DNA of 50,686 nucleotides from Ignavibacteria bacterium (GTDB taxonomy: Bacteria > Bacteroidota > Ignavibacteria > Tepidaquicellales > OLB5), in the NCBI GenBank assembly GCA_030835085.1, contig JAUQWQ010000144.1, positions 1-50,686 of the forward strand, in the 5' to 3' direction. The notes below the pieces were generated by a model. The model had not been told where the DNA came from and made no database searches. It worked only from the letters and a program-made list of their open reading frames with translations. How positions within the stretch are numbered: the stretch's first letter is position 1; each line of letters opens with the position of its first letter. Shown here in pieces: positions 1 through 50,686 of this stretch. The position numbers and the translations under genes were made by a program.

Positions 1-1
1 C

Positions 2-781
2 ATGGCAAAAAAAGAGATCAAAATATTCTGCTGGAACGTTAACGGCATAAGGGCTATATGGAAAAAGGATTTTCCCAAGTGGTTCAAAAAAACATCACCT
101 GATATTTTGTGCCTGCAGGAAACCAAGGCACAGGCTGAGCAACTTGATGATGAAGTAAAAAAATACTGCGGATGCTGGAGCGAATTCTTTTCTGCCGAAA
201 AAAAGGGGTATTCAGGTGTTGCCACGTATTCCAAAATTCCCCCAATTGATTTTAAAAAAGGGCTGGGTAATCCTTATTACGATAACGAAGGCCGCGTACT
301 GCAAACCGATTTTAAGGATTTTACTATATATAATGTTTATTTTCCAAATGGCGGCAGGGGACCCGAAAGAGTAAAATATAAACTCGATTTTTATAACGAG
401 TTATTTTTTAACGTAGAAAAGAAACGCAAGAAACAGAAGAATATTATAATATGCGGTGACTATAATACTGCGCATAAGGAAATAGATCTTGCCCGCCCGA
501 AAGAGAATTCAAAGAACACAGGATTCCTTCCGGAAGAACGCGCCTGGATAGATACAATTATCAATATGGGATATATTGATATATTCAGGGAATACAACCA
601 GAAACCTGAGCAGTATACATATTGGGATCAAATCACCCGCGCGCGTGAGCGTAATGTTGGCTGGAGAATTGATTACTTTATGATCACCAAAGAAATGCGC
701 TCAATGGTCACTGATGCTAAAATTCATCCCAAGGTTATGGGCAGCGATCATTGCCCAATTGAACTGGATATCAAGGTTTGA
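2..781 (+). CDS. xth: Exodeoxyribonuclease III (XthA/ExoA type)
   Basis: DNA-repair nuclease of the exonuclease/endonuclease/phosphatase fold. The family cuts abasic sites and removes 3' nucleotides in base-excision repair in the cytoplasm. The 259-residue protein shows the family motifs in order: N-terminal CWNVNGIRA, the metal-binding Glu in CLQETKAQ, the GDYNTAHKEIDLARP catalytic block, GWRIDYF, and the C-terminal GSDHCPIEL with the catalytic Asp-His. The length matches the usual ~255-270 residues. The ATG at base 2 is the first possible codon; no upstream sequence is available, but MAKKEIKIFCWNVNG is a normal N-terminus, so the gene is probably complete. The next gene is 228 bases away and unrelated. 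No regulatory site is visible. Confidence 0.95.
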   Translation: MAKKEIKIFCWNVNGIRAIWKKDFPKWFKKTSPDILCLQETKAQAEQLDDEVKKYCGCWSEFFSAEKKGYSGVATYSKIPPIDFKKGLGNPYYDNEGRVLQTDFKDFTIYNVYFPNGGRGPERVKYKLDFYNELFFNVEKKRKKQKNIIICGDYNTAHKEIDLARPKENSKNTGFLPEERAWIDTIINMGYIDIFREYNQKPEQYTYWDQITRARERNVGWRIDYFMITKEMRSMVTDAKIHPKVMGSDHCPIELDIKV

Positions 782-1009
782 TCTAGCAATTTGCAGAATC
801 CTTCGTATTACTTAATACCTTTACGTTAGAATTAATATAATGTAAATACAGTTACTTAGGCAATATATTGTCATACCTACCATAATTACGGTATAGCAAT
901 CGCTAACCATATACCCTATTTTTGGAACGGGGAACAATTAACGATACAAGCTATACTTAATGTTATATTATAACGTAATATTTGAGAGAAGAAACAAAGA
1001 ATCCGAAAG

Positions 1010-3160
1010 ATGAAAACCTTTATATATTTAATATTATTAATAATTATTACTATAGATGCCGGAGCGCAGTCAGGATGCGACCCGTTACTCAATTCTAATT
1101 TACCGCCCTCTCCATATGTGGATGGTTATTTGACATTTGACGGCAAGGGAGATTTTCTCCGTTCAGGAGATCTGAGTCCGCTTGAATTCCCTGTTAACTC
1201 AACCGATAGTTTTTCAATACATACAAAATTCAAAATTTCTGCGCCGTATAGACCAATGTATATATTTGGAAAATGCCGTTTGGCCGGGTGGATTATAGGA
1301 TATAATAATAATGAGTCCGGTTACATCAGTATTTATATTAACAACACCTGGAAAAGAATTTACCAGCTCGGCTCTGATACAAGCTGGCATAATTACACAA
1401 TAAAATATAAAAAAGCTGATCAAACGCTTTATACTTATGTTGACGGAGTATTGACAAATTCACACACCGGTTTTACATATTCTTCAATGGATGATAATTC
1501 AGCGTTCTCTGTTGGGAATGTAGGATTTTTTGCTCAATACGGACCCCAAAGCGTTAACCTGTATTCACTTTGGTTCGAAGGTTCAATAGCGGAAATAAAA
1601 ATATTTTCAAATTCCAATTGTGTTGTTAACTATGGATTCAACGAAGGAAGCGGACAGGTAGCAAGAGACTCCCTGACATATTTTTACACCGATAGATCAT
1701 ACCCGGGATATTCATCCTGCGGTATATCTCATTTAATGCTGGGGTATATGCTGGCACAGGATAGCTGTGACCCTGAATGGTCAGCTTTCGATAGCCCAGT
1801 ACAGTCTCAGTTCACCCCGCTTGGCCCGGGAACGCAGTACTGGTACAGCAGCGAAGGTATGGAGTATTATGCAGAGCATACATCAATCACAATGGCGATT
1901 CATAACGGAATTTTAATTAACGGCGGTTTTTTTAATATGGCAGGAGGTAACCCTGCAAAATTTATTGCCAGCTGGAACGGCAGCACATGGTCACCGCTTG
2001 GCGGAGGATTAAACCACGAACCCCTGGGACTTATTTCATATAATGGTGAAGTTTTTGCCGGCGGTTTGTTTGATTCAGCCGGCGGAGTATCAGCAAAATA
2101 TGTCGCAAGGTGGAATGGCAGCCAATGGCAGAATGCCGGAGACGGGTTTAACAGTGTTGTTAATACTTTTATTGAGTACAACGGTGATCTTATTGCCGGG
2201 GGCTGGTTTACAGCTTCAGGTAATGAGATCATTTCCGGGGTTTCAAAATGGGATGGCAGCAATTGGAGAAGTATGGGTACAGGTATTATCGGAACGGTAT
2301 ATGCCTTCTGTATTTTCCGGGGAGAGCTTTATGCCGGAGGATGTTTTAATTATGCAAGCGGAATACCGGCAGGCGGTATTGCAAGATGGGACGGGAATAA
2401 ATGGAACCCGGTTGGCGCAGGTATTGCAGGCGGCGATAAAACAATTTATACACTTGCAGTATACAACAACGAGCTTTATGCCGGCGGCGGATTTATTAAA
2501 ATGGGCGATGATTACTGTTACAATATCGCGAAATATAACGGCAGCTCATGGCGGCCCGTGGGCAGCGGAGCTGATGGCGCGTATTGCAATGTTTCCAGGG
2601 CATACATAACTTCGCTCAAAGTCTTCAATAATGAGCTTTACGCAGCGGGACTTTTCAGCAGAATTAACGGAGTAACTGCAAATAAACTGGCAAGATATAA
2701 CGGCACAAACTGGTGCAGCGTTGAGTATGGGGTTGACCTGAGACCAAGAGCGCTGGAAGTATACGATAATGAGCTTATTATTAACGGTGATTTTTACAGT
2801 GCATCAGGGGTAGAGTGCAACAATATTGTTAAGTACACACCTAAAAAAAACCTGACAGGAATTGAAAATAATAATACATCAAGGGAATTCAAACTGGAAC
2901 AGAATTATCCCAACCCGTTCAATCCCGTAACCAGGATCGGTTTCCGTATAGCAAATCCGGGTTTTGTAACATTGAAGGTCTTTGATATAACAGGTAAACA
3001 AGTTGCTGTGCTTGCCCAAAAGGATATGCAGCCGGGTAATTATAATTTTGATTTCGACGGACAGGCATTTGGCAGCGGAGTTTATATTTACAGGCTTGAA
3101 ACAGCCGGTAATGACGGTACCCGATATACCGAAAGTAAAAAAATGATCCTGATAAAATAA
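1010..3160 (+). CDS. Secreted LamG / beta-propeller protein with type IX sorting domain
   Basis: A 716-residue exported protein. Residues 1-19 form a signal peptide ending in GAQ. Residues ~35-215 resemble a LamG/concanavalin-like lectin sandwich (the segment around YLTFDGKGDFLRSG and the later FSVGNVGFFAQ). Residues ~270-610 contain about seven repeats of ~45-50 residues with the pattern ARWNGSQWQ...G.G...V......Y.GELYAGG.F, which suggests a beta-propeller. The last ~85 residues begin with LEQNYPNPFNP and end with ESKKMILIK, a type IX secretion sorting domain that is normally cleaved as the protein is fixed to the surface or released. The repeats and LamG domain suggest binding rather than catalysis; no active site is recognisable. 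It stands alone and is followed by a strong terminator. Confidence 0.85.
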   Translation: MKTFIYLILLIIITIDAGAQSGCDPLLNSNLPPSPYVDGYLTFDGKGDFLRSGDLSPLEFPVNSTDSFSIHTKFKISAPYRPMYIFGKCRLAGWIIGYNNNESGYISIYINNTWKRIYQLGSDTSWHNYTIKYKKADQTLYTYVDGVLTNSHTGFTYSSMDDNSAFSVGNVGFFAQYGPQSVNLYSLWFEGSIAEIKIFSNSNCVVNYGFNEGSGQVARDSLTYFYTDRSYPGYSSCGISHLMLGYMLAQDSCDPEWSAFDSPVQSQFTPLGPGTQYWYSSEGMEYYAEHTSITMAIHNGILINGGFFNMAGGNPAKFIASWNGSTWSPLGGGLNHEPLGLISYNGEVFAGGLFDSAGGVSAKYVARWNGSQWQNAGDGFNSVVNTFIEYNGDLIAGGWFTASGNEIISGVSKWDGSNWRSMGTGIIGTVYAFCIFRGELYAGGCFNYASGIPAGGIARWDGNKWNPVGAGIAGGDKTIYTLAVYNNELYAGGGFIKMGDDYCYNIAKYNGSSWRPVGSGADGAYCNVSRAYITSLKVFNNELYAAGLFSRINGVTANKLARYNGTNWCSVEYGVDLRPRALEVYDNELIINGDFYSASGVECNNIVKYTPKKNLTGIENNNTSREFKLEQNYPNPFNPVTRIGFRIANPGFVTLKVFDITGKQVAVLAQKDMQPGNYNFDFDGQAFGSGVYIYRLETAGNDGTRYTESKKMILIK

Positions 3161-3237
3161 TTTTTCCACCTATATAGTACCACTGTATTTAAATACTTCA
3201 GTTTTTTCTTCATGTTGTTGTTCTTCTCCATTCCCCC

Positions 3238-3271
3238 GGTCGTCCGGCAATAGCCGGACGACCTCTTTTTT
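3238..3271 (+). terminator. Rho-independent terminator after the LamG/propeller gene
   Basis: A perfect 11-bp stem, GGTCGTCCGGC / GCCGGACGACC with an AATA loop, is followed by a T-rich run (TCTTTTTTA). It lies 77 bases after the stop codon at 3160 and separates this gene from the glycan locus that follows. Confidence 0.9.
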
Positions 3272-3442
3272 ATACCCCCGGTTTTCAGATTATAAATAAA
3301 AAACAATAAATGACCGGTTTATGCAAATTCACTTTCGTAAAATGAGCCGTAAAGTGCGGGTTTTTTAATAATTTTAATAGGATTTAATATATAAAAAAAA
3401 ATATTTATTATTATTTGTAAAATTTAAGCAAAATCAGAAAAT

Positions 3443-4378
3443 TTGGATAAAATTTCGGTAATTATCCCGGTTTATTTCAATGCTGACGTATTGAAGGAAA
3501 CTCATTCCGTTTTAACCGCTGTGCTCAGCGCGCAATCTCAAAAGTTTGACTATGAGCTGGTGTTTGTGGATGACGGTTCAAAAGATGAATCTTACCGCGT
3601 TATGCAGGAAATTGCCTCCGCCGACCCGCGTTCAAAACTGGTTAAGCTTTCAAAAAATCACGGGGCGTATGTGGCAATACTTTCAGGTATGAACTTCGCT
3701 TGCGGAGACGCAGTTGTTTTTCTTGCCGCTGACCTGCAGGACCCGCCGGAGCTTATCCCGCAGATGTACGATGAATGGGTGCTTGGCAATAAACGTGATC
3801 TTGTGCTTTGTGTAAGGCAAAGCCGCTCGGATCCCTTTCTTTCAAAATTATTTTCAGCGGGATTTTATAAAATATTCCGCGCCCTGGTCCTGCCGGAGTA
3901 TCCCAAAACAGGATTTGACCTGTGCATGATAAATAAGCAGCAGGCAAAAATACTTGTTGATATGGATGAGAAGAACTCGCACTTAACAGTACAGATAATA
4001 TGGCTTGGATTCGGAAGACGCTTTTTGAATTATCACCGCAGGGAGCGCAAGCACGGGAAATCAAGATGGTCATTTTTTAAAAGATTGAAGCTCGCATTTG
4101 ATACTTTTTTCGGCTTTTCCGCGAGACCTTTGAGAATAGCATCATTTATAGGGATGCTCACATGGGTTCCGGCTTTTTTGCTGGCTTTGTACGTTGTCAT
4201 GCGAAAGATACTGTTTGATGCCCCGCTATTCGGCATACCGGCATTAATAGCCTCAATATTCGTAACGGGCGGTCTTATTCTGTTGAGTATAGGCATAGTT
4301 GGCGAATATCTGTGGCGTAATTTTGATGCGACAAGAAAACGCCCGACGTTTATTGTAGAAGAGACGAAAAATATTTAG
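3443..4378 (+). CDS. GT2 glycosyltransferase, polyprenyl-phosphate sugar synthase (GtrB/DPM1-like)
   Basis: Probably transfers a sugar from a nucleotide sugar to undecaprenyl phosphate at the inner membrane. The GT-A domain occupies residues ~1-220: the nucleotide-binding strand ISVIIPVYFN, VDDGSKDES, the AADLQDPPE acceptor/metal motif and a conserved C-terminal KHGKSRWSFFKRLK segment. Two membrane helices follow (about 233-252 and 265-288), giving the usual ArnC/GtrB layout of ~310 residues. The start is TTG at 3443; no ATG or GTG lies ahead of the first beta strand. It is the first gene of the long + strand glycan locus, preceded by a terminator. The sugar cannot be named from sequence. A close relative lies at 12479. 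Confidence 0.88.
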   Translation: MDKISVIIPVYFNADVLKETHSVLTAVLSAQSQKFDYELVFVDDGSKDESYRVMQEIASADPRSKLVKLSKNHGAYVAILSGMNFACGDAVVFLAADLQDPPELIPQMYDEWVLGNKRDLVLCVRQSRSDPFLSKLFSAGFYKIFRALVLPEYPKTGFDLCMINKQQAKILVDMDEKNSHLTVQIIWLGFGRRFLNYHRRERKHGKSRWSFFKRLKLAFDTFFGFSARPLRIASFIGMLTWVPAFLLALYVVMRKILFDAPLFGIPALIASIFVTGGLILLSIGIVGEYLWRNFDATRKRPTFIVEETKNI

Positions 4379-4471
4379 AACAGTAACTGTTTTCAAAGGT
4401 GGCGTTTTATCTTCCGCGGCCGTCTTATCATGACTGCCGAAATCCTTTTAATATCAGACAATTAAATATTA

Positions 4472-5668
4472 ATGACAGAACTTCCTGTAATACATTTCGA
4501 TTGCCTTCATTTTTACGGAGACAGGCCCTGCAAGCCGAATAAAGAGCATGGTGTATTCTGCGGGAACTGCGATTATTACGAAAAAGATAACAGCATTACA
4601 GAGCCATACCCGCCGATCCCGCCGGCTGAACCCCATACATATACCGAAGGTGAAAAAAAAATTATTATAGTTAAACTGGATGCAGTTGGCGATGTTCTGC
4701 GGACAACATCGATTCTGCCGAGCCTTAAGGAAAAATATCCCGAGTCAAATATTACATGGATCACAAAAGAACGGTCATATGATGTTTTGAAAGATAACGA
4801 TATGATAGATGAGATATACTTCACTTCAGATGAACTTGACCATGTATATAACGATACTTTTGATATTGCAATTAATCTTGATAGCGGAGCAGACAGCTCG
4901 GAAATTATGAACAGGCTGAACGCCGTGCAGAGTTACGGTTATTGCATTGTTAACAAAAAGCCGTATCCTGTTAACAAAGCGGCAAATGAATGGTACCTTA
5001 TGGGCGTGAACGATACAATAAAAAAACAAAACACCAAAACATACCACCGGATAATTCACGAAATATGCTGCCTGGAATATGAAAACTCCGAGCCATATAT
5101 ATTTCTTCCGCCAGGAAAAAGAAAACGCGCCGGAGAAATAAAAGAAAAATATAAATTAAATCAGTTTAAATCCCTTTTGCTGCTCAACCTTGGCGGGGGG
5201 AACCGCTGGCAGTATAAAAAATGGACCCGTGAAGGCTATGCTTCTCTTGCAGATATCCTTAGCGAAAAATATCCTGATACTGCTGTTGGAATTATTGCCG
5301 GAGATGAGGACATTGATTTCTATGAGAATATAGCCGGTGACCTGAAAAAACTGGAAAGAAACAATATAATTTTCTTCGGAACTGCAAACTCCATGGAAGA
5401 TTTCATCTGTATAGTATCCCTTGCACAGGAAGTATTTACTTCGGATTCGCTTTGTTTCCATATTGCGACCGCACTGGGGAAATATACTATTGTTATTGTA
5501 GGACCTACTTCATATACCGAGCTTGATGTATTTGGCAACGGCAAAGTGATCTATTCCGGCAGGGTAGATTGCCTTTGCTGTTATTTGAACAGGTGTGATA
5601 GATCCGTTACCTGCATGAATACCCTTGATGCTGCTGATATTTCTGAATTATTCGGCGTTGTTAACTAA
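4472..5668 (+). CDS. GT9-family glycosyltransferase (heptosyltransferase-like) with terminal Cys clusters
   Basis: Resembles ADP-heptose:LPS heptosyltransferases (GT-B fold). The first Rossmann domain starts with KIIIVKLDAVGDVLRTTSIL at ~residue 62, and the C-terminal donor domain contains LLNLGGGNRWQYKKW and FTSDSLCFHIATALGK, the family's nucleotide-sugar-binding region. Ahead of the catalytic domain sits a Cys motif, C11-x8-C20-x9-C30-x2-C33, containing GDRPCKPNK. The C-terminus adds another cluster (C367, C369, C370, C375, C381). These clusters may bind zinc or another metal; that is inference. The length, 398 residues, exceeds a minimal GT9 by about the Cys extension. The acceptor is unknown. 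A GT4 gene follows after 9 bases, so the two are likely co-transcribed. Confidence 0.82.
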   Translation: MTELPVIHFDCLHFYGDRPCKPNKEHGVFCGNCDYYEKDNSITEPYPPIPPAEPHTYTEGEKKIIIVKLDAVGDVLRTTSILPSLKEKYPESNITWITKERSYDVLKDNDMIDEIYFTSDELDHVYNDTFDIAINLDSGADSSEIMNRLNAVQSYGYCIVNKKPYPVNKAANEWYLMGVNDTIKKQNTKTYHRIIHEICCLEYENSEPYIFLPPGKRKRAGEIKEKYKLNQFKSLLLLNLGGGNRWQYKKWTREGYASLADILSEKYPDTAVGIIAGDEDIDFYENIAGDLKKLERNNIIFFGTANSMEDFICIVSLAQEVFTSDSLCFHIATALGKYTIVIVGPTSYTELDVFGNGKVIYSGRVDCLCCYLNRCDRSVTCMNTLDAADISELFGVVN

Positions 5669-5677
5669 AATATCAAA

Positions 5678-6766
5678 TTGAAAGTAGTTTACTTAACTTC
5701 GGAAAGTTACATAGACCACAGTTATACAGTAGCTTCGGAGCTAAAGAAGCATATTGAGCTTATAATTTTCCTGCAGGCAAAAGAAGCAACTATAGAAATT
5801 GACCGCTGGTGCAAAAAATTCGGTGCGGAGTTCGTTAAGCGTAAACGTTTCCGTAACCCGCTTAGCTTTGTGAGTGAAATATTATTCCTTTTACGCATAA
5901 GGAAGCTTAAGCCCGATGTTGTTTGGTTCAACACAATGACCGTATACCAGGTTTTACTTGCGGGTATTCTTCTGAAGAAATTCCTTGTGGTTATGCATGA
6001 TGTTGACCTGCACCCGGAGATCAAAGATAATCACGGAATGTTTTCGGTTAAAATGACAATGAAGCTTGCGTTAAAGAAAATCTGCGCGGCAAGCAGGGTA
6101 CAGTCAGAAATATTCAAACAGCAGCACGGTTTCAGCCCGCCCGTATTTCAGCTTCCTGTGATAGATTATTACAAAGATACCGGGGAACCGGCTGATAAAC
6201 CGGCAGCAGGTAAAAATATTCCCGGAAAGGTCAGGTTCTTTTTCTTCGGGTCAGTTGAAAAATACAAAGGCATCGAAATACTGCTTGATGCTGCCGAAAT
6301 TCTGCAGAGTAAAGGCATAGATTTTGAACTTAACATCTACGGCAGGATAAAATACGATACTGAAGCAATACTGGACAGGATCCGCAATATAGTGAATGCA
6401 AGCATTCATAATGAATTTATTGATTACAGAAAGATACACCAGATTTACAATTCAAATGATGTGCTGATACTGCCCTACAGGCAGGTAACGCAATGCGGTC
6501 CGCTGCTTATCGGCTACAGCGAAGGAGTGCCTTCAATATGCAGTGATCTTGCCGGCTTCAGGGAATATGTTACCGATGGCCGGGACAGTATGATATTTGA
6601 TAATACTGCAGCCGGACTTGCCGCCAAAATGGAAGAGATTATAAATGATCCTGCAATTGTAAACAAGCTTTCAAAGGGAATCGAAGAAATTGCCCTGAAG
6701 AAATTTTCGATGGGGGCTCTTGCCGGGGAATACATAGAAAATTTTAAGAAGTGCAAGGAATCATAG
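5678..6766 (+). CDS. GT4-family glycosyltransferase
   Basis: A 362-residue GT-B glycosyltransferase. The C-terminal donor domain has the GT4 signature: RFFFFGSVEKYKGIEILLDA, LNIYGRIKYD, NDVLILPYRQ, and an acidic/glycine region around GYSEGVPSICSDLAGFREYV. The classical E-x7-E motif is only partly kept. The N-terminal acceptor domain begins at once with VVYLTSESYIDHSYTVASEL, which supports the TTG start at 5678. It lies 9 bases after the GT9 gene and is presumably translated from the same message. It probably adds one sugar during assembly of a lipid-linked surface glycan on the cytoplasmic membrane. Linkage and sugar are unknown. A palindrome-rich spacer follows. Confidence 0.85.
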   Translation: MKVVYLTSESYIDHSYTVASELKKHIELIIFLQAKEATIEIDRWCKKFGAEFVKRKRFRNPLSFVSEILFLLRIRKLKPDVVWFNTMTVYQVLLAGILLKKFLVVMHDVDLHPEIKDNHGMFSVKMTMKLALKKICAASRVQSEIFKQQHGFSPPVFQLPVIDYYKDTGEPADKPAAGKNIPGKVRFFFFGSVEKYKGIEILLDAAEILQSKGIDFELNIYGRIKYDTEAILDRIRNIVNASIHNEFIDYRKIHQIYNSNDVLILPYRQVTQCGPLLIGYSEGVPSICSDLAGFREYVTDGRDSMIFDNTAAGLAAKMEEIINDPAIVNKLSKGIEEIALKKFSMGALAGEYIENFKKCKES

Positions 6767-6799
6767 AAGCATAAACCGTAAAGCACACTAAGGATATGT

Positions 6800-6882
6800 G
6801 ACCGCTCTGCGGTCTAAAAAAGTAATAATTTTTAAAACTAAGCTGAGATGATGAACGCTGGAATATGACTCCGTTAGGAGTC
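6800..6882. repeat. Two short palindromes in the 6767-6971 spacer
   Basis: GACCGCTCTGCGGTC (6800-6814) and GACTCCGTTAGGAGTC (6867-6882) are perfect short stem-loops 52 bases apart. The second has the same CTCC-GT-x-A-GGAG core as the palindrome at 9198-9211. They look like dispersed intergenic repeats rather than terminators, because neither is followed by a clear T-run. No gene is visible in the spacer. Confidence 0.65.
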
Positions 6883-6971
6883 GACCATAAGATTCCCGAA
6901 AATAATTATATTTCAAATGCCTGAAGATATGGCTATTTTAGCGCGTGTAAATTAAAAATCACAACGATTAA

Positions 6972-7877
6972 ATGAAAATACTGGTTACAGGCGGAGCGGG
7001 ATTCATTGGCTCCCATGTTGTTGATGTTCTGATGGAACAGGGTCATGAGGTTGTTATTTACGACCTTGAAGCACCGGTTTACGGGCAGAAATGCGAAAAT
7101 ATAACAGGTGATGTTAACGATACGGCAAAATTCAAAAGCGCAGCCAAAGGATTTGATGCCATTTACCATATGGCGGCACAGGCTAATGTGAATATTTTCT
7201 TTAATGAACCGATAATATCGAACCTGAACACATCGAACTCGACAATTAATGTGCTTGAAGCTGCCCGCGAAAATAATGTTGGGCGGGTCTTGCTTTCATC
7301 AACCGAATGGATCTACGGAAGTGTTGAAGGTGATGATGATACACAGATCACCGAAGAAACCATTTACGCGCAGAACCCTGATCATTTATATACATCATCA
7401 AAAATTGCCGCAGAGATGTTCTGCAGGAATTACAAAAATCTTTATGGCGTGAATTATACAATTATGCGCTACGGCATACCATTTGGGGAGCGGGCAAGGG
7501 CAGCAACAGTTACCCCGATATTCATAGATAAAATTCTGAAGGGTGAAGAAATTACCATCCACGGTACAGGAAGCCAGACGAGGCAGTTTATATATGTGCG
7601 CGATCTTGCCGAAGGCAATGTCAGCTGCCTTGCAAAAGAAGGCGAGAACCAGATATTTAATATCAATGGCAGGGAAGTTATTAGAGTAATTGATATTGTT
7701 ACTACACTTGAAGAAATACTGGGAATAAAGGCAAAGGTGAAGTTCATAGAAGACCGCAAGGGTAATTATAAAGGCAGGTTTATTTCCAGCGAAAAAGCTG
7801 AGCGTATGCTTGGATGGAAACCGAAGTACACATACCGCGAAGCAATGGAAAAGTATGTGAAGACAGTTGTGGGGTGA
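6972..7877 (+). CDS. Extended SDR nucleotide-sugar epimerase/dehydratase (GalE/RmlB-like)
   Basis: A 301-residue NAD(P)-dependent enzyme acting on a nucleotide-activated sugar in the cytoplasm. It starts with the cofactor motif ILVTGGAGFIGSHVVDVL (GxxGxxG), keeps YHMAAQANV after the third strand, has the active-site Ser/Thr in LLSSTEWIYGS, and the catalytic pair Y140-xxx-K144. The region TRQFIYVRDLAEGN is a typical sugar-nucleotide-binding segment. UDP-glucose 4-epimerase, dTDP-glucose 4,6-dehydratase and related uronate epimerases all share these features, so the exact reaction stays open. The ATG at 6972 precedes the first beta strand directly. Spacers on both sides hold palindromic repeats, so it may have its own promoter or be a shuffled cassette. 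Confidence 0.85.
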   Translation: MKILVTGGAGFIGSHVVDVLMEQGHEVVIYDLEAPVYGQKCENITGDVNDTAKFKSAAKGFDAIYHMAAQANVNIFFNEPIISNLNTSNSTINVLEAARENNVGRVLLSSTEWIYGSVEGDDDTQITEETIYAQNPDHLYTSSKIAAEMFCRNYKNLYGVNYTIMRYGIPFGERARAATVTPIFIDKILKGEEITIHGTGSQTRQFIYVRDLAEGNVSCLAKEGENQIFNINGREVIRVIDIVTTLEEILGIKAKVKFIEDRKGNYKGRFISSEKAERMLGWKPKYTYREAMEKYVKTVVG

Positions 7878-7880
7878 TAG

Positions 7881-8013
7881 ACTGACGGCATAGATATTTG
7901 TATGACCCTTAGGCCTGTCAGTGTTTAACTGAAAATTAAATTTGCGTGGTGTCGGGTATCCACCCGATGTAAGTTTGTAAATTAAAAGTTGAGATACCCG
8001 CCTGCGCGGGTAT
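7881..8013. repeat. Three palindromic elements in the 7878-8021 spacer
   Basis: An imperfect 42-bp inverted repeat with outer arms ACTGAC / GTCAGT (7881-7922) is followed by TCGGGTATCCACCCGA (7952-7967) and a perfect 8-bp stem ATACCCGC-CTGC-GCGGGTAT (7994-8013). The last one ends 8 bases ahead of the ATG at 8022, so it could also fold in the leader of the next gene. No T-runs follow the stems. Confidence 0.65.
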
Positions 8014-8021
8014 AATGAAAA

Positions 8022-9023
8022 ATGAATAAAGTATTGGTAATTGGCGGAGCGGGGTATCTTGGCGCGGTCTTAACAGACCGGCTTTTAAGCGAAGGTTATA
8101 CTGTCAGGATACTGGACAGCTTTATATATGGCAAACGTTCAGTGGAAAAGTATGCCGGTGATAAAAGAGTTGAAATTATTGAAGGCGATATACGGAATAT
8201 CGAAACTGTGAATCTTGCCATCCGTGACTCCGGCAGTGTTATACTGCTTGCCGCTGTAGTGGGCGACCCCGCCAGCAAAGCTAGACCCGAGCAGACTGTT
8301 GAAACGAATTTTCTTGCAGCACAGGTTGTGGCATCATCAGCGAAGCTTGAGGGAGTGAGTAAGTTCATATATGCTTCAACATGCAGCGTATACGGTGTAG
8401 GCAGTGATATACTTGATGAAGAGGCTCCGCTGAATCCCGTAAGCCTGTACGCGAAAACAAAAATATCCAGCGAAGAAAGCATTATGGGAATTGCTGACGT
8501 GAATTTTAAGCCCGTTATTATGCGTATGTCAACCCTGTACGGCTGGTCTCCCCGTATGCGGTTTGATCTTGTAGTAAACACAATGACTATGACCGCCTTC
8601 ACCGAAGGCAGGATAAATGTTTTTGGCGGTAACCAGTGGCGGCCGCTGCTTTCATTGCCCGATGCAGCAGAAGCATACCTGAGGGTTTTGCAGCTTGAGC
8701 AATCAGCCGGTAGAATTTATAACGTAGGTTCAGAAGAACAGAATTATATTATAGCAGATGTTGCGAATCTGGTTGCCAAGGGAATTAAAGAAGCAAGCGG
8801 TAAGGATATTCCCGTGAACATTGAAGGCGAGAGCGTTGATGCCCGGGATTACAGGGTATCATTTAAAAAGATACAAAGTGAGCTTGGTTTTTCGATTAAG
8901 CACTCCATAAGCAGCGCAGCTCGGGGAATATGGGGTAAGCTTGAATCAAAAGAAATTAAGGACCCGAAACAGAAGGTTTATTATAACCATTATTTTGATC
9001 CGAGTGAAGAGTTGATTGGTTGA
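8022..9023 (+). CDS. Extended SDR nucleotide-sugar epimerase/dehydratase
   Basis: A 333-residue Rossmann-fold enzyme for nucleotide-sugar conversion. The N-terminus VLVIGGAGYLGAVLTDRLL is the cofactor loop; IYASTCSVYG provides the active-site Ser/Thr; Y143-xxx-K147 is the catalytic pair; LPDAAEAYLRVL and YNVGSEEQNYIIADVA are typical of the substrate-binding C-terminal half. It differs clearly from the SDR at 6972, so the two probably act on different sugars or at successive steps. Its C-terminus extends ~30 residues past the usual fold and carries KQKVYYNHYFDPSEELI. The start at 8022 is fixed by the cofactor strand; a strong hairpin lies just upstream. The DegT aminotransferase downstream suggests that an amino sugar is made nearby. 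Confidence 0.83.
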   Translation: MNKVLVIGGAGYLGAVLTDRLLSEGYTVRILDSFIYGKRSVEKYAGDKRVEIIEGDIRNIETVNLAIRDSGSVILLAAVVGDPASKARPEQTVETNFLAAQVVASSAKLEGVSKFIYASTCSVYGVGSDILDEEAPLNPVSLYAKTKISSEESIMGIADVNFKPVIMRMSTLYGWSPRMRFDLVVNTMTMTAFTEGRINVFGGNQWRPLLSLPDAAEAYLRVLQLEQSAGRIYNVGSEEQNYIIADVANLVAKGIKEASGKDIPVNIEGESVDARDYRVSFKKIQSELGFSIKHSISSAARGIWGKLESKEIKDPKQKVYYNHYFDPSEELIG

Positions 9024-9031
9024 GAACAATT

Positions 9032-9214
9032 AACCTTCCTCCTTCGGAGTAAGGTTTCGCCACATAAAGCGTGGCTCAACAATGAACAGTGAACAACAAT
9101 TAACCAGAATTTGGTTTTAGTTCCGTAGGAGCGTTATGTTTGCCTGCCTTAACAAGCACAGCGCAGGAAGGTAGGGTTTGAATAGTATAATTTTAGAGCT
9201 CCGTCAGGAGCGAA
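9032..9214. repeat. Cluster of palindromic intergenic repeats
   Basis: The 347-base spacer 9024-9370 has no gene of its own. Its first part holds a hairpin with arms AACCTT / AAGGTT (9032-9056), a TTCCGTAGGAGCG element (9121-9133), an imperfect inverted repeat built on CCTGCCTT / AGGAAGG (about 9142-9172), and GCTCCGTCAGGAGC followed by GAAATGT (9198-9218). The last is the kind of short dispersed palindrome found in many copies in Bacteroidota genomes. None has a terminator-like T-run. Confidence 0.65.
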
Positions 9215-9241
9215 ATGTAATTGTTTCCAAAAACAATAATT

Positions 9242-9395
9242 ATATAACATGAATTTTTCAATTGGGTTTGATATATAACCCCTCACCCCCTAACCCCTCT
9301 CCCAAAGGGAGAGGGGGGCAAAAACCGAAAGAGTACCGATTTTGATATTATAAGTTAATAAAAATATAACATGAATTTTTCAATTGGTTTTGATA
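9242..9395 (+). repeat. 32-bp direct repeat of the downstream gene's start, flanking a GC-rich palindromic repeat
   Basis: Bases 9242-9273 and 9364-9395 are the same 32-base stretch with one mismatch (G9265 versus T9387). It covers the ATG and first eight codons of the aminotransferase gene that starts at 9371. The 90 bases between include a C-rich/G-rich inverted repeat at about 9278-9318, with arms CCCCTCTCCC / GGGAGAGGGG. The upstream copy encodes only MNFSIGFDI before a stop. This looks like insertion of a mobile palindromic repeat with duplication of the target, or recombination around it. Confidence 0.8.
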
Positions 9396-10333
9396 AAAGA
9401 GATTTGCCTAAAGTACATGAGGCATTCGATAAAATTGTAGCTTCAAACAAGTGGACAGAGGGCTATTACACCGAGCTGTTTGAAAACAAGTGGGCTGAGA
9501 TGAATAAACTCGGTTCGGCTGCGTTTTCAAGCTGGGCGGGTGCTGCGCTTGCAGTTTTGGATTTCTACAATCTGAAAGAAAAAACCGTGCTGTGTCCATC
9601 AAATACATTTATGGCAACTCCCCTGGCTACACTGCAGGCGGGAGCCGAAGTGCAGTTTGTTGACTGCAATAAATTTGACCTTTGCATGAGCTTTGATGAC
9701 ATGAAAGCCAAAGCCGAAAAGTATAAACCAGCGGCAATTTGGGTTGTGCATATTGGGGGTCATTTAGCGTTTGAGATAGAGAAAATTGCTGCATACTGCA
9801 AAGAAAATAATATCATATTGCTTGAAGATTGTGCGCATGCAGCCGGCGCATCATGGAACGGTAAAAATCCGGGTGAGTGGGGCGATGCGGGATTCTATTC
9901 ATTTTACGCCACAAAGACTGTCACAACCGGCGAGGGCGGTATGCTGGTATCAAAACACAAGGATGTGATAGAGCATGCTAAAAAATTCCGCAACTACGGA
10001 AAGTTTGATTATGTTGTGCGAGGGCTGAATTACAGAATGACGGAATTCCAGGCTGCAATCGGGGCAATTGAAACCGACAGGTTGAAGGAAATTATCGATT
10101 TTAAAAATGATTATGCCTTAACACTTGACCCGCAGTACAGCAACCGCGTTAAACTTCCCGATGGCATGGTATCAGGGTATTATAAGTATATAGTGTTTGA
10201 CCCCATAGAAAAATCAACCGGCAAGGTTTACGATGAGCAGTGTCACCGTATACTTAAGCATGATGTTGAATTACCCAACAGTGACTGGGTTGCGGGGAAT
10301 CACTGGTGCGTGCCGATATATTATAATCCCTAG
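9371..10333 (+). CDS. DegT/DnrJ/EryC1/StrS aminotransferase, C-terminus shortened
   Basis: A PLP enzyme that places an amino group on a keto-sugar nucleotide, using glutamate as the usual donor. It shows the family sequence: CPSNTFMATPLA, VVHIGGHLA, LLEDCAHAAGASWNG, and the PLP-binding Lys182 in SFYATKTVTTGEGGML. At 320 residues it is shorter than the usual ~370-400. Compared with the other family member in the window (15864), the match runs to the late segment LPNSDWVAGNHWCVPIYYN and then stops at TAG 10331-10333, where the paralogue continues for ~25 more residues. A GC-rich palindromic repeat begins within ~20 bases of the stop. The missing final helix may or may not destroy activity. The start region is also duplicated upstream. 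Confidence 0.85.
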   Translation: MNFSIGFDKRDLPKVHEAFDKIVASNKWTEGYYTELFENKWAEMNKLGSAAFSSWAGAALAVLDFYNLKEKTVLCPSNTFMATPLATLQAGAEVQFVDCNKFDLCMSFDDMKAKAEKYKPAAIWVVHIGGHLAFEIEKIAAYCKENNIILLEDCAHAAGASWNGKNPGEWGDAGFYSFYATKTVTTGEGGMLVSKHKDVIEHAKKFRNYGKFDYVVRGLNYRMTEFQAAIGAIETDRLKEIIDFKNDYALTLDPQYSNRVKLPDGMVSGYYKYIVFDPIEKSTGKVYDEQCHRILKHDVELPNSDWVAGNHWCVPIYYNP

Positions 10334-10348
10334 AGCGACACCTCCGCA

Positions 10349-10465
10349 ACCCTCCCTTAGAAACAAGGTCTTCGGCCTAAAGGGGAGGGAGAAGAAGTAG
10401 AGAATAGAAAATTTTTTTGCCTGCTTTCCTGCCTGATCTGTTGACGGCAAGCAGACGCAGGCATG
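10349..10465. repeat. Palindromic repeats between the truncated aminotransferase and the membrane protein
   Basis: Bases ~10355-10391 form an inverted repeat with arms ACCCTCCCTTA / TAAAGGGGAGGG around AGAAACAAGGTCTTCGGCC. A second element at ~10420-10465 has arms TGCCTGC and GCAGGCA with further CCTGC / GCAG pairing inside. Both belong to the same dispersed palindrome type seen at 9032-9318. The second element contains an in-frame ATG (10463) for the following gene, but that ATG is part of the repeat and is an unlikely true start. Confidence 0.65.
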
Positions 10466-10480
10466 ACTTTTAAATACAAC

Positions 10481-11551
10481 ATGAATCCATCTCAATATTA
10501 CGATTACACCCCGGGCAGCGTAGATTTTTCGGGGTATGATAGAGGCGGAGCGAATAAAATTCCGTACGGATTTCTTGCTTTATACTTTGTACTATCTGTT
10601 GTAATATGTTACCTGTATCACAAAAAAATTGTAGCGGCCGCTGACTGGAATGCTCCGAACAGCCTTAACGCCGTCGCATCATTCCAAACTTCAAAGCCGT
10701 TCCAGTTCCGCCTGCTAATGCCGGTAATATTCGATTTTTTCAGGCCGCTTCATGCCATTTACGGCAAGTATCTTTACAATGCGTGGAATGTTGCAGCTCT
10801 TTTTTTGCTGCAGATAGTTTTTTACAAGCTTATTTGCGGATATTTCAGAAATGTAAAATACCTGTTATGGGTAGCACCGGTTATTCTATACCCTGTTTTA
10901 TGGAACTATATTATACTTAACCAGTCTTTCCAGTACTACGATTTTACCGCAATATTGTTTTTTACAATTGGTTTATATTATATATTGAATCAAAGAACAA
11001 TAGCTTTTTTTATTATATTTATTATTGCGGTTATTAATAAAGAGACCGCAGGTTATCTTATCTTTGCTTACCTGTTTTACAATTATAAAGAGCTCTTTAC
11101 TAAAAAAGTAATTTTAAATACTTTTTTACTCGGGATATTTTTCATCGGTTATAAAATTCTGCTGGGTTATATTTTCCGCAGCAACCCGGGAGATAATTTC
11201 GAGATAGGATATATTGAGAACATAAGGATAGTTAAAGAGCTGCCGGGAAATACTATTTTTTTGAAAAACCTTGCGCTGAATTACGGGGGATTATATATTT
11301 TTGCCATTCTATTATTTATAACGGGTGCATGGCTTAAGTATCCCGATAGACGTAAAGTATATCTGAATCTTGCTATAGTACCGTATTACATATTCGGTAT
11401 TTTTATTACATATATTACAGAAGTACGTGTTTATACAGAACTTATACCTATGGTAACAATATTGTTCCTGCTGTATATCAGCACATTTAAAATTTCAGGG
11501 CTTGAGCCCTGGGCATATATACCAAAGAAGAAATTACAGAATAATATATAA
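10481..11551 (+). CDS. Polytopic membrane protein, unknown family (paralogue of the gene at 14120)
   Basis: About 356 residues with roughly eight to nine hydrophobic helices, starting with PYGFLALYFVLSVVICYLY. I do not recognise the family. It is clearly related to the protein at 14120. The two share F...KPxQxRxLxPxIF, then APxIxYPxxWNxIIxNxxFxYxDF, NKE/NHG before a tyrosine-rich helix ending FNYRELF, and a late NYGGLYI / NFGGLHF motif. Conserved charged residues at helix ends and the setting among glycosyltransferases suggest glycan assembly at the inner membrane (a GT-C-like transferase, polymerase or transporter), but this is inference. The ATG at 10481 is preferred over 10463, which lies inside a palindromic repeat. 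A methyltransferase gene follows after 17 bases. Confidence 0.75.
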   Translation: MNPSQYYDYTPGSVDFSGYDRGGANKIPYGFLALYFVLSVVICYLYHKKIVAAADWNAPNSLNAVASFQTSKPFQFRLLMPVIFDFFRPLHAIYGKYLYNAWNVAALFLLQIVFYKLICGYFRNVKYLLWVAPVILYPVLWNYIILNQSFQYYDFTAILFFTIGLYYILNQRTIAFFIIFIIAVINKETAGYLIFAYLFYNYKELFTKKVILNTFLLGIFFIGYKILLGYIFRSNPGDNFEIGYIENIRIVKELPGNTIFLKNLALNYGGLYIFAILLFITGAWLKYPDRRKVYLNLAIVPYYIFGIFITYITEVRVYTELIPMVTILFLLYISTFKISGLEPWAYIPKKKLQNNI

Positions 11552-11568
11552 TATTTTAAAAAGTAAAT

Positions 11569-12324
11569 TTGAATTCGGATAAAAATACCGGGATACAGCA
11601 AACAAAAGTTGATAAAACCTCTGGCTCAGAAAGCCAGGTAAGTTTTGATGATTATGTAGAAACTTACAGGACTGAGATTGATGATTCAATTGGTTTTATA
11701 GGGCAGGATGTGGATTTTTTTATTGAAATAAAAGCGGAGCTTTTATTAAAGCTTGCCGGGAAGAATTTCGGCACGCTAAACGATATAAAAGTACTTGATA
11801 TCGGAAGCGGGGTTGGACTTGTTGACCGCTTTTTGAAATCAGAAATTAAACAGCTTCACGGAGTTGATGTTGAAGAAGGTGTGGTTGAAAAAGCGAAGAT
11901 CAATAATCCGGAAGTGGACTACAGGCTTTATGACGGGGCGAAACTTCCGTTTGGGGATAATACTTTTGATCTTTGTTTTGCTATAAACGTAATGCATCAC
12001 GTACCGCCCGGTATGTGGGATAATTTTGCCCGGGAAATGTACCGGGTTTTAAAACCCGGCGGTATAGCTGCTGTGTTTGAGCATAATCCCTGGAACCCGC
12101 TTACAAGACTTGCCGTGGCAAGATGTGAGTTTGACCGTGATGCTGTTCTGCTTAACCATGGAAAAATAAAAAGTCTTTTTAAGAACGCCGGGTTAAAAGT
12201 ATTTGATGATTCATACATAGTTTTTTTTCCGTTTAAGGCAAAACTTTTCAGAAGCATTGAAGCGTTTATTGGCTGGCTGCCAATTGGAGCGCAGCATTAT
12301 GTGACGGGAAAAAAAGCTGAATAG
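11569..12324 (+). CDS. SAM-dependent methyltransferase, class I (Methyltransf_11 type)
   Basis: A 251-residue cytoplasmic methyltransferase. Residues ~74-90 (VLDIGSGVGLVDRFLK) are motif I that binds S-adenosylmethionine; GVDVEEGVVEKAK is motif II; LPFGDNTFDLCFAINVMHHV is the motif IV/post-II region typical of this group; MYRVLKPGGIAAVFEHNPWN is motif VI. The first ~50 residues are polar and probably flexible. The start is TTG at 11569, 17 bases after the previous stop; no ATG lies ahead of the SAM domain. Within a glycan locus the substrate could be a sugar hydroxyl, carboxyl or lipid carrier, which the sequence does not resolve. A 154-base spacer follows before the GT2 gene. Confidence 0.85.
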   Translation: MNSDKNTGIQQTKVDKTSGSESQVSFDDYVETYRTEIDDSIGFIGQDVDFFIEIKAELLLKLAGKNFGTLNDIKVLDIGSGVGLVDRFLKSEIKQLHGVDVEEGVVEKAKINNPEVDYRLYDGAKLPFGDNTFDLCFAINVMHHVPPGMWDNFAREMYRVLKPGGIAAVFEHNPWNPLTRLAVARCEFDRDAVLLNHGKIKSLFKNAGLKVFDDSYIVFFPFKAKLFRSIEAFIGWLPIGAQHYVTGKKAE

Positions 12325-12466
12325 TGAATGCAGATATTATCAGCTATGGCAGCTTTACACAGTTAAAATACCTTTATAGTATAGCATTATTTTTGTATTT
12401 TAATGTGCAAAAACAATACAGGAAGTAATTAAAATACAGCTGTTAATAATTTAATTTATAAGTTTT

Positions 12467-12473
12467 AAGGGGG
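12467..12473 (+). promoter_or_regulatory. Shine-Dalgarno-like site ahead of an ATA codon
   Basis: AAGGGGG lies five bases before ATA 12479-12481, which begins the coding frame of the GT2 gene. This spacing fits translation initiation at the ATA codon. No ATG, GTG or TTG is available in frame between the upstream stop at 12452 and codon 85. Confidence 0.5.
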
Positions 12474-12478
12474 TATCC

Positions 12479-13429
12479 ATAAACAGCAAAACCGAAATAC
12501 AGAAACCTGTAATAAGCGTTGTAACTGCTGTATATAACTCAGCCGGGTACCTGGAAGAATTTTTATCAAAATGCACCGAAGCGCTGCGGGAAACAAACTG
12601 CAGTGATTATGAAATTATCTTTGTAAATGACGGTTCTCCGGATAATTCACTGGAAAGATTATTTGAATTAAAAAAAAGTTACTCAAAAACAGTAATTATA
12701 GACCTTTCAAGGAATTTCGGTCATCACTATGCTTTGTTTGCCGGCATATCAGCCGCCAAAGGCGATTATGTTTTCCTTATCGATTGTGACCTTGAAACAA
12801 GCCCGGATGTTCTGCCCGGGTTTCTCGCTGAAATTCAAAAGACAGGTGATGATGTAGTTTACGGTTACCAGGAGCAGAGAAAAGGCGGGTTGTTTGAAAA
12901 AGTTTCCGGTAATCTTTTCTGGAAAATTTTTAATATGCTTAGCGAAACCAAGGTATCAAAAAACATTCTTACCGAAAGAATACTATCACGGAAATACGTT
13001 GACTCACTGCTTGAAATGGGCGATAAAAATCTTTTTCTTGCCGGCATGATGAACTGGCTGGGATATGACCAGAGGGGAATACCCGTAAAGAAGATAAAAA
13101 GAGAGGGAAGAAGCAATTACTCCTTCATGAAGAAGATATCACTTGCGGTTAATTCAGTAACATCATTTTCGCCCGCACCTCTGAAGGGTATCTTTTACAT
13201 GGGTCTGGTGATAACTTTATTCAGCTTATCCTTTGCGGGGTATATTGTAATAAACAAAATACTCTTTCCGGATGAAATATCACTGGGCTGGACCTCAATT
13301 CTTGCATCAATAAGTTTTTCACTTGGAATTATTACGCTTTGCCTGGGTATAATCGGTATTTATCTTTCAAAAATATTCAGCCAGGTACAGAACCGGCCGC
13401 TGTATTTTATTAAAGATATACACAGGTAG
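12479..13429 (+). CDS. GT2 glycosyltransferase (GtrB/DPM1-like) with apparent ATA start
   Basis: About 316 residues; relative of the gene at 3443. From 12479 the frame reads INSKTEIQKPVISVVTAVYN, then VNDGSPDNS, then LSRNFGHHYALFAG and IDCDLETSPDVLP, i.e. the complete GT-A nucleotide-binding half. Two membrane helices follow near the C-terminus (~235-258 and ~268-292). The catalytic block is DCDLETSP where the paralogue has DLQDPPE. The first ATG in frame is at 12734, far inside the domain; TTG 12731 is no better. A start at ATA 12479 is proposed because AAGGGGG sits five bases upstream and codons before it look non-coding. A sequencing error changing ATG to ATA is the main alternative. It probably makes a polyprenyl-phosphate sugar. 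Confidence 0.85.
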   Translation: MNSKTEIQKPVISVVTAVYNSAGYLEEFLSKCTEALRETNCSDYEIIFVNDGSPDNSLERLFELKKSYSKTVIIDLSRNFGHHYALFAGISAAKGDYVFLIDCDLETSPDVLPGFLAEIQKTGDDVVYGYQEQRKGGLFEKVSGNLFWKIFNMLSETKVSKNILTERILSRKYVDSLLEMGDKNLFLAGMMNWLGYDQRGIPVKKIKREGRSNYSFMKKISLAVNSVTSFSPAPLKGIFYMGLVITLFSLSFAGYIVINKILFPDEISLGWTSILASISFSLGIITLCLGIIGIYLSKIFSQVQNRPLYFIKDIHR

Positions 13430-13450
13430 TTCATGAATTTTTGAAAATAA

Positions 13451-14047
13451 TTGACCGGTATTCACCGGAAAGGAATGTCAACAACAGAAGAAAAAACCAT
13501 AAATTACCATGCTTTTGTAGATGAAGAACTTGGTAAAATGGGACTTAAAATGGAGCTTATTACCGAAGATCTGATGAAGAAGGATCTGAGGAAATTCTCA
13601 AAGTTCATCAACGATTCATTTGAGGAATATTACGAAATTTACAGGTGGCGCAAACATGCAGATGATGATTACCTGCTGAACCCGCTGACAGATAAATTTA
13701 AATACAGTTTTTGCATAAAAGATAAATCGGATAACCTTGTGCTTGCAGATTTTGCTTCCGTGACAGACGATAAGATAAATCATCATATAATTTTTACCGC
13801 TAAAGAGTACCGCGGTAAAAACCTGGCGAAATATCACAGTATTAAGCTCTGCCAAACAGCGCTTGAAAATAATTATAAAGAACTTATTGGATATTTTTCG
13901 AGGAAAAATAACAGGTCTATTATTCTTCATCTTAAACTGGGTTATGAAATTTCACATATACGGGAAGACGGGTTGATAATAAGTTACGGAGATATTGAAA
14001 CAGTTCTTAAAAACGCGTACAAAATGTTAAAAGAATCCGGGTCATGA
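13451..14047 (+). CDS. GNAT-like N-acetyltransferase
   Basis: A 190-198-residue protein with the C-terminal features of GNAT acyltransferases. YSFCIKDKSDNLVLADFASV would be the central sheet, HHIIFTAKEYRGKNLAKYHS carries the acetyl-CoA pyrophosphate loop (RGKNLA in place of R/QxxGxG/A), and YFSRKNNRSIILHLKLGYE is the N-x-x-S...LGF/Y ending. The N-terminal ~60 residues are charged. The start is uncertain: TTG 13451 or ATG 13475 (MSTTEEK). The gene sits between a GT2 and a membrane protein, so an acyl transfer to an amino sugar such as the product of a DegT enzyme is plausible but inferred. The substrate cannot be read from the sequence. Confidence 0.7.
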   Translation: MTGIHRKGMSTTEEKTINYHAFVDEELGKMGLKMELITEDLMKKDLRKFSKFINDSFEEYYEIYRWRKHADDDYLLNPLTDKFKYSFCIKDKSDNLVLADFASVTDDKINHHIIFTAKEYRGKNLAKYHSIKLCQTALENNYKELIGYFSRKNNRSIILHLKLGYEISHIREDGLIISYGDIETVLKNAYKMLKESGS

Positions 14048-14119
14048 GCTGCAATAACGGCTCAAGCCGGTTTGATCAACGGTAATTATTTCAATACAAC
14101 AGAAAAATACAGATAATAA

Positions 14120-15166
14120 ATGAAATTTCTTAACATAAAATTTCCCAATGAACGCTCCCCTTCCATTATCATTCACATTTATTATATTATGATAGCCATT
14201 ACCTTTACTTATCTTTACTACCATAAATTTGTTCAGGGAGCTGATTTTTATAACCCAACATCACCAGGCGGCATTATTGCAGTTGCGAATTTTGAATCGA
14301 TGAAACCGATACAGCTGAGAATATTGATACCAATGATATTCAAAGCTTTGTCAGCGCTGCAGCTTGTTCCGCCAAAGCTGCTTTTCTTTTTTATAAATAC
14401 AGGACTTGCATACTTAATTTTATTTTCGTTTTATTTCCTTCTTGGCAGGTATTTTAAAAGCAAAGCAATGAACTGCTGGCTTGCACCAATAATTATTTAC
14501 CCCATGATATGGAATCTTATAATAATGAACGGGCAGTTCTTTTACATGGATTTTGCATTGCTGCTTTCAATGATAGCCGGCTTTTATTTTATAGTTGCCA
14601 AAAAACCGAATCTGCTGCTGCTTACTTTCCTTATAGGTATGTTAAACCACGGCGGCGTTGTATACCTGATTATAAGTTATTTGCTGTTCAATTACAGGGA
14701 ACTTTTCAAAATTAAAACCATTATTTATTCAGCCTCAATGGTTGTAATATTTTTCGGTGTAATTTATGCCATAAGTTATTTTCTTCCCAAAGATACTTCG
14801 GGGCAGAACCTGGTAAACAATTCTATGAGGAACCTGAACCTATTATTTGAGCACCCGCCTCATTTACTGCTAAGAGACTTTTTCTTTAATTTTGGCGGAC
14901 TTCACTTTATAGTACTGTTGTTTTTAGTTAAAGGTCTGTGGAAGAGGTTTAAGGGTCCGCTGCTATATGTGAATTTAATGATAATACTTTTTTTGATATC
15001 GATGTTCTTTACTTTCAGTATAGAAGAAATGAGAAATTACGCTGTAATTATTCCCAATGTTGTACTTCTCAGCTTAATGTTCCTCAGTACTTTTGATAAT
15101 AATTTTTTAAGGCCAATAGATCCTGATGGCAATGAAATTTCTGTCGGGAGACATGACAAAAAATGA
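14120..15166 (+). CDS. Polytopic membrane protein, unknown family (paralogue of the gene at 10481)
   Basis: A 348-residue protein with about eight to nine membrane helices. I do not recognise the family. Shared with the 10481 protein: MKPIQLRILIPMIFKAL, LAPIIIYPMIWNLIIMNGQF followed by YMDF, LNHGGVVYLIISYLLFNYRE, FNFGGLHF and EEMRNYAVIIPNVVLLSLMF. The first loop, between helices one and two, holds the polar residues, and the strictly kept Asn/Asp/Arg at membrane borders suggest a functional site. The ATG at 14120 follows a 72-base gap after the GNAT gene. Its end overlaps the WbqC start by four bases (ATGA), so the two are translationally coupled. Participation in surface-glycan assembly is inferred from context. 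Confidence 0.75.
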   Translation: MKFLNIKFPNERSPSIIIHIYYIMIAITFTYLYYHKFVQGADFYNPTSPGGIIAVANFESMKPIQLRILIPMIFKALSALQLVPPKLLFFFINTGLAYLILFSFYFLLGRYFKSKAMNCWLAPIIIYPMIWNLIIMNGQFFYMDFALLLSMIAGFYFIVAKKPNLLLLTFLIGMLNHGGVVYLIISYLLFNYRELFKIKTIIYSASMVVIFFGVIYAISYFLPKDTSGQNLVNNSMRNLNLLFEHPPHLLLRDFFFNFGGLHFIVLLFLVKGLWKRFKGPLLYVNLMIILFLISMFFTFSIEEMRNYAVIIPNVVLLSLMFLSTFDNNFLRPIDPDGNEISVGRHDKK

Positions 15167-15867
15167 AAAAGAAGGTTGCTGTAATTCAATCGAATTATAT
15201 TCCATGGAAGGGATATTTTGATATTATAAACGACTCTGACCTGTTTGTATTTTATGATGACGTTCAGTTCACCAAAAATGACTGGCGTAACAGGAATAAA
15301 ATAAAGTGTGAAGGCGGAACAATGTGGCTATCTGTTCCCGTTGGGCAGGAGCTAAACAGGAATATCAATGAAGTTACAATAAAGCAGGGTGTATGGGAAA
15401 GAAAACATTTTAAGAACATGGAGCAGTACTATCATAAAGCCCCGTATTTTAAAAATTACAGGGAGTTCTTTGCGCATGTTTACCTTGAAAGAAAATGGGA
15501 AAACTTAAGCGAGCTGAATCAATTCCTGGTAAAAACAATCGCCACAGACTTTCTTGGTTCAAAAACAATTTACGATAACTCCGAAAATTATAAGCCCGAA
15601 GGCAAACGCCTTGAGCGTTTGCTTGATCTTATCAAAAAATGCGGAGGTGATGTTTATATTTCGGGTCCATCGGCGAAGAATTATATAGATGAGGACGAAT
15701 TTACTAAATGCGGAGTGGGTATTCAGTTCAAAGATTATTCCTCTTACCCGGAGTACCCTCAGCTTTACCCGCCGTTTGAGCATTACATAAGTATAGTTGA
15801 CCTTTTGTTCAATACCGGCCCCGATGCAGCATATTATATCTGGGGATGGAGGGAAGATAAAAAATGA
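15163..15867 (+). CDS. wbqC: WbqC-like family protein
   Basis: A 234-residue protein of the WbqC family, common in O-antigen and capsule loci. The N-terminus VAVIQSNYIPWKGYFDIIND, then FYDDVQFTKNDWRNRNKIK, is the family's most conserved stretch, and LERLLDLIKKCGGDVYISGP and DLLFNTGPDAA are also typical. The reaction is not firmly established; members often sit next to a DegT-type sugar aminotransferase, as here, and are thought to help modify the resulting amino sugar. The gene overlaps both neighbours by four bases (ATGA at 15163 and at 15864), which indicates tight translational coupling with the upstream membrane protein and the downstream aminotransferase. Confidence 0.88.
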   Translation: MKKKVAVIQSNYIPWKGYFDIINDSDLFVFYDDVQFTKNDWRNRNKIKCEGGTMWLSVPVGQELNRNINEVTIKQGVWERKHFKNMEQYYHKAPYFKNYREFFAHVYLERKWENLSELNQFLVKTIATDFLGSKTIYDNSENYKPEGKRLERLLDLIKKCGGDVYISGPSAKNYIDEDEFTKCGVGIQFKDYSSYPEYPQLYPPFEHYISIVDLLFNTGPDAAYYIWGWREDKK

Positions 15868-17000
15868 AATACCCGTTCAATAAACCTTTTTTAACCGGTA
15901 AAGAAAAGGATTACATTATACAGGCGGTAGAAACAGGGAAAATTTCAGGTGACGGCAAATTCACCAAACTGTGCCATGAATTCTTTGAAGAGCGTTATGG
16001 ATTCAAAAAGGCAATGCTTACCACTTCATGCACAGATGCGCTTGAAATGAGCGCGATACTGCTAGATTTTAAACCGGGTGAAGAAGTTATAGTACCTTCT
16101 TTTACGTTTGTATCAACAGCAAACGCATTTGCCATACGGGGGATAAAAATTGTTTTCGCCGATAGCGAAGTATCCAGCCCTAACATAGATGTATCTAAAA
16201 TAGAAGAGCTTATAACACCGGCAACAAAAGCAATTGCTATTGTTCACTACGCAGGCATTGCCTGCGATATGGAGCCGCTTATGAAGCTGACCGAAAAACA
16301 CGGATTGCACCTGATAGAGGATGCGGCGCACTCGATTGATTCTTTTCATAAAAACAGACCGCTTGGTACGTTTGGCAGTCTTTCAGCATTCAGTTTCCAT
16401 GAAACCAAGAATGTAATTTCAGGGGAAGGCGGTATGCTGGTGTTAAATGATACCGGCCTGGTAAACAGGGCTGAAATAATCCGCGAAAAAGGAACAAACC
16501 GCTCAGCGTTCTTCCGTGGCGAAGTGGATAAATATAACTGGGTGGATATCGGCTCATCATTTCTGCCTTCAGATATAATTGCGGCATTTCTTTACGCACA
16601 GCTTGAAAACCTGGATATGATACAAAAGCGAAGGATCTCTATCTGGGAGCAGTATTATGAAGCGCTGAAAGGACTTGCAGGGGACGGGTTCTTCACTCTT
16701 CCCGTCATACCTGAATACGCAATGAATAACGGGCATATGTTCTATATGATTTGCCGCAGCCTTGAAGAGAGACAGGAATTGATAGAGTATTTAAAGAAAA
16801 ATGATATTCTTCCGACTTTTCATTATCAGAGTTTACACAAGTCGCCTTATTTTAAAGATAAACATGATGGCAGAGAGCTGCCCAATTCAGATATGTATAG
16901 CGAAAGACTGCTTAGGCTGCCGCTGTATTACGAGCTTTCAGATGAAGGGGTAAGCTTTATTTCAGCTAAAATAAAAGAATTTTACATCGAGAAAAAATGA
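15864..17000 (+). CDS. wecE: dTDP-4-amino-4,6-dideoxygalactose transaminase-like (WecE/RffA)
   Basis: PLP-dependent sugar aminotransferase of the DegT/DnrJ/EryC1/StrS family. The N-terminus FNKPFLTGKEKDYIIQAV and the segment GKISGDGKFTKLCHEFFEE closely fit the WecE/RffA group, which aminates dTDP-4-keto-6-deoxyglucose at C4. The PLP lysine is Lys182 in SFHETKNVISGEGGML; IVHYAGIACDMEPLM and LIEDAAHSID are the conserved PLP-phosphate and ring contacts. At 378 residues it is full length. It overlaps WbqC by four bases. The WecE assignment is reasonable but other 4-amino-sugar transaminases are close; no RmlA/RmlB pair that would make the substrate is certain in this window. Confidence 0.85.
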   Translation: MKYPFNKPFLTGKEKDYIIQAVETGKISGDGKFTKLCHEFFEERYGFKKAMLTTSCTDALEMSAILLDFKPGEEVIVPSFTFVSTANAFAIRGIKIVFADSEVSSPNIDVSKIEELITPATKAIAIVHYAGIACDMEPLMKLTEKHGLHLIEDAAHSIDSFHKNRPLGTFGSLSAFSFHETKNVISGEGGMLVLNDTGLVNRAEIIREKGTNRSAFFRGEVDKYNWVDIGSSFLPSDIIAAFLYAQLENLDMIQKRRISIWEQYYEALKGLAGDGFFTLPVIPEYAMNNGHMFYMICRSLEERQELIEYLKKNDILPTFHYQSLHKSPYFKDKHDGRELPNSDMYSERLLRLPLYYELSDEGVSFISAKIKEFYIEKK

Positions 17001-17031
17001 ACCTGCCGGAATGCCGCAGATATAATAATAA

Positions 17032-18132
17032 ATGAAGGTATTATACGTTAGCTCAAATGGCGGGATACACGATTACAGGTTCCTGAAAAAACTTGTGGAA
17101 GACCACGAGGTTTTATTCCTTCATTATGCCGCCGGAGAAATTATCAGCGAAATTGACTCACTTGACCATTTGCAGATAATTTCCAAAAAGCCGGCGTTCC
17201 GCTCAATGCCGCTTCTCAGCGAGCGATCGCATTTTAAAAAGGTAGTAAAGGAATTCAAACCTGATATAATACACTCAGGTTATGTATGGCAGGTTGGCAT
17301 ACTTGCGGCGCTTTCAGGATTCCACCCGCATCTATCGATGCCGTGGGGTTCGGATATACTAACCGAACCGGATAAAAGTTTTTTGCGCAGGTTGCTGGTT
17401 AAGAAGGTGATGAAAACATGTGATCATGTGCAATGCGATGCTGAATTCGTAAAGAAAAAAATTATTGATGATTACGGTTTACCACCTGAAAAAATCACGG
17501 TATTTCCGTGGGGAATCGATCTTACACAGTTCAAAAAAACCGATAAAGCCGAAGCACGCGTGAAGTTAAATCTTGAAAAAGATAAATTTATAATAATTTT
17601 CAACAGGCACTTTGAGCCGGTTTACGGCGTTGACCATTTGCTTGATGCTTTCCGAAATTTCTGCAAAGATAAAAATGACGTACTGATGATAATGCTTTCA
17701 GATGGTTCCGGCAAGGTTGGTGCACTTAGATATATTACTGAAAACGATCTTGATGAAAAAATTCAGGTATTAGGCAGGGTTCCGAACAGCGAGCTGCCTG
17801 CATTCCTTAACGCTGCTGACGTGTATGTATCATCTTCACTTAGTGACGGTACTTCACTATCTTTACTGGAAGCCATGGCGTGCGGTAAAGGACTGATAGT
17901 GACAGATGTACCCGCTATTAAAGAGTGGGTTAGCGAAGCAAACGGGCTGATAGTGAAGCGCGGCAGCGCAGATGAACTTGAGAGCGCTATGGAAAAATAT
18001 TACACTAATCCAGGATTGATAGAAGAACATGGCTCGGTAAACTTAAGCTTAGCCGCCCAAAAAGCTGACTGGGATGAAAATTATAAAAAGCTGAGCGGTA
18101 TATACGGAAATTTAGTTCATAAAGAAAAATAA
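17032..18132 (+). CDS. GT4-family glycosyltransferase
   Basis: A 366-residue GT-B enzyme. The N-terminal acceptor domain starts VLYVSSNGGIHDYRFLKKLV. The linker VFPWGIDLTQF is typical of GT4, and the donor domain shows IIFNRHFEPVYGVDHLLDAF, VLGRVPNSELPAFLNAADVY, and the nucleotide-sugar motif VSSSLSDGTSLSLLEAMACG with the conserved Glu. Length and order are normal for the family. It follows wecE by 31 bases and precedes the wecB-like gene, so it is likely part of the same transcript. Acceptor and sugar are unknown; hexose or N-acetylhexosamine transfer to a lipid-linked glycan is likely. Confidence 0.9.
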   Translation: MKVLYVSSNGGIHDYRFLKKLVEDHEVLFLHYAAGEIISEIDSLDHLQIISKKPAFRSMPLLSERSHFKKVVKEFKPDIIHSGYVWQVGILAALSGFHPHLSMPWGSDILTEPDKSFLRRLLVKKVMKTCDHVQCDAEFVKKKIIDDYGLPPEKITVFPWGIDLTQFKKTDKAEARVKLNLEKDKFIIIFNRHFEPVYGVDHLLDAFRNFCKDKNDVLMIMLSDGSGKVGALRYITENDLDEKIQVLGRVPNSELPAFLNAADVYVSSSLSDGTSLSLLEAMACGKGLIVTDVPAIKEWVSEANGLIVKRGSADELESAMEKYYTNPGLIEEHGSVNLSLAAQKADWDENYKKLSGIYGNLVHKEK

Positions 18133-18188
18133 TATATTATATCAAAAAGAAAAGAATAAATATAAGAACCGGGAAAAAGTACGGCAGG

Positions 18189-19286
18189 ATAAATATAGCA
18201 TGCATTGCCGGTGCGCGTCCTAATTTTATTAAGATAGCTCCGCTGATAAATGAGCTTTCGAAAGTGAAGAAATTTGAAGTAACTCTTATACACACCGGTC
18301 AGCATTATGACAGCACAATGAGCGATATATTTTTCAAAGAGCTGAATATCAAAAAACCTGATGTGAGCATTATATCCGGATCAGGTTCTCATGCTGTACA
18401 AACGGCAAAGATCATGACGGGATTAGAGAAGATCTTCACCGCAAAAAGGCCGGGACTAGTTATTGTGGTTGGTGATGTAAATTCAACATTAAGCGCAGCA
18501 ATGGTTACATCAAAGATGGTTATACCGCTGGCGCATGTTGAAGCCGGACTGAGATCATATGATAAAAAAATGCCCGAGGAAGTAAACAGGATTGTTACCG
18601 ACAGGCTTTCGGATTACCTTTTCACGCCTTCGGCTGATGCGAATAAAAATCTCGCAAAAGAGGGCATCGATAAGCAGAAGATCTTTTTTACCGGCAACAT
18701 TATGATAGATACACTTAAAAAATTCATAAAGGGCTCAAAACCACAGGATATTTTAAAAAAATACGGGCTTAAGAAAAATGAATTCTGCCTTGTTACCATG
18801 CACCGCCCTTCCAATGTTGATAATATAGAAGTGCTTGGCAGGCTTGCGCGTGCCATCAGGGAAATTTCCAAGAGCGTAAAAGTCATTTTCCCCGTCCACC
18901 CCAGAACATCCCGGAAGATCAAAGAGTTTAAGCTTGAAAAATATTTTTCTACACCCGGCATTTTGCTTACTGAACCGATAGGTTATATTGAAACGATAGC
19001 GCTTACATCTACAGCAAAACTTGTTGTCACCGATTCCGGCGGGCTGCAGGAAGAATCAACCTACCTAAAGGTACCATGCCTGACCATGAGGGAAAACACA
19101 GAGCGCCCGGTTACTGAAACCGAAGGAACAAATACAATTATAGGTACAGATACCGGACTGCTTTTGAGAAAATTCAGAGAAATAATGACCGGCAGATATA
19201 AAAAGGGCCGGCTTCCCAAGTACTGGGACGGCAATACCGCAAAACGCATCACAAAAATACTTAAGCGTAAACTTTTGCAGAGCTAA
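18189..19286 (+). CDS. wecB: UDP-N-acetylglucosamine 2-epimerase, non-hydrolysing (WecB-like), non-canonical start
   Basis: Interconverts UDP-GlcNAc and UDP-ManNAc, supplying ManNAc-type sugars. Motifs: INIACIAGARPNFIKIAPL (UDP-binding first strand), LIHTGQHYDSTMSD, VVVGDVNSTLSAAM, HVEAGLRSYDKKMPEEVNR, CLVTMHRPSNVDN, and VVTDSGGLQEESTYL with RENTERPVT. The first strand lies ahead of any standard start; GTG 18264 would cut away the GARPNF loop. In frame upstream only ATA and ATC codons are possible. ATA 18189 would put the glycine of GARP at residue 8, as in WecB (M + six residues + G), giving 365 residues, the normal size. A start further up, near 18141, or an ATG-to-ATA sequence error cannot be excluded. 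It ends two bases before the DUF354 gene. Confidence 0.87.
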   Translation: MNIACIAGARPNFIKIAPLINELSKVKKFEVTLIHTGQHYDSTMSDIFFKELNIKKPDVSIISGSGSHAVQTAKIMTGLEKIFTAKRPGLVIVVGDVNSTLSAAMVTSKMVIPLAHVEAGLRSYDKKMPEEVNRIVTDRLSDYLFTPSADANKNLAKEGIDKQKIFFTGNIMIDTLKKFIKGSKPQDILKKYGLKKNEFCLVTMHRPSNVDNIEVLGRLARAIREISKSVKVIFPVHPRTSRKIKEFKLEKYFSTPGILLTEPIGYIETIALTSTAKLVVTDSGGLQEESTYLKVPCLTMRENTERPVTETEGTNTIIGTDTGLLLRKFREIMTGRYKKGRLPKYWDGNTAKRITKILKRKLLQS

Positions 19287-19288
19287 TT

Positions 19289-20335
19289 ATGATATGGTTT
19301 GATCTGGATAACTCGCCACATGTGCCGCTTTTTTTGCCTGTGTTCACAGAGCTGAAAAAACGCGGCTTAAGTTATGATGTAACAGCCCGTGATTTTGCCC
19401 AAACACTTACTCTACTTAAAATGTGGAACATACCGCATACTGCAATTGGCGCACATGGCGGAAAAAGCAAGATCAAAAAAATATTAAATCTCTTCAAGCG
19501 GAAAGCGGAGCTAAGTAAATATATAAAAAGCAAATACAGGGATACTGTAAAACCGGCTCTTGCTGTAAGCCACGGTTCAAGAACGCAGCTTGTAGCATCA
19601 AATGCGCTTGGCATTAAGACACTGCTTATGATGGATTATGAATTCACCGAAACCCGTATTTTTAACCGTTATGCAAATCTTATTCTTGCCCCTGTATTCA
19701 TACCTAATGAACGGTTCAGCACAAACGGTATAGACCTTAAGAAAGTAGCACGGTACAACGGGTTTAAAGAAGAATTGTATTTATGTTCATTTGTGGCTGA
19801 ACCTGATTTCAGGAAAACACTTGGTGTGAATGAAAATGACGTGCTTGCAGTGGTTCGCCCGCCCGGTATGCTTGGCAATTACCACGATAGCAGAAGTGAA
19901 GAGCTGCTTATTCATGCGCTAAATCATTTAAGTTCACACAAAAACTGCACTGTGCTTATAACAAGCCGTTCACAGAAGGACAGGGATTTTATTACTGCCA
20001 ATATCAGCAATAAGAACAATGTCCGTTTCCTTGAAAAGGCTGTTGACGGGCTTGACCTTGTAAATGCTGCTGATATTGTTTTAAGCGGCGGCGGCACAAT
20101 GAACAGGGAGTCAGCGCTGCTGGGCACCGGGACATTCAGTATTTTCACCGGCAAAAGACCGTACCTGGATGAATACCTTGCTGAACTGGGAAGACTGAAA
20201 TTCATAGAATCAAAACAGGAAATTGAGAAAATTGCTATAGAGCGAATCACTGAAAAAGTGCCCTATACATTTAATAAAAATATTGTAAGCGAAGTAACGG
20301 ATATAATTGTTGAAACAGCGGGAGTTAAAAAATGA
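19289..20335 (+). CDS. DUF354 family protein (GT-B-like)
   Basis: A 348-residue protein of the DUF354 group, which is structurally close to UDP-GlcNAc 2-epimerases and GT-B glycosyltransferases. The N-terminus MIWFDLDNSPHVPLFLPVF is the family hallmark; VSHGSRTQLVASNALGIKTL and VLSGGGTMNRESALLGTGTFSIF correspond to the acceptor-side loop and the nucleotide-sugar loop. The biochemical role of the family is not settled; it is often found beside polysaccharide genes and wecB, as here. The ATG is two bases after the WecB stop, and its end overlaps the hydrolase start by four bases (ATGA). A glycosyltransferase or epimerase role is inferred. Confidence 0.83.
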   Translation: MIWFDLDNSPHVPLFLPVFTELKKRGLSYDVTARDFAQTLTLLKMWNIPHTAIGAHGGKSKIKKILNLFKRKAELSKYIKSKYRDTVKPALAVSHGSRTQLVASNALGIKTLLMMDYEFTETRIFNRYANLILAPVFIPNERFSTNGIDLKKVARYNGFKEELYLCSFVAEPDFRKTLGVNENDVLAVVRPPGMLGNYHDSRSEELLIHALNHLSSHKNCTVLITSRSQKDRDFITANISNKNNVRFLEKAVDGLDLVNAADIVLSGGGTMNRESALLGTGTFSIFTGKRPYLDEYLAELGRLKFIESKQEIEKIAIERITEKVPYTFNKNIVSEVTDIIVETAGVKK

Positions 20336-21018
20336 ACAGACTCTTATTGCTGCACGGCGCCATAGGAGCAAAGGATCAATTTGGGGTTTTACATAAATTG
20401 TTATCTGCGGGTATGGAAGTTCACATAATGAATTTTACCGGCCATGGCGGAGGAGAAATACCTGATGAGCCTTTTACGATAGATATGTTTGCCCGTGATA
20501 TAATTGCATATCTTGATTCAAACAATATAGATGAAATAAATATATTTGGTTACAGCATGGGCGGTTATGCCGCATTGTATGCGGCTTTGAATAATCTCGG
20601 CAGGATAGGAAAGATATTTACGCTTGCTACAAAATTTGAATGGACCCCCGAAATCGCCGAAAGGGAAATAAAGATGCTTGACGCTGATAAGATGAAAATG
20701 AAGGTCCCAAAGTTTGCACAAGAGCTTGCAAAAAGACATGGTGAAGATAAATGGGAAACCCTGCTGCAAAAAACAGCAGATATGATGACAGGGCTTGGAA
20801 ACAAGAACGTACTTACCGCAGAATTATTGAATCTGGTTAATAACGAAGTGCTTGTTGGAATTGGCGACAGCGATAAGATGGTATCGCTTGAAGAAACCAT
20901 TACTGCATTCAGAGCACTGCCAAATGCAAACCTGATCGTTCTGCCTGCAACGCCCCATCCCATTGAGATGGCTGATAGTACAAGGCTGGCTGCGGAAATA
21001 AAAAGGTTTTTTGAATAA
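20332..21018 (+). CDS. Alpha/beta hydrolase (MenH-like size)
   Basis: A 228-residue alpha/beta-hydrolase fold enzyme. LLLLHGAIGAKDQF holds the oxyanion-hole HG; the nucleophile elbow is FGYSMGGYAAL with Ser75; the acid is the Asp in GIGDSDKMVSLEET; the catalytic His lies in LPATPHPIEMAD. All three residues are in order, so the protein is probably active. A short cap (residues ~110-150, charged and helical) separates the halves. The substrate is unknown; ester or thioester hydrolysis is typical. It is the last gene of the + strand glycan locus, coupled to the DUF354 gene by a four-base overlap, and it converges on the serine hydrolase gene at 21039 with only 20 bases between them. Confidence 0.87.
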   Translation: MNRLLLLHGAIGAKDQFGVLHKLLSAGMEVHIMNFTGHGGGEIPDEPFTIDMFARDIIAYLDSNNIDEINIFGYSMGGYAALYAALNNLGRIGKIFTLATKFEWTPEIAEREIKMLDADKMKMKVPKFAQELAKRHGEDKWETLLQKTADMMTGLGNKNVLTAELLNLVNNEVLVGIGDSDKMVSLEETITAFRALPNANLIVLPATPHPIEMADSTRLAAEIKRFFE

Positions 21019-21038
21019 ACACAATTTCACCCTATGAA

Positions 21039-22106
21039 TTATTTGCCAATTACTGCGGGAAGTATATAATCTTCAATTATTTTATCAGCCTGGCGGTGTG
21101 CATAAGGCTTATTGTATGCGGTTGATGTAACCACTACCACAAGAGGCTCATTGGTAAATACGAATATTTTATTTCCGCCGTTTCCGCTGCATGCAAATAC
21201 CTCATACGAATTGTTATTGTATGTATAACTTTTGTTCCACCACAAATACCCGTACGCCATGTTATCAAACGGCAGTATAAAATGTTTTGTAAGTGTTTCA
21301 TTTACCCACTTTTCAGGTAAGATCTGCTTACCGTTCCACATGCCCTTGTTTTTATAAAGCTGTCCGAATTTTGTGAGATCAAGCGAGCTGAGGCGCAGCC
21401 CGCCGGCGGTGTTAGGTACACCCTGGGGAGTGTATTCCCACCCGTATTTCTTTATGCCCAAAGGGGTGAATAGCTTTTCATCGGCATACTTTTCAAGTCC
21501 GCCGGGAACATTTTTGTTCAGAATGTCTCCAAGCACAACAATGCCGGCGGTGAAATATTCCCACCTGGAGCCGGGCGTTTTGGCGGAATCCATCGGCAGG
21601 TTCAGTGTCCATTTAACCCAGTCCGACTGCGGGTACATATTCTCTTCGTTGCCGGGTGAGTTTTCATCGAAATCAAATCCTAAAAAACCCGAGCTCATTG
21701 TGAGCAGGTTTTTCAGTGTAATGGTTTCTTTTAAAGGTGAATAATTTTGGTAATCTTTTAATTTATAAAAACTGCCTAAAGTTTGCTCAATGTTTTTTAT
21801 ATAACCATCGTTTACAGCAATTCCGGTTAGTGTTGATGTAAAGGTTTTCCCTACGGAGCGTGTATCATGCAGGGAATCCCTGCTGTAACCGTTAAAGTAT
21901 TCTTCTATAAGGACCTTGCCGTTTTTAATTACCACAACACTTGTAATAAATTTAAAAGTGGTGTCAGAAATTTTCATTTTTAAGCTCTCAATAACAGAGT
22001 TGTCAAATTTTTCATCTGAAAGCTCCCAGCCCCCGGGGATAACCTGCGAAGCTGAGCTGCATATGCAAAACAAGGACAGCATTAAAGCCAAGAAAGTATA
22101 TTTCAT
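21039..22106 (-). CDS. Secreted serine hydrolase, beta-lactamase family (class C / PBP4-like)
   Basis: A 355-residue beta-lactamase-fold protein. Residues 1-20 form a signal peptide (FLALMLSLFCICSSAS). The SxxK motif is S84-VG-K87 in DTRSVGKTFTSTL. The usual YxN position appears as Y-F-T in WEYFTAGIVVLGDIL, and the third motif (HxG/KTG) is probably SGNGGNKIFVF. FTPLGIKKYGWEYTPQG and the LRLSSLDLTKFGQLY segment are typical of this family. Such proteins are esterases, D-aminopeptidases or carboxypeptidases as often as true beta-lactamases, so antibiotic resistance should not be assumed. It is expected in the periplasm or outer membrane. It converges with the upstream hydrolase gene and lies 56 bases downstream of the AraC regulator gene. 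Confidence 0.87.
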   Translation of the reverse strand: MKYTFLALMLSLFCICSSASQVIPGGWELSDEKFDNSVIESLKMKISDTTFKFITSVVVIKNGKVLIEEYFNGYSRDSLHDTRSVGKTFTSTLTGIAVNDGYIKNIEQTLGSFYKLKDYQNYSPLKETITLKNLLTMSSGFLGFDFDENSPGNEENMYPQSDWVKWTLNLPMDSAKTPGSRWEYFTAGIVVLGDILNKNVPGGLEKYADEKLFTPLGIKKYGWEYTPQGVPNTAGGLRLSSLDLTKFGQLYKNKGMWNGKQILPEKWVNETLTKHFILPFDNMAYGYLWWNKSYTYNNNSYEVFACSGNGGNKIFVFTNEPLVVVVTSTAYNKPYAHRQADKIIEDYILPAVIGK

Positions 22107-22162
22107 ATTATAACTAATTTGGGTAAAAATAGCAGGTATGAATTAAATAAAATAGAACAGAT

Positions 22163-22972
22163 TTAACACTTGGGGAATTTTGTTCTGTATGCTTTAGGAC
22201 TCAACCCGGTTGCCTGCTTGAACCATCTTAAAAAATGGCTTTGGTCAGCGAAGCCGCACTCATGCGCAATTTGGGTAAATGAGCTTCCGCCGGTTGAAAA
22301 AAGCTTTAAGGCATGCTGCAGCTTCAGTCTGCGGATGTATCCGCTTAATGTTGAGTTATAATGCTTTCTGAAATCACGGGATAGGTGTACGGGATGTACA
22401 TCAAGCTCATCAGAAAGACTTTTCAGGGAGAGTTTTTGGTTAAATCTCTGCTTCAGGATATTATCCAGATATCCGACCCATGCGGGTTTTTGGGAACCGG
22501 AACCGCTTACAGAGTTTTGAAGCATCCCGAATATATCAACAAGACACTCTTCAATTGCAAAACCGGTATCATCACTGTTTCTGCTGAACTCCGAATAGAT
22601 GTTTTTGAATTTATTAATAATCAGCGGAGAGTTGATACTATAATTGCCTTCAATTCCCGCAGCAAGTCCAAAATGTTTTTGCCACTTGCCGGTAATCTCC
22701 ACATGGAAACCGCGTGAGTATCCTGCGGGTTTGATATTGTAATGGGGTTCCTGGCAATTATGATAAAGCAGCGCGCCTTCGGCGCAGATGTTCTTTTCCT
22801 TTTTGCTGCCTTCAATTAATTTACCGCTTAACAGGAAAGTGAAATATGCATTTTCATGGTAATGCCAGTCAACCCAATCATGGGTATACTCTGTTTCGGT
22901 AATAGTAATGCCGCCGGCACTCATTGTGCTGAAAGTATTACCGTAAAATTTTCCTGTCAGAAGCTGTTTCAT
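22163..22972 (-). CDS. AraC-family transcriptional regulator
   Basis: A 269-residue regulator with an N-terminal cupin-like sensing domain (YTHDWVDWHYHENAYFTFLLSG, then LYHNCQEPHYNIKP) and a C-terminal double helix-turn-helix. LSLKSLSDELDVHPVHLSRD is the first HTH and FTQIAHECGFADQSHFLRWF is the second, ending in KQATGLSPKAYR, the classical AraC finish. The ligand is unknown. It lies just upstream, in the same direction, of the serine hydrolase gene, with a 56-base gap, so it could control that gene; a target site is not obvious. The acetyltransferase gene ends 27 bases ahead of its ATG, and read-through is possible. Confidence 0.92.
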   Translation of the reverse strand: MKQLLTGKFYGNTFSTMSAGGITITETEYTHDWVDWHYHENAYFTFLLSGKLIEGSKKEKNICAEGALLYHNCQEPHYNIKPAGYSRGFHVEITGKWQKHFGLAAGIEGNYSINSPLIINKFKNIYSEFSRNSDDTGFAIEECLVDIFGMLQNSVSGSGSQKPAWVGYLDNILKQRFNQKLSLKSLSDELDVHPVHLSRDFRKHYNSTLSGYIRRLKLQHALKLFSTGGSSFTQIAHECGFADQSHFLRWFKQATGLSPKAYRTKFPKC

Positions 22973-22999
22973 AAAAGCAAATTACAATTATTAGTTTAT

Positions 23000-23626
23000 T
23001 TAACCAAGCGCGGCCACATCATTCCCGGTTAGTTTATTCACATTAGCGGTTATCTTTTTGATATCCCAATCCCACCATTTTAATTCAAGAAGCTTTGCGA
23101 TCTTATCATCATCAAATCGTTTGCGGATAAGCTTTGCGGGATTGCCTCCTGTTATTGAATACTGGTCCACATCCTTTGTTACAGTGGAATTTGCCGCAAT
23201 TATAGCACCGTCACCAACAGTAATTCCCGCCATTAGTGTGCTGTTGTAACCGATCCATACATCATTGCCAATAACCAGATCACCTTTATACGGATACTGC
23301 CTGCCTTCCATTGCTTTCTCCCATCCGCTGCCGAAAATGGCAAAGGGGTAGGTTGAAAGCGCATCGGTTAAGTGATTAGCGCCGTTCATAATGAATTTTA
23401 CATCTGAGGCTATCATGCAGAATTTTCCGATGATGAGTTTATCACCTGTGAAATCGAAATGATACTTCACATTCTTTTCGAAGTTGTGAACGTCCTCAAA
23501 ATCATCGTAGTAAGTATAATCACCTACTATGATGTTCGGATTCGTTATAATGTTCTTTAAAAAGCACAGTCTGTCATATCCTGCAAGCGGATAAATTGTG
23601 TTTTTATCTGGTCCGTTTTGTGACAT
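23000..23626 (-). CDS. XAT-type acetyltransferase, Vat/CatB-like
   Basis: A ~208-residue left-handed beta-helix acetyltransferase. The N-terminus IYPLAGYDRLCFLKNIIT and NPNIIVGDYTYYDDFED closely match the streptogramin A (Vat) and CatB-type xenobiotic acetyltransferases; the catalytic His85 lies in FIMNGANHL. Hexapeptide repeats (VIGNDVWIGYNSTLMAGITV, GAIIAANSTV) and the ending ITGGNPAKLIRKRF follow. The start ATG at 23626 is chosen because MSQNGPDKNTIYP matches the family; the open frame upstream runs into the toxin gene and reads unlike protein. Members acetylate drugs or sugars, so the substrate here is open. It lies 22 bases downstream of the toxin gene. Confidence 0.87.
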   Translation of the reverse strand: MSQNGPDKNTIYPLAGYDRLCFLKNIITNPNIIVGDYTYYDDFEDVHNFEKNVKYHFDFTGDKLIIGKFCMIASDVKFIMNGANHLTDALSTYPFAIFGSGWEKAMEGRQYPYKGDLVIGNDVWIGYNSTLMAGITVGDGAIIAANSTVTKDVDQYSITGGNPAKLIRKRFDDDKIAKLLELKWWDWDIKKITANVNKLTGNDVAALG

Positions 23627-23648
23627 AAAATGAATGATTGTGGGATTT

Positions 23649-23954
23649 TCAACTACTCTCCAAAGATTTAAGCCTATCGGGATCTTGCCTGTTATCCCAT
23701 ACAGATTGAATATAAAGATCTTCCCCGTTAATCTTATAAAAAATAGAATAATGTTTGAGAATGAACAAACGAACATTACTTCTGTTAGTTTTTTTACCTG
23801 CCTGTGGAAATTCTGAAAGAGTTATTGCTGAATTTTCAAACTGAGAATCCAATTTAATACTATAGGTATTGGACTTATTATTTTCAACCCAGAATCTGAA
23901 TATTTCAAACCTATCTCTTAAAGCCCTCTCTGTCCAGATTATTCTTTTTGCCAC
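23649..23954 (-). CDS. Type II toxin, RelE/ParE superfamily
   Basis: A 101-residue toxin-like protein with the RelE/ParE fold signature: IIWTERALRDRFEIFRFW at the N-terminus, the middle LDSQFENSAITLSEFP, then RLFILKHYSIFYKINGEDLYIQSVWDNRQDP at the end. The conserved IFYK...I.I..VWD.R.DP pattern is typical. GTG at 23954 is the start and lies 16 bases inside the upstream antitoxin gene, which indicates translational coupling. RelE relatives cleave mRNA on the ribosome, while ParE relatives poison gyrase; the sequence does not decide between them. It is expected to be held inactive by the 77-residue partner. Confidence 0.88.
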   Translation of the reverse strand: MAKRIIWTERALRDRFEIFRFWVENNKSNTYSIKLDSQFENSAITLSEFPQAGKKTNRSNVRLFILKHYSIFYKINGEDLYIQSVWDNRQDPDRLKSLESS

Positions 23955-24172
23955 TGCTTAGCAATTTTATGCGCATCTTCATGTGAGTAAACTTTGCCTT
24001 CAGAAATATTCCGGTCAGCTTCATTTAATGCTTTTTCCTGATCTTCATTCAGTACGTATATTTCAGAATCTTCTTCAATATCAATTAAATGCGAAATGCC
24101 TTCAAGCATTTCAACATTTTCAGATTTACTTATCTTTTCTATGAGTTTAATTTTGAGTTCAGCAGTTGTCAT
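23939..24172 (-). CDS. Antitoxin partner of the RelE/ParE-like toxin
   Basis: A 77-residue acidic protein placed directly upstream of the toxin, overlapping it by 16 bases. The N-terminal half is helical (MTTAELKIKLIEKISKSENV), and the C-terminal half ends with LNEADRNISEGKVYSHEDAHK, the pattern of many antitoxins that wrap around RelE/ParE partners (the E-G-K-V-Y-S/T-H segment just before the end). No clear DNA-binding motif is visible, though the first ~45 residues could dimerise and bind the promoter. Autoregulation of the pair is expected for the class but no operator is obvious. The identification rests on size, order and ending together. Confidence 0.83.
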   Translation of the reverse strand: MTTAELKIKLIEKISKSENVEMLEGISHLIDIEEDSEIYVLNEDQEKALNEADRNISEGKVYSHEDAHKIAKQWQKE

Positions 24173-24266
24173 ATCCGGAAATCTATTTCAGTTAATTTAT
24201 AAATTTTTTAAATAATTTAACAGGAAGATAGTTCATTGAGATTAATAACGGGAAAACATACATTTA

Positions 24267-25211
24267 TTAACCCGCTGCCCGCATTATTAGAAATGCATTA
24301 AGTAATATGTATATAATGGAAACCGAATAAAAGCTCAGCCTATCCAGTTTTTTAGCCTTGGCTAAATATTCAGGTTTTTGGGTTTCGTTCCATTTGAAAG
24401 AAATTACCGCAACGACCAGTATTACAAAGATCGCAATAAATGTTATGTTGTGAATATTATCAAACAGCGTGTTGGATACAGTTGAGGGCACGACAGATTC
24501 AATAATATATTTATTTCCCACGGCGGCAAAAAGGCCGCCAACGCAGAGTCCAAGCCTGTCACTTGGCTTTACGAAGAATGCAAGCAGAACAATCGAAAAA
24601 GCAACATACACACCGGTGAGCATTTTGAAAAGAGTGTTCCATGAGTTTTCACGGGTCAGGTAAATATCAGCCGTTACAGAAGGATATGTGCTTGAGCCTT
24701 TTATGACCGGGTCGCCAAAAGTTGTATTGTAGGTTTGATTATTAACATAAAATGCGAGAGAATCAATTTTCCAGTTGCTCAAAAGCAGGTTTGAATCAAT
24801 TGCGGAATTACCGGCATCAGTAATGAAGGCGAGTTTTTTAGTATCGTAAATAGTGTGATCAATATGCAGGGTCAATTTCTGTTTATCGAAAGGAAAAGAT
24901 GAGACATCCCACTCTTTAAAAACTACAGCGCTGAATTTCATCATATCCCAGTTGATCCCGTCCTTTTTCATTTTGGAATAGTTTGTAAAGGATGATGATT
25001 TAGAATTCGTTACCTCAAGGGCATCATTGAACTGGAGACTATCGTTTTTGTAATTGAACCACATCCAGAAATCAGATGAGAAGCTTTGGTCACTGATGTT
25101 GAAATCAGTAAGTGAGTTTATATATATGCCAACTTTACAGGTATCATCAGCAGAGCGGACGAAAGAGTTTATTAATAAAAGAAGCAGTACCGCGGATAAA
25201 ATTTTATTCAT
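24267..25211 (-). CDS. Pentameric ligand-gated ion channel homologue (GLIC/ELIC-like)
   Basis: A 314-residue membrane protein with the layout of prokaryotic Cys-loop-type channels. Residues 1-20 are a signal peptide. The extracellular beta-sandwich starts KVGIYINSLTDFNISDQSF, continues DFWMWFNYKND, and contains the Pro loop WDVSSFPFDKQKLTLHID (FPFDKQ at 106-111). Four membrane helices follow: M1 ~195-214 (LFKMLTGVYVAFSIVLLAFF), M2 ~217-241 (DRLGLCVGGLFAAVGNKYII), M3 ~253-272 and M4 ~292-311. The pair of disulphide cysteines that gives the superfamily its name is absent, as in other bacterial members. Ligand and ion selectivity are unknown. It is read away from the AlkC-like gene on the opposite strand. 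Confidence 0.78.
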   Translation of the reverse strand: MNKILSAVLLLLLINSFVRSADDTCKVGIYINSLTDFNISDQSFSSDFWMWFNYKNDSLQFNDALEVTNSKSSSFTNYSKMKKDGINWDMMKFSAVVFKEWDVSSFPFDKQKLTLHIDHTIYDTKKLAFITDAGNSAIDSNLLLSNWKIDSLAFYVNNQTYNTTFGDPVIKGSSTYPSVTADIYLTRENSWNTLFKMLTGVYVAFSIVLLAFFVKPSDRLGLCVGGLFAAVGNKYIIESVVPSTVSNTLFDNIHNITFIAIFVILVVAVISFKWNETQKPEYLAKAKKLDRLSFYSVSIIYILLNAFLIMRAAG

Positions 25212-25315
25212 TAAATTTATTAATTATTAGAATTAACTTGCGTTTACATTTTGATGGCAAATTTAACAATGTAATACTATAATTGTTAGTTAATAATTAA
25301 TATTAGTTTGAACAT

Positions 25316-26398
25316 ATGGCTGAACCGTTAAAGAACATGTATAACAAGCCCTACCTGGAAAAATTCGGGGGAGTATTTAAAGATATTTATCCCGGGTTTG
25401 ATACGAAAAAATTCATGAAATTGGTTTTTGATAATGAATGGGATAACCGCGAGCTTAAAGGGCGGATGAGCCATATTGCCCGTTCATTGAACGAAGTGCT
25501 GCCCGGTGATTACAAAAAAAACATTTCAATTCTTAAAGAAGCTGTACCGCATTTCAGGGGATTTTTATCGATGATATTCCCCGACTATGTTGAACAGTTC
25601 GGCATTGAAGATCCTAAGATATCAGTCCCCGCGCTTGAGCTTTTCACGCAATACGGCAGCAGTGAATTTGCAGTAAGACCCTTCATTATAAAATACCCGG
25701 AAATATTAATGCCCGAAATAATGAAATGGGCAAAGCATAAAAATCACCATGTAAGGAGGCTTGCCTCCGAAGGCTCCCGGCCGCGCCTGCCGTGGGCAAT
25801 TGCATTGCCGGAGTTCAAACGCGATCCCGCGCCGGTATTGAAAGTACTGGAGCTGCTTAAGAATGATGAATCAGATTACGTTAGAAAAAGTGTAGCCAAT
25901 AACCTTAATGATATATCAAAGGATAACCCGGCAATAGCATTTGAAACAGCCAAAAGATGGTACGGTAAAAGTAAAAATACAGACTGGATCGTCAAACATG
26001 CAATGCGGGGTCTGCTGAAAAAGGGAAACACCGATGCGCTCAGGCTCTTCGGGTGGCATGGTTCCGAAGGAATAGAAACTACAAATCTGAAGCTAAGCAG
26101 CATGAAAGTTCAACCCGGCGGAAAACTTGAATTCTCATTTTCAATTAAACCCGTTAAGCCTGTTAATGAGAATGTAAGACTTGAATATACCATTGATTTC
26201 ATTACATCATCCGGGAAAACAAGCAGGAAAATTTTCAAAATTACCGAGGGTAAATTTGAAAAAGGGAAAATTTATAATTTTGCAAAGAAACATTCTTTCA
26301 AAGATCTGACCATTCGTAAACATTTTAAAGGTCAGCACTTAATTGGAATAATTGTGAACGGAGAAAGAACTGCGGAGAAGAAATTTTATGTTTTGTAA
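25316..26398 (+). CDS. DNA alkylation-repair glycosylase, AlkC-like with C-terminal Ig-like domain
   Basis: A 360-residue HEAT-repeat protein of the AlkC/AlkD superfamily, which removes alkylated bases without flipping them out. The N-terminus MAEPLKNMYN, then ELKGRMSHIARSLNEVLPGDY, fits AlkC. Helical repeats run through about residue 255: LPWAIALPEFKRDP and KNDESDYVRKSVANNLNDIS. Residues ~260-360 form a beta-rich C-terminal domain (LKLSSMKVQPGGKLEFSFSI to GIIVNGERTAEKKFYVL), consistent with the Ig-like domain that distinguishes AlkC from AlkD. Length supports the two-domain form. It is transcribed away from the ion-channel gene, with 104 bases between the two starts that must hold both promoters. 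Confidence 0.85.
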   Translation: MAEPLKNMYNKPYLEKFGGVFKDIYPGFDTKKFMKLVFDNEWDNRELKGRMSHIARSLNEVLPGDYKKNISILKEAVPHFRGFLSMIFPDYVEQFGIEDPKISVPALELFTQYGSSEFAVRPFIIKYPEILMPEIMKWAKHKNHHVRRLASEGSRPRLPWAIALPEFKRDPAPVLKVLELLKNDESDYVRKSVANNLNDISKDNPAIAFETAKRWYGKSKNTDWIVKHAMRGLLKKGNTDALRLFGWHGSEGIETTNLKLSSMKVQPGGKLEFSFSIKPVKPVNENVRLEYTIDFITSSGKTSRKIFKITEGKFEKGKIYNFAKKHSFKDLTIRKHFKGQHLIGIIVNGERTAEKKFYVL

Positions 26399-26410
26399 AG
26401 ATATTATTAC

Positions 26411-26488
26411 GCCCCTTCAGGGCTTATATTAATAAATCATTTTACGATGGGCTTTGCCCATCGCTGATCTATTTCGCCCTTTCAGGGC
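26411..26488. repeat. Composite palindromic repeat (three stems) after the AlkC-like gene
   Basis: GCCCCTTCAGGGC (26411-26423), CGATGGGCTTTGCCCATCG (26445-26463) and GCCCTTTCAGGGC (26476-26488) are three spaced stem-loops; the first and third are near copies of one another. The set has the form of a dispersed Bacteroidota intergenic repeat. It lies between convergent genes and may also help end transcription, though T-runs are short. Confidence 0.75.
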
Positions 26489-26541
26489 TGACTGAAAGTA
26501 TTGTATTTTCATTGGTCAAAATGTCAGCAGTATCAAAATTT

Positions 26542-27060
26542 TTACTTTCTCAATTCAAAAATCCTCACGTTATCATATGTTGATTTGTGACATGATATGC
26601 ATGCTTTGCCGTTCTTACTTACGCTGTATTCAACATCACCTGTTAGCGAGTATTCAGCCCACAGCCAGTCCTTATTTGAATTGGGTGCGCCTTTGAGTTT
26701 TACCATAACGGCAAGAACTTCAACTGCGCCTGTTTTTTCAGAGTAGATCTCTTTTACAATAATTGATGAATCGGGGAACATTACACCCTTGGGAAGATGC
26801 CCATCCTGATTAAGCACATCTGCAGCCTTTTTGTTGAACCTGATTCGCATAAAATTATCATGAGCGCGTTCGGTTTCTTCGCTAGTTGGCAGAATTTCAG
26901 GGTTATTCTGATAATAATAATAACCTGTATCGGAAGTTATCCATTTAAACAGCTTTTCATCTTCGGCAGTTTTACCGGGCGGAAACAAAAAAATATAACC
27001 CGTTACAACAATTGCAATGAATGCGAAAATAAAAATAAAAACAGTTTTTTTCTTTTTCAT
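26542..27060 (-). CDS. Cytochrome P460-like haem protein, membrane-anchored
   Basis: A 172-residue protein with an N-terminal membrane helix (residues ~6-26, VFIFIFAFIAIVVTGYIFLF) and a periplasmic domain of the cytochrome P460 type. A CISCH haem c motif lies near the end, at residues 154-158. Supporting segments are GYYYYQNNPEILPTSEETER, LPKGVMFPDSSIIVKEIY and WLWAEYSL before the haem site. P460 proteins bind haem through an extra lysine crosslink and oxidise hydroxylamine or bind NO; relatives of unknown function are common, so the reaction here is not assigned. The membrane protein gene 45 bases upstream (27105) is in the same direction. Confidence 0.8.
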   Translation of the reverse strand: MKKKKTVFIFIFAFIAIVVTGYIFLFPPGKTAEDEKLFKWITSDTGYYYYQNNPEILPTSEETERAHDNFMRIRFNKKAADVLNQDGHLPKGVMFPDSSIIVKEIYSEKTGAVEVLAVMVKLKGAPNSNKDWLWAEYSLTGDVEYSVSKNGKACISCHKSTYDNVRIFELRK

Positions 27061-27104
27061 AGGCTTCTCAATAAATTGTTTACAACAATATATAAAAATA
27101 AGTT

Positions 27105-27713
27105 TTAATCTAAAAACCAGTACATATAATGAGGCGCAAGGTAAAATGAAATGAATGTGAGCGAATATGCAGCCGCTGCATAGATATATTTTTTATCAAA
27201 ACCATTTTTCCTGATATCGATGATAGCCATTATAACCGGGACCAGAACCAGAACATACGCAAACAGGTTAAACAGCATCACCGGCGTGTTCCACACGTAA
27301 TATATATCCGTGTAGGGTAAGAGTGATTTCGGATCATACACAGAAGTAGTGCCCGCTGAAAAGACATACTGCAGACCATTTGCCCAGTAGGGAATGCACA
27401 GCCAGCCTATGCAGAAGACAGCAAGTAAAACGAAGTAATTCAGAATTTTATCAGCAGTACCTGCGTTTTTGCCAACAGCGGACTTAATGAACAAAACAAG
27501 AGCAGATATTGAAAATACCAGTCCGGGATAAATGAGCAGCCTTCGCAGCCAGTCAAGTCCATCCGGGTAGGGATTCAGCTCTGCGGGTCCGACAAAATTA
27601 TTAACCTCTACAGGTTTGGTGATAATTATAAAGCATAAAACGGCATTAGCTGTTACTGCGGCAAGTATTACTAATAAAGAAATTGTACTGATGTGAAGAT
27701 TTTTTTTTATCAT
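27105..27713 (-). CDS. Polytopic membrane protein, unknown function
   Basis: A 202-residue inner-membrane protein with about five membrane helices: near residues 10-30, 62-82, 88-110, 140-162 and 178-195. Between helices are the segments FVGPAELNPYPDGLDWLRRL and GTTSVYDPKSLLPYTDIYYV, which look like periplasmic loops. I do not recognise the family. It precedes the P460-like gene by 44 bases in the same direction, so the two may be co-transcribed and act together, perhaps as a membrane partner of the haem protein; that is inference only. ATG 27713 is a natural start before MIKKNLHISTIS. Confidence 0.6.
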   Translation of the reverse strand: MIKKNLHISTISLLVILAAVTANAVLCFIIITKPVEVNNFVGPAELNPYPDGLDWLRRLLIYPGLVFSISALVLFIKSAVGKNAGTADKILNYFVLLAVFCIGWLCIPYWANGLQYVFSAGTTSVYDPKSLLPYTDIYYVWNTPVMLFNLFAYVLVLVPVIMAIIDIRKNGFDKKYIYAAAAYSLTFISFYLAPHYMYWFLD

Positions 27714-27844
27714 TGGCAGCAGGATCAGAATTCCGGTTCAGATAATTGTCTTTGGTTTATTAGTCTCTCTCAAAAAGATTTAGAAATGTAATTTAATACC
27801 CCTCTGCTTAAAGGCTCATTTAACTCTGAAAGTTCCGTAACTTT

Positions 27845-28369
27845 TCAAAAAATATTGAATAATGCGGAGACTGCTCTTTGAATAAATACAGGTATCCATG
27901 GATGATATATGTTATACTTACCGCACATACGTGCAGCCTGAAGAAAAGTTGGCGCGCCGTTTGGTCTGGTCTTGCTGGCAGATGCAAGCGTGAATACTTT
28001 AATAAAGAATTCTTCAGTATTGCAGGCAGGAATGAAGCTAACATTGAGCGTTGAAGTAACTTCGGGATCATTCCACCATCTGTGTGCAATGCCTCTTGGC
28101 ATAACAATTTTTTCACCGGGTTTGATGATATATGTATCAGTTCCAATTTCTACATTAACACTGCCCGTTAAAACTTCAAATATTTCATCTTGTCCGGTAT
28201 GAATATGTTTCATGGGAACTGTACTGCCCGGCTTGAGCGTAAGATGAAATTCAAGAAGCCTGCCGGTTGTCATAGCAGCGGTTTGCGTGAATCTAAGGGT
28301 TTCACCTGTAATTGTATTAACAATGGTTTCACCCGGTATTGCTGTTATATCCCGTATAGACTTCTTCAA
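27845..28369 (-). CDS. Cupin-domain protein
   Basis: A 174-residue single cupin. The metal-binding motif 1 is MKHIHTGQDEIFEVLTG (His-x-His...Glu) and motif 2 is MPRGIAHRWWNDPEV with a further His. The core spans about residues 35-115; the C-terminal 55 residues are helical (FFIKVFTLASASKTR, then YNIYHPWIPVFIQRAVS). Enzymatic, sugar-binding and regulatory cupins cannot be told apart here. The start is TTG at 28369, because a stop lies directly upstream in frame. It follows the GT39-like gene by only nine bases, so it is the downstream partner of that transferase in one transcript. Confidence 0.82.
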   Translation of the reverse strand: MKKSIRDITAIPGETIVNTITGETLRFTQTAAMTTGRLLEFHLTLKPGSTVPMKHIHTGQDEIFEVLTGSVNVEIGTDTYIIKPGEKIVMPRGIAHRWWNDPEVTSTLNVSFIPACNTEEFFIKVFTLASASKTRPNGAPTFLQAARMCGKYNIYHPWIPVFIQRAVSALFNIF

Positions 28370-28378
28370 TCAGTTTAT

Positions 28379-29971
28379 TTATTCAAATCCTTCCGGCGGC
28401 TGATAGGTCATAACTATCCATTTATCGGTTTCCATTTCAAGCTGAATACCATTTCTTATATACGGCTTCCTGGCTGTAATTTCGCTGAATACGCGGTTCA
28501 TCAACGTATTCGGGTTCTTGCGGTACATAATAATGCCTTTGGGATTCTTTTTCATAAACGATTTTATCTCCGCGGTAAGCCCTTCTTTATCAACCGGGAC
28601 GTTATAACTGCTGATAAGTATTTTTTCGGGCGGCGCAAGTTTTGTGCGGTACGGTACATAGAATATGCTTGAAGCATTATCATCGGCATCAAATATAAGG
28701 GCGGGATATTTATCAACAAAATGATCAACAAAATATATCAGCTTATCCGTTTCTTCCGGTTCATCGGCAGTTACTATGAACTGGATAACTTTCGGGAACA
28801 TCTTATTATATTTTTCAGGAACCCAATCCTTAATGTAAGAAAGCGGTATACATGAAAGTATCACAACCGAAGCAAATGCTCCCTGCAGTATTCCCGAGCG
28901 CATTTTTGAAAGATCGGTGTTTAACCCGGCAGCAGCAAGTACCGGCGCAATTAAGAACATTAAATAAATATAGTGTGTAGTATGGTAGATCCCTGATTTA
29001 ACCCCCGCAGCCCCGTTAACCAGTGCCGGAGCCAGTACGGGTATGAGCAAAGCTATTAAAAAAACTTTTGGATATTCTTTGTAAACATATATTAAACCTT
29101 TTACAAAATAATAGAACAGGACAAAGGTTAAGCCAAGAACAAGGAAGTAGTACGGCAGAAAGAATCCTTTAGCACGCAGACCAAGACTTAAGCCCTGGAT
29201 GTTAAGCGTACCTGTGTATTCATCAGCAGCATTAAATGTTTTAAATGGTTCGCCGTATAAAATATAACTTACCGCTATCCATACAACCTGGAACAGTAAC
29301 GAAAGCCCTATGTAATAGCAGCAGCCGCTGCGGCGGGTCATAAATGCTAAAACGCAGAACGGCACGATTACAAATACAGCTTCGGGTCTTGAAGTGAGAG
29401 CAATGAAAGAAAATATCCCCGCGATCACAAAATATTTTACGCTTTTATCAGATGCGAGCGCTTTGATGAAATAATAAATCATTATACAAGCTGCCGCCAG
29501 GTATGTTTGCTGCGCATAAGGCTCAAAGTTTAGCCTGAAAATAACAGGGTTTAAAACTGCGATAAGGAAAGCAAGCAGGGCAGTTTTGAAATCGGTTAGT
29601 ATAAGGGTCATTTTAAAAACATAGATGCATGCTATTGTCATTACTATTATCATAGTGACCGCAGAGGTCATGAACATCTCGCCGGTTATCTTAAATATTG
29701 TACCCATAAAATAGAACCATAACGGATGACCTGACTCAGGCAGAACGAAAAACGGTTTCTGCGCCCACCAGAAGGCATTCCATACCCTTGTGGCTGAGTC
29801 ACCCATATCCATCATATTAAACGGGATAAGATAGATCTTAACAGTTATTGAAATTAGAATAACGGCAACAAAGATGCCGGTCTGCGTTAAGGTAAGTTTT
29901 TCTGATTTAAGTGTAAATGTTCCGCTGCCAAGCAGCTTTGGAAATAAAAACGGTTGTTTGGTATTTGCCAT
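28379..29971 (-). CDS. GT39-like (PMT-type) membrane glycosyltransferase
   Basis: A 530-residue GT-C fold protein with ten or more membrane helices. The first periplasmic loop carries two acidic residues, D55 and D58, in NMMDMGDSATRVW, as expected for the catalytic acid of this class, followed by a W-x-x-Q / HPLWFYFMG segment. The middle has LTSRPEAVFVIVPFCVL. The C-terminal ~120 residues form a soluble region (FIVTADEPEETDKLIYFVDH to KWIVMTYQPPEG). Members move a sugar from a polyprenyl phosphate to a protein or glycan on the outer face of the membrane; the GtrB-like enzymes at 3443 and 12479 could make such donors. The ATG lies 42 bases after the GT2 gene. Confidence 0.8.
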   Translation of the reverse strand: MANTKQPFLFPKLLGSGTFTLKSEKLTLTQTGIFVAVILISITVKIYLIPFNMMDMGDSATRVWNAFWWAQKPFFVLPESGHPLWFYFMGTIFKITGEMFMTSAVTMIIVMTIACIYVFKMTLILTDFKTALLAFLIAVLNPVIFRLNFEPYAQQTYLAAACIMIYYFIKALASDKSVKYFVIAGIFSFIALTSRPEAVFVIVPFCVLAFMTRRSGCCYYIGLSLLFQVVWIAVSYILYGEPFKTFNAADEYTGTLNIQGLSLGLRAKGFFLPYYFLVLGLTFVLFYYFVKGLIYVYKEYPKVFLIALLIPVLAPALVNGAAGVKSGIYHTTHYIYLMFLIAPVLAAAGLNTDLSKMRSGILQGAFASVVILSCIPLSYIKDWVPEKYNKMFPKVIQFIVTADEPEETDKLIYFVDHFVDKYPALIFDADDNASSIFYVPYRTKLAPPEKILISSYNVPVDKEGLTAEIKSFMKKNPKGIIMYRKNPNTLMNRVFSEITARKPYIRNGIQLEMETDKWIVMTYQPPEGFE

Positions 29972-30012
29972 TTAAAAATTATTATATATAAAAATACTGC
30001 CGTTACTTCATA

Positions 30013-30951
30013 TTATTTTACAAAACTTAAAACCGGTTTTCCTTTTTTGTTCAGTAAACCATCAAGCATACCTTTTAAGTAATAAAAGGGAAGCTTATAG
30101 TCACATACTTTTATGAACCATACTGCTCTCCAGGGGAATTTAAACAGGTCTGCCGCAGCAGAAAAGATCAATGATGACCTCATTTTAAATTTCTTAAAAT
30201 AGAGGAACTTGTTGCGCTGGCTTAAGTAATATTCAAAATAATAACCGTGCCTGTTTTTATTTGACCATTTATGGTTATGCCATATCCGGGCATCTGAGGT
30301 AACTATCATTTTGTATTTATTAATAACTTTCAGCCTGTAAGCCAGATCTATCTCATCAAAATAAGCAAAATATGAATTTTCAAACATTCCAATTTTACTG
30401 AATATATCAGCTTTAATAAAACAAACTCCACCGCCTATAAAATCAGTATCAAGGATTTTAGGCAGTGAGGCGTTGTTTATATTTTGATTTGCGAAATATT
30501 TTTTAAGCTTACCGCTGTTAAAATTTATTTTTCCTCCAAACTCCTGTATTTCATCAGGTGAGTTATCTTTATGTTTCAGCAGCAGGGGACCGGCACAGGC
30601 TATGGCAGGGTCTGTTAAAAAAAGTTTATGTAACTCAAGCATTGCCAATGGATCGTAAACAAGATCATTATTGGAAAAAAAAAGATATGCGCAGCCGTCA
30701 TTAATGGCTGTTTTAGCGCCTTCGTTACACCCCCCCGAAAAACCTGAATTAAAGGAAAGCTCAATGTATTTAACCTTAATGATATTTTCACGGTTCAAAA
30801 CCTTAAAAAAATTCACAGAATCATCAGAAGAATTATTATCAACAAAATATAAGGTAAAATCCTTAAAGGTTTGATGTGCCAGTGAATTATAAAACTCTTC
30901 CAGGTTATGTTTTTCATTGGTTACAACCGTAATTATACCAAGAGTACTCAA
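30013..30951 (-). CDS. GT2 glycosyltransferase (WbbL/rhamnosyltransferase-like)
   Basis: A 312-residue GT-A enzyme. GIITVVTNEKHNLEEFYNSL and YFVDNNSSDDSVNF give the nucleotide-binding start; LSFNSGFSGGCNEGAKTAI and FFSNNDLVYDPLAML carry the DxD-like metal site; FAYFDEIDLAYRLKV is the conserved D-x-D/E-D-L catalytic region, followed by the WHNHKWSNKNRHGYY ending of the WbbL group. These often transfer rhamnose or a similar 6-deoxy sugar. Start: TTG 30951, with the stop of the upstream SDR gene in the same frame just ahead, so no alternative is available upstream. It is co-directional with the SDR and GT39-like genes. Confidence 0.87.
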   Translation of the reverse strand: MSTLGIITVVTNEKHNLEEFYNSLAHQTFKDFTLYFVDNNSSDDSVNFFKVLNRENIIKVKYIELSFNSGFSGGCNEGAKTAINDGCAYLFFSNNDLVYDPLAMLELHKLFLTDPAIACAGPLLLKHKDNSPDEIQEFGGKINFNSGKLKKYFANQNINNASLPKILDTDFIGGGVCFIKADIFSKIGMFENSYFAYFDEIDLAYRLKVINKYKMIVTSDARIWHNHKWSNKNRHGYYFEYYLSQRNKFLYFKKFKMRSSLIFSAAADLFKFPWRAVWFIKVCDYKLPFYYLKGMLDGLLNKKGKPVLSFVK

Positions 30952-30954
30952 TGG

Positions 30955-31764
30955 CTATAGTTTGAAAAAAGCTTTAATTTCCGATAGCTGATCTTCGATA
31001 ACTGCTGAGGAGACCTTTCCGTTTAAGGGATAAATTGTACTGAGAGTTCTGTCACAAAACACTTCATTTTCGGCAGGCACAACCGTTACATCAAGAATGA
31101 ACACTTCACTTATCATTTTTACAAGTTCACATTTGGATACAGGTTCAGGTGAATGGATATGAAACAGCCCGGTTTGATACAAACCTGTATTTATGATGTG
31201 CTCAATGATATTTACAAGCTGTAAGGTTGTTACTCCGTTCCATAAATGATTGGTGAAACCGTTCACCGTTTTTCCTTTTTGGGAAAATACCCAGCCAAGC
31301 AGTGAGCGGGCAGAGTTTTTCTCGGGACCGATTATTGATGTTCTTAGTGTCATGCAGTCAGCGGTTTCACCGGCTGCCTTTGATACACCATAAAGATCTT
31401 TTGCATCAATATAATCGTTTTCATTATAATTCCCTTTGGAACCCGAGTAAACGCAATCAGTTGTAACGTGTATCATTTTTACACCCATGCTTTTGCAGAG
31501 TTTGGCAAGATTACGCGGAAAGATAGCGTTTATCTGTACTGTTTCATACGGAGTATAGTTATCAATGATCTGTTTAATAACACCAATACAGTTTATCACC
31601 AGGTCAGCTTTTTTTATATATGCTTCAAGATGCGCAATATCATTATTAACAGCGTCAAAATCATTCCTGTTCAGTGCGTTTACAGTATATCCTTTCCGCT
31701 GAAAATAAAGCGCAGCGGTATGGCCAAGCATTCCGTTTGCACCCAGTATTAATATATGTTTCAT
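30955..31764 (-). CDS. RmlD/CapF-like SDR reductase, without cupin domain
   Basis: A 269-residue NAD(P)-dependent SDR of the dTDP-4-dehydrorhamnose-reductase type. Motifs: ILILGANGMLGHTAALYF (cofactor loop), VINCIGVIKQ, VHTTDCVYSG in the variant VTTDCVYSGS, the catalytic Y-x3-K in DLYGVSKAAGE, and the later LRTSIIGPE. It directly follows a CapE/FnlA-like dehydratase gene, which in UDP-L-FucNAc synthesis is paired with the reductase CapF/FnlB. CapF has an extra C-terminal cupin of ~100 residues; that domain is missing here. A role in making a 2-acetamido-2,6-dideoxyhexose is probable but inferred. Confidence 0.83.
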   Translation of the reverse strand: MKHILILGANGMLGHTAALYFQRKGYTVNALNRNDFDAVNNDIAHLEAYIKKADLVINCIGVIKQIIDNYTPYETVQINAIFPRNLAKLCKSMGVKMIHVTTDCVYSGSKGNYNENDYIDAKDLYGVSKAAGETADCMTLRTSIIGPEKNSARSLLGWVFSQKGKTVNGFTNHLWNGVTTLQLVNIIEHIINTGLYQTGLFHIHSPEPVSKCELVKMISEVFILDVTVVPAENEVFCDRTLSTIYPLNGKVSSAVIEDQLSEIKAFFKL

Positions 31765-31796
31765 ATTTTCCCGCGGTTGAAATTAGTCAAGCTGTA

Positions 31797-32795
31797 TCAG
31801 ATCCATTTTTCTTTATTCAGCATTACTTTAAGGGCATCTTTCGTTAATCTTTCAGCGGTATCAGAAGAGAACCGGAATAGATTTTCATTCTTGTATCTTT
31901 TATATTTCTGTTCAATTTCCTTTATTTCTACCTGGGGTAATATAATGTACAGGTTCTCTTTTTCAATTGTTCTTATCGATTCAGTTGGAGTTACAAGTGT
32001 TTCATGAATTTTTTCACCGGGGCGAATACCTGTTTCGGTTAATTTCAGTTTTTTTCCGGAAGCTTCAAGCATTACTTCTGCAAGATCAACAACAGTATGA
32101 GCGGGAATTTTAAGTATGAAAATTTCTCCGCCAACTGAATACTCAACGCTTTTGAACACCAGATCAATGGCATTATCTAGAGTAAGTATGAATCTTGTCA
32201 TATTAAGATCAGTAATTGTCAGGTTCTGGTCATTATCTATCTGGTTTCTGAGTACAGGAATTACAGAGCCCCTTGAGCCCAGAACATTACCGTACCTTAC
32301 GCAGGAAAAAACCGTTCTTTTCCCGTCACGGTGAACATTAGCAGAAGTAATGAGCCTTTCCTGGATTGCCTTTGTCATCCCCATAACATTAACCGGTTCA
32401 GCGGCTTTATCGGTGCTGATAGCTATCACTTTTTCCACATTATGGAAAAGAGCTGCATCAATTACATTTTGAGCTCCTTCGGCGTTGGTTTTAACAGCCT
32501 CGTAGGGATTGTATTCACATGAAGGAACCTGCTTTAAAGCTGCCGCGTGAAAAACTATATCAACCCCGCGCATAGCCTTTATAAGTGATTCTTTGTTCCT
32601 TACATCGCCTATTATGAACCGCAGTTTATTGTTGCCCGGGAATTCGAACTGCATATCGTATTGTTTTTTTTCATCCCTGCTGATAATCCGTATTTCATCG
32701 GGGTCCTCTTTCATAAGTCTTGTAACTATCTGGTGCCCAAATGAGCCGGTTCCGCCGGTTACCAGAATCTTTTTTCCTGAAAACAGCTTTTTCAT
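31797..32795 (-). CDS. capE: UDP-GlcNAc 4,6-dehydratase/5-epimerase (CapE/FnlA/WbjB-like)
   Basis: A 332-residue SDR that probably converts UDP-GlcNAc to a 4-keto-6-deoxy sugar nucleotide. GKKILVTGGTGSFGHQIVTRL is the cofactor motif; HAAALKQVPSCEYNPYEAVK is a CapE/FlaA1/WbjB hallmark; the active site is STDKAAEPVNVMGMTKAIQER with Met in place of the usual Tyr and the conserved Lys, as in this subgroup. RYGNVLGSRGSVIPVLRNQI and LTETGIRPGEKIHETLVT follow. CapE, PseB and FlaA1 are close, so the end sugar is not certain; the adjacent RmlD-like reductase favours a CapE/CapF-style route. The gene ends 33 bases ahead of that reductase. Confidence 0.9.
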   Translation of the reverse strand: MKKLFSGKKILVTGGTGSFGHQIVTRLMKEDPDEIRIISRDEKKQYDMQFEFPGNNKLRFIIGDVRNKESLIKAMRGVDIVFHAAALKQVPSCEYNPYEAVKTNAEGAQNVIDAALFHNVEKVIAISTDKAAEPVNVMGMTKAIQERLITSANVHRDGKRTVFSCVRYGNVLGSRGSVIPVLRNQIDNDQNLTITDLNMTRFILTLDNAIDLVFKSVEYSVGGEIFILKIPAHTVVDLAEVMLEASGKKLKLTETGIRPGEKIHETLVTPTESIRTIEKENLYIILPQVEIKEIEQKYKRYKNENLFRFSSDTAERLTKDALKVMLNKEKWI

Positions 32796-32890
32796 AATGT
32801 ATTATATGCTAATTTTATGCAAGTTATAATATTTTTAAAATTACAGCAAGATAATTACTTTCACCAATAATGCTGACCCGGATAATTCTT

Positions 32891-34141
32891 TTATCTGAAA
32901 TTTTTAGTGTATGCTTTGCTGACCAGATCGGTAAAATAGCCGCTGTATCTTTCAGCGGTATGATTTGCAAGAACAAATTCTGCTGCATAAATGCCCATAT
33001 CTTTTGCAAGGTTTTTATTATTTATCAGTTTTTCTGCAGCGTTAATAAGAGCTTCCGTATTCAGGTCAATTAAGATTCCGTTTTTTTCATTTATGAACAT
33101 TGAGGTATCGCCGGTATTTGATGCTATTACCGCATTGCCGCAGGCCATTGCCTCCAGCAGGCTTTGTGAAGGATAATTTGTTCCGGTTTGAAGCGAAACA
33201 ACAACGCTTGTGCGGGCAAATATTTCAGGGGGATTTTTATGGAACCTGAAATTCACGGCTCCGGCCAGGCCATTTACCTCAATAAATTTTTCTATTTCGT
33301 AAACCAGGGACCCTTCACCCAGCAGATGAAATTTTACGTGCGGATATTTTTTATGCAGCACCGCTGCTGCTTCCAGGAACATCACAGGGTTCTTATCGGG
33401 CTCAAGCCTTGCGCAAAAAGCAATTTCAAACGCTGCTCTATCACCCGGCCGGCAGTTTGAATAATCCGCGAAAGAACACGGCGCTACAGATACCGAATCT
33501 ACTTTCAGTTTAACATTTCTTTTTTTTACCCCTTCATATATGTACGGGCTGAGAAAATCAATGTAGTCCGCATGCTCCATCAGGTAGTTGAACGAATAGT
33601 ACTTCCGGTACCATAATTTATTTATATCATGGTGAACTTCAGAAAACCAGCTATCCATATTTGCAAAAATGACTGAAGCTTTTCCTGGTTTAGTATTGAG
33701 GTAAAATACCAGCGGAAGTCCGCCTGAAAAGACCCCGGTAAATACTTTAATATTATGCTTCATCCTTAAGAATTCAATTTCATTGAATATTTTTTTCTGG
33801 ATGAAATAATTCTTATAATACCAGTATATCTTGCGCAGCAGTGAAGTGTTCTTATCAGTTTCATAAGGGTCGGGTGAATGATCAGAATAAAAAGTAGTGT
33901 TCTGTTTTGCCTCTGAGGCCGGAACATCTTTCCCTTTACGAATTACAAAAATGTTGGTGGTATCGATCCCGGGAAAAATAGATACCAGCTGGTTATACAG
34001 ATGGCCGTTAACAATAAGAAAAATATTTTCGGGGTATTTTTTCAGCAGTTCCATATACAGCAATGTATATCTTTTTGCGGCGCCGCCAAAGGCTCCGTTA
34101 TTAAACATTACTATTGCAGTATTAGGAAAGCGGGAACTTAT
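32891..34141 (-). CDS. GT4-family glycosyltransferase, start probably non-canonical
   Basis: A GT-B glycosyltransferase of about 405 residues from ATG 34108, or 416 from ATA 34141. The acceptor-side N-terminus FNNGAFGGAAKRYTLLYMEL, the linker DYSNCRPGDRAAFEIAFCAR, donor motif LEPDKNPVMFLEAAAVLHKK, HLLGEGSLVYEIEK and the SLQTGTNYPSQSLLEAMACG block with the conserved Glu are all present. The first beta strand (TAIVMFNN) is split by the first ATG. Reading upstream from it the frame is open for ISSRFPNTAIV and contains only ATA codons as possible starts; ATA 34141 would give a normal first strand. No Shine-Dalgarno is seen there. If ATG 34108 is used, the first strand loses its beginning. Confidence 0.88.
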   Translation of the reverse strand: MSSRFPNTAIVMFNNGAFGGAAKRYTLLYMELLKKYPENIFLIVNGHLYNQLVSIFPGIDTTNIFVIRKGKDVPASEAKQNTTFYSDHSPDPYETDKNTSLLRKIYWYYKNYFIQKKIFNEIEFLRMKHNIKVFTGVFSGGLPLVFYLNTKPGKASVIFANMDSWFSEVHHDINKLWYRKYYSFNYLMEHADYIDFLSPYIYEGVKKRNVKLKVDSVSVAPCSFADYSNCRPGDRAAFEIAFCARLEPDKNPVMFLEAAAVLHKKYPHVKFHLLGEGSLVYEIEKFIEVNGLAGAVNFRFHKNPPEIFARTSVVVSLQTGTNYPSQSLLEAMACGNAVIASNTGDTSMFINEKNGILIDLNTEALINAAEKLINNKNLAKDMGIYAAEFVLANHTAERYSGYFTDLVSKAYTKNFR

Positions 34142-34521
34142 AGTGATATGTATTTATTATTTTTAAACTGGACTAAAACAATAAGATAATTTTATTGCTG
34201 CGAACGGATATCATTTAAAACTCATCAAAATTCACAGTGATCAATTACAATATTAATCAATTGTGCGATAGATTACAACTGTATATTTGATTCAACGTAA
34301 ATGTATGGATATATTGATTACAATTGCAAACCTGGTTTTAAAAAGGCAGCATTCTGTTTGAGTAAAAAATCATTTAGGTACCGGTTTCTTTAATAATTGA
34401 ACCGGTAAATTTCCAATATTGCATTTTTTGAGGGTAATTTGACGTATTTAGGGTATTATTAAAGCCTTGCAGATATAATGAATGGTTTTTAGATTTATAT
34501 ATTATAAATTATAAAAATGCA
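34142..34521. other. 380-base AT-rich spacer with one hairpin
   Basis: Divergent upstream regions of the GT4 gene (- strand) and the lipoprotein gene (+ strand). It contains an inverted repeat TACCGGTT / AACCGGTA with a 13-base loop (34379-34407) and two GATTACAA stretches near 34270 and 34318. No gene is visible; it probably holds the promoters of both genes. A TTTG at 34438-34441 is a possible -33 element for the lipoprotein, but no matching -7 is clear. Confidence 0.45.
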
Positions 34522-35505
34522 ATGAAAATAACATCTTATTTTTTAGCGATTTTGGTTATTACCTGTAGTGTTTTTTATTATGGCTGCGATGATGCCGGTA
34601 AAATTCCCGTGGAAGAAACAGCAGGAGCTGTAAAATTTACTCAAAACGTGAAACTGCTTCCATTGGATCCCGTTATAGACGGCTACTATAATTTATTCGT
34701 GATTTTAACTGATTCATTCGGAACACCGCGTGCTTCCCATCTTGGAAGATTTAATGTTCTGGCAAATGGTACACTGGTTGATCCCAGCGGTAACCCAATG
34801 ACTCTTACCATGAATCCTAATGATACTATTGACCTGGGAAGGGCACTTTATTCTATAATAAGCATTGATATTGGAGTGGTAAATCAGCCGGGACCATCAA
34901 GAATTATTGCAGGACCTGTAACAGTACATGCTGATTCCATTACTGCAAGACTGGTTATTAACGATACTCTCGCTGTTGGTTCGGCAATGACTGCAGCGCT
35001 TGGACCAAACAGCGTTTTATATATAGTAAATACCCCAACAGGTACATCAGGTGATTGCGGAAAAGGGATTTGGTTCTGTGATGAATCCGGAGTGCGTTCA
35101 TGGCCTGTAGGAAGTAATCTTACCCCGGGCTGGGGCTGGCAATATCACGGTTATATAAGGAATAAAGCAACTGGCCAGGTATATTCTACCGGGACATTTT
35201 ATGATGCTGATAATTTTGACTCTGACGGAGCAGGTGCCTGTGCGGATACTTTAGGAACGGCATACAGTAAACCCGGGCAGGACTGGGTTAAAACAGGCTG
35301 CGCCAATATAACAAATATACTTGACGGCAATCATGAAGTATTTGCAACCCTTGAACCGGAGTTCAGATCAGGCAGCGCACCTCCGTTTGTATTGAAGTTT
35401 TATTATCAGGGTAATATAATATCAAGCATAGGCTGCAACAGAAGAGATAATATGTTTACACAGAGGGCGAATATTCCGGATGTGTACCTAAGAATTTCAA
35501 GGTAA
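34522..35505 (+). CDS. Secreted lipoprotein, unknown function
   Basis: A 327-residue lipoprotein-like protein. Residues 1-21 are a signal sequence with the lipobox VFYYGC, giving lipidated Cys22. The rest is beta-rich and polar, without a recognised domain. Residues ~30-140 hold hydrophobic/polar alternation typical of a beta sandwich (LLPLDPVIDGYYNLFVILTD). The second half has several cysteines (in GDCGKGIWFCDESGV, DGAGACADTLG, WVKTGCANI, IGCNRR) that could pair. It stands alone on the + strand inside a - strand glycan region and has its own terminator, so it is probably an independent unit. Function is unknown to me. Confidence 0.7.
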   Translation: MKITSYFLAILVITCSVFYYGCDDAGKIPVEETAGAVKFTQNVKLLPLDPVIDGYYNLFVILTDSFGTPRASHLGRFNVLANGTLVDPSGNPMTLTMNPNDTIDLGRALYSIISIDIGVVNQPGPSRIIAGPVTVHADSITARLVINDTLAVGSAMTAALGPNSVLYIVNTPTGTSGDCGKGIWFCDESGVRSWPVGSNLTPGWGWQYHGYIRNKATGQVYSTGTFYDADNFDSDGAGACADTLGTAYSKPGQDWVKTGCANITNILDGNHEVFATLEPEFRSGSAPPFVLKFYYQGNIISSIGCNRRDNMFTQRANIPDVYLRISR

Positions 35506-35531
35506 GTTAATAATTAAACTGAAATTTTATT

Positions 35532-35555
35532 AACCTCCGGTAAATTGACCGGAGG
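35532..35555 (+). terminator. Hairpin after the lipoprotein gene
   Basis: ACCTCCGGT / ACCGGAGGT form a perfect stem with the loop AAATTG, 26 bases after the stop. It is followed by TAATTAAAA rather than a T-run, so alone it is a weak terminator; it probably acts with the next hairpin. Confidence 0.6.
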
Positions 35556-35566
35556 TAATTAAAACC

Positions 35567-35600
35567 AAAACTGCATCTTTTAAAGATGCAGTTTTTTTAT
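35567..35600. terminator. Bidirectional Rho-independent terminator between convergent genes
   Basis: AAAACTGCATCTTT / AAAGATGCAGTTTT is a strong stem with A-runs at its left and T-runs at its right, so it can terminate both the lipoprotein gene (+) and the O-antigen-ligase-like genes (-) that converge here. Confidence 0.88.
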
Positions 35601-35630
35601 TCGGAAATACTTTTGAATGTAAACAATTCT

Positions 35631-37025
35631 TTATAGTTCGTACTTGCTTTCCATGTTTTCATATTTATATACAAAGGCAGCAATATAAAAAGCACTGTTA
35701 AAAAAGCCCATTAACCCAACGGTTAGACCGGTATAAGAATAATTTATGACTGAATCAAAAAAGAGACGCGATAAAAAAATCAGCACAAAAAAGATCAATA
35801 GATCATTATAGACGGATCGTTTTAAGATCACAACTGAAGTAATAACGTAATATACCTGGAACAGCAGAGCAATTATGAACCCTATCAGCCCGTATGCAGT
35901 AAGTACAGATGCCCAGCCCACATCAGAAAAACCCCAGGCATAAATACTTTCCTGTACAGTTTCGGGTTTTAATACCCATAGCGGATGCATACCGATACCG
36001 ATAAAGATATTTCCGTTTTGCCATAAAAACAGCAGCGCCTCAATATTTGCAAGCCTTGTGCCGTATGTTCCTTCTTTGAATTTATAGTCATCCTGCCCCT
36101 GCGAGACCCTGGCCTCAATAGCTTCAACCAGAAAATCTGACTGCGGTATAAATATTGAAAATGAATATGCCAGGGCAGAAACCAAAACTGTGACGATAAC
36201 AATTTGCCGGAATGCCAGCCGGAATTCTTTTTTCTTTAAAGCATACCAAACAAGGATCATAATAATTGTTATTACAAAATAAAGCCAGGCAGCTCTTCCA
36301 AATGCAAGTATATGAGGGATTATGAACAGGATAACCAAAATCAATTGGTAAAACCTGAAACGTTTAGTAACCCATTGGTATATAAAGCCGAGGAAGAACA
36401 ATTCCCCGTAAAAAGTACCGCCATAAACCCGGAATACTTTTAATCCCCCGGGAAGGCTTTGTTCCGAAATACCAATATCCGGAAGGAAAGCGATACCGGT
36501 TAATGCGCTTAAAATGTAAAGAAAGTTTGAAATAATGGCAACGGGAAGCATAATTTTTATCAGGTAACCTAAACCTCTGCGTTTAATAAGCAAAAGGAAC
36601 GGAAATACAAGGAAACACAACCAAAGGTTTTTCAGTCTGAAGAATAGTTCTATTGCGTTATAGTCGTATTTAATAGAACTGATAATATATTGGAATAAAA
36701 AATATACCAGCAGCATTTTAGGGATAAGTAGAGCCCTGCTGTGATATAAATTTGGAAATTCTTTAACATTAAAAAGGGAATATACTGTTAAGCCGTATAA
36801 CAGAAAATCTGAAACCCTCATATTCCTGTAGACAAAGTAGAATTGTTTGGGAATAAGACCAAGAGTTCCGTTTTCAATAAAGAAAATAAGAAAAATACCC
36901 CATGCCAGCAGCTTGGTATTCAGCGTGAGATAATTCTTTTCTATAAGAATGTCGCCGAAACTGGGTTTGTTATTATTCTTATTACCAGCAGTTACACGGA
37001 AATTATTTGCCAGGCGTACTACCAA
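35631..37025 (-). CDS. O-antigen ligase/polymerase-like membrane protein (tandem copy 2)
   Basis: A 464-residue membrane protein with ten or more hydrophobic helices and the layout of Wzy/WaaL-like proteins (O-antigen ligase family). The large periplasmic loop is around SFSIFIPQSDFLVEAIEARV to YAWGFSDVGWASVL. It is highly similar to the neighbour at 37045: shared YRN/SxRxSxxxLYxL, FRLKNLWLCFLVFPFLLLIK, ALTGIAFLPDIGISEQSLPG, FGRAAWLYFVI, EGTYGTRLANI, and GIGMHPLWVLKPETVQESI. Start TTG 37025. Such proteins join or polymerise lipid-linked glycan units at the periplasmic face. The two likely arose by duplication; their different division of labour is unknown. Confidence 0.82.
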   Translation of the reverse strand: MVVRLANNFRVTAGNKNNNKPSFGDILIEKNYLTLNTKLLAWGIFLIFFIENGTLGLIPKQFYFVYRNMRVSDFLLYGLTVYSLFNVKEFPNLYHSRALLIPKMLLVYFLFQYIISSIKYDYNAIELFFRLKNLWLCFLVFPFLLLIKRRGLGYLIKIMLPVAIISNFLYILSALTGIAFLPDIGISEQSLPGGLKVFRVYGGTFYGELFFLGFIYQWVTKRFRFYQLILVILFIIPHILAFGRAAWLYFVITIIMILVWYALKKKEFRLAFRQIVIVTVLVSALAYSFSIFIPQSDFLVEAIEARVSQGQDDYKFKEGTYGTRLANIEALLFLWQNGNIFIGIGMHPLWVLKPETVQESIYAWGFSDVGWASVLTAYGLIGFIIALLFQVYYVITSVVILKRSVYNDLLIFFVLIFLSRLFFDSVINYSYTGLTVGLMGFFNSAFYIAAFVYKYENMESKYEL

Positions 37026-37044
37026 TTTTTTGAAATTAAATTAA

Positions 37045-38475
37045 TTATTTTAGAATCCCTCTTTTTTTATAATTTTCATACATAAAAACAAGTACGGGAA
37101 TATATATATTTAACCCGCTGAAAAAGCCCCATAATCCGGTTGAAACAAAAATAAACGAAAAACCAGCCGTACTATCAAAAACCAATTTTGTAAATAACAG
37201 TATGACCATAAAAGTATATAAGCTGACTTTAGGTGAGTGCCTAATAATTTTGAATGAAATAAAAATATAATAGAACTGAATTATCAGTGTTATCAGTAAT
37301 CCTACCAGTCCGTAAGCCGCAAGCACTGCAGGCCAGCTTACATCACTTAGTGCTCCGTAGATTATTGTCTCCTCGTATGAATCGGGGCCGATAACCCACA
37401 TTGGATGAAAACCAATGCCAAAAAAGATATCGCTGTTCATCCATAAATAGATCAGCGAACTATTCTGTGTATTTACCCGGGTGCCGTATGTGCCTTCATC
37501 ATATTTAACATCTTCCTGTCCCTGGAATATCCTGGAGCTTAGTGCATCTACGTAATAATCAGATTCAGGAATGAACTTTATGAAGGCGAAAGTAATACTT
37601 AAAGCCATAATGATAAGCAGAACACTTTGCCTGAATAAGATCTTGTAATTCCTTTTATTCAGAGAGTTAACCACAACCATGGCAAGAATAGTAAAGACAA
37701 AACTAACCCATGCAAGCCTCCCGAATGCCAGAATATGCGGAATAATAAACAGCGCTACAAGCCCCATTTGCCACAACCGGAACCTTTTTGTTATCCAGTA
37801 ATATACAATGCCCAGAAAGTACAGCTCTCCGAAGAAGGTACCCCCGAATACCCGGAATACTTCAATATCACCGGGCAGGCTTTGCCTGATGATCTCCACA
37901 TCCGGCAGAAAAGGAATGCCGGTAAGCGCTGTTATGATATAAAGCAGATTTGAAATAACAGCAACAGGGAATATTAATTTTATAAGAAAAGGCAACCCGC
38001 CTCTTTTTATCAGCAGCAGAAAAGGAAAAACAAGAAAGGATGTCCAGAGACCTTTGAGCCTGAAAAAATATTCTATTGGACCGAAATTATACCGTAAATA
38101 ACTTACTAAAAATTCAAACAGTATATATAAAAGAAAGATCTTGGTTATAAGGAACGATTTACTTTTAAAGAGATCTTTATATTCACGATATAGTATCAGT
38201 GAGTAAATTACAAGTGCATACAGTATCAATTCTGATAAACGGATGCTTCTGTATACCAGGTAATACTTCGGGGGGATAAGCCCAAGTGTTCCGTTTTGAA
38301 TGAAGTAATAAAGGAAAATGAAAAAAGCCAGAACTCTTGCCCTTAAATTTACGATCAGCTCATCTTTAAGGAAATTTTCGCTGTAAAGCATTGTGGTTTT
38401 ATCACCGCTTACAGAAGGGGCTCCTATTACCGGCATTCGTTTGGAGCGGTAACTATTTATTGATGTTTTTATCAA
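37045..38475 (-). CDS. O-antigen ligase/polymerase-like membrane protein (tandem copy 1)
   Basis: A 476-residue polytopic membrane protein, the tandem paralogue of the gene at 35631. It has a longer polar N-terminus (~50 residues before the first helix at LRARVLAFFIFLYYFIQNG). The Wzy/WaaL-type segments are FFRLKGLWTSFLVFPFLLLI, LTGIPFLPDVEIIRQSLPGD, FGRLAWVSFVFTILA, the loop GTYGTRVNTQNSSLIYLWMN and GIGFHPMWVIGPDSYEETI, and a helix pair at the end. Start TTG 38475. It lies 19 bases upstream of copy 2 and 41 bases downstream of the nucleotidyltransferase fusion gene, so all three are probably transcribed together. The catalytic loop carries conserved Arg/His candidates (R in GTR and H in FHPMW). 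Confidence 0.82.
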   Translation of the reverse strand: MIKTSINSYRSKRMPVIGAPSVSGDKTTMLYSENFLKDELIVNLRARVLAFFIFLYYFIQNGTLGLIPPKYYLVYRSIRLSELILYALVIYSLILYREYKDLFKSKSFLITKIFLLYILFEFLVSYLRYNFGPIEYFFRLKGLWTSFLVFPFLLLIKRGGLPFLIKLIFPVAVISNLLYIITALTGIPFLPDVEIIRQSLPGDIEVFRVFGGTFFGELYFLGIVYYWITKRFRLWQMGLVALFIIPHILAFGRLAWVSFVFTILAMVVVNSLNKRNYKILFRQSVLLIIMALSITFAFIKFIPESDYYVDALSSRIFQGQEDVKYDEGTYGTRVNTQNSSLIYLWMNSDIFFGIGFHPMWVIGPDSYEETIIYGALSDVSWPAVLAAYGLVGLLITLIIQFYYIFISFKIIRHSPKVSLYTFMVILLFTKLVFDSTAGFSFIFVSTGLWGFFSGLNIYIPVLVFMYENYKKRGILK

Positions 38476-38516
38476 TCAGATCGTTTATTTGAAAGCAATG
38501 AATTATTTCATGGCTG

Positions 38517-40970
38517 CTAACCGTGATATTTCCTGATTTTCTGGGAATATTCTTTTACAAGCTGTTCGGCGCGTTTGTGAGTTTTAGCTTCGGCATTTAC
38601 ATGAAATATCTCCCTTTCGCTATCGGGAATACAAAGCACCCATGTATATTCATCAAAAAATATTTTTATTCCGTCTATCATCTCTCTTTTAGCACCCTCA
38701 GAATCTTCAACCAGTTTGCGCATTATCTTACCTTTTTGATCCAGGGTACAGAATACATTGTTCTTTGCCATATGCAGCAGCGGGGTCTTCTTTTCTGTTT
38801 CGCTGAGCTTCTTATGCGATCTTGCTGCCAGCTCAAGAATTTTCATTATTGAGAACATTCCATCTGTTGCAAAAGAAAATTCAGGAAAAATTACACCGCC
38901 TTTTGTTCCGCCTGCAAGCTCAACATCAGGGTCCGCAGTGGCGTTCATTATAGCAAAGTGTGAATCTTTCACCCGAACTATATCAGTAAAATATTTTTTT
39001 GCAACTATATCAATTTCACCCGAAGCCTGAATAGGAACCGCAATTTTCTTGGTTTTGGGATAGAGGCTCAGATACATATATACCACAAGGCTTAAAAAGC
39101 GGTCATAACTTAATATTTTACCGGTATCATCAACAAGATAGATCTTCTCACCTCCCGCATCAATTAAAAAGCCTGCATCATATTTAAGCGAAGTTACTAT
39201 ATATGAAAGCTGCTGCAGGGCGGTTTTAAATTCTTCAGGTGAGCGTGACTGCTTTGCTGAATCCAAATGAGAATCAAGGGTAACAAGCTCAATATTAAAA
39301 TCCCCCAGTATGTTAGGCAGAATTGTTGAAGTTATACCATGAGAGAAATTAATTGCAATTTTAAATTTTCTGCGGTTTATAACTTCCTTATCAAGCAAAG
39401 AAATGAACCGTTCACTGTAACTTTCATAAGTTCTTTCGGCATAATTAATCGAGCCTATCTTATCGAAGGGTATCGGGCGCGCATCGTTGGATATAACAAG
39501 GCGCTCAATTGATTTTATTTTTGCCGAAGAAAGGTCCTTTCCGTTTGAATCAAAAAAGATTATGTCGCATCTTGAGGAATCAAAAGGTGATTTCCTGACA
39601 AATATTCCGCCGGATGCTTTGCCTTTACCAAGCTCCTGCCGGAGAATTGGGATGGGTGTTGTCTGGTAATCAAGTACAGTTACGCCGCTTGAAAGCAGCC
39701 CGGATGTAATGGAGCCTTTTATCATAAGCGATACGTTATCAATATCACGCGAGATAAGTATTTTTGATTCAAGACCTGCAAATACCCCGTATGCCATTCC
39801 AAGTTTAGCGCTGAAATCAGGGGTAATTTCGATATTGCTCAAACCCGTAATACGGGAATCTGTAAAGAGTGTATCTTTCCATCTTTCTTCCCATATCAGG
39901 TTCTTTGTAACAACCGAATTGCTGTCAACTGTTTTTTGCGGCCATATTTTTACATCGCTGCGGATAGTGACATTATTTCCTACTACAACATTGCTTCCCA
40001 GAAACACATTTTCATTTACCCTGCAATTTGTCTTTAACCTTACGTTATCGCAGATTACATCATGGGTGACCCTGGAATTATCTTCAATTGAAACATTATT
40101 CCATAATATTGAATCTTTAACAACAGCCCCCGGGGCAATGTAACACTTGGCGCCAATTACTGAATTTATAACTTTTGCACCTTTAGATACTTTAGCGGAT
40201 GATGTAATAATGTTACCGTTTTTCAGCAGTCCCTTTGCAAGGGGAAGGTCAATCTTACCCTTTAGTGCTTCAAGATTGGTTTTGATATAATCATCCAGTG
40301 AGCCTATATCACGCCAATAGCCGCCAAGAGTGGCTCCGTATAACGGCATTTTATTTTTAAGCAGGTAGGGGAAAAGATCTTTCGAAAAATCACAGTCAGC
40401 TTTATTTCCCCGGGCCTTGGGAACCAGCCCAAGAGTATTTTTTTCAAGTACATAGATACCTGTGTTAATCGTATCACTGAACACTTCGCTCCACGAAGGT
40501 TTTTCGAAGAACTTTGTTATTTTTCCTTCTTTATCGGTCAATACAATTCCAAATTGCAGTGGATTCTTTGCACGGGTAAGCACAAGCGTTGAAACAGATT
40601 TTCTTTTTTCGTGAAATTTAACTGCCTGGGAAAGATCAAAATCAGTTACAACATCACCGCTGATTATTATGAACCGGTCATTAATAAGCTCATAACCGCA
40701 GTAAACTGCGCCGGCAGTGCCGTAATCTGCATCGGGTTTTACGTACTGTATCTTAACACCGAATTTTTTTCCATCCTTAAAATAATCACGGATAATTTCA
40801 GCCTGGTGATAGAGTATCATAATTATATCGGTTATCTCATGTTTTTTGAGAAGCTCGATAATATGCTCAATGATTGGCTTATTTAGAAGAGGTGTCATTG
40901 GTTTCGGTATATTCGCCGTAAGCGGTCTTAGCCTTGTGCCGAATCCGCCTGCCATTACAACTGCCTGCAT
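38517..40970 (-). CDS. Sugar-1-phosphate nucleotidyltransferase / LbH / phosphomutase-like fusion
   Basis: An 817-residue fusion. Residues ~1-235 are a nucleotidyltransferase (MAGGFGTRLRPLTANIPKPM, then YGTAGAVYCGYELI, EKPSWSEVFSDTINTGIYVL) of the kind that makes GDP- or dTDP-/UDP-sugars; mannose-1-phosphate guanylyltransferase-like is the closest described type. Residues ~250-355 are a left-handed beta-helix with hexapeptide repeats (SVIGAKCYIAPGAVVKDSIL). Residues ~375-817 are related to phosphomannomutase/phosphoglucomutase. In that domain the catalytic serine loop TASHNP is replaced by RKSPFD (Ser461 kept, His/Asn lost), and the metal loop DxDxDR is replaced by DAGGEK (~residue 600), so mutase activity looks lost or altered. 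It heads the O-antigen-ligase-like pair and probably provides activated sugar. Confidence 0.87.
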   Translation of the reverse strand: MQAVVMAGGFGTRLRPLTANIPKPMTPLLNKPIIEHIIELLKKHEITDIIMILYHQAEIIRDYFKDGKKFGVKIQYVKPDADYGTAGAVYCGYELINDRFIIISGDVVTDFDLSQAVKFHEKRKSVSTLVLTRAKNPLQFGIVLTDKEGKITKFFEKPSWSEVFSDTINTGIYVLEKNTLGLVPKARGNKADCDFSKDLFPYLLKNKMPLYGATLGGYWRDIGSLDDYIKTNLEALKGKIDLPLAKGLLKNGNIITSSAKVSKGAKVINSVIGAKCYIAPGAVVKDSILWNNVSIEDNSRVTHDVICDNVRLKTNCRVNENVFLGSNVVVGNNVTIRSDVKIWPQKTVDSNSVVTKNLIWEERWKDTLFTDSRITGLSNIEITPDFSAKLGMAYGVFAGLESKILISRDIDNVSLMIKGSITSGLLSSGVTVLDYQTTPIPILRQELGKGKASGGIFVRKSPFDSSRCDIIFFDSNGKDLSSAKIKSIERLVISNDARPIPFDKIGSINYAERTYESYSERFISLLDKEVINRRKFKIAINFSHGITSTILPNILGDFNIELVTLDSHLDSAKQSRSPEEFKTALQQLSYIVTSLKYDAGFLIDAGGEKIYLVDDTGKILSYDRFLSLVVYMYLSLYPKTKKIAVPIQASGEIDIVAKKYFTDIVRVKDSHFAIMNATADPDVELAGGTKGGVIFPEFSFATDGMFSIMKILELAARSHKKLSETEKKTPLLHMAKNNVFCTLDQKGKIMRKLVEDSEGAKREMIDGIKIFFDEYTWVLCIPDSEREIFHVNAEAKTHKRAEQLVKEYSQKIRKYHG

Positions 40971-41088
40971 AGTATGTTTTCCTTTATTTATTTAGCATTA
41001 ACACAGTCAATGCACTCCAAAGAAAAGCAAACAGGAAAAGTTAAAAACATAACAGATTATTTTTGCCTTTTGCTTTTTGCCTTTTTAC

Positions 41089-41703
41089 TTACTTATCTTT
41101 CTTCTTATCGAAATCAAAATTCACATCAGGAGCTTTATCTGTGCCCGGGGCTGATTTAAAATACTGCTTTTCCTTAAAGCCCATTATCTTAGCTGTGATA
41201 AGCGTAGGGAACCTGCGGACAGATGTGTTGTATTCCTGTACCGCTTCATTGAATTTTTTTCTTTCAACCGAAATTCTGTTTTCGGTGCCTTCCAGCTGTG
41301 ACTGAAGCTGCAGGAAGTTTTCGTTAGCCTTAAGCTGCGGATAATTTTCGGCTACAACAAGCAGCCTGGAAAGTGCGCCTGAAAGTTTATCCTGGGCATC
41401 TGAGAATTGTTTGAATTTCTCCTCATCACTCAGGTCATCTGTTGAGAGTTTTATCTGTCCGACCCTCGAACGGAGCTCTGTAACTTCGGTTAAAACACCC
41501 TTTTCGAAATCAGCATAACCCTGCACGGTTTTTACAAGGTTAGGAATAAGATCGGCTCTGCGCTGGTACTGGTTTTCTACCTGCGCCCAGGCCTGATTTA
41601 CTTTTTCATCCTGTTCAACCAGCGAATTATATCCGCATCCTGAAAAGGATGCAACAAATATCAAAAGTAATGTAAAATTGAAAATATGTTTAATTTTGGG
41701 CAT
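41089..41703 (-). CDS. lemA: LemA family lipoprotein
   Basis: A 204-residue LemA-type protein. The signal sequence ends in a lipobox, VASFSGC with Cys23, so lipid anchoring is likely. The family core follows: VNQAWAQVENQYQRRADLIP, NLVKTVQGYADFEKGVLTEV, then LLVVAENYPQLKANENFLQL and ENRISVERKKFNEAVQEYN, ending RRFPTLITAKIMGFKEKQYF, all classical LemA motifs. The C-terminal ~20 residues are charged. LemA proteins form long helical bundles at the membrane; their biological role is not firmly known. It lies 118 bases upstream of the nucleotidyltransferase fusion, in the same direction. Confidence 0.93.
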   Translation of the reverse strand: MPKIKHIFNFTLLLIFVASFSGCGYNSLVEQDEKVNQAWAQVENQYQRRADLIPNLVKTVQGYADFEKGVLTEVTELRSRVGQIKLSTDDLSDEEKFKQFSDAQDKLSGALSRLLVVAENYPQLKANENFLQLQSQLEGTENRISVERKKFNEAVQEYNTSVRRFPTLITAKIMGFKEKQYFKSAPGTDKAPDVNFDFDKKKDK

Positions 41704-42262
41704 AATTTTAGTATAATTTTAGGGAAAATTACGAAAGATAGTAATTAAATACAATTTGAAAAAAATTGCGGGAAAACAGGGGAATAAATCAAATTATTAG
41801 GCGGCAAAAAGCATGTTAAATGATAAATTTGTTTATTTTAATACATATAATTACCTTACTTTACAATAGAAATATTGGAATGATAATACTCATTGCTTTG
41901 TATATTTACAAAATAAAGTGAAGCTAAAAATACAAATAAAAAAACCAGCACTTTAATTAATTCATATTTAAATAATCTGATGAATTTTAACGGCGCGGAA
42001 TTTGAAAAATAAGATTGAGGGGCTTTTAAAGATATTGTTGTATTGAGCATTGGTATAAAATATAAAATAATTTAAACACTTTCAAATACAAATTTTGTTA
42101 AAATAAATAAGCTTAATATTACGATTCTGTTAAAAAGCGGTTATGAAACCGGCTATATTGTTAGAACAATACACAATGTACCTGTGACATAATAAAAAAC
42201 CCCGCAGACCAAGGCAGGGTTCCACACAAAAAAAAGCATAATATAACAAACGGCACACTCTA
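41704..42262. other. 559-base AT-rich spacer; possible 64-aa membrane peptide
   Basis: The region between the LemA gene and the helical-protein gene. It contains one possible - strand reading frame, 41856-42050 (64 residues, ATG at 42050), with a single hydrophobic helix (LIKVLVFLFVFLASLYFVNI). I do not recognise it, and codon pattern alone does not separate it from chance in such AT-rich DNA. The right part holds the terminator of the next gene. No other gene, repeat or RNA is visible. Confidence 0.35.
42192..42221 (-). terminator. Terminator of the helical-protein gene (copy A)
   Basis: On the - strand AACCCTGC / GCGGGGTT form a hairpin (one mismatch) followed by TTTTTTATT. It lies 42 bases beyond the stop codon at 42263. 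Confidence 0.75.
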
Positions 42263-43696
42263 TTAGATTTTCTCGTCTGTCTTTTCAAGTATCCAGTCAC
42301 CGAATTGTGAAGGAATCTCATTCCTGAGTTTTTTGCCAATATAACTGTACTCAGCAGGGTTGTTATCCTGATATGCTTTGATAAACGCTTTATATGCGTT
42401 GATATTTGCCTTCAGCATTTTTTCGAAATGTTCTGAAACTTTTTCATTTTTTATAAACTTCTGAAAATTCTCGATTGCAAAATCAATTGATTCAAAGTCT
42501 TTGATCTCGAATAAGATCTGGAGCTCTATACTTCGTACTCTCCACTTTACTGCAAAAGAGGCATTTCCCATCAGTTTGATCTCTTTAAGTGCTTCTTTAT
42601 ACATTTTTTTGCCGTATAGTACACACAGGTTTGCATATCTCGTTAGTTCGTTTTTAATATCATCCGGCAGGGCTTTTTTGTATTTATTAATAAAGAAATC
42701 GAGCCATTCATAATCTTTGTTCCACAGTGCATAATAAATAGCGTTATCGACAGGTTGTGCCGGGATTTTGCCGCTTCGCGAATCAATCATCAGATCATTT
42801 TCTATACAGAACTTTATGAACAGGAACCTTTCGCGCAGGTACTCTCTTTTTCCTTCTGCAAGCAGATCAAAAAGCAAACCTTCTATGACATAGGAAATAT
42901 TTCTTGCCATTGTCGCTTCAAGCTGATGGTGATTCTGGATGAACAGCTCCCTGATCTCATAGTAATCCCTGCTTACATAACATCTAATAAGCAATCCAAG
43001 GGTACCTGAAAGCGAAGGATAGTTTTCTTCTATGTACGAAAGCACGTAATCACTGCTGATATTCTTCACCATAAGGGCAGATAACCTTCCGGGATTATTC
43101 TTGTTAAGCATACTTTTCATTACTCTCAGGTCACGCTCCTCATTCAGCATATTGAGATAGAAAATAAAAAACGAATAGTCGGCGCGTCTTATCACGGGAC
43201 TTTCTATTTTTTTATCATAGATCGATTTGTATGAAGTTCTTACAAGGAAATCCTGAATTGCCTTAAAGAATTCTAGTTTGTAAAGATCAAATGGTTTATC
43301 TTCATTCTTTTTCATTTTCAGGGCAACTTCTTTCAGCAAAAGGTCATCAAAGTTCCTTTTTTCAAACTGCCTTAAAAGAGCAATTTCTTTTCCTTCCCCA
43401 AACGTATCATAATCTGTTTGAACCAAAAAGCTCTCAGTCAGTTTTGTAAAACCGCTTAGCATTGTACTTATAACACTTTTGTTAAAAGGCTTTCCGGGAT
43501 AGAGCTTTGAATAGATGATTTCATTACCAGGAATTCCGCGGAGGTTATCTTTCTTTGCGAATGTTTTCAGCAGTTTAAAAAGTGGTAAATAATTTCTGCC
43601 CATGTTGAAGTAAGGAGATGCAGTAAACTTTTCGAAGGTTTTCCACTCTTCAGCAGAAAGTGATCTAAGCAGGCGGAACAGCTTGTTTTCTTTCAT
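42263..43696 (-). CDS. Helical protein of unknown function, copy A of duplicated module
   Basis: A ~477-residue, strongly helical cytoplasmic-looking protein without signal peptide or membrane helix. I do not recognise a named domain; repeated helical pairs suggest a TPR/HEAT-like solenoid. The N-terminus KLFRLLRSLSAEEWKTFEKF, then SPYFN, LYPGKPFNKSVISTMLSGFT, resembles a multi-copy family of Bacteroidota/Ignavibacteria hypothetical proteins. It is paralogous to the gene at 47343 throughout: shared SxxEWKxFEKxxxSPYFN, YPGKPFNKxVxxTMLSGFTK, LVQxDYD, and the ending PSQFGDWILEK. ATG 43696 is preferred because the paralogue starts at the same position (MKEx-KL); ATG 43750 is possible. It is divergent from the small RHH-like gene at 43884. 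Confidence 0.78.
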   Translation of the reverse strand: MKENKLFRLLRSLSAEEWKTFEKFTASPYFNMGRNYLPLFKLLKTFAKKDNLRGIPGNEIIYSKLYPGKPFNKSVISTMLSGFTKLTESFLVQTDYDTFGEGKEIALLRQFEKRNFDDLLLKEVALKMKKNEDKPFDLYKLEFFKAIQDFLVRTSYKSIYDKKIESPVIRRADYSFFIFYLNMLNEERDLRVMKSMLNKNNPGRLSALMVKNISSDYVLSYIEENYPSLSGTLGLLIRCYVSRDYYEIRELFIQNHHQLEATMARNISYVIEGLLFDLLAEGKREYLRERFLFIKFCIENDLMIDSRSGKIPAQPVDNAIYYALWNKDYEWLDFFINKYKKALPDDIKNELTRYANLCVLYGKKMYKEALKEIKLMGNASFAVKWRVRSIELQILFEIKDFESIDFAIENFQKFIKNEKVSEHFEKMLKANINAYKAFIKAYQDNNPAEYSYIGKKLRNEIPSQFGDWILEKTDEKI

Positions 43697-43803
43697 AAAA
43701 ATCCCGTTTAAAGAAACTTCTTTAAAATAGCGAAAATAGCCCGTAAACACAATTTATTTAGCACTCACCTTATTAATTCTGTTTAAAATCATATTAAACT
43801 TTC

Positions 43804-43860
43804 TTTGATGTGCACACTCAGGATACACTATCTTCGCAGTGTTGCACATTTACGTGCACA
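43804..43860 (+). promoter_or_regulatory. Promoter with TGCACA operators, module copy A
   Basis: TTTG at 43804-43807 and TATCTTCG at 43829-43836 with 21 bases between fit the Bacteroidota promoter TTTG / TAnnTTTG. TGCACA occurs at 43811-43816 (within the palindrome TGTGCACA, inside the promoter), at 43843-43848 and at 43855-43860 (within CGTGCACA). The whole arrangement recurs exactly at 48904-48960. It precedes the RHH-like gene at 43884 by 23 bases. Confidence 0.72.
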
Positions 43861-43883
43861 GGAAAAATATATACAACTGACGT

Positions 43884-44093
43884 ATGAAAATTGAAAATTC
43901 AGATTTAAAGAAGAAAGAGCTTCGCACTTCAAAGGGATACAGGCTTAAGGTATCAACGCATAATCTGATAAAAAGTCTGCAGGAATTAACGCGTAATGAT
44001 GCAGATACAGTTATAACAGAATCAATACTCCTTATGTATAAAAAGGTCTTGGCAGAAAAAGAAAGTAATATAAAAACAAACAAAATCTCATAA
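43884..44093 (+). CDS. Small ribbon-helix-helix-like protein, module copy A
   Basis: A 69-residue protein. Its centre, GYRLKVSTHNLIKSLQEL, then TRNDADTVITES, then ILLMYKKVLAEKE, has the pattern of a ribbon-helix-helix DNA-binding fold: one beta strand (YRLKVST), helix A, a turn (NDADT) and helix B. It is almost identical in this core to the protein at 48994. I infer DNA binding, probably autoregulation through the TGCACA sites just upstream; direct evidence is missing. It is followed after 9 bases by the exported protein gene, whose Shine-Dalgarno overlaps this gene's stop codon, so the two are co-transcribed. Confidence 0.75.
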   Translation: MKIENSDLKKKELRTSKGYRLKVSTHNLIKSLQELTRNDADTVITESILLMYKKVLAEKESNIKTNKIS

Positions 44094-44099
44094 GGAGGA
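44094..44099 (+). promoter_or_regulatory. Strong Shine-Dalgarno AAGGAGG for the exported BNR protein
   Basis: AAGGAGG (44092-44098) overlaps the TAA stop of the RHH-like gene and sits 4 bases before ATG 44103. It is among the clearest ribosome-binding sites in the window, and fixes the start. Confidence 0.7.
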
Positions 44100-44102
44100 A
44101 AT

Positions 44103-46700
44103 ATGGAAAATTTTTTAAAGAAACAGAAAATATTAATTATCGGAATACCAATCCTAGCCGGTATTTTAGCCGCTGTATTAATCCTTCTTACACAAGAGAA
44201 GGAAGTAAAATTCAGAACGTACGATTCAGAGGGTAACGAGATAGAAATTTCAGAGGAACAACACCGTAACAGAATAAAAAAGCAAAAATCAAGTGAAGTA
44301 AAAGGTAAGATGGTTCATCTTGCGCCAGGCTATGAGGAGTTTATGAAAAGCTACACCCAGGAAAAAATGATTCAGAAAATGAACGAACATTTAGGCACGC
44401 CTTCAGAAAACGATTTCAGTGATATGCCTGTTAACAACTGGATCTTTAAGGGACCTTACTCAGCAGATTCCAGAACATGGCCGGGTATGAAAATTTGCGG
44501 GAGAATAAGGGACCTTGAAATTGAGGGTGTGCCAAGTGTAAGGGCAGCCAGTGCGACCGGAGGTGTTTTTGGCAGTGTAATAATATTTCCGTTTCCGTTA
44601 AACGATAATATTACAACACTCAGCATCGGTTCGTTCGCTACAAATCCAACTGACTCCGCAAAAATTTTGATTGGAACAGGCGAGCCGGAATATTATCCGG
44701 GTAACGGAATGTGGAGAACAACTAATGCGGGACAAACCTGGATACAGGTTCCTTCAATTCCAAATAGCGGACAATTCAGAGAGATAAGGTTTCAGCCGGG
44801 AAACAGTAACATAGTACATGCTGCCTGCAGCAACGGGTACTACAAGTCTGTTGATGCCGGGGTTACATGGACGCAAAAAGTTACCGGTAATATTACAGGC
44901 CTTGATGTACCAACCTCTTCTTCAAACATAGTTTTTTTAACAAAAAGAAATGACGGCGTATATAAATCAACCAATACTGGTGAAAATTTTACAAGACAAA
45001 ATAATTATCCGTTAACAGGCAGTAATTTTAAAACAGCCAGTGTTTCTATTGCATATTCAAATGTCAACTATATATACGTATCAGCCTCGGGTGATGACGG
45101 GATGACAAAGGGTCAGCATCGGTCAACAGATGGAGGCGTAACATGGCAGGATAGAACCTGGAGAGTAAGCGGAAACATTGTACAAATTCACGGAACTAAC
45201 GGGCAGGGAGACAGAAATAACTGCATTGGTGTTTCACCAACCAATCCTAATCTTGTTATAGTTGGCGGAGTTGACGGGATCAGGACTACTGATGGAGGTG
45301 CAACGTGGGCTTTTGTTCCGCTGAATATCGGTACCGTTCATGATGATTTTTGTGTAATAAAATGGCACAGCAATGGCTCTTCAGTATACATAGGTACAGA
45401 TGGAGGTATTTCGAACTCTGTTAACGGAGGAGCAACATTCAGTACCGTTACGAGCATTTTCCCTGCAATGCAGTTTTGGGGTATAGATGCAGCAGCTAAC
45501 AGTTCAGGTTTTGTTATTACCGGCGGTACACAGGATAACTCAATTGTAAATTCATCTAATAACGGTACTTCGTGGTTTGTTTCTTCAGTTTGGGATGCAA
45601 GTCATACAACAATAGATAAAAATAATCCCGCTGTACAAATGTCGACACTTTTCTCAACTTCTGCTCATTCTGTTTACAGAACTACTAATTACGGTTTAAA
45701 TTGGTCTGATGTCACTGTTCCGTATTCCAGCATTTATGGAGGAATGATCAGGAATGATATGGTAAGCCCGGTTTGGTATTATGTAAATCGCGGGAACCGG
45801 GTCTATGCATCAACTAATGTAGGTACAAGCTGGACTCAGGTAGGCACTTCATTTCCGGATGCTTACGTTTCCAATATAAGCGTTGGAAGGTATTCTGCAC
45901 CTTACGCTCCGTTATACGCGGTTCTGCCGAATACAACAACAAGAGTTATGCTGTTTGACGGCTCAAATTGGGTACAAAGAAATTCCGGTCTCCCGACAGC
46001 CTATATGAGTGTTATGGGACAGCACCCAACAAATAATAATATTGCGTTGATTTCAACAGCTAACGAAAGTTATCCGGGTCAAAAAATATATAAGACCACC
46101 AATAAAGGGGTCAGCTGGACGAATATATCCGGAAATTTTCCAAATTTTAATATTACGTCACTTGTTTTACATCCAACTCTGAACAATGTTATGTTTGCAG
46201 GTACAACCTGGTGGGGTGTTTACAAAACAACGGATGGCGGCTCAAACTGGTTCAGGTGGATGAATGGTATGCCCCAAAGCCAATGGGTTGAAGCATTGGC
46301 GTATGTTGACAGCAGTTCAATTAACGGTAAATTTTATGTAGTTGCAGGTACGCACGGAAGAGGCGCATACGTAAGAGAGTCAGGCGGTGATGACCCGCTG
46401 ACAGGCAATAACAACAATAATACCAACCTGCCAAAGGATTATTCACTGAATCAAAATTATCCGAATCCATTCAATCCTTCAACAACTATCAGCTTTGATC
46501 TGCCTGTAAGCGATGAAGTGACAATTGATGTGTTTGATATATTAGGCAGGCTTGTTAATACAATTGAAAAAAGCAAAATGTATTCAGCCGGATCACATTC
46601 GTTCAGGTTTGAAGGCAGCAGCCTTTCAAGCGGCGCGTATTTCTACAGGATAACAACTCCTAAATTCACAGATGTTAAAAAAATGGTATTAGTTAAATAA
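44103..46700 (+). CDS. Exported BNR/Asp-box beta-propeller protein with type IX sorting domain
   Basis: An 865-residue protein. Residues ~10-30 form a hydrophobic export signal (ILIIGIPILAGILAAVLILL) without an obvious A-x-A cleavage site. Residues ~60-120 are polar. From ~150 to ~760 there are about eleven Asp-box-like repeats (TTNAGQTWIQ, SVDAGVTWTQ, STDGGVTWQD, TTDGGATWAF, TTNKGVSWTN, TTDGGSNWFR), as in sialidase/sortilin-type beta-propellers. The catalytic residues of sialidases are not evident. The last ~80 residues begin LNQNYPNPFNPSTTISFDLP and end VKKMVLVK, a type IX sorting domain. It is the exported product of module copy A, preceded by the RHH-like gene and followed by a small secreted protein. 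Confidence 0.87.
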   Translation: MENFLKKQKILIIGIPILAGILAAVLILLTQEKEVKFRTYDSEGNEIEISEEQHRNRIKKQKSSEVKGKMVHLAPGYEEFMKSYTQEKMIQKMNEHLGTPSENDFSDMPVNNWIFKGPYSADSRTWPGMKICGRIRDLEIEGVPSVRAASATGGVFGSVIIFPFPLNDNITTLSIGSFATNPTDSAKILIGTGEPEYYPGNGMWRTTNAGQTWIQVPSIPNSGQFREIRFQPGNSNIVHAACSNGYYKSVDAGVTWTQKVTGNITGLDVPTSSSNIVFLTKRNDGVYKSTNTGENFTRQNNYPLTGSNFKTASVSIAYSNVNYIYVSASGDDGMTKGQHRSTDGGVTWQDRTWRVSGNIVQIHGTNGQGDRNNCIGVSPTNPNLVIVGGVDGIRTTDGGATWAFVPLNIGTVHDDFCVIKWHSNGSSVYIGTDGGISNSVNGGATFSTVTSIFPAMQFWGIDAAANSSGFVITGGTQDNSIVNSSNNGTSWFVSSVWDASHTTIDKNNPAVQMSTLFSTSAHSVYRTTNYGLNWSDVTVPYSSIYGGMIRNDMVSPVWYYVNRGNRVYASTNVGTSWTQVGTSFPDAYVSNISVGRYSAPYAPLYAVLPNTTTRVMLFDGSNWVQRNSGLPTAYMSVMGQHPTNNNIALISTANESYPGQKIYKTTNKGVSWTNISGNFPNFNITSLVLHPTLNNVMFAGTTWWGVYKTTDGGSNWFRWMNGMPQSQWVEALAYVDSSSINGKFYVVAGTHGRGAYVRESGGDDPLTGNNNNNTNLPKDYSLNQNYPNPFNPSTTISFDLPVSDEVTIDVFDILGRLVNTIEKSKMYSAGSHSFRFEGSSLSSGAYFYRITTPKFTDVKKMVLVK

Positions 46701-46708
46701 CTATAAAA

Positions 46709-47281
46709 ATGAAAAAATTAATTCTAGTTTTAATAGTAATTATTATATCAACCGGGGCTGCAAGTTCTCAAATATCCCCGGGAAGCATTAAGGTAGAATT
46801 CAGGAATGAAGTATTGGGCGGGAAAGTTTTTACCATAATGTTTTGTAAAAAGGATAATATGGTGAAATTTTCAAGGAGTGAGAACGGCAAAACATTTACA
46901 ACCTTAATTGATTACTCTGCCAACAAATATTACGATTTGATAGAAGATAAAGGAATTAAAGGGAATAAGTATAATTCAATAAATTACACCAACATTTCCG
47001 GAATGTGGCACATTTTATACAACGGACTCAATGAAACTGTTCGCGGGTGGGAGCACCTGCCCGGGCAGCAAACCGTTGCCGGTAGAATGTGTGATGTATA
47101 TGATTCAGGTAAACCATCGGTTGGCGGGGCCAAAATGCAGTATTTCTTTTACGGTGATATTATGCTGAAAATGGAAAAGCTTGGTCATTTGATAGAGGCT
47201 GTTTCTGTTGATGATGCACCTGTATTTGCCGATGATGAATTTGCTATACCCGAGGGAGTAACATGGTTATTTGAGTATTAA
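46709..47281 (+). CDS. Secreted protein, DUF4412-like
   Basis: A 190-residue protein with a signal peptide (residues 1-20, LILVLIVIIISTGAASSQ). The rest reads as alternating beta strands: IKVEFRNEVLGGKVFTIMFC, MVKFSRSENGKTFTTLIDYS, then WEHLPGQQTVAGRMCDVYDS and KMQYFFYGDIMLKME. This pattern resembles the DUF4412/LolA-like group of exported proteins, but the match is weak. It begins 8 bases after the stop of the BNR protein gene and shares its terminator, so it is probably the last gene of the module A transcript, possibly a periplasmic helper. Copy B of the module is adjacent. Confidence 0.65.
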   Translation: MKKLILVLIVIIISTGAASSQISPGSIKVEFRNEVLGGKVFTIMFCKKDNMVKFSRSENGKTFTTLIDYSANKYYDLIEDKGIKGNKYNSINYTNISGMWHILYNGLNETVRGWEHLPGQQTVAGRMCDVYDSGKPSVGGAKMQYFFYGDIMLKMEKLGHLIEAVSVDDAPVFADDEFAIPEGVTWLFEY

Positions 47282-47294
47282 CCATCCATAATTT

Positions 47295-47323
47295 AAAGGC
47301 GGGTACTGAACCCGCCTTTTTAA
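47295..47323. terminator. Terminator between the module A + strand genes and module B
   Basis: AAAGGCGGGT-ACTG-AACCCGCCTTT is a perfect stem flanked by A-run and T-run, so it can serve both the + strand gene ending at 47281 and the - strand gene ending at 47343. Confidence 0.92.
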
Positions 47324-47342
47324 TTTACAGAAAGGAATGTAG

Positions 47343-48770
47343 TTACAGCTCTGCAATTTTTTCAAGCATCCAGTCATTAAATTGCGAAGGTGTTGCGGTT
47401 CTGAGTTTTTCCCTAAGCTTTTTCAGATCACCTTTTTTCCTGCCCTCAGCAAGCTCAACAAGCATTTTGAATGCTGAAATATTCTGGTCCATGCTTTTTT
47501 TAAAAACAGCAGAGATAGACTTATTTTCTTTGAATTTAAGGTAACTGTCAATTGCGTAATCTAATCTTGGGAACTCTTTCATTTCATAAAGCATTTCGAG
47601 CTCAAGGTTTTTAAGTACAAACCTTGTATAGTAAGGAAGATTCTTTACCAACCTGATGGTTTTCATTGCCTCGGGATACTGTTTCTTGTGGAAGAGCAGG
47701 CAGGCTTCTGCATACAGCAGCAGGCTTTCTTTCATTTCATCAGCAAAAGAGCTGCTGTAAGTTTTAACAAAATTTTCCAGCCACTTGAATTCTTTGCACC
47801 AAAGAGCTGTAGAAATTATATTTTCAGTTAACCGGGTTTGAATCTTTGCTTTTGTATAATATATATGCATTTCATTTTCAAGCATAAAACGGTGCAGCAA
47901 GTGTCTTTCAGATACTAATTCCCTTTTACCGTCATTGATCAGTTCGATCAGCAGAGCTTCCAGCAATAGAATCAGGGAAGTTTGTTCTGAACGGGCAAAT
48001 AGTTTGATATGTTTATAAAGCAGCTCTTTATTTTTCCGGTAGTTTTTGCTTGTATGCAGTGCGATCAATACTTTCAGCTTTTCCGCAATTTCAGGGTAAT
48101 TCTCATCCATGTATTCAAAAAGCTCTTCTGTGTTAATGATATTAAGCCACCTGGAATGGAAACTTTCAGGATGTTCTTTATTTACCAGCGAGCGTACCAG
48201 TCTCAGGTTTCTTTCATCACTCAATGCATTAATATAATTTGAAAAGAACTGTATATCCTGTTTCTGTATATAATCAGCTTCAACTTTTCTGATATAATTT
48301 GATTTGCGTTTTTCCTGTATTCTTAATCTAATAACCTCCTTTATATGGTCCATTAACACTGTTCCAAAAGGAATAGAGTTCATTTCTTTTAAAAACGCTT
48401 TAATCTCGTTACGGAAAAGCGGAACAGAATTCCTCCATTCTATCTGCCTTAAATACGCGATTTTTTTATTGTAACCGGGCATATCATAATCATACTGCAC
48501 TAAATACCCTTCCAGCATTTTTGTGAAGCCGCTTAGCATGGTGTTCATAACATTTTTATTGAACGGTTTGCCCGGATAGAGTTTTTTGTAAATTTTTTCA
48601 GGGGAGGAATTTAACGGCACACCCTTTGATTTTTGAGACCTGAAGTATTTGAGTATGGGAAGGTATTTTTTATTCCCGTTGAAATATGGAGAGATGATAT
48701 ATTTTTCAAATTCTTTCCACTCATCACCCGCCAGGGTGTTAAGAAGCTGTATAAGTTTGGATTCTTTCAT
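47343..48770 (-). CDS. Helical protein of unknown function, copy B of duplicated module
   Basis: A ~475-residue helical protein paralogous to the gene at 42263. Shared: MKESKLIQLLNTLAGDEWKE, SPYFNGNKKYLPILKYF, KLYPGKPFNKNVMNTMLSGF, LVQYDYD, a run of amphipathic helices, and TPSQFNDWMLEKI at the end. No signal peptide, membrane helix or recognised catalytic motif is visible. The repeat-like helices (for example LLLYAEACLLFHKKQYPEAM) suggest a TPR-type scaffold. ATG 48770 is chosen to match copy A; ATG 48809 would add 13 residues. It diverges from the RHH-like gene at 48994 and converges on the module A genes at the shared terminator. Confidence 0.78.
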   Translation of the reverse strand: MKESKLIQLLNTLAGDEWKEFEKYIISPYFNGNKKYLPILKYFRSQKSKGVPLNSSPEKIYKKLYPGKPFNKNVMNTMLSGFTKMLEGYLVQYDYDMPGYNKKIAYLRQIEWRNSVPLFRNEIKAFLKEMNSIPFGTVLMDHIKEVIRLRIQEKRKSNYIRKVEADYIQKQDIQFFSNYINALSDERNLRLVRSLVNKEHPESFHSRWLNIINTEELFEYMDENYPEIAEKLKVLIALHTSKNYRKNKELLYKHIKLFARSEQTSLILLLEALLIELINDGKRELVSERHLLHRFMLENEMHIYYTKAKIQTRLTENIISTALWCKEFKWLENFVKTYSSSFADEMKESLLLYAEACLLFHKKQYPEAMKTIRLVKNLPYYTRFVLKNLELEMLYEMKEFPRLDYAIDSYLKFKENKSISAVFKKSMDQNISAFKMLVELAEGRKKGDLKKLREKLRTATPSQFNDWMLEKIAEL

Positions 48771-48903
48771 TCCCCGTGCAGGTAAAAAATCGTTTAAAAA
48801 TGGATTCAATGGTTTGGCTCAAAATTACTTAAAACTGCACATAATTGCAACTTTTAGCTTCACAATAAGGAGAAAATTTCATTTAAAACCCGGCAAAACT
48901 CTC

Positions 48904-48960
48904 TTTGCTATGCACGCCCCGGTAATAGTATTTTCGCACATATGCACAGGTTCGTGCACA
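48904..48960 (+). promoter_or_regulatory. Promoter with TGCACA operators, module copy B
   Basis: TTTG 48904-48907 and TATTTTCG 48929-48936 have the same 21-base spacing as in copy A. TGCAC lies at 48911-48915 (here TGCACG), TGCACA at 48943-48948 and CGTGCACA at 48953-48960: each position is offset by exactly 5100 bases from copy A. The surrounding bases differ a good deal, so the match marks the conserved functional elements. The RHH-like gene starts 34 bases downstream. Confidence 0.72.
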
Positions 48961-48993
48961 TACTTAAACGGAAAAGAAATACAGGAGAGAATA

Positions 48994-49215
48994 TTGAAAA
49001 CGGAATTTAACCTGATTACTACCAATGAAATGAAAATATCACGCGGCTACAGGCTTAAAGTATCAACTCACAGCCTTATAAAAAGTCTGCAGGAATTAAC
49101 CCGCGATGATACTGATACCGTGCTGACTGAATCATGCATTATGCTTTACAAAAAAGTATTAAGCGAAAAAGAAAATAATCTGTCAACGGGCAATAAGGAG
49201 AAACGGCAATGTTAA
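48994..49215 (+). CDS. Small ribbon-helix-helix-like protein, module copy B
   Basis: A 73-residue protein starting at TTG 48994, with the Shine-Dalgarno AGGAGA five bases ahead. The reading frame is open further upstream but the sequence there overlaps the promoter/operator and the divergent gene, so the long form is rejected. The core GYRLKVSTHSLIKSLQELTR, then DDTDTVLTES, differs from the copy A protein at only a few positions, while the ends differ. A ribbon-helix-helix fold and a DNA-binding role are inferred. The gene overlaps the next one by seven bases (ATG 49209 lies before its TAA at 49213-49215), so the exported protein is translationally coupled to it. Confidence 0.75.
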   Translation: MKTEFNLITTNEMKISRGYRLKVSTHSLIKSLQELTRDDTDTVLTESCIMLYKKVLSEKENNLSTGNKEKRQC

Positions 49216-50686
49216 ACTCAGTAAAAGTACGGTTCTTTTTGGTAAAAAAAATATTGCTTGTAACGGTTTTAATCCTGTTTGCCGGCGGCGGCAGCTATGC
49301 GCAGAGCATTATAAATACACTTGGAACAGATGGAGTGTATATTATTAAAGACAGCACGAAAACTCTTTTTTCGCTGAAGCAGTCAGACGCGGTTATACGT
49401 ATTCACCCGCAATACCCGGGTGATATAGGAGGCTCTGTTTTTAAAGGTACCGATAGGTTCCTGCACTCATACCAAGGCAGCGGGACTGTGGGCTGGAATA
49501 CCTTTTTGGGATTTAACTCCGGTAACTTTTCAATGGGAGGCAGTATTGAATCCGGAAGCTATAACACCGGGATTGGGGCAATGTCTCTTTTTTCAAATAC
49601 TACCGGAAGCTATAATACTGCATGTGGTCAGCGTTCACTTGGAGCAAATACTTTGGGATACAAAAATTCAGCGTTCGGATATAGATCACTCTCTTCCAAT
49701 ACCACCGGGAAAGAAAACTCTGCTTTTGGTAATCGTTCGCTCGAATTCAACACCACGGGGAATGAAAACTCAGCGTTTGGGAGTTTATCATTATACAAAA
49801 ATACAACAGGCAGTTTCAATTCCTCTTTTGGAATTTATTCACTCTTAAACAATACAACAGGCAACCGTAATTCAGCTTTCGGCTACTCCTCACTTTATTA
49901 TAACACAACAGGCGCTTATAATTCCTCATTCGGAATCCAATCACTTTATTATAATACTCAAGGCAGCAATAATTCCTCTTTCGGATATTTGTCACTTTTT
50001 AACAACACAAGCGGTTATAATAATTCCTCATTCGGTAATATATCTTCAATGCAGAATACAACCGGTTACAACAATTCTGCGTTTGGGCATGGTTCGCTTA
50101 CAGACAACACTACGGGTACTGAAAACTCATCATTTGGAAATAATTCACTGCAGAATAACAGAGAAGGAAACTGGAATTCGTCATTTGGGTACCTTTCATT
50201 ATACGGCAGCAATGGAAACAGTAATTCCGCATTCGGCACACAATCATTGTATGGAAACATAAACGGAAATAATAATTCAGCCTTTGGGGTACTTGCAGGG
50301 AGCTTATCGGCAACAGGAAGTAATAACACCATGATAGGGTTCGATGCACAGGTTCCTTCATACTCCGGCAGTAACCAGGTGCGCATTGGCAATACAGCAA
50401 TAACATACGCCGGCATACAGGTTGCGTGGACAGTCACCAGCGACAGGAACCTGAAATCAAATATTCTAAGCTCAGATCTTGGACTTGGATTTATAAGCAG
50501 GCTCCGCCCTGTTTCTTATACACGCATAAATGATGAATCAGGAAAAACCGAGTACGGCTTGATTGCGCAGGAAGTTGAAGAAACCCTGAAAGAAGAAGGT
50601 GCAGAAAATCCCGGCATGCTTACGGTTACCAATAGCGGCGAGTACCAGCTCCGCTACAACGATCTTATTGCCCCGATGATAAAAGC
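49209..50686 (+). CDS. Exported repeat protein with S74 chaperone domain, partial (runs past window end)
   Basis: About 492 residues to the window edge; the end is missing. A signal peptide (FFLVKKILLVTVLILFAGG, then GSYAQ) is followed by a short lead, then fourteen 17-residue repeats (one is 16) of the form NTTGxxNSAFGxxSLxx, which resemble the beta-roll repeats of YadA-type heads. The end of the window shows TSDRNLKSNI and YGLIAQEVEETLKEEGAE, then YNDLIAPMIKA: the intramolecular-chaperone/autoprotease domain S74 found in phage tail spikes and some surface adhesins, with the Ser-Asp of the cleavage site. The protein is probably a trimeric surface fibre. It is the exported product of module copy B. 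Confidence 0.85.
   Translation, partial: MLNSVKVRFFLVKKILLVTVLILFAGGGSYAQSIINTLGTDGVYIIKDSTKTLFSLKQSDAVIRIHPQYPGDIGGSVFKGTDRFLHSYQGSGTVGWNTFLGFNSGNFSMGGSIESGSYNTGIGAMSLFSNTTGSYNTACGQRSLGANTLGYKNSAFGYRSLSSNTTGKENSAFGNRSLEFNTTGNENSAFGSLSLYKNTTGSFNSSFGIYSLLNNTTGNRNSAFGYSSLYYNTTGAYNSSFGIQSLYYNTQGSNNSSFGYLSLFNNTSGYNNSSFGNISSMQNTTGYNNSAFGHGSLTDNTTGTENSSFGNNSLQNNREGNWNSSFGYLSLYGSNGNSNSAFGTQSLYGNINGNNNSAFGVLAGSLSATGSNNTMIGFDAQVPSYSGSNQVRIGNTAITYAGIQVAWTVTSDRNLKSNILSSDLGLGFISRLRPVSYTRINDESGKTEYGLIAQEVEETLKEEGAENPGMLTVTNSGEYQLRYNDLIAPMIK
49596..50306 (+). repeat. 51-bp coding repeats (fourteen units of 17 residues)
   Basis: Units start NTTG/NTxG and read NTTGKENSAFGNRSLEF, NTTGNENSAFGSLSLYK, NTTGAYNSSFGIQSLYY and so on, each 17 codons; one unit (SNGNSNSAFGTQSLYG) is 16. 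Nucleotide identity is moderate, so the array is old rather than recently expanded. Weaker units flank it at 49545-49595 and 50307-50357. Confidence 0.88.

Follow-up and report, generated by a model that had tools for sequence, protein, structure and literature searches.

Pentameric ligand-gated ion channels (pLGICs) were recognized in bacteria by Tasneem et al. (PMC549065), a paper that already includes Cytophaga hutchinsonii. In the accessible text of PMC9607081, the proline at the kink of the first membrane helix (M1) is described as present in all pLGICs, and passages of this article and of PMC4813548 report that its conventional replacement silences GLIC, the nAChR and 5-HT3 receptors; in those of PMC4813548, GLIC P203A is nonfunctional and conventional mutants at the site give negligible current. 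Table 1 of Jaiteh et al. (PMC4795631) lists 77% proline and 5% glycine at this position (M1 14'), as well as 13% phenylalanine at pore position 9'. Hence, the M1 proline is frequent and not universal in that table, a glycine at this place marks a variant that still allows pLGIC membership, and single substitutions such as those described below are already on record. Regarding a channel clade from Bacteroidota or Ignavibacteria, nothing was found in the literature at the level of titles, abstract beginnings and text passages. Neither did we find in such passages the combination fixed in our clade, i.e. glycine at the M1 site, glycine at 2' and 6', phenylalanine at 9', tyrosine at 16' and no loop A.

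We analyzed a gene from an Ignavibacteria bacterium contig (JAUQWQ010000144.1), of which the whole stretch of 50,686 nucleotides is called here the window. The gene is complete (314 aa plus stop) and occupies 24267..25211 on the minus strand. The coordinates given in the preliminary description stand, while the reading direction had to be set to the minus strand, the plus frame being closed by many stops. The encoded protein is related to the nerve-receptor channels for acetylcholine, GABA and glycine, and belongs to a bacterial branch with a glycine-lined pore and a glycine in place of the M1 proline. Its nearest named relative is found in an Ignavibacteria metagenome-assembled genome (L046, 97% identity). 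Between both genes dN/dS is 0.03, with 7 changed codons and 0 amino acid changes in the second membrane helix (M2).

Homology and predicted fold

The protein had been proposed to be a relative of GLIC and ELIC and, as a pLGIC, this proposal was borne out by sequence, profile, predicted fold and the conserved residues of the family, which all agree. Neur_chan_LBD (PF02931) matched residues 80-188 (E 1.5e-6, 28.3 bits against a gathering cut-off of 26), and 68 of 83 relatives matched it at E <= 0.001. Searching the PDB with phmmer gave GLIC as the top match (E 5e-6), and the best 60 matches listed were all GLIC entries. A profile of the 83 relatives reached GLIC at E about 1e-20, in an alignment spanning nearly the whole chain. 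The AlphaFold2 model, a monomer built from the alignment of these relatives (pLDDT 89, pTM 0.76), contains the beta sandwich (strands within residues 24-187) and the four membrane helices that had been read from the sequence. A fold without this arrangement was looked for in the model and in the PDB comparison, and neither of them gave one. Foldseek returned 1106 PDB matches at E <= 0.001 with GLIC in first place (E 2e-20); with VIA-align, GLIC, GluCl, GABA-A and glycine receptors could be superposed over about 280 residues at Z about 23. ELIC and DeCLIC were absent among the 50 rows listed from Foldseek's top 1000, which says nothing about their likeness.

Several observations were counted against a channel. 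The Pfam search of the window protein listed no match to Neur_chan_memb, NCBIfam LGIC_1 (NF033918) scored 28.1 bits against a curated cut-off of 500, and identity to GLIC is only 17%. The match to NCBIfam LIC was weak and below its cut-off. DUF998 was rejected as a candidate, with E 1.4e-4 under its cut-off and the helices alone covered. A whole-genome search with PF02931 found no match in the window's own genome, and the controls gave none either.

To count conserved residues, we used two sets. The first is an alignment of 83 rows (A2), for which loci had been chosen by M2 peptides, so its M2 conservation is no proof; pore residues were therefore recounted in 37 independently found genes. These are distinct subfamily genes retrieved by whole-protein or extracellular-domain queries, with no M2 motifs as bait: the extracellular-domain query matched 58 distinct rows at E <= 0.01, some of which (such as L043, L149 and L150) are probably due to chance, and we kept those ranked above L035 and holding M2, excluding the fragment L027 (fragments L172 and L173 rank below and are uncounted). 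Out of seven positions conserved in the superfamily according to Table 1 of PMC4795631, six are present in the window protein, and the seventh, the M1 proline, is the recorded glycine substitution. The residues that couple both domains are conserved: the FPxD loop, the pre-M1 arginine, the beta-9 aromatic (W147, entropy 0.24 bits in the 37 genes) and the M2-M3 loop proline (P242, 37/37). Computationally, homology to pLGICs, the predicted fold, these coupling residues and strong purifying selection are all demonstrated.

GLIC, the proton-gated channel of Gloeobacter violaceus, leads the PDB matches in sequence and is one of the top ones in fold; it belongs to the same length class and shares with the window protein the absence of Cys-loop cysteines, a short M3-M4 link and an acid before M2. 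Animal GABA-A, glycine and GluCl receptors resemble it in fold, FPxD loop, pre-M1 arginine and M2-M3 proline, whereas the window protein has neither their Cys-loop disulphide nor the long M3-M4 domain, and presents a glycine in M1 and a glycine-lined lumen.

The extracellular domain

The hydrophobic N-terminus is a putative signal sequence (residues 1-20; 25152..25211, minus strand), modelled as a helix at residues 2-15 with low pLDDT after it. The extracellular (periplasmic) beta sandwich follows at residues 21-189 (24645..25151, minus strand), as delimited by the model strands and the PF02931 match. In beta 2, FWMWF (residues 48-52; 25056..25070, minus strand) contains W51, conserved in 37/37 and 83/83, and W49, found in at least 90% of A2. 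We take W49 and W51 to be the loop D positions. The WDVSSFPFDKQ loop quoted in the preliminary description is indeed present at residues 101-111 (24879..24911, minus strand), and it is the Pro-loop, a Cys-loop equivalent without cysteines that carries the F/YPxD motif of PMC4795631 (Table 1). F106, P107, F108 and D109 lie in the beta6-beta7 loop, the last three being present in 37/37 and also invariant in A2. Its aspartate is expected to form a salt bridge with the pre-M1 arginine R187 (24651..24653, minus strand), which is found in 83/83 and 37/37.

Loop C carries the motif YNTTFGDP (residues 161-168; 24708..24731, minus strand), with Y161, T163 and G166 in 37/37. The form YxTx(F/Y)GD also occurs in L179-L182, and a regular expression for loop C matched 46 of the 58 rows, more distant types included, and 73 of 82 pattern-found genes. 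In all 37 genes W51 and N69 are spaced by 17 residues, versus 38 in GLIC: about 20 extracellular residues with the canonical loop A are missing, and the gap in the GLIC alignment covers the loop A stretch. In the canonical pLGIC orthosteric site, this segment presumably corresponds to WxP(D/E) and what comes after it. According to the GLIC alignment, the window protein does not contain it.

The membrane helices and the proposed mode of action

M1 spans residues 190-213 (24573..24644, minus strand) in the model and the GLIC alignment. Counting from the pre-M1 arginine, the kink proline of GLIC aligns to G200 (24612-24614). This site holds glycine in 37/37, and glycine in 77 and cysteine in 6 of the 83 rows of A2, so a membership feature, the M1 14' proline, is lacking from the window protein. 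The absence of a residue that GLIC requires was also counted against a channel. M2 (residues 216-240; 24492..24566, minus strand) reads D-1', R0', G2', G6', F9', G13', Y16', E19' and S20', an assignment based on the model, the GLIC alignment (gap-free from 0' to 23') and the residue counts. M3 (residues 249-276; 24384..24467, minus strand), with D251 and H254 invariant at its outer end, and M4 (residues 280-313; 24273..24374, minus strand) were taken from the model.

The M2 string given in the preliminary description, RLGLCVGGLFAAVGNKYII, is found at residues 219-237, and its unlikeness to GLIC was confirmed: GLIC has T at 2', S at 6', I at 9', A at 13' and I at 16', where the window protein has G, G, F, G and Y; GLIC also has the M1 proline and loop A. 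ELIC, the amine-gated channel of Erwinia, absent among the matches listed, presumably shares the acid at -1', the arginine at 0' and an aromatic at 16', and presumably differs in the lumen residues at 2', 6', 9' and 13'. Across the 37 genes, R0', G6', F9', Y16' and P23' are found in 37/37, G2' in 36/37 (serine in L160) and S20' in 35/37, while 13' is glycine in 21 and alanine in 16. M2 is the most conserved segment, with a mean entropy of 0.76 bits as compared to 1.79 for the extracellular domain, 1.30 for M1, 1.54 for M3 and 2.02 for M4. A low M2 entropy relative to the extracellular domain would be expected of channels that retain their conduction as the ligand changes over time. The next group (e.g. 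L035) has a different M2 and the M1 proline.

One could argue that the protein has kept the fold and lost conduction, and now serves as a sensor or a scaffold whose signal is passed on by a partner protein. The M1 proline is missing in 37/37, and alanine or leucine in its place silences GLIC in the available passages of PMC4813548; moreover, hydroxyl side chains are absent at 2' and 6'. However, a relic would not need the most conserved segment to be M2, nor R0', F9' and Y16' in 37/37, and the glycine receptor still works with alanine at the M1 proline, its EC50 rising only 5-fold (PMC9607081, accessible text). We consider the loss of conduction improbable.

The preliminary description had suggested that the pore may have a different selectivity. 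Of the 37 genes, 8 have an acid at -1' and 28 have one at -2', 36/37 together, and only 1/37 has none at either position (the three positions before R0' were inspected). From this acid beside R0', as in GLIC, we predict cation selectivity; the acid at -1' with arginine at 0' is of the cation-channel type, so selectivity is probably not what sets this channel apart from GLIC. The suggestion is hence weakened, and the difference in lumen on which it was based stands. An anion channel is the other option, given that the start of M2 (R0'-x-G2'-L3') resembles that of the glycine receptor. R0' is invariant, G2' is present in 36/37, and a published chimaera with a readable glycine receptor M2 has ARVGL at the same place. 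Yet the acids at -1' or -2' in 36/37 form a ring of the cation type described in passages of Tasneem et al. (PMC549065), which leaves anion conduction unlikely.

Altogether, the gene product is probably a subunit of an inner-membrane ligand-gated ion channel built as a homopentamer. The fold and the residues were obtained by computation, and assembly, gating, selectivity and ligand are inferences. The machinery for coupling matches that of pLGICs, hence a ligand or pH likely drives the opening of a cation pore that has its gate at F9'. The exported periplasmic sandwich would bind a small ligand at the subunit interface through W49/W51 of loop D and the loop C motif YxTxFGDP, and an amine, an amino acid or pH are the most likely candidates. 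The bridge between the Pro-loop and R187 would then relay the motion to the M2-M3 loop, and the M2 helices would move and thereby open the hydrophobic gate, which F9' would form beneath Y16'. With no side chains at G2' and G6', the lower pore would be wide, cations would be favoured by the acidic ring at -1', and G200 may take over the helix-loosening role of the M1 proline.

More tentatively, and with doubts that outweigh our confidence, the whole clade might gate without the M1 kink proline, have a lower lumen free of side chains (Gly 2', Gly 6') that is closed by the Phe 9' and Tyr 16' rings, and sense its ligand without loop A by means of the loop C motif. If so, the superfamily would include a distinct design for gating and permeation. 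A natural clade with glycine for proline and a frozen Gly/Phe M2 offers a direct test of the M1 proline and of the 2' and 6' hydroxyl rings.

Distribution, the second channel type and gene neighbourhoods

Channels of this kind had been called rare and scattered, in agreement with matches in 26/395 genomes of the phylum and 31/294 of the class (extracellular-domain query, E <= 0.001), although the weakest include probable chance matches (e.g. L150, an ABC transporter by eye). Scanning 84,980 species genomes gave 277 relatives, and the 80 kept were, judging from their record titles, all from Bacteroidota, Ignavibacteria, Chlorobiota or Kapaibacterium. Plasmids of two other genera also carry relatives with 27-33% identity, in 8 records from Azospirillum and 2 from Streptomyces, which extends the lineage beyond a single phylum. 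Where annotated, these plasmid relatives are named solely 'hypothetical protein'. They share the YxTx(F/Y)GD loop C, R0', G2' and F9', and differ in A6' (L179) or a threonine at the M1 site (L181); L180 and L182 keep the M1 proline and have lost the outer M2 pattern. A phage origin was discarded, with 0 matches in 50,697 phage records.

After one plasmid relative, that of Azospirillum sp. B510 (L179:3776-8274), a confirmed CheW gene lies 20 bases downstream, followed by an MCP gene. This arrangement would fit the chemotaxis receptor role proposed for bacterial forms in passages of Tasneem et al. (PMC549065). For the window organism we rejected such a role, which appears very improbable: neither CheW nor MCP signalling domains were found in its genome at E <= 0.001, while the controls matched in 7/14 genomes.

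The window's genome has a second channel copy, 36% identical, flanked by an FMN reductase gene and an amine oxidase gene. The tree separates both channel types with 98/99 support and places GLIC outside the 86-row clade at 100/99, with the caveat that branches are long (GLIC, L042 and L177), L177 is present twice and some joins may be false. In 15 loci a flavin amine oxidase gene immediately follows the second type, at a distance of -17 to 28 bases; the channels of two of these loci, L012 and L122, are identical. An FMN reductase gene adjoins the channel in 13 loci. In the window's own genome (contig C193, L002:679-3753) and the 14 other loci, the gene on the opposite side is mostly an NADPH-dependent FMN reductase. 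L019, a relative from another family, lacks this arrangement. These loci may connect the turnover of amines with their sensing, and the paralogue beside the amine oxidase gene provides a first guess of the ligand.

Other arrangements were observed. In L029, L031, L093, L096, L103, L113, L114, L116 and L124 the channel gene is followed, on the same strand, by a member of a penicillin amidase cluster, an assignment from one tested cluster representative, with a gap of 12-30 bases after the channel in 8/9 loci. Tandem channel genes occur at L083:5001-6882 and L119:3045-5014, and could give heteropentamers. L044, L045 and L176 encode long proteins (about 740-770 aa) in which a large N-terminal region precedes a C-terminal part resembling a pLGIC; similar fusions, with Cache domains, are described by Tasneem et al. 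(PMC549065).

The window copy is placed differently. An AlkD-like (DNA-alkylation-repair-like) gene lies 104 bases upstream in the opposite direction, a small ORF and a ParE-type toxin gene lie downstream, and a hexapeptide transferase gene is also among the neighbours. This neighbourhood is not constant even within the genus, so we dropped it as a functional clue. The window copy appears to be a transcription unit by itself, and the neighbours therefore give no ligand name. The ParE-type toxin gene is at 23649-24172 on the minus strand, and the small ORF that overlaps it on its upstream side, without a Pfam match, is probably its antitoxin. Finally, a further gene of the window (26542-27060, minus strand) encodes a member of the cytochrome P460 family that contains a CxxCH haem motif.
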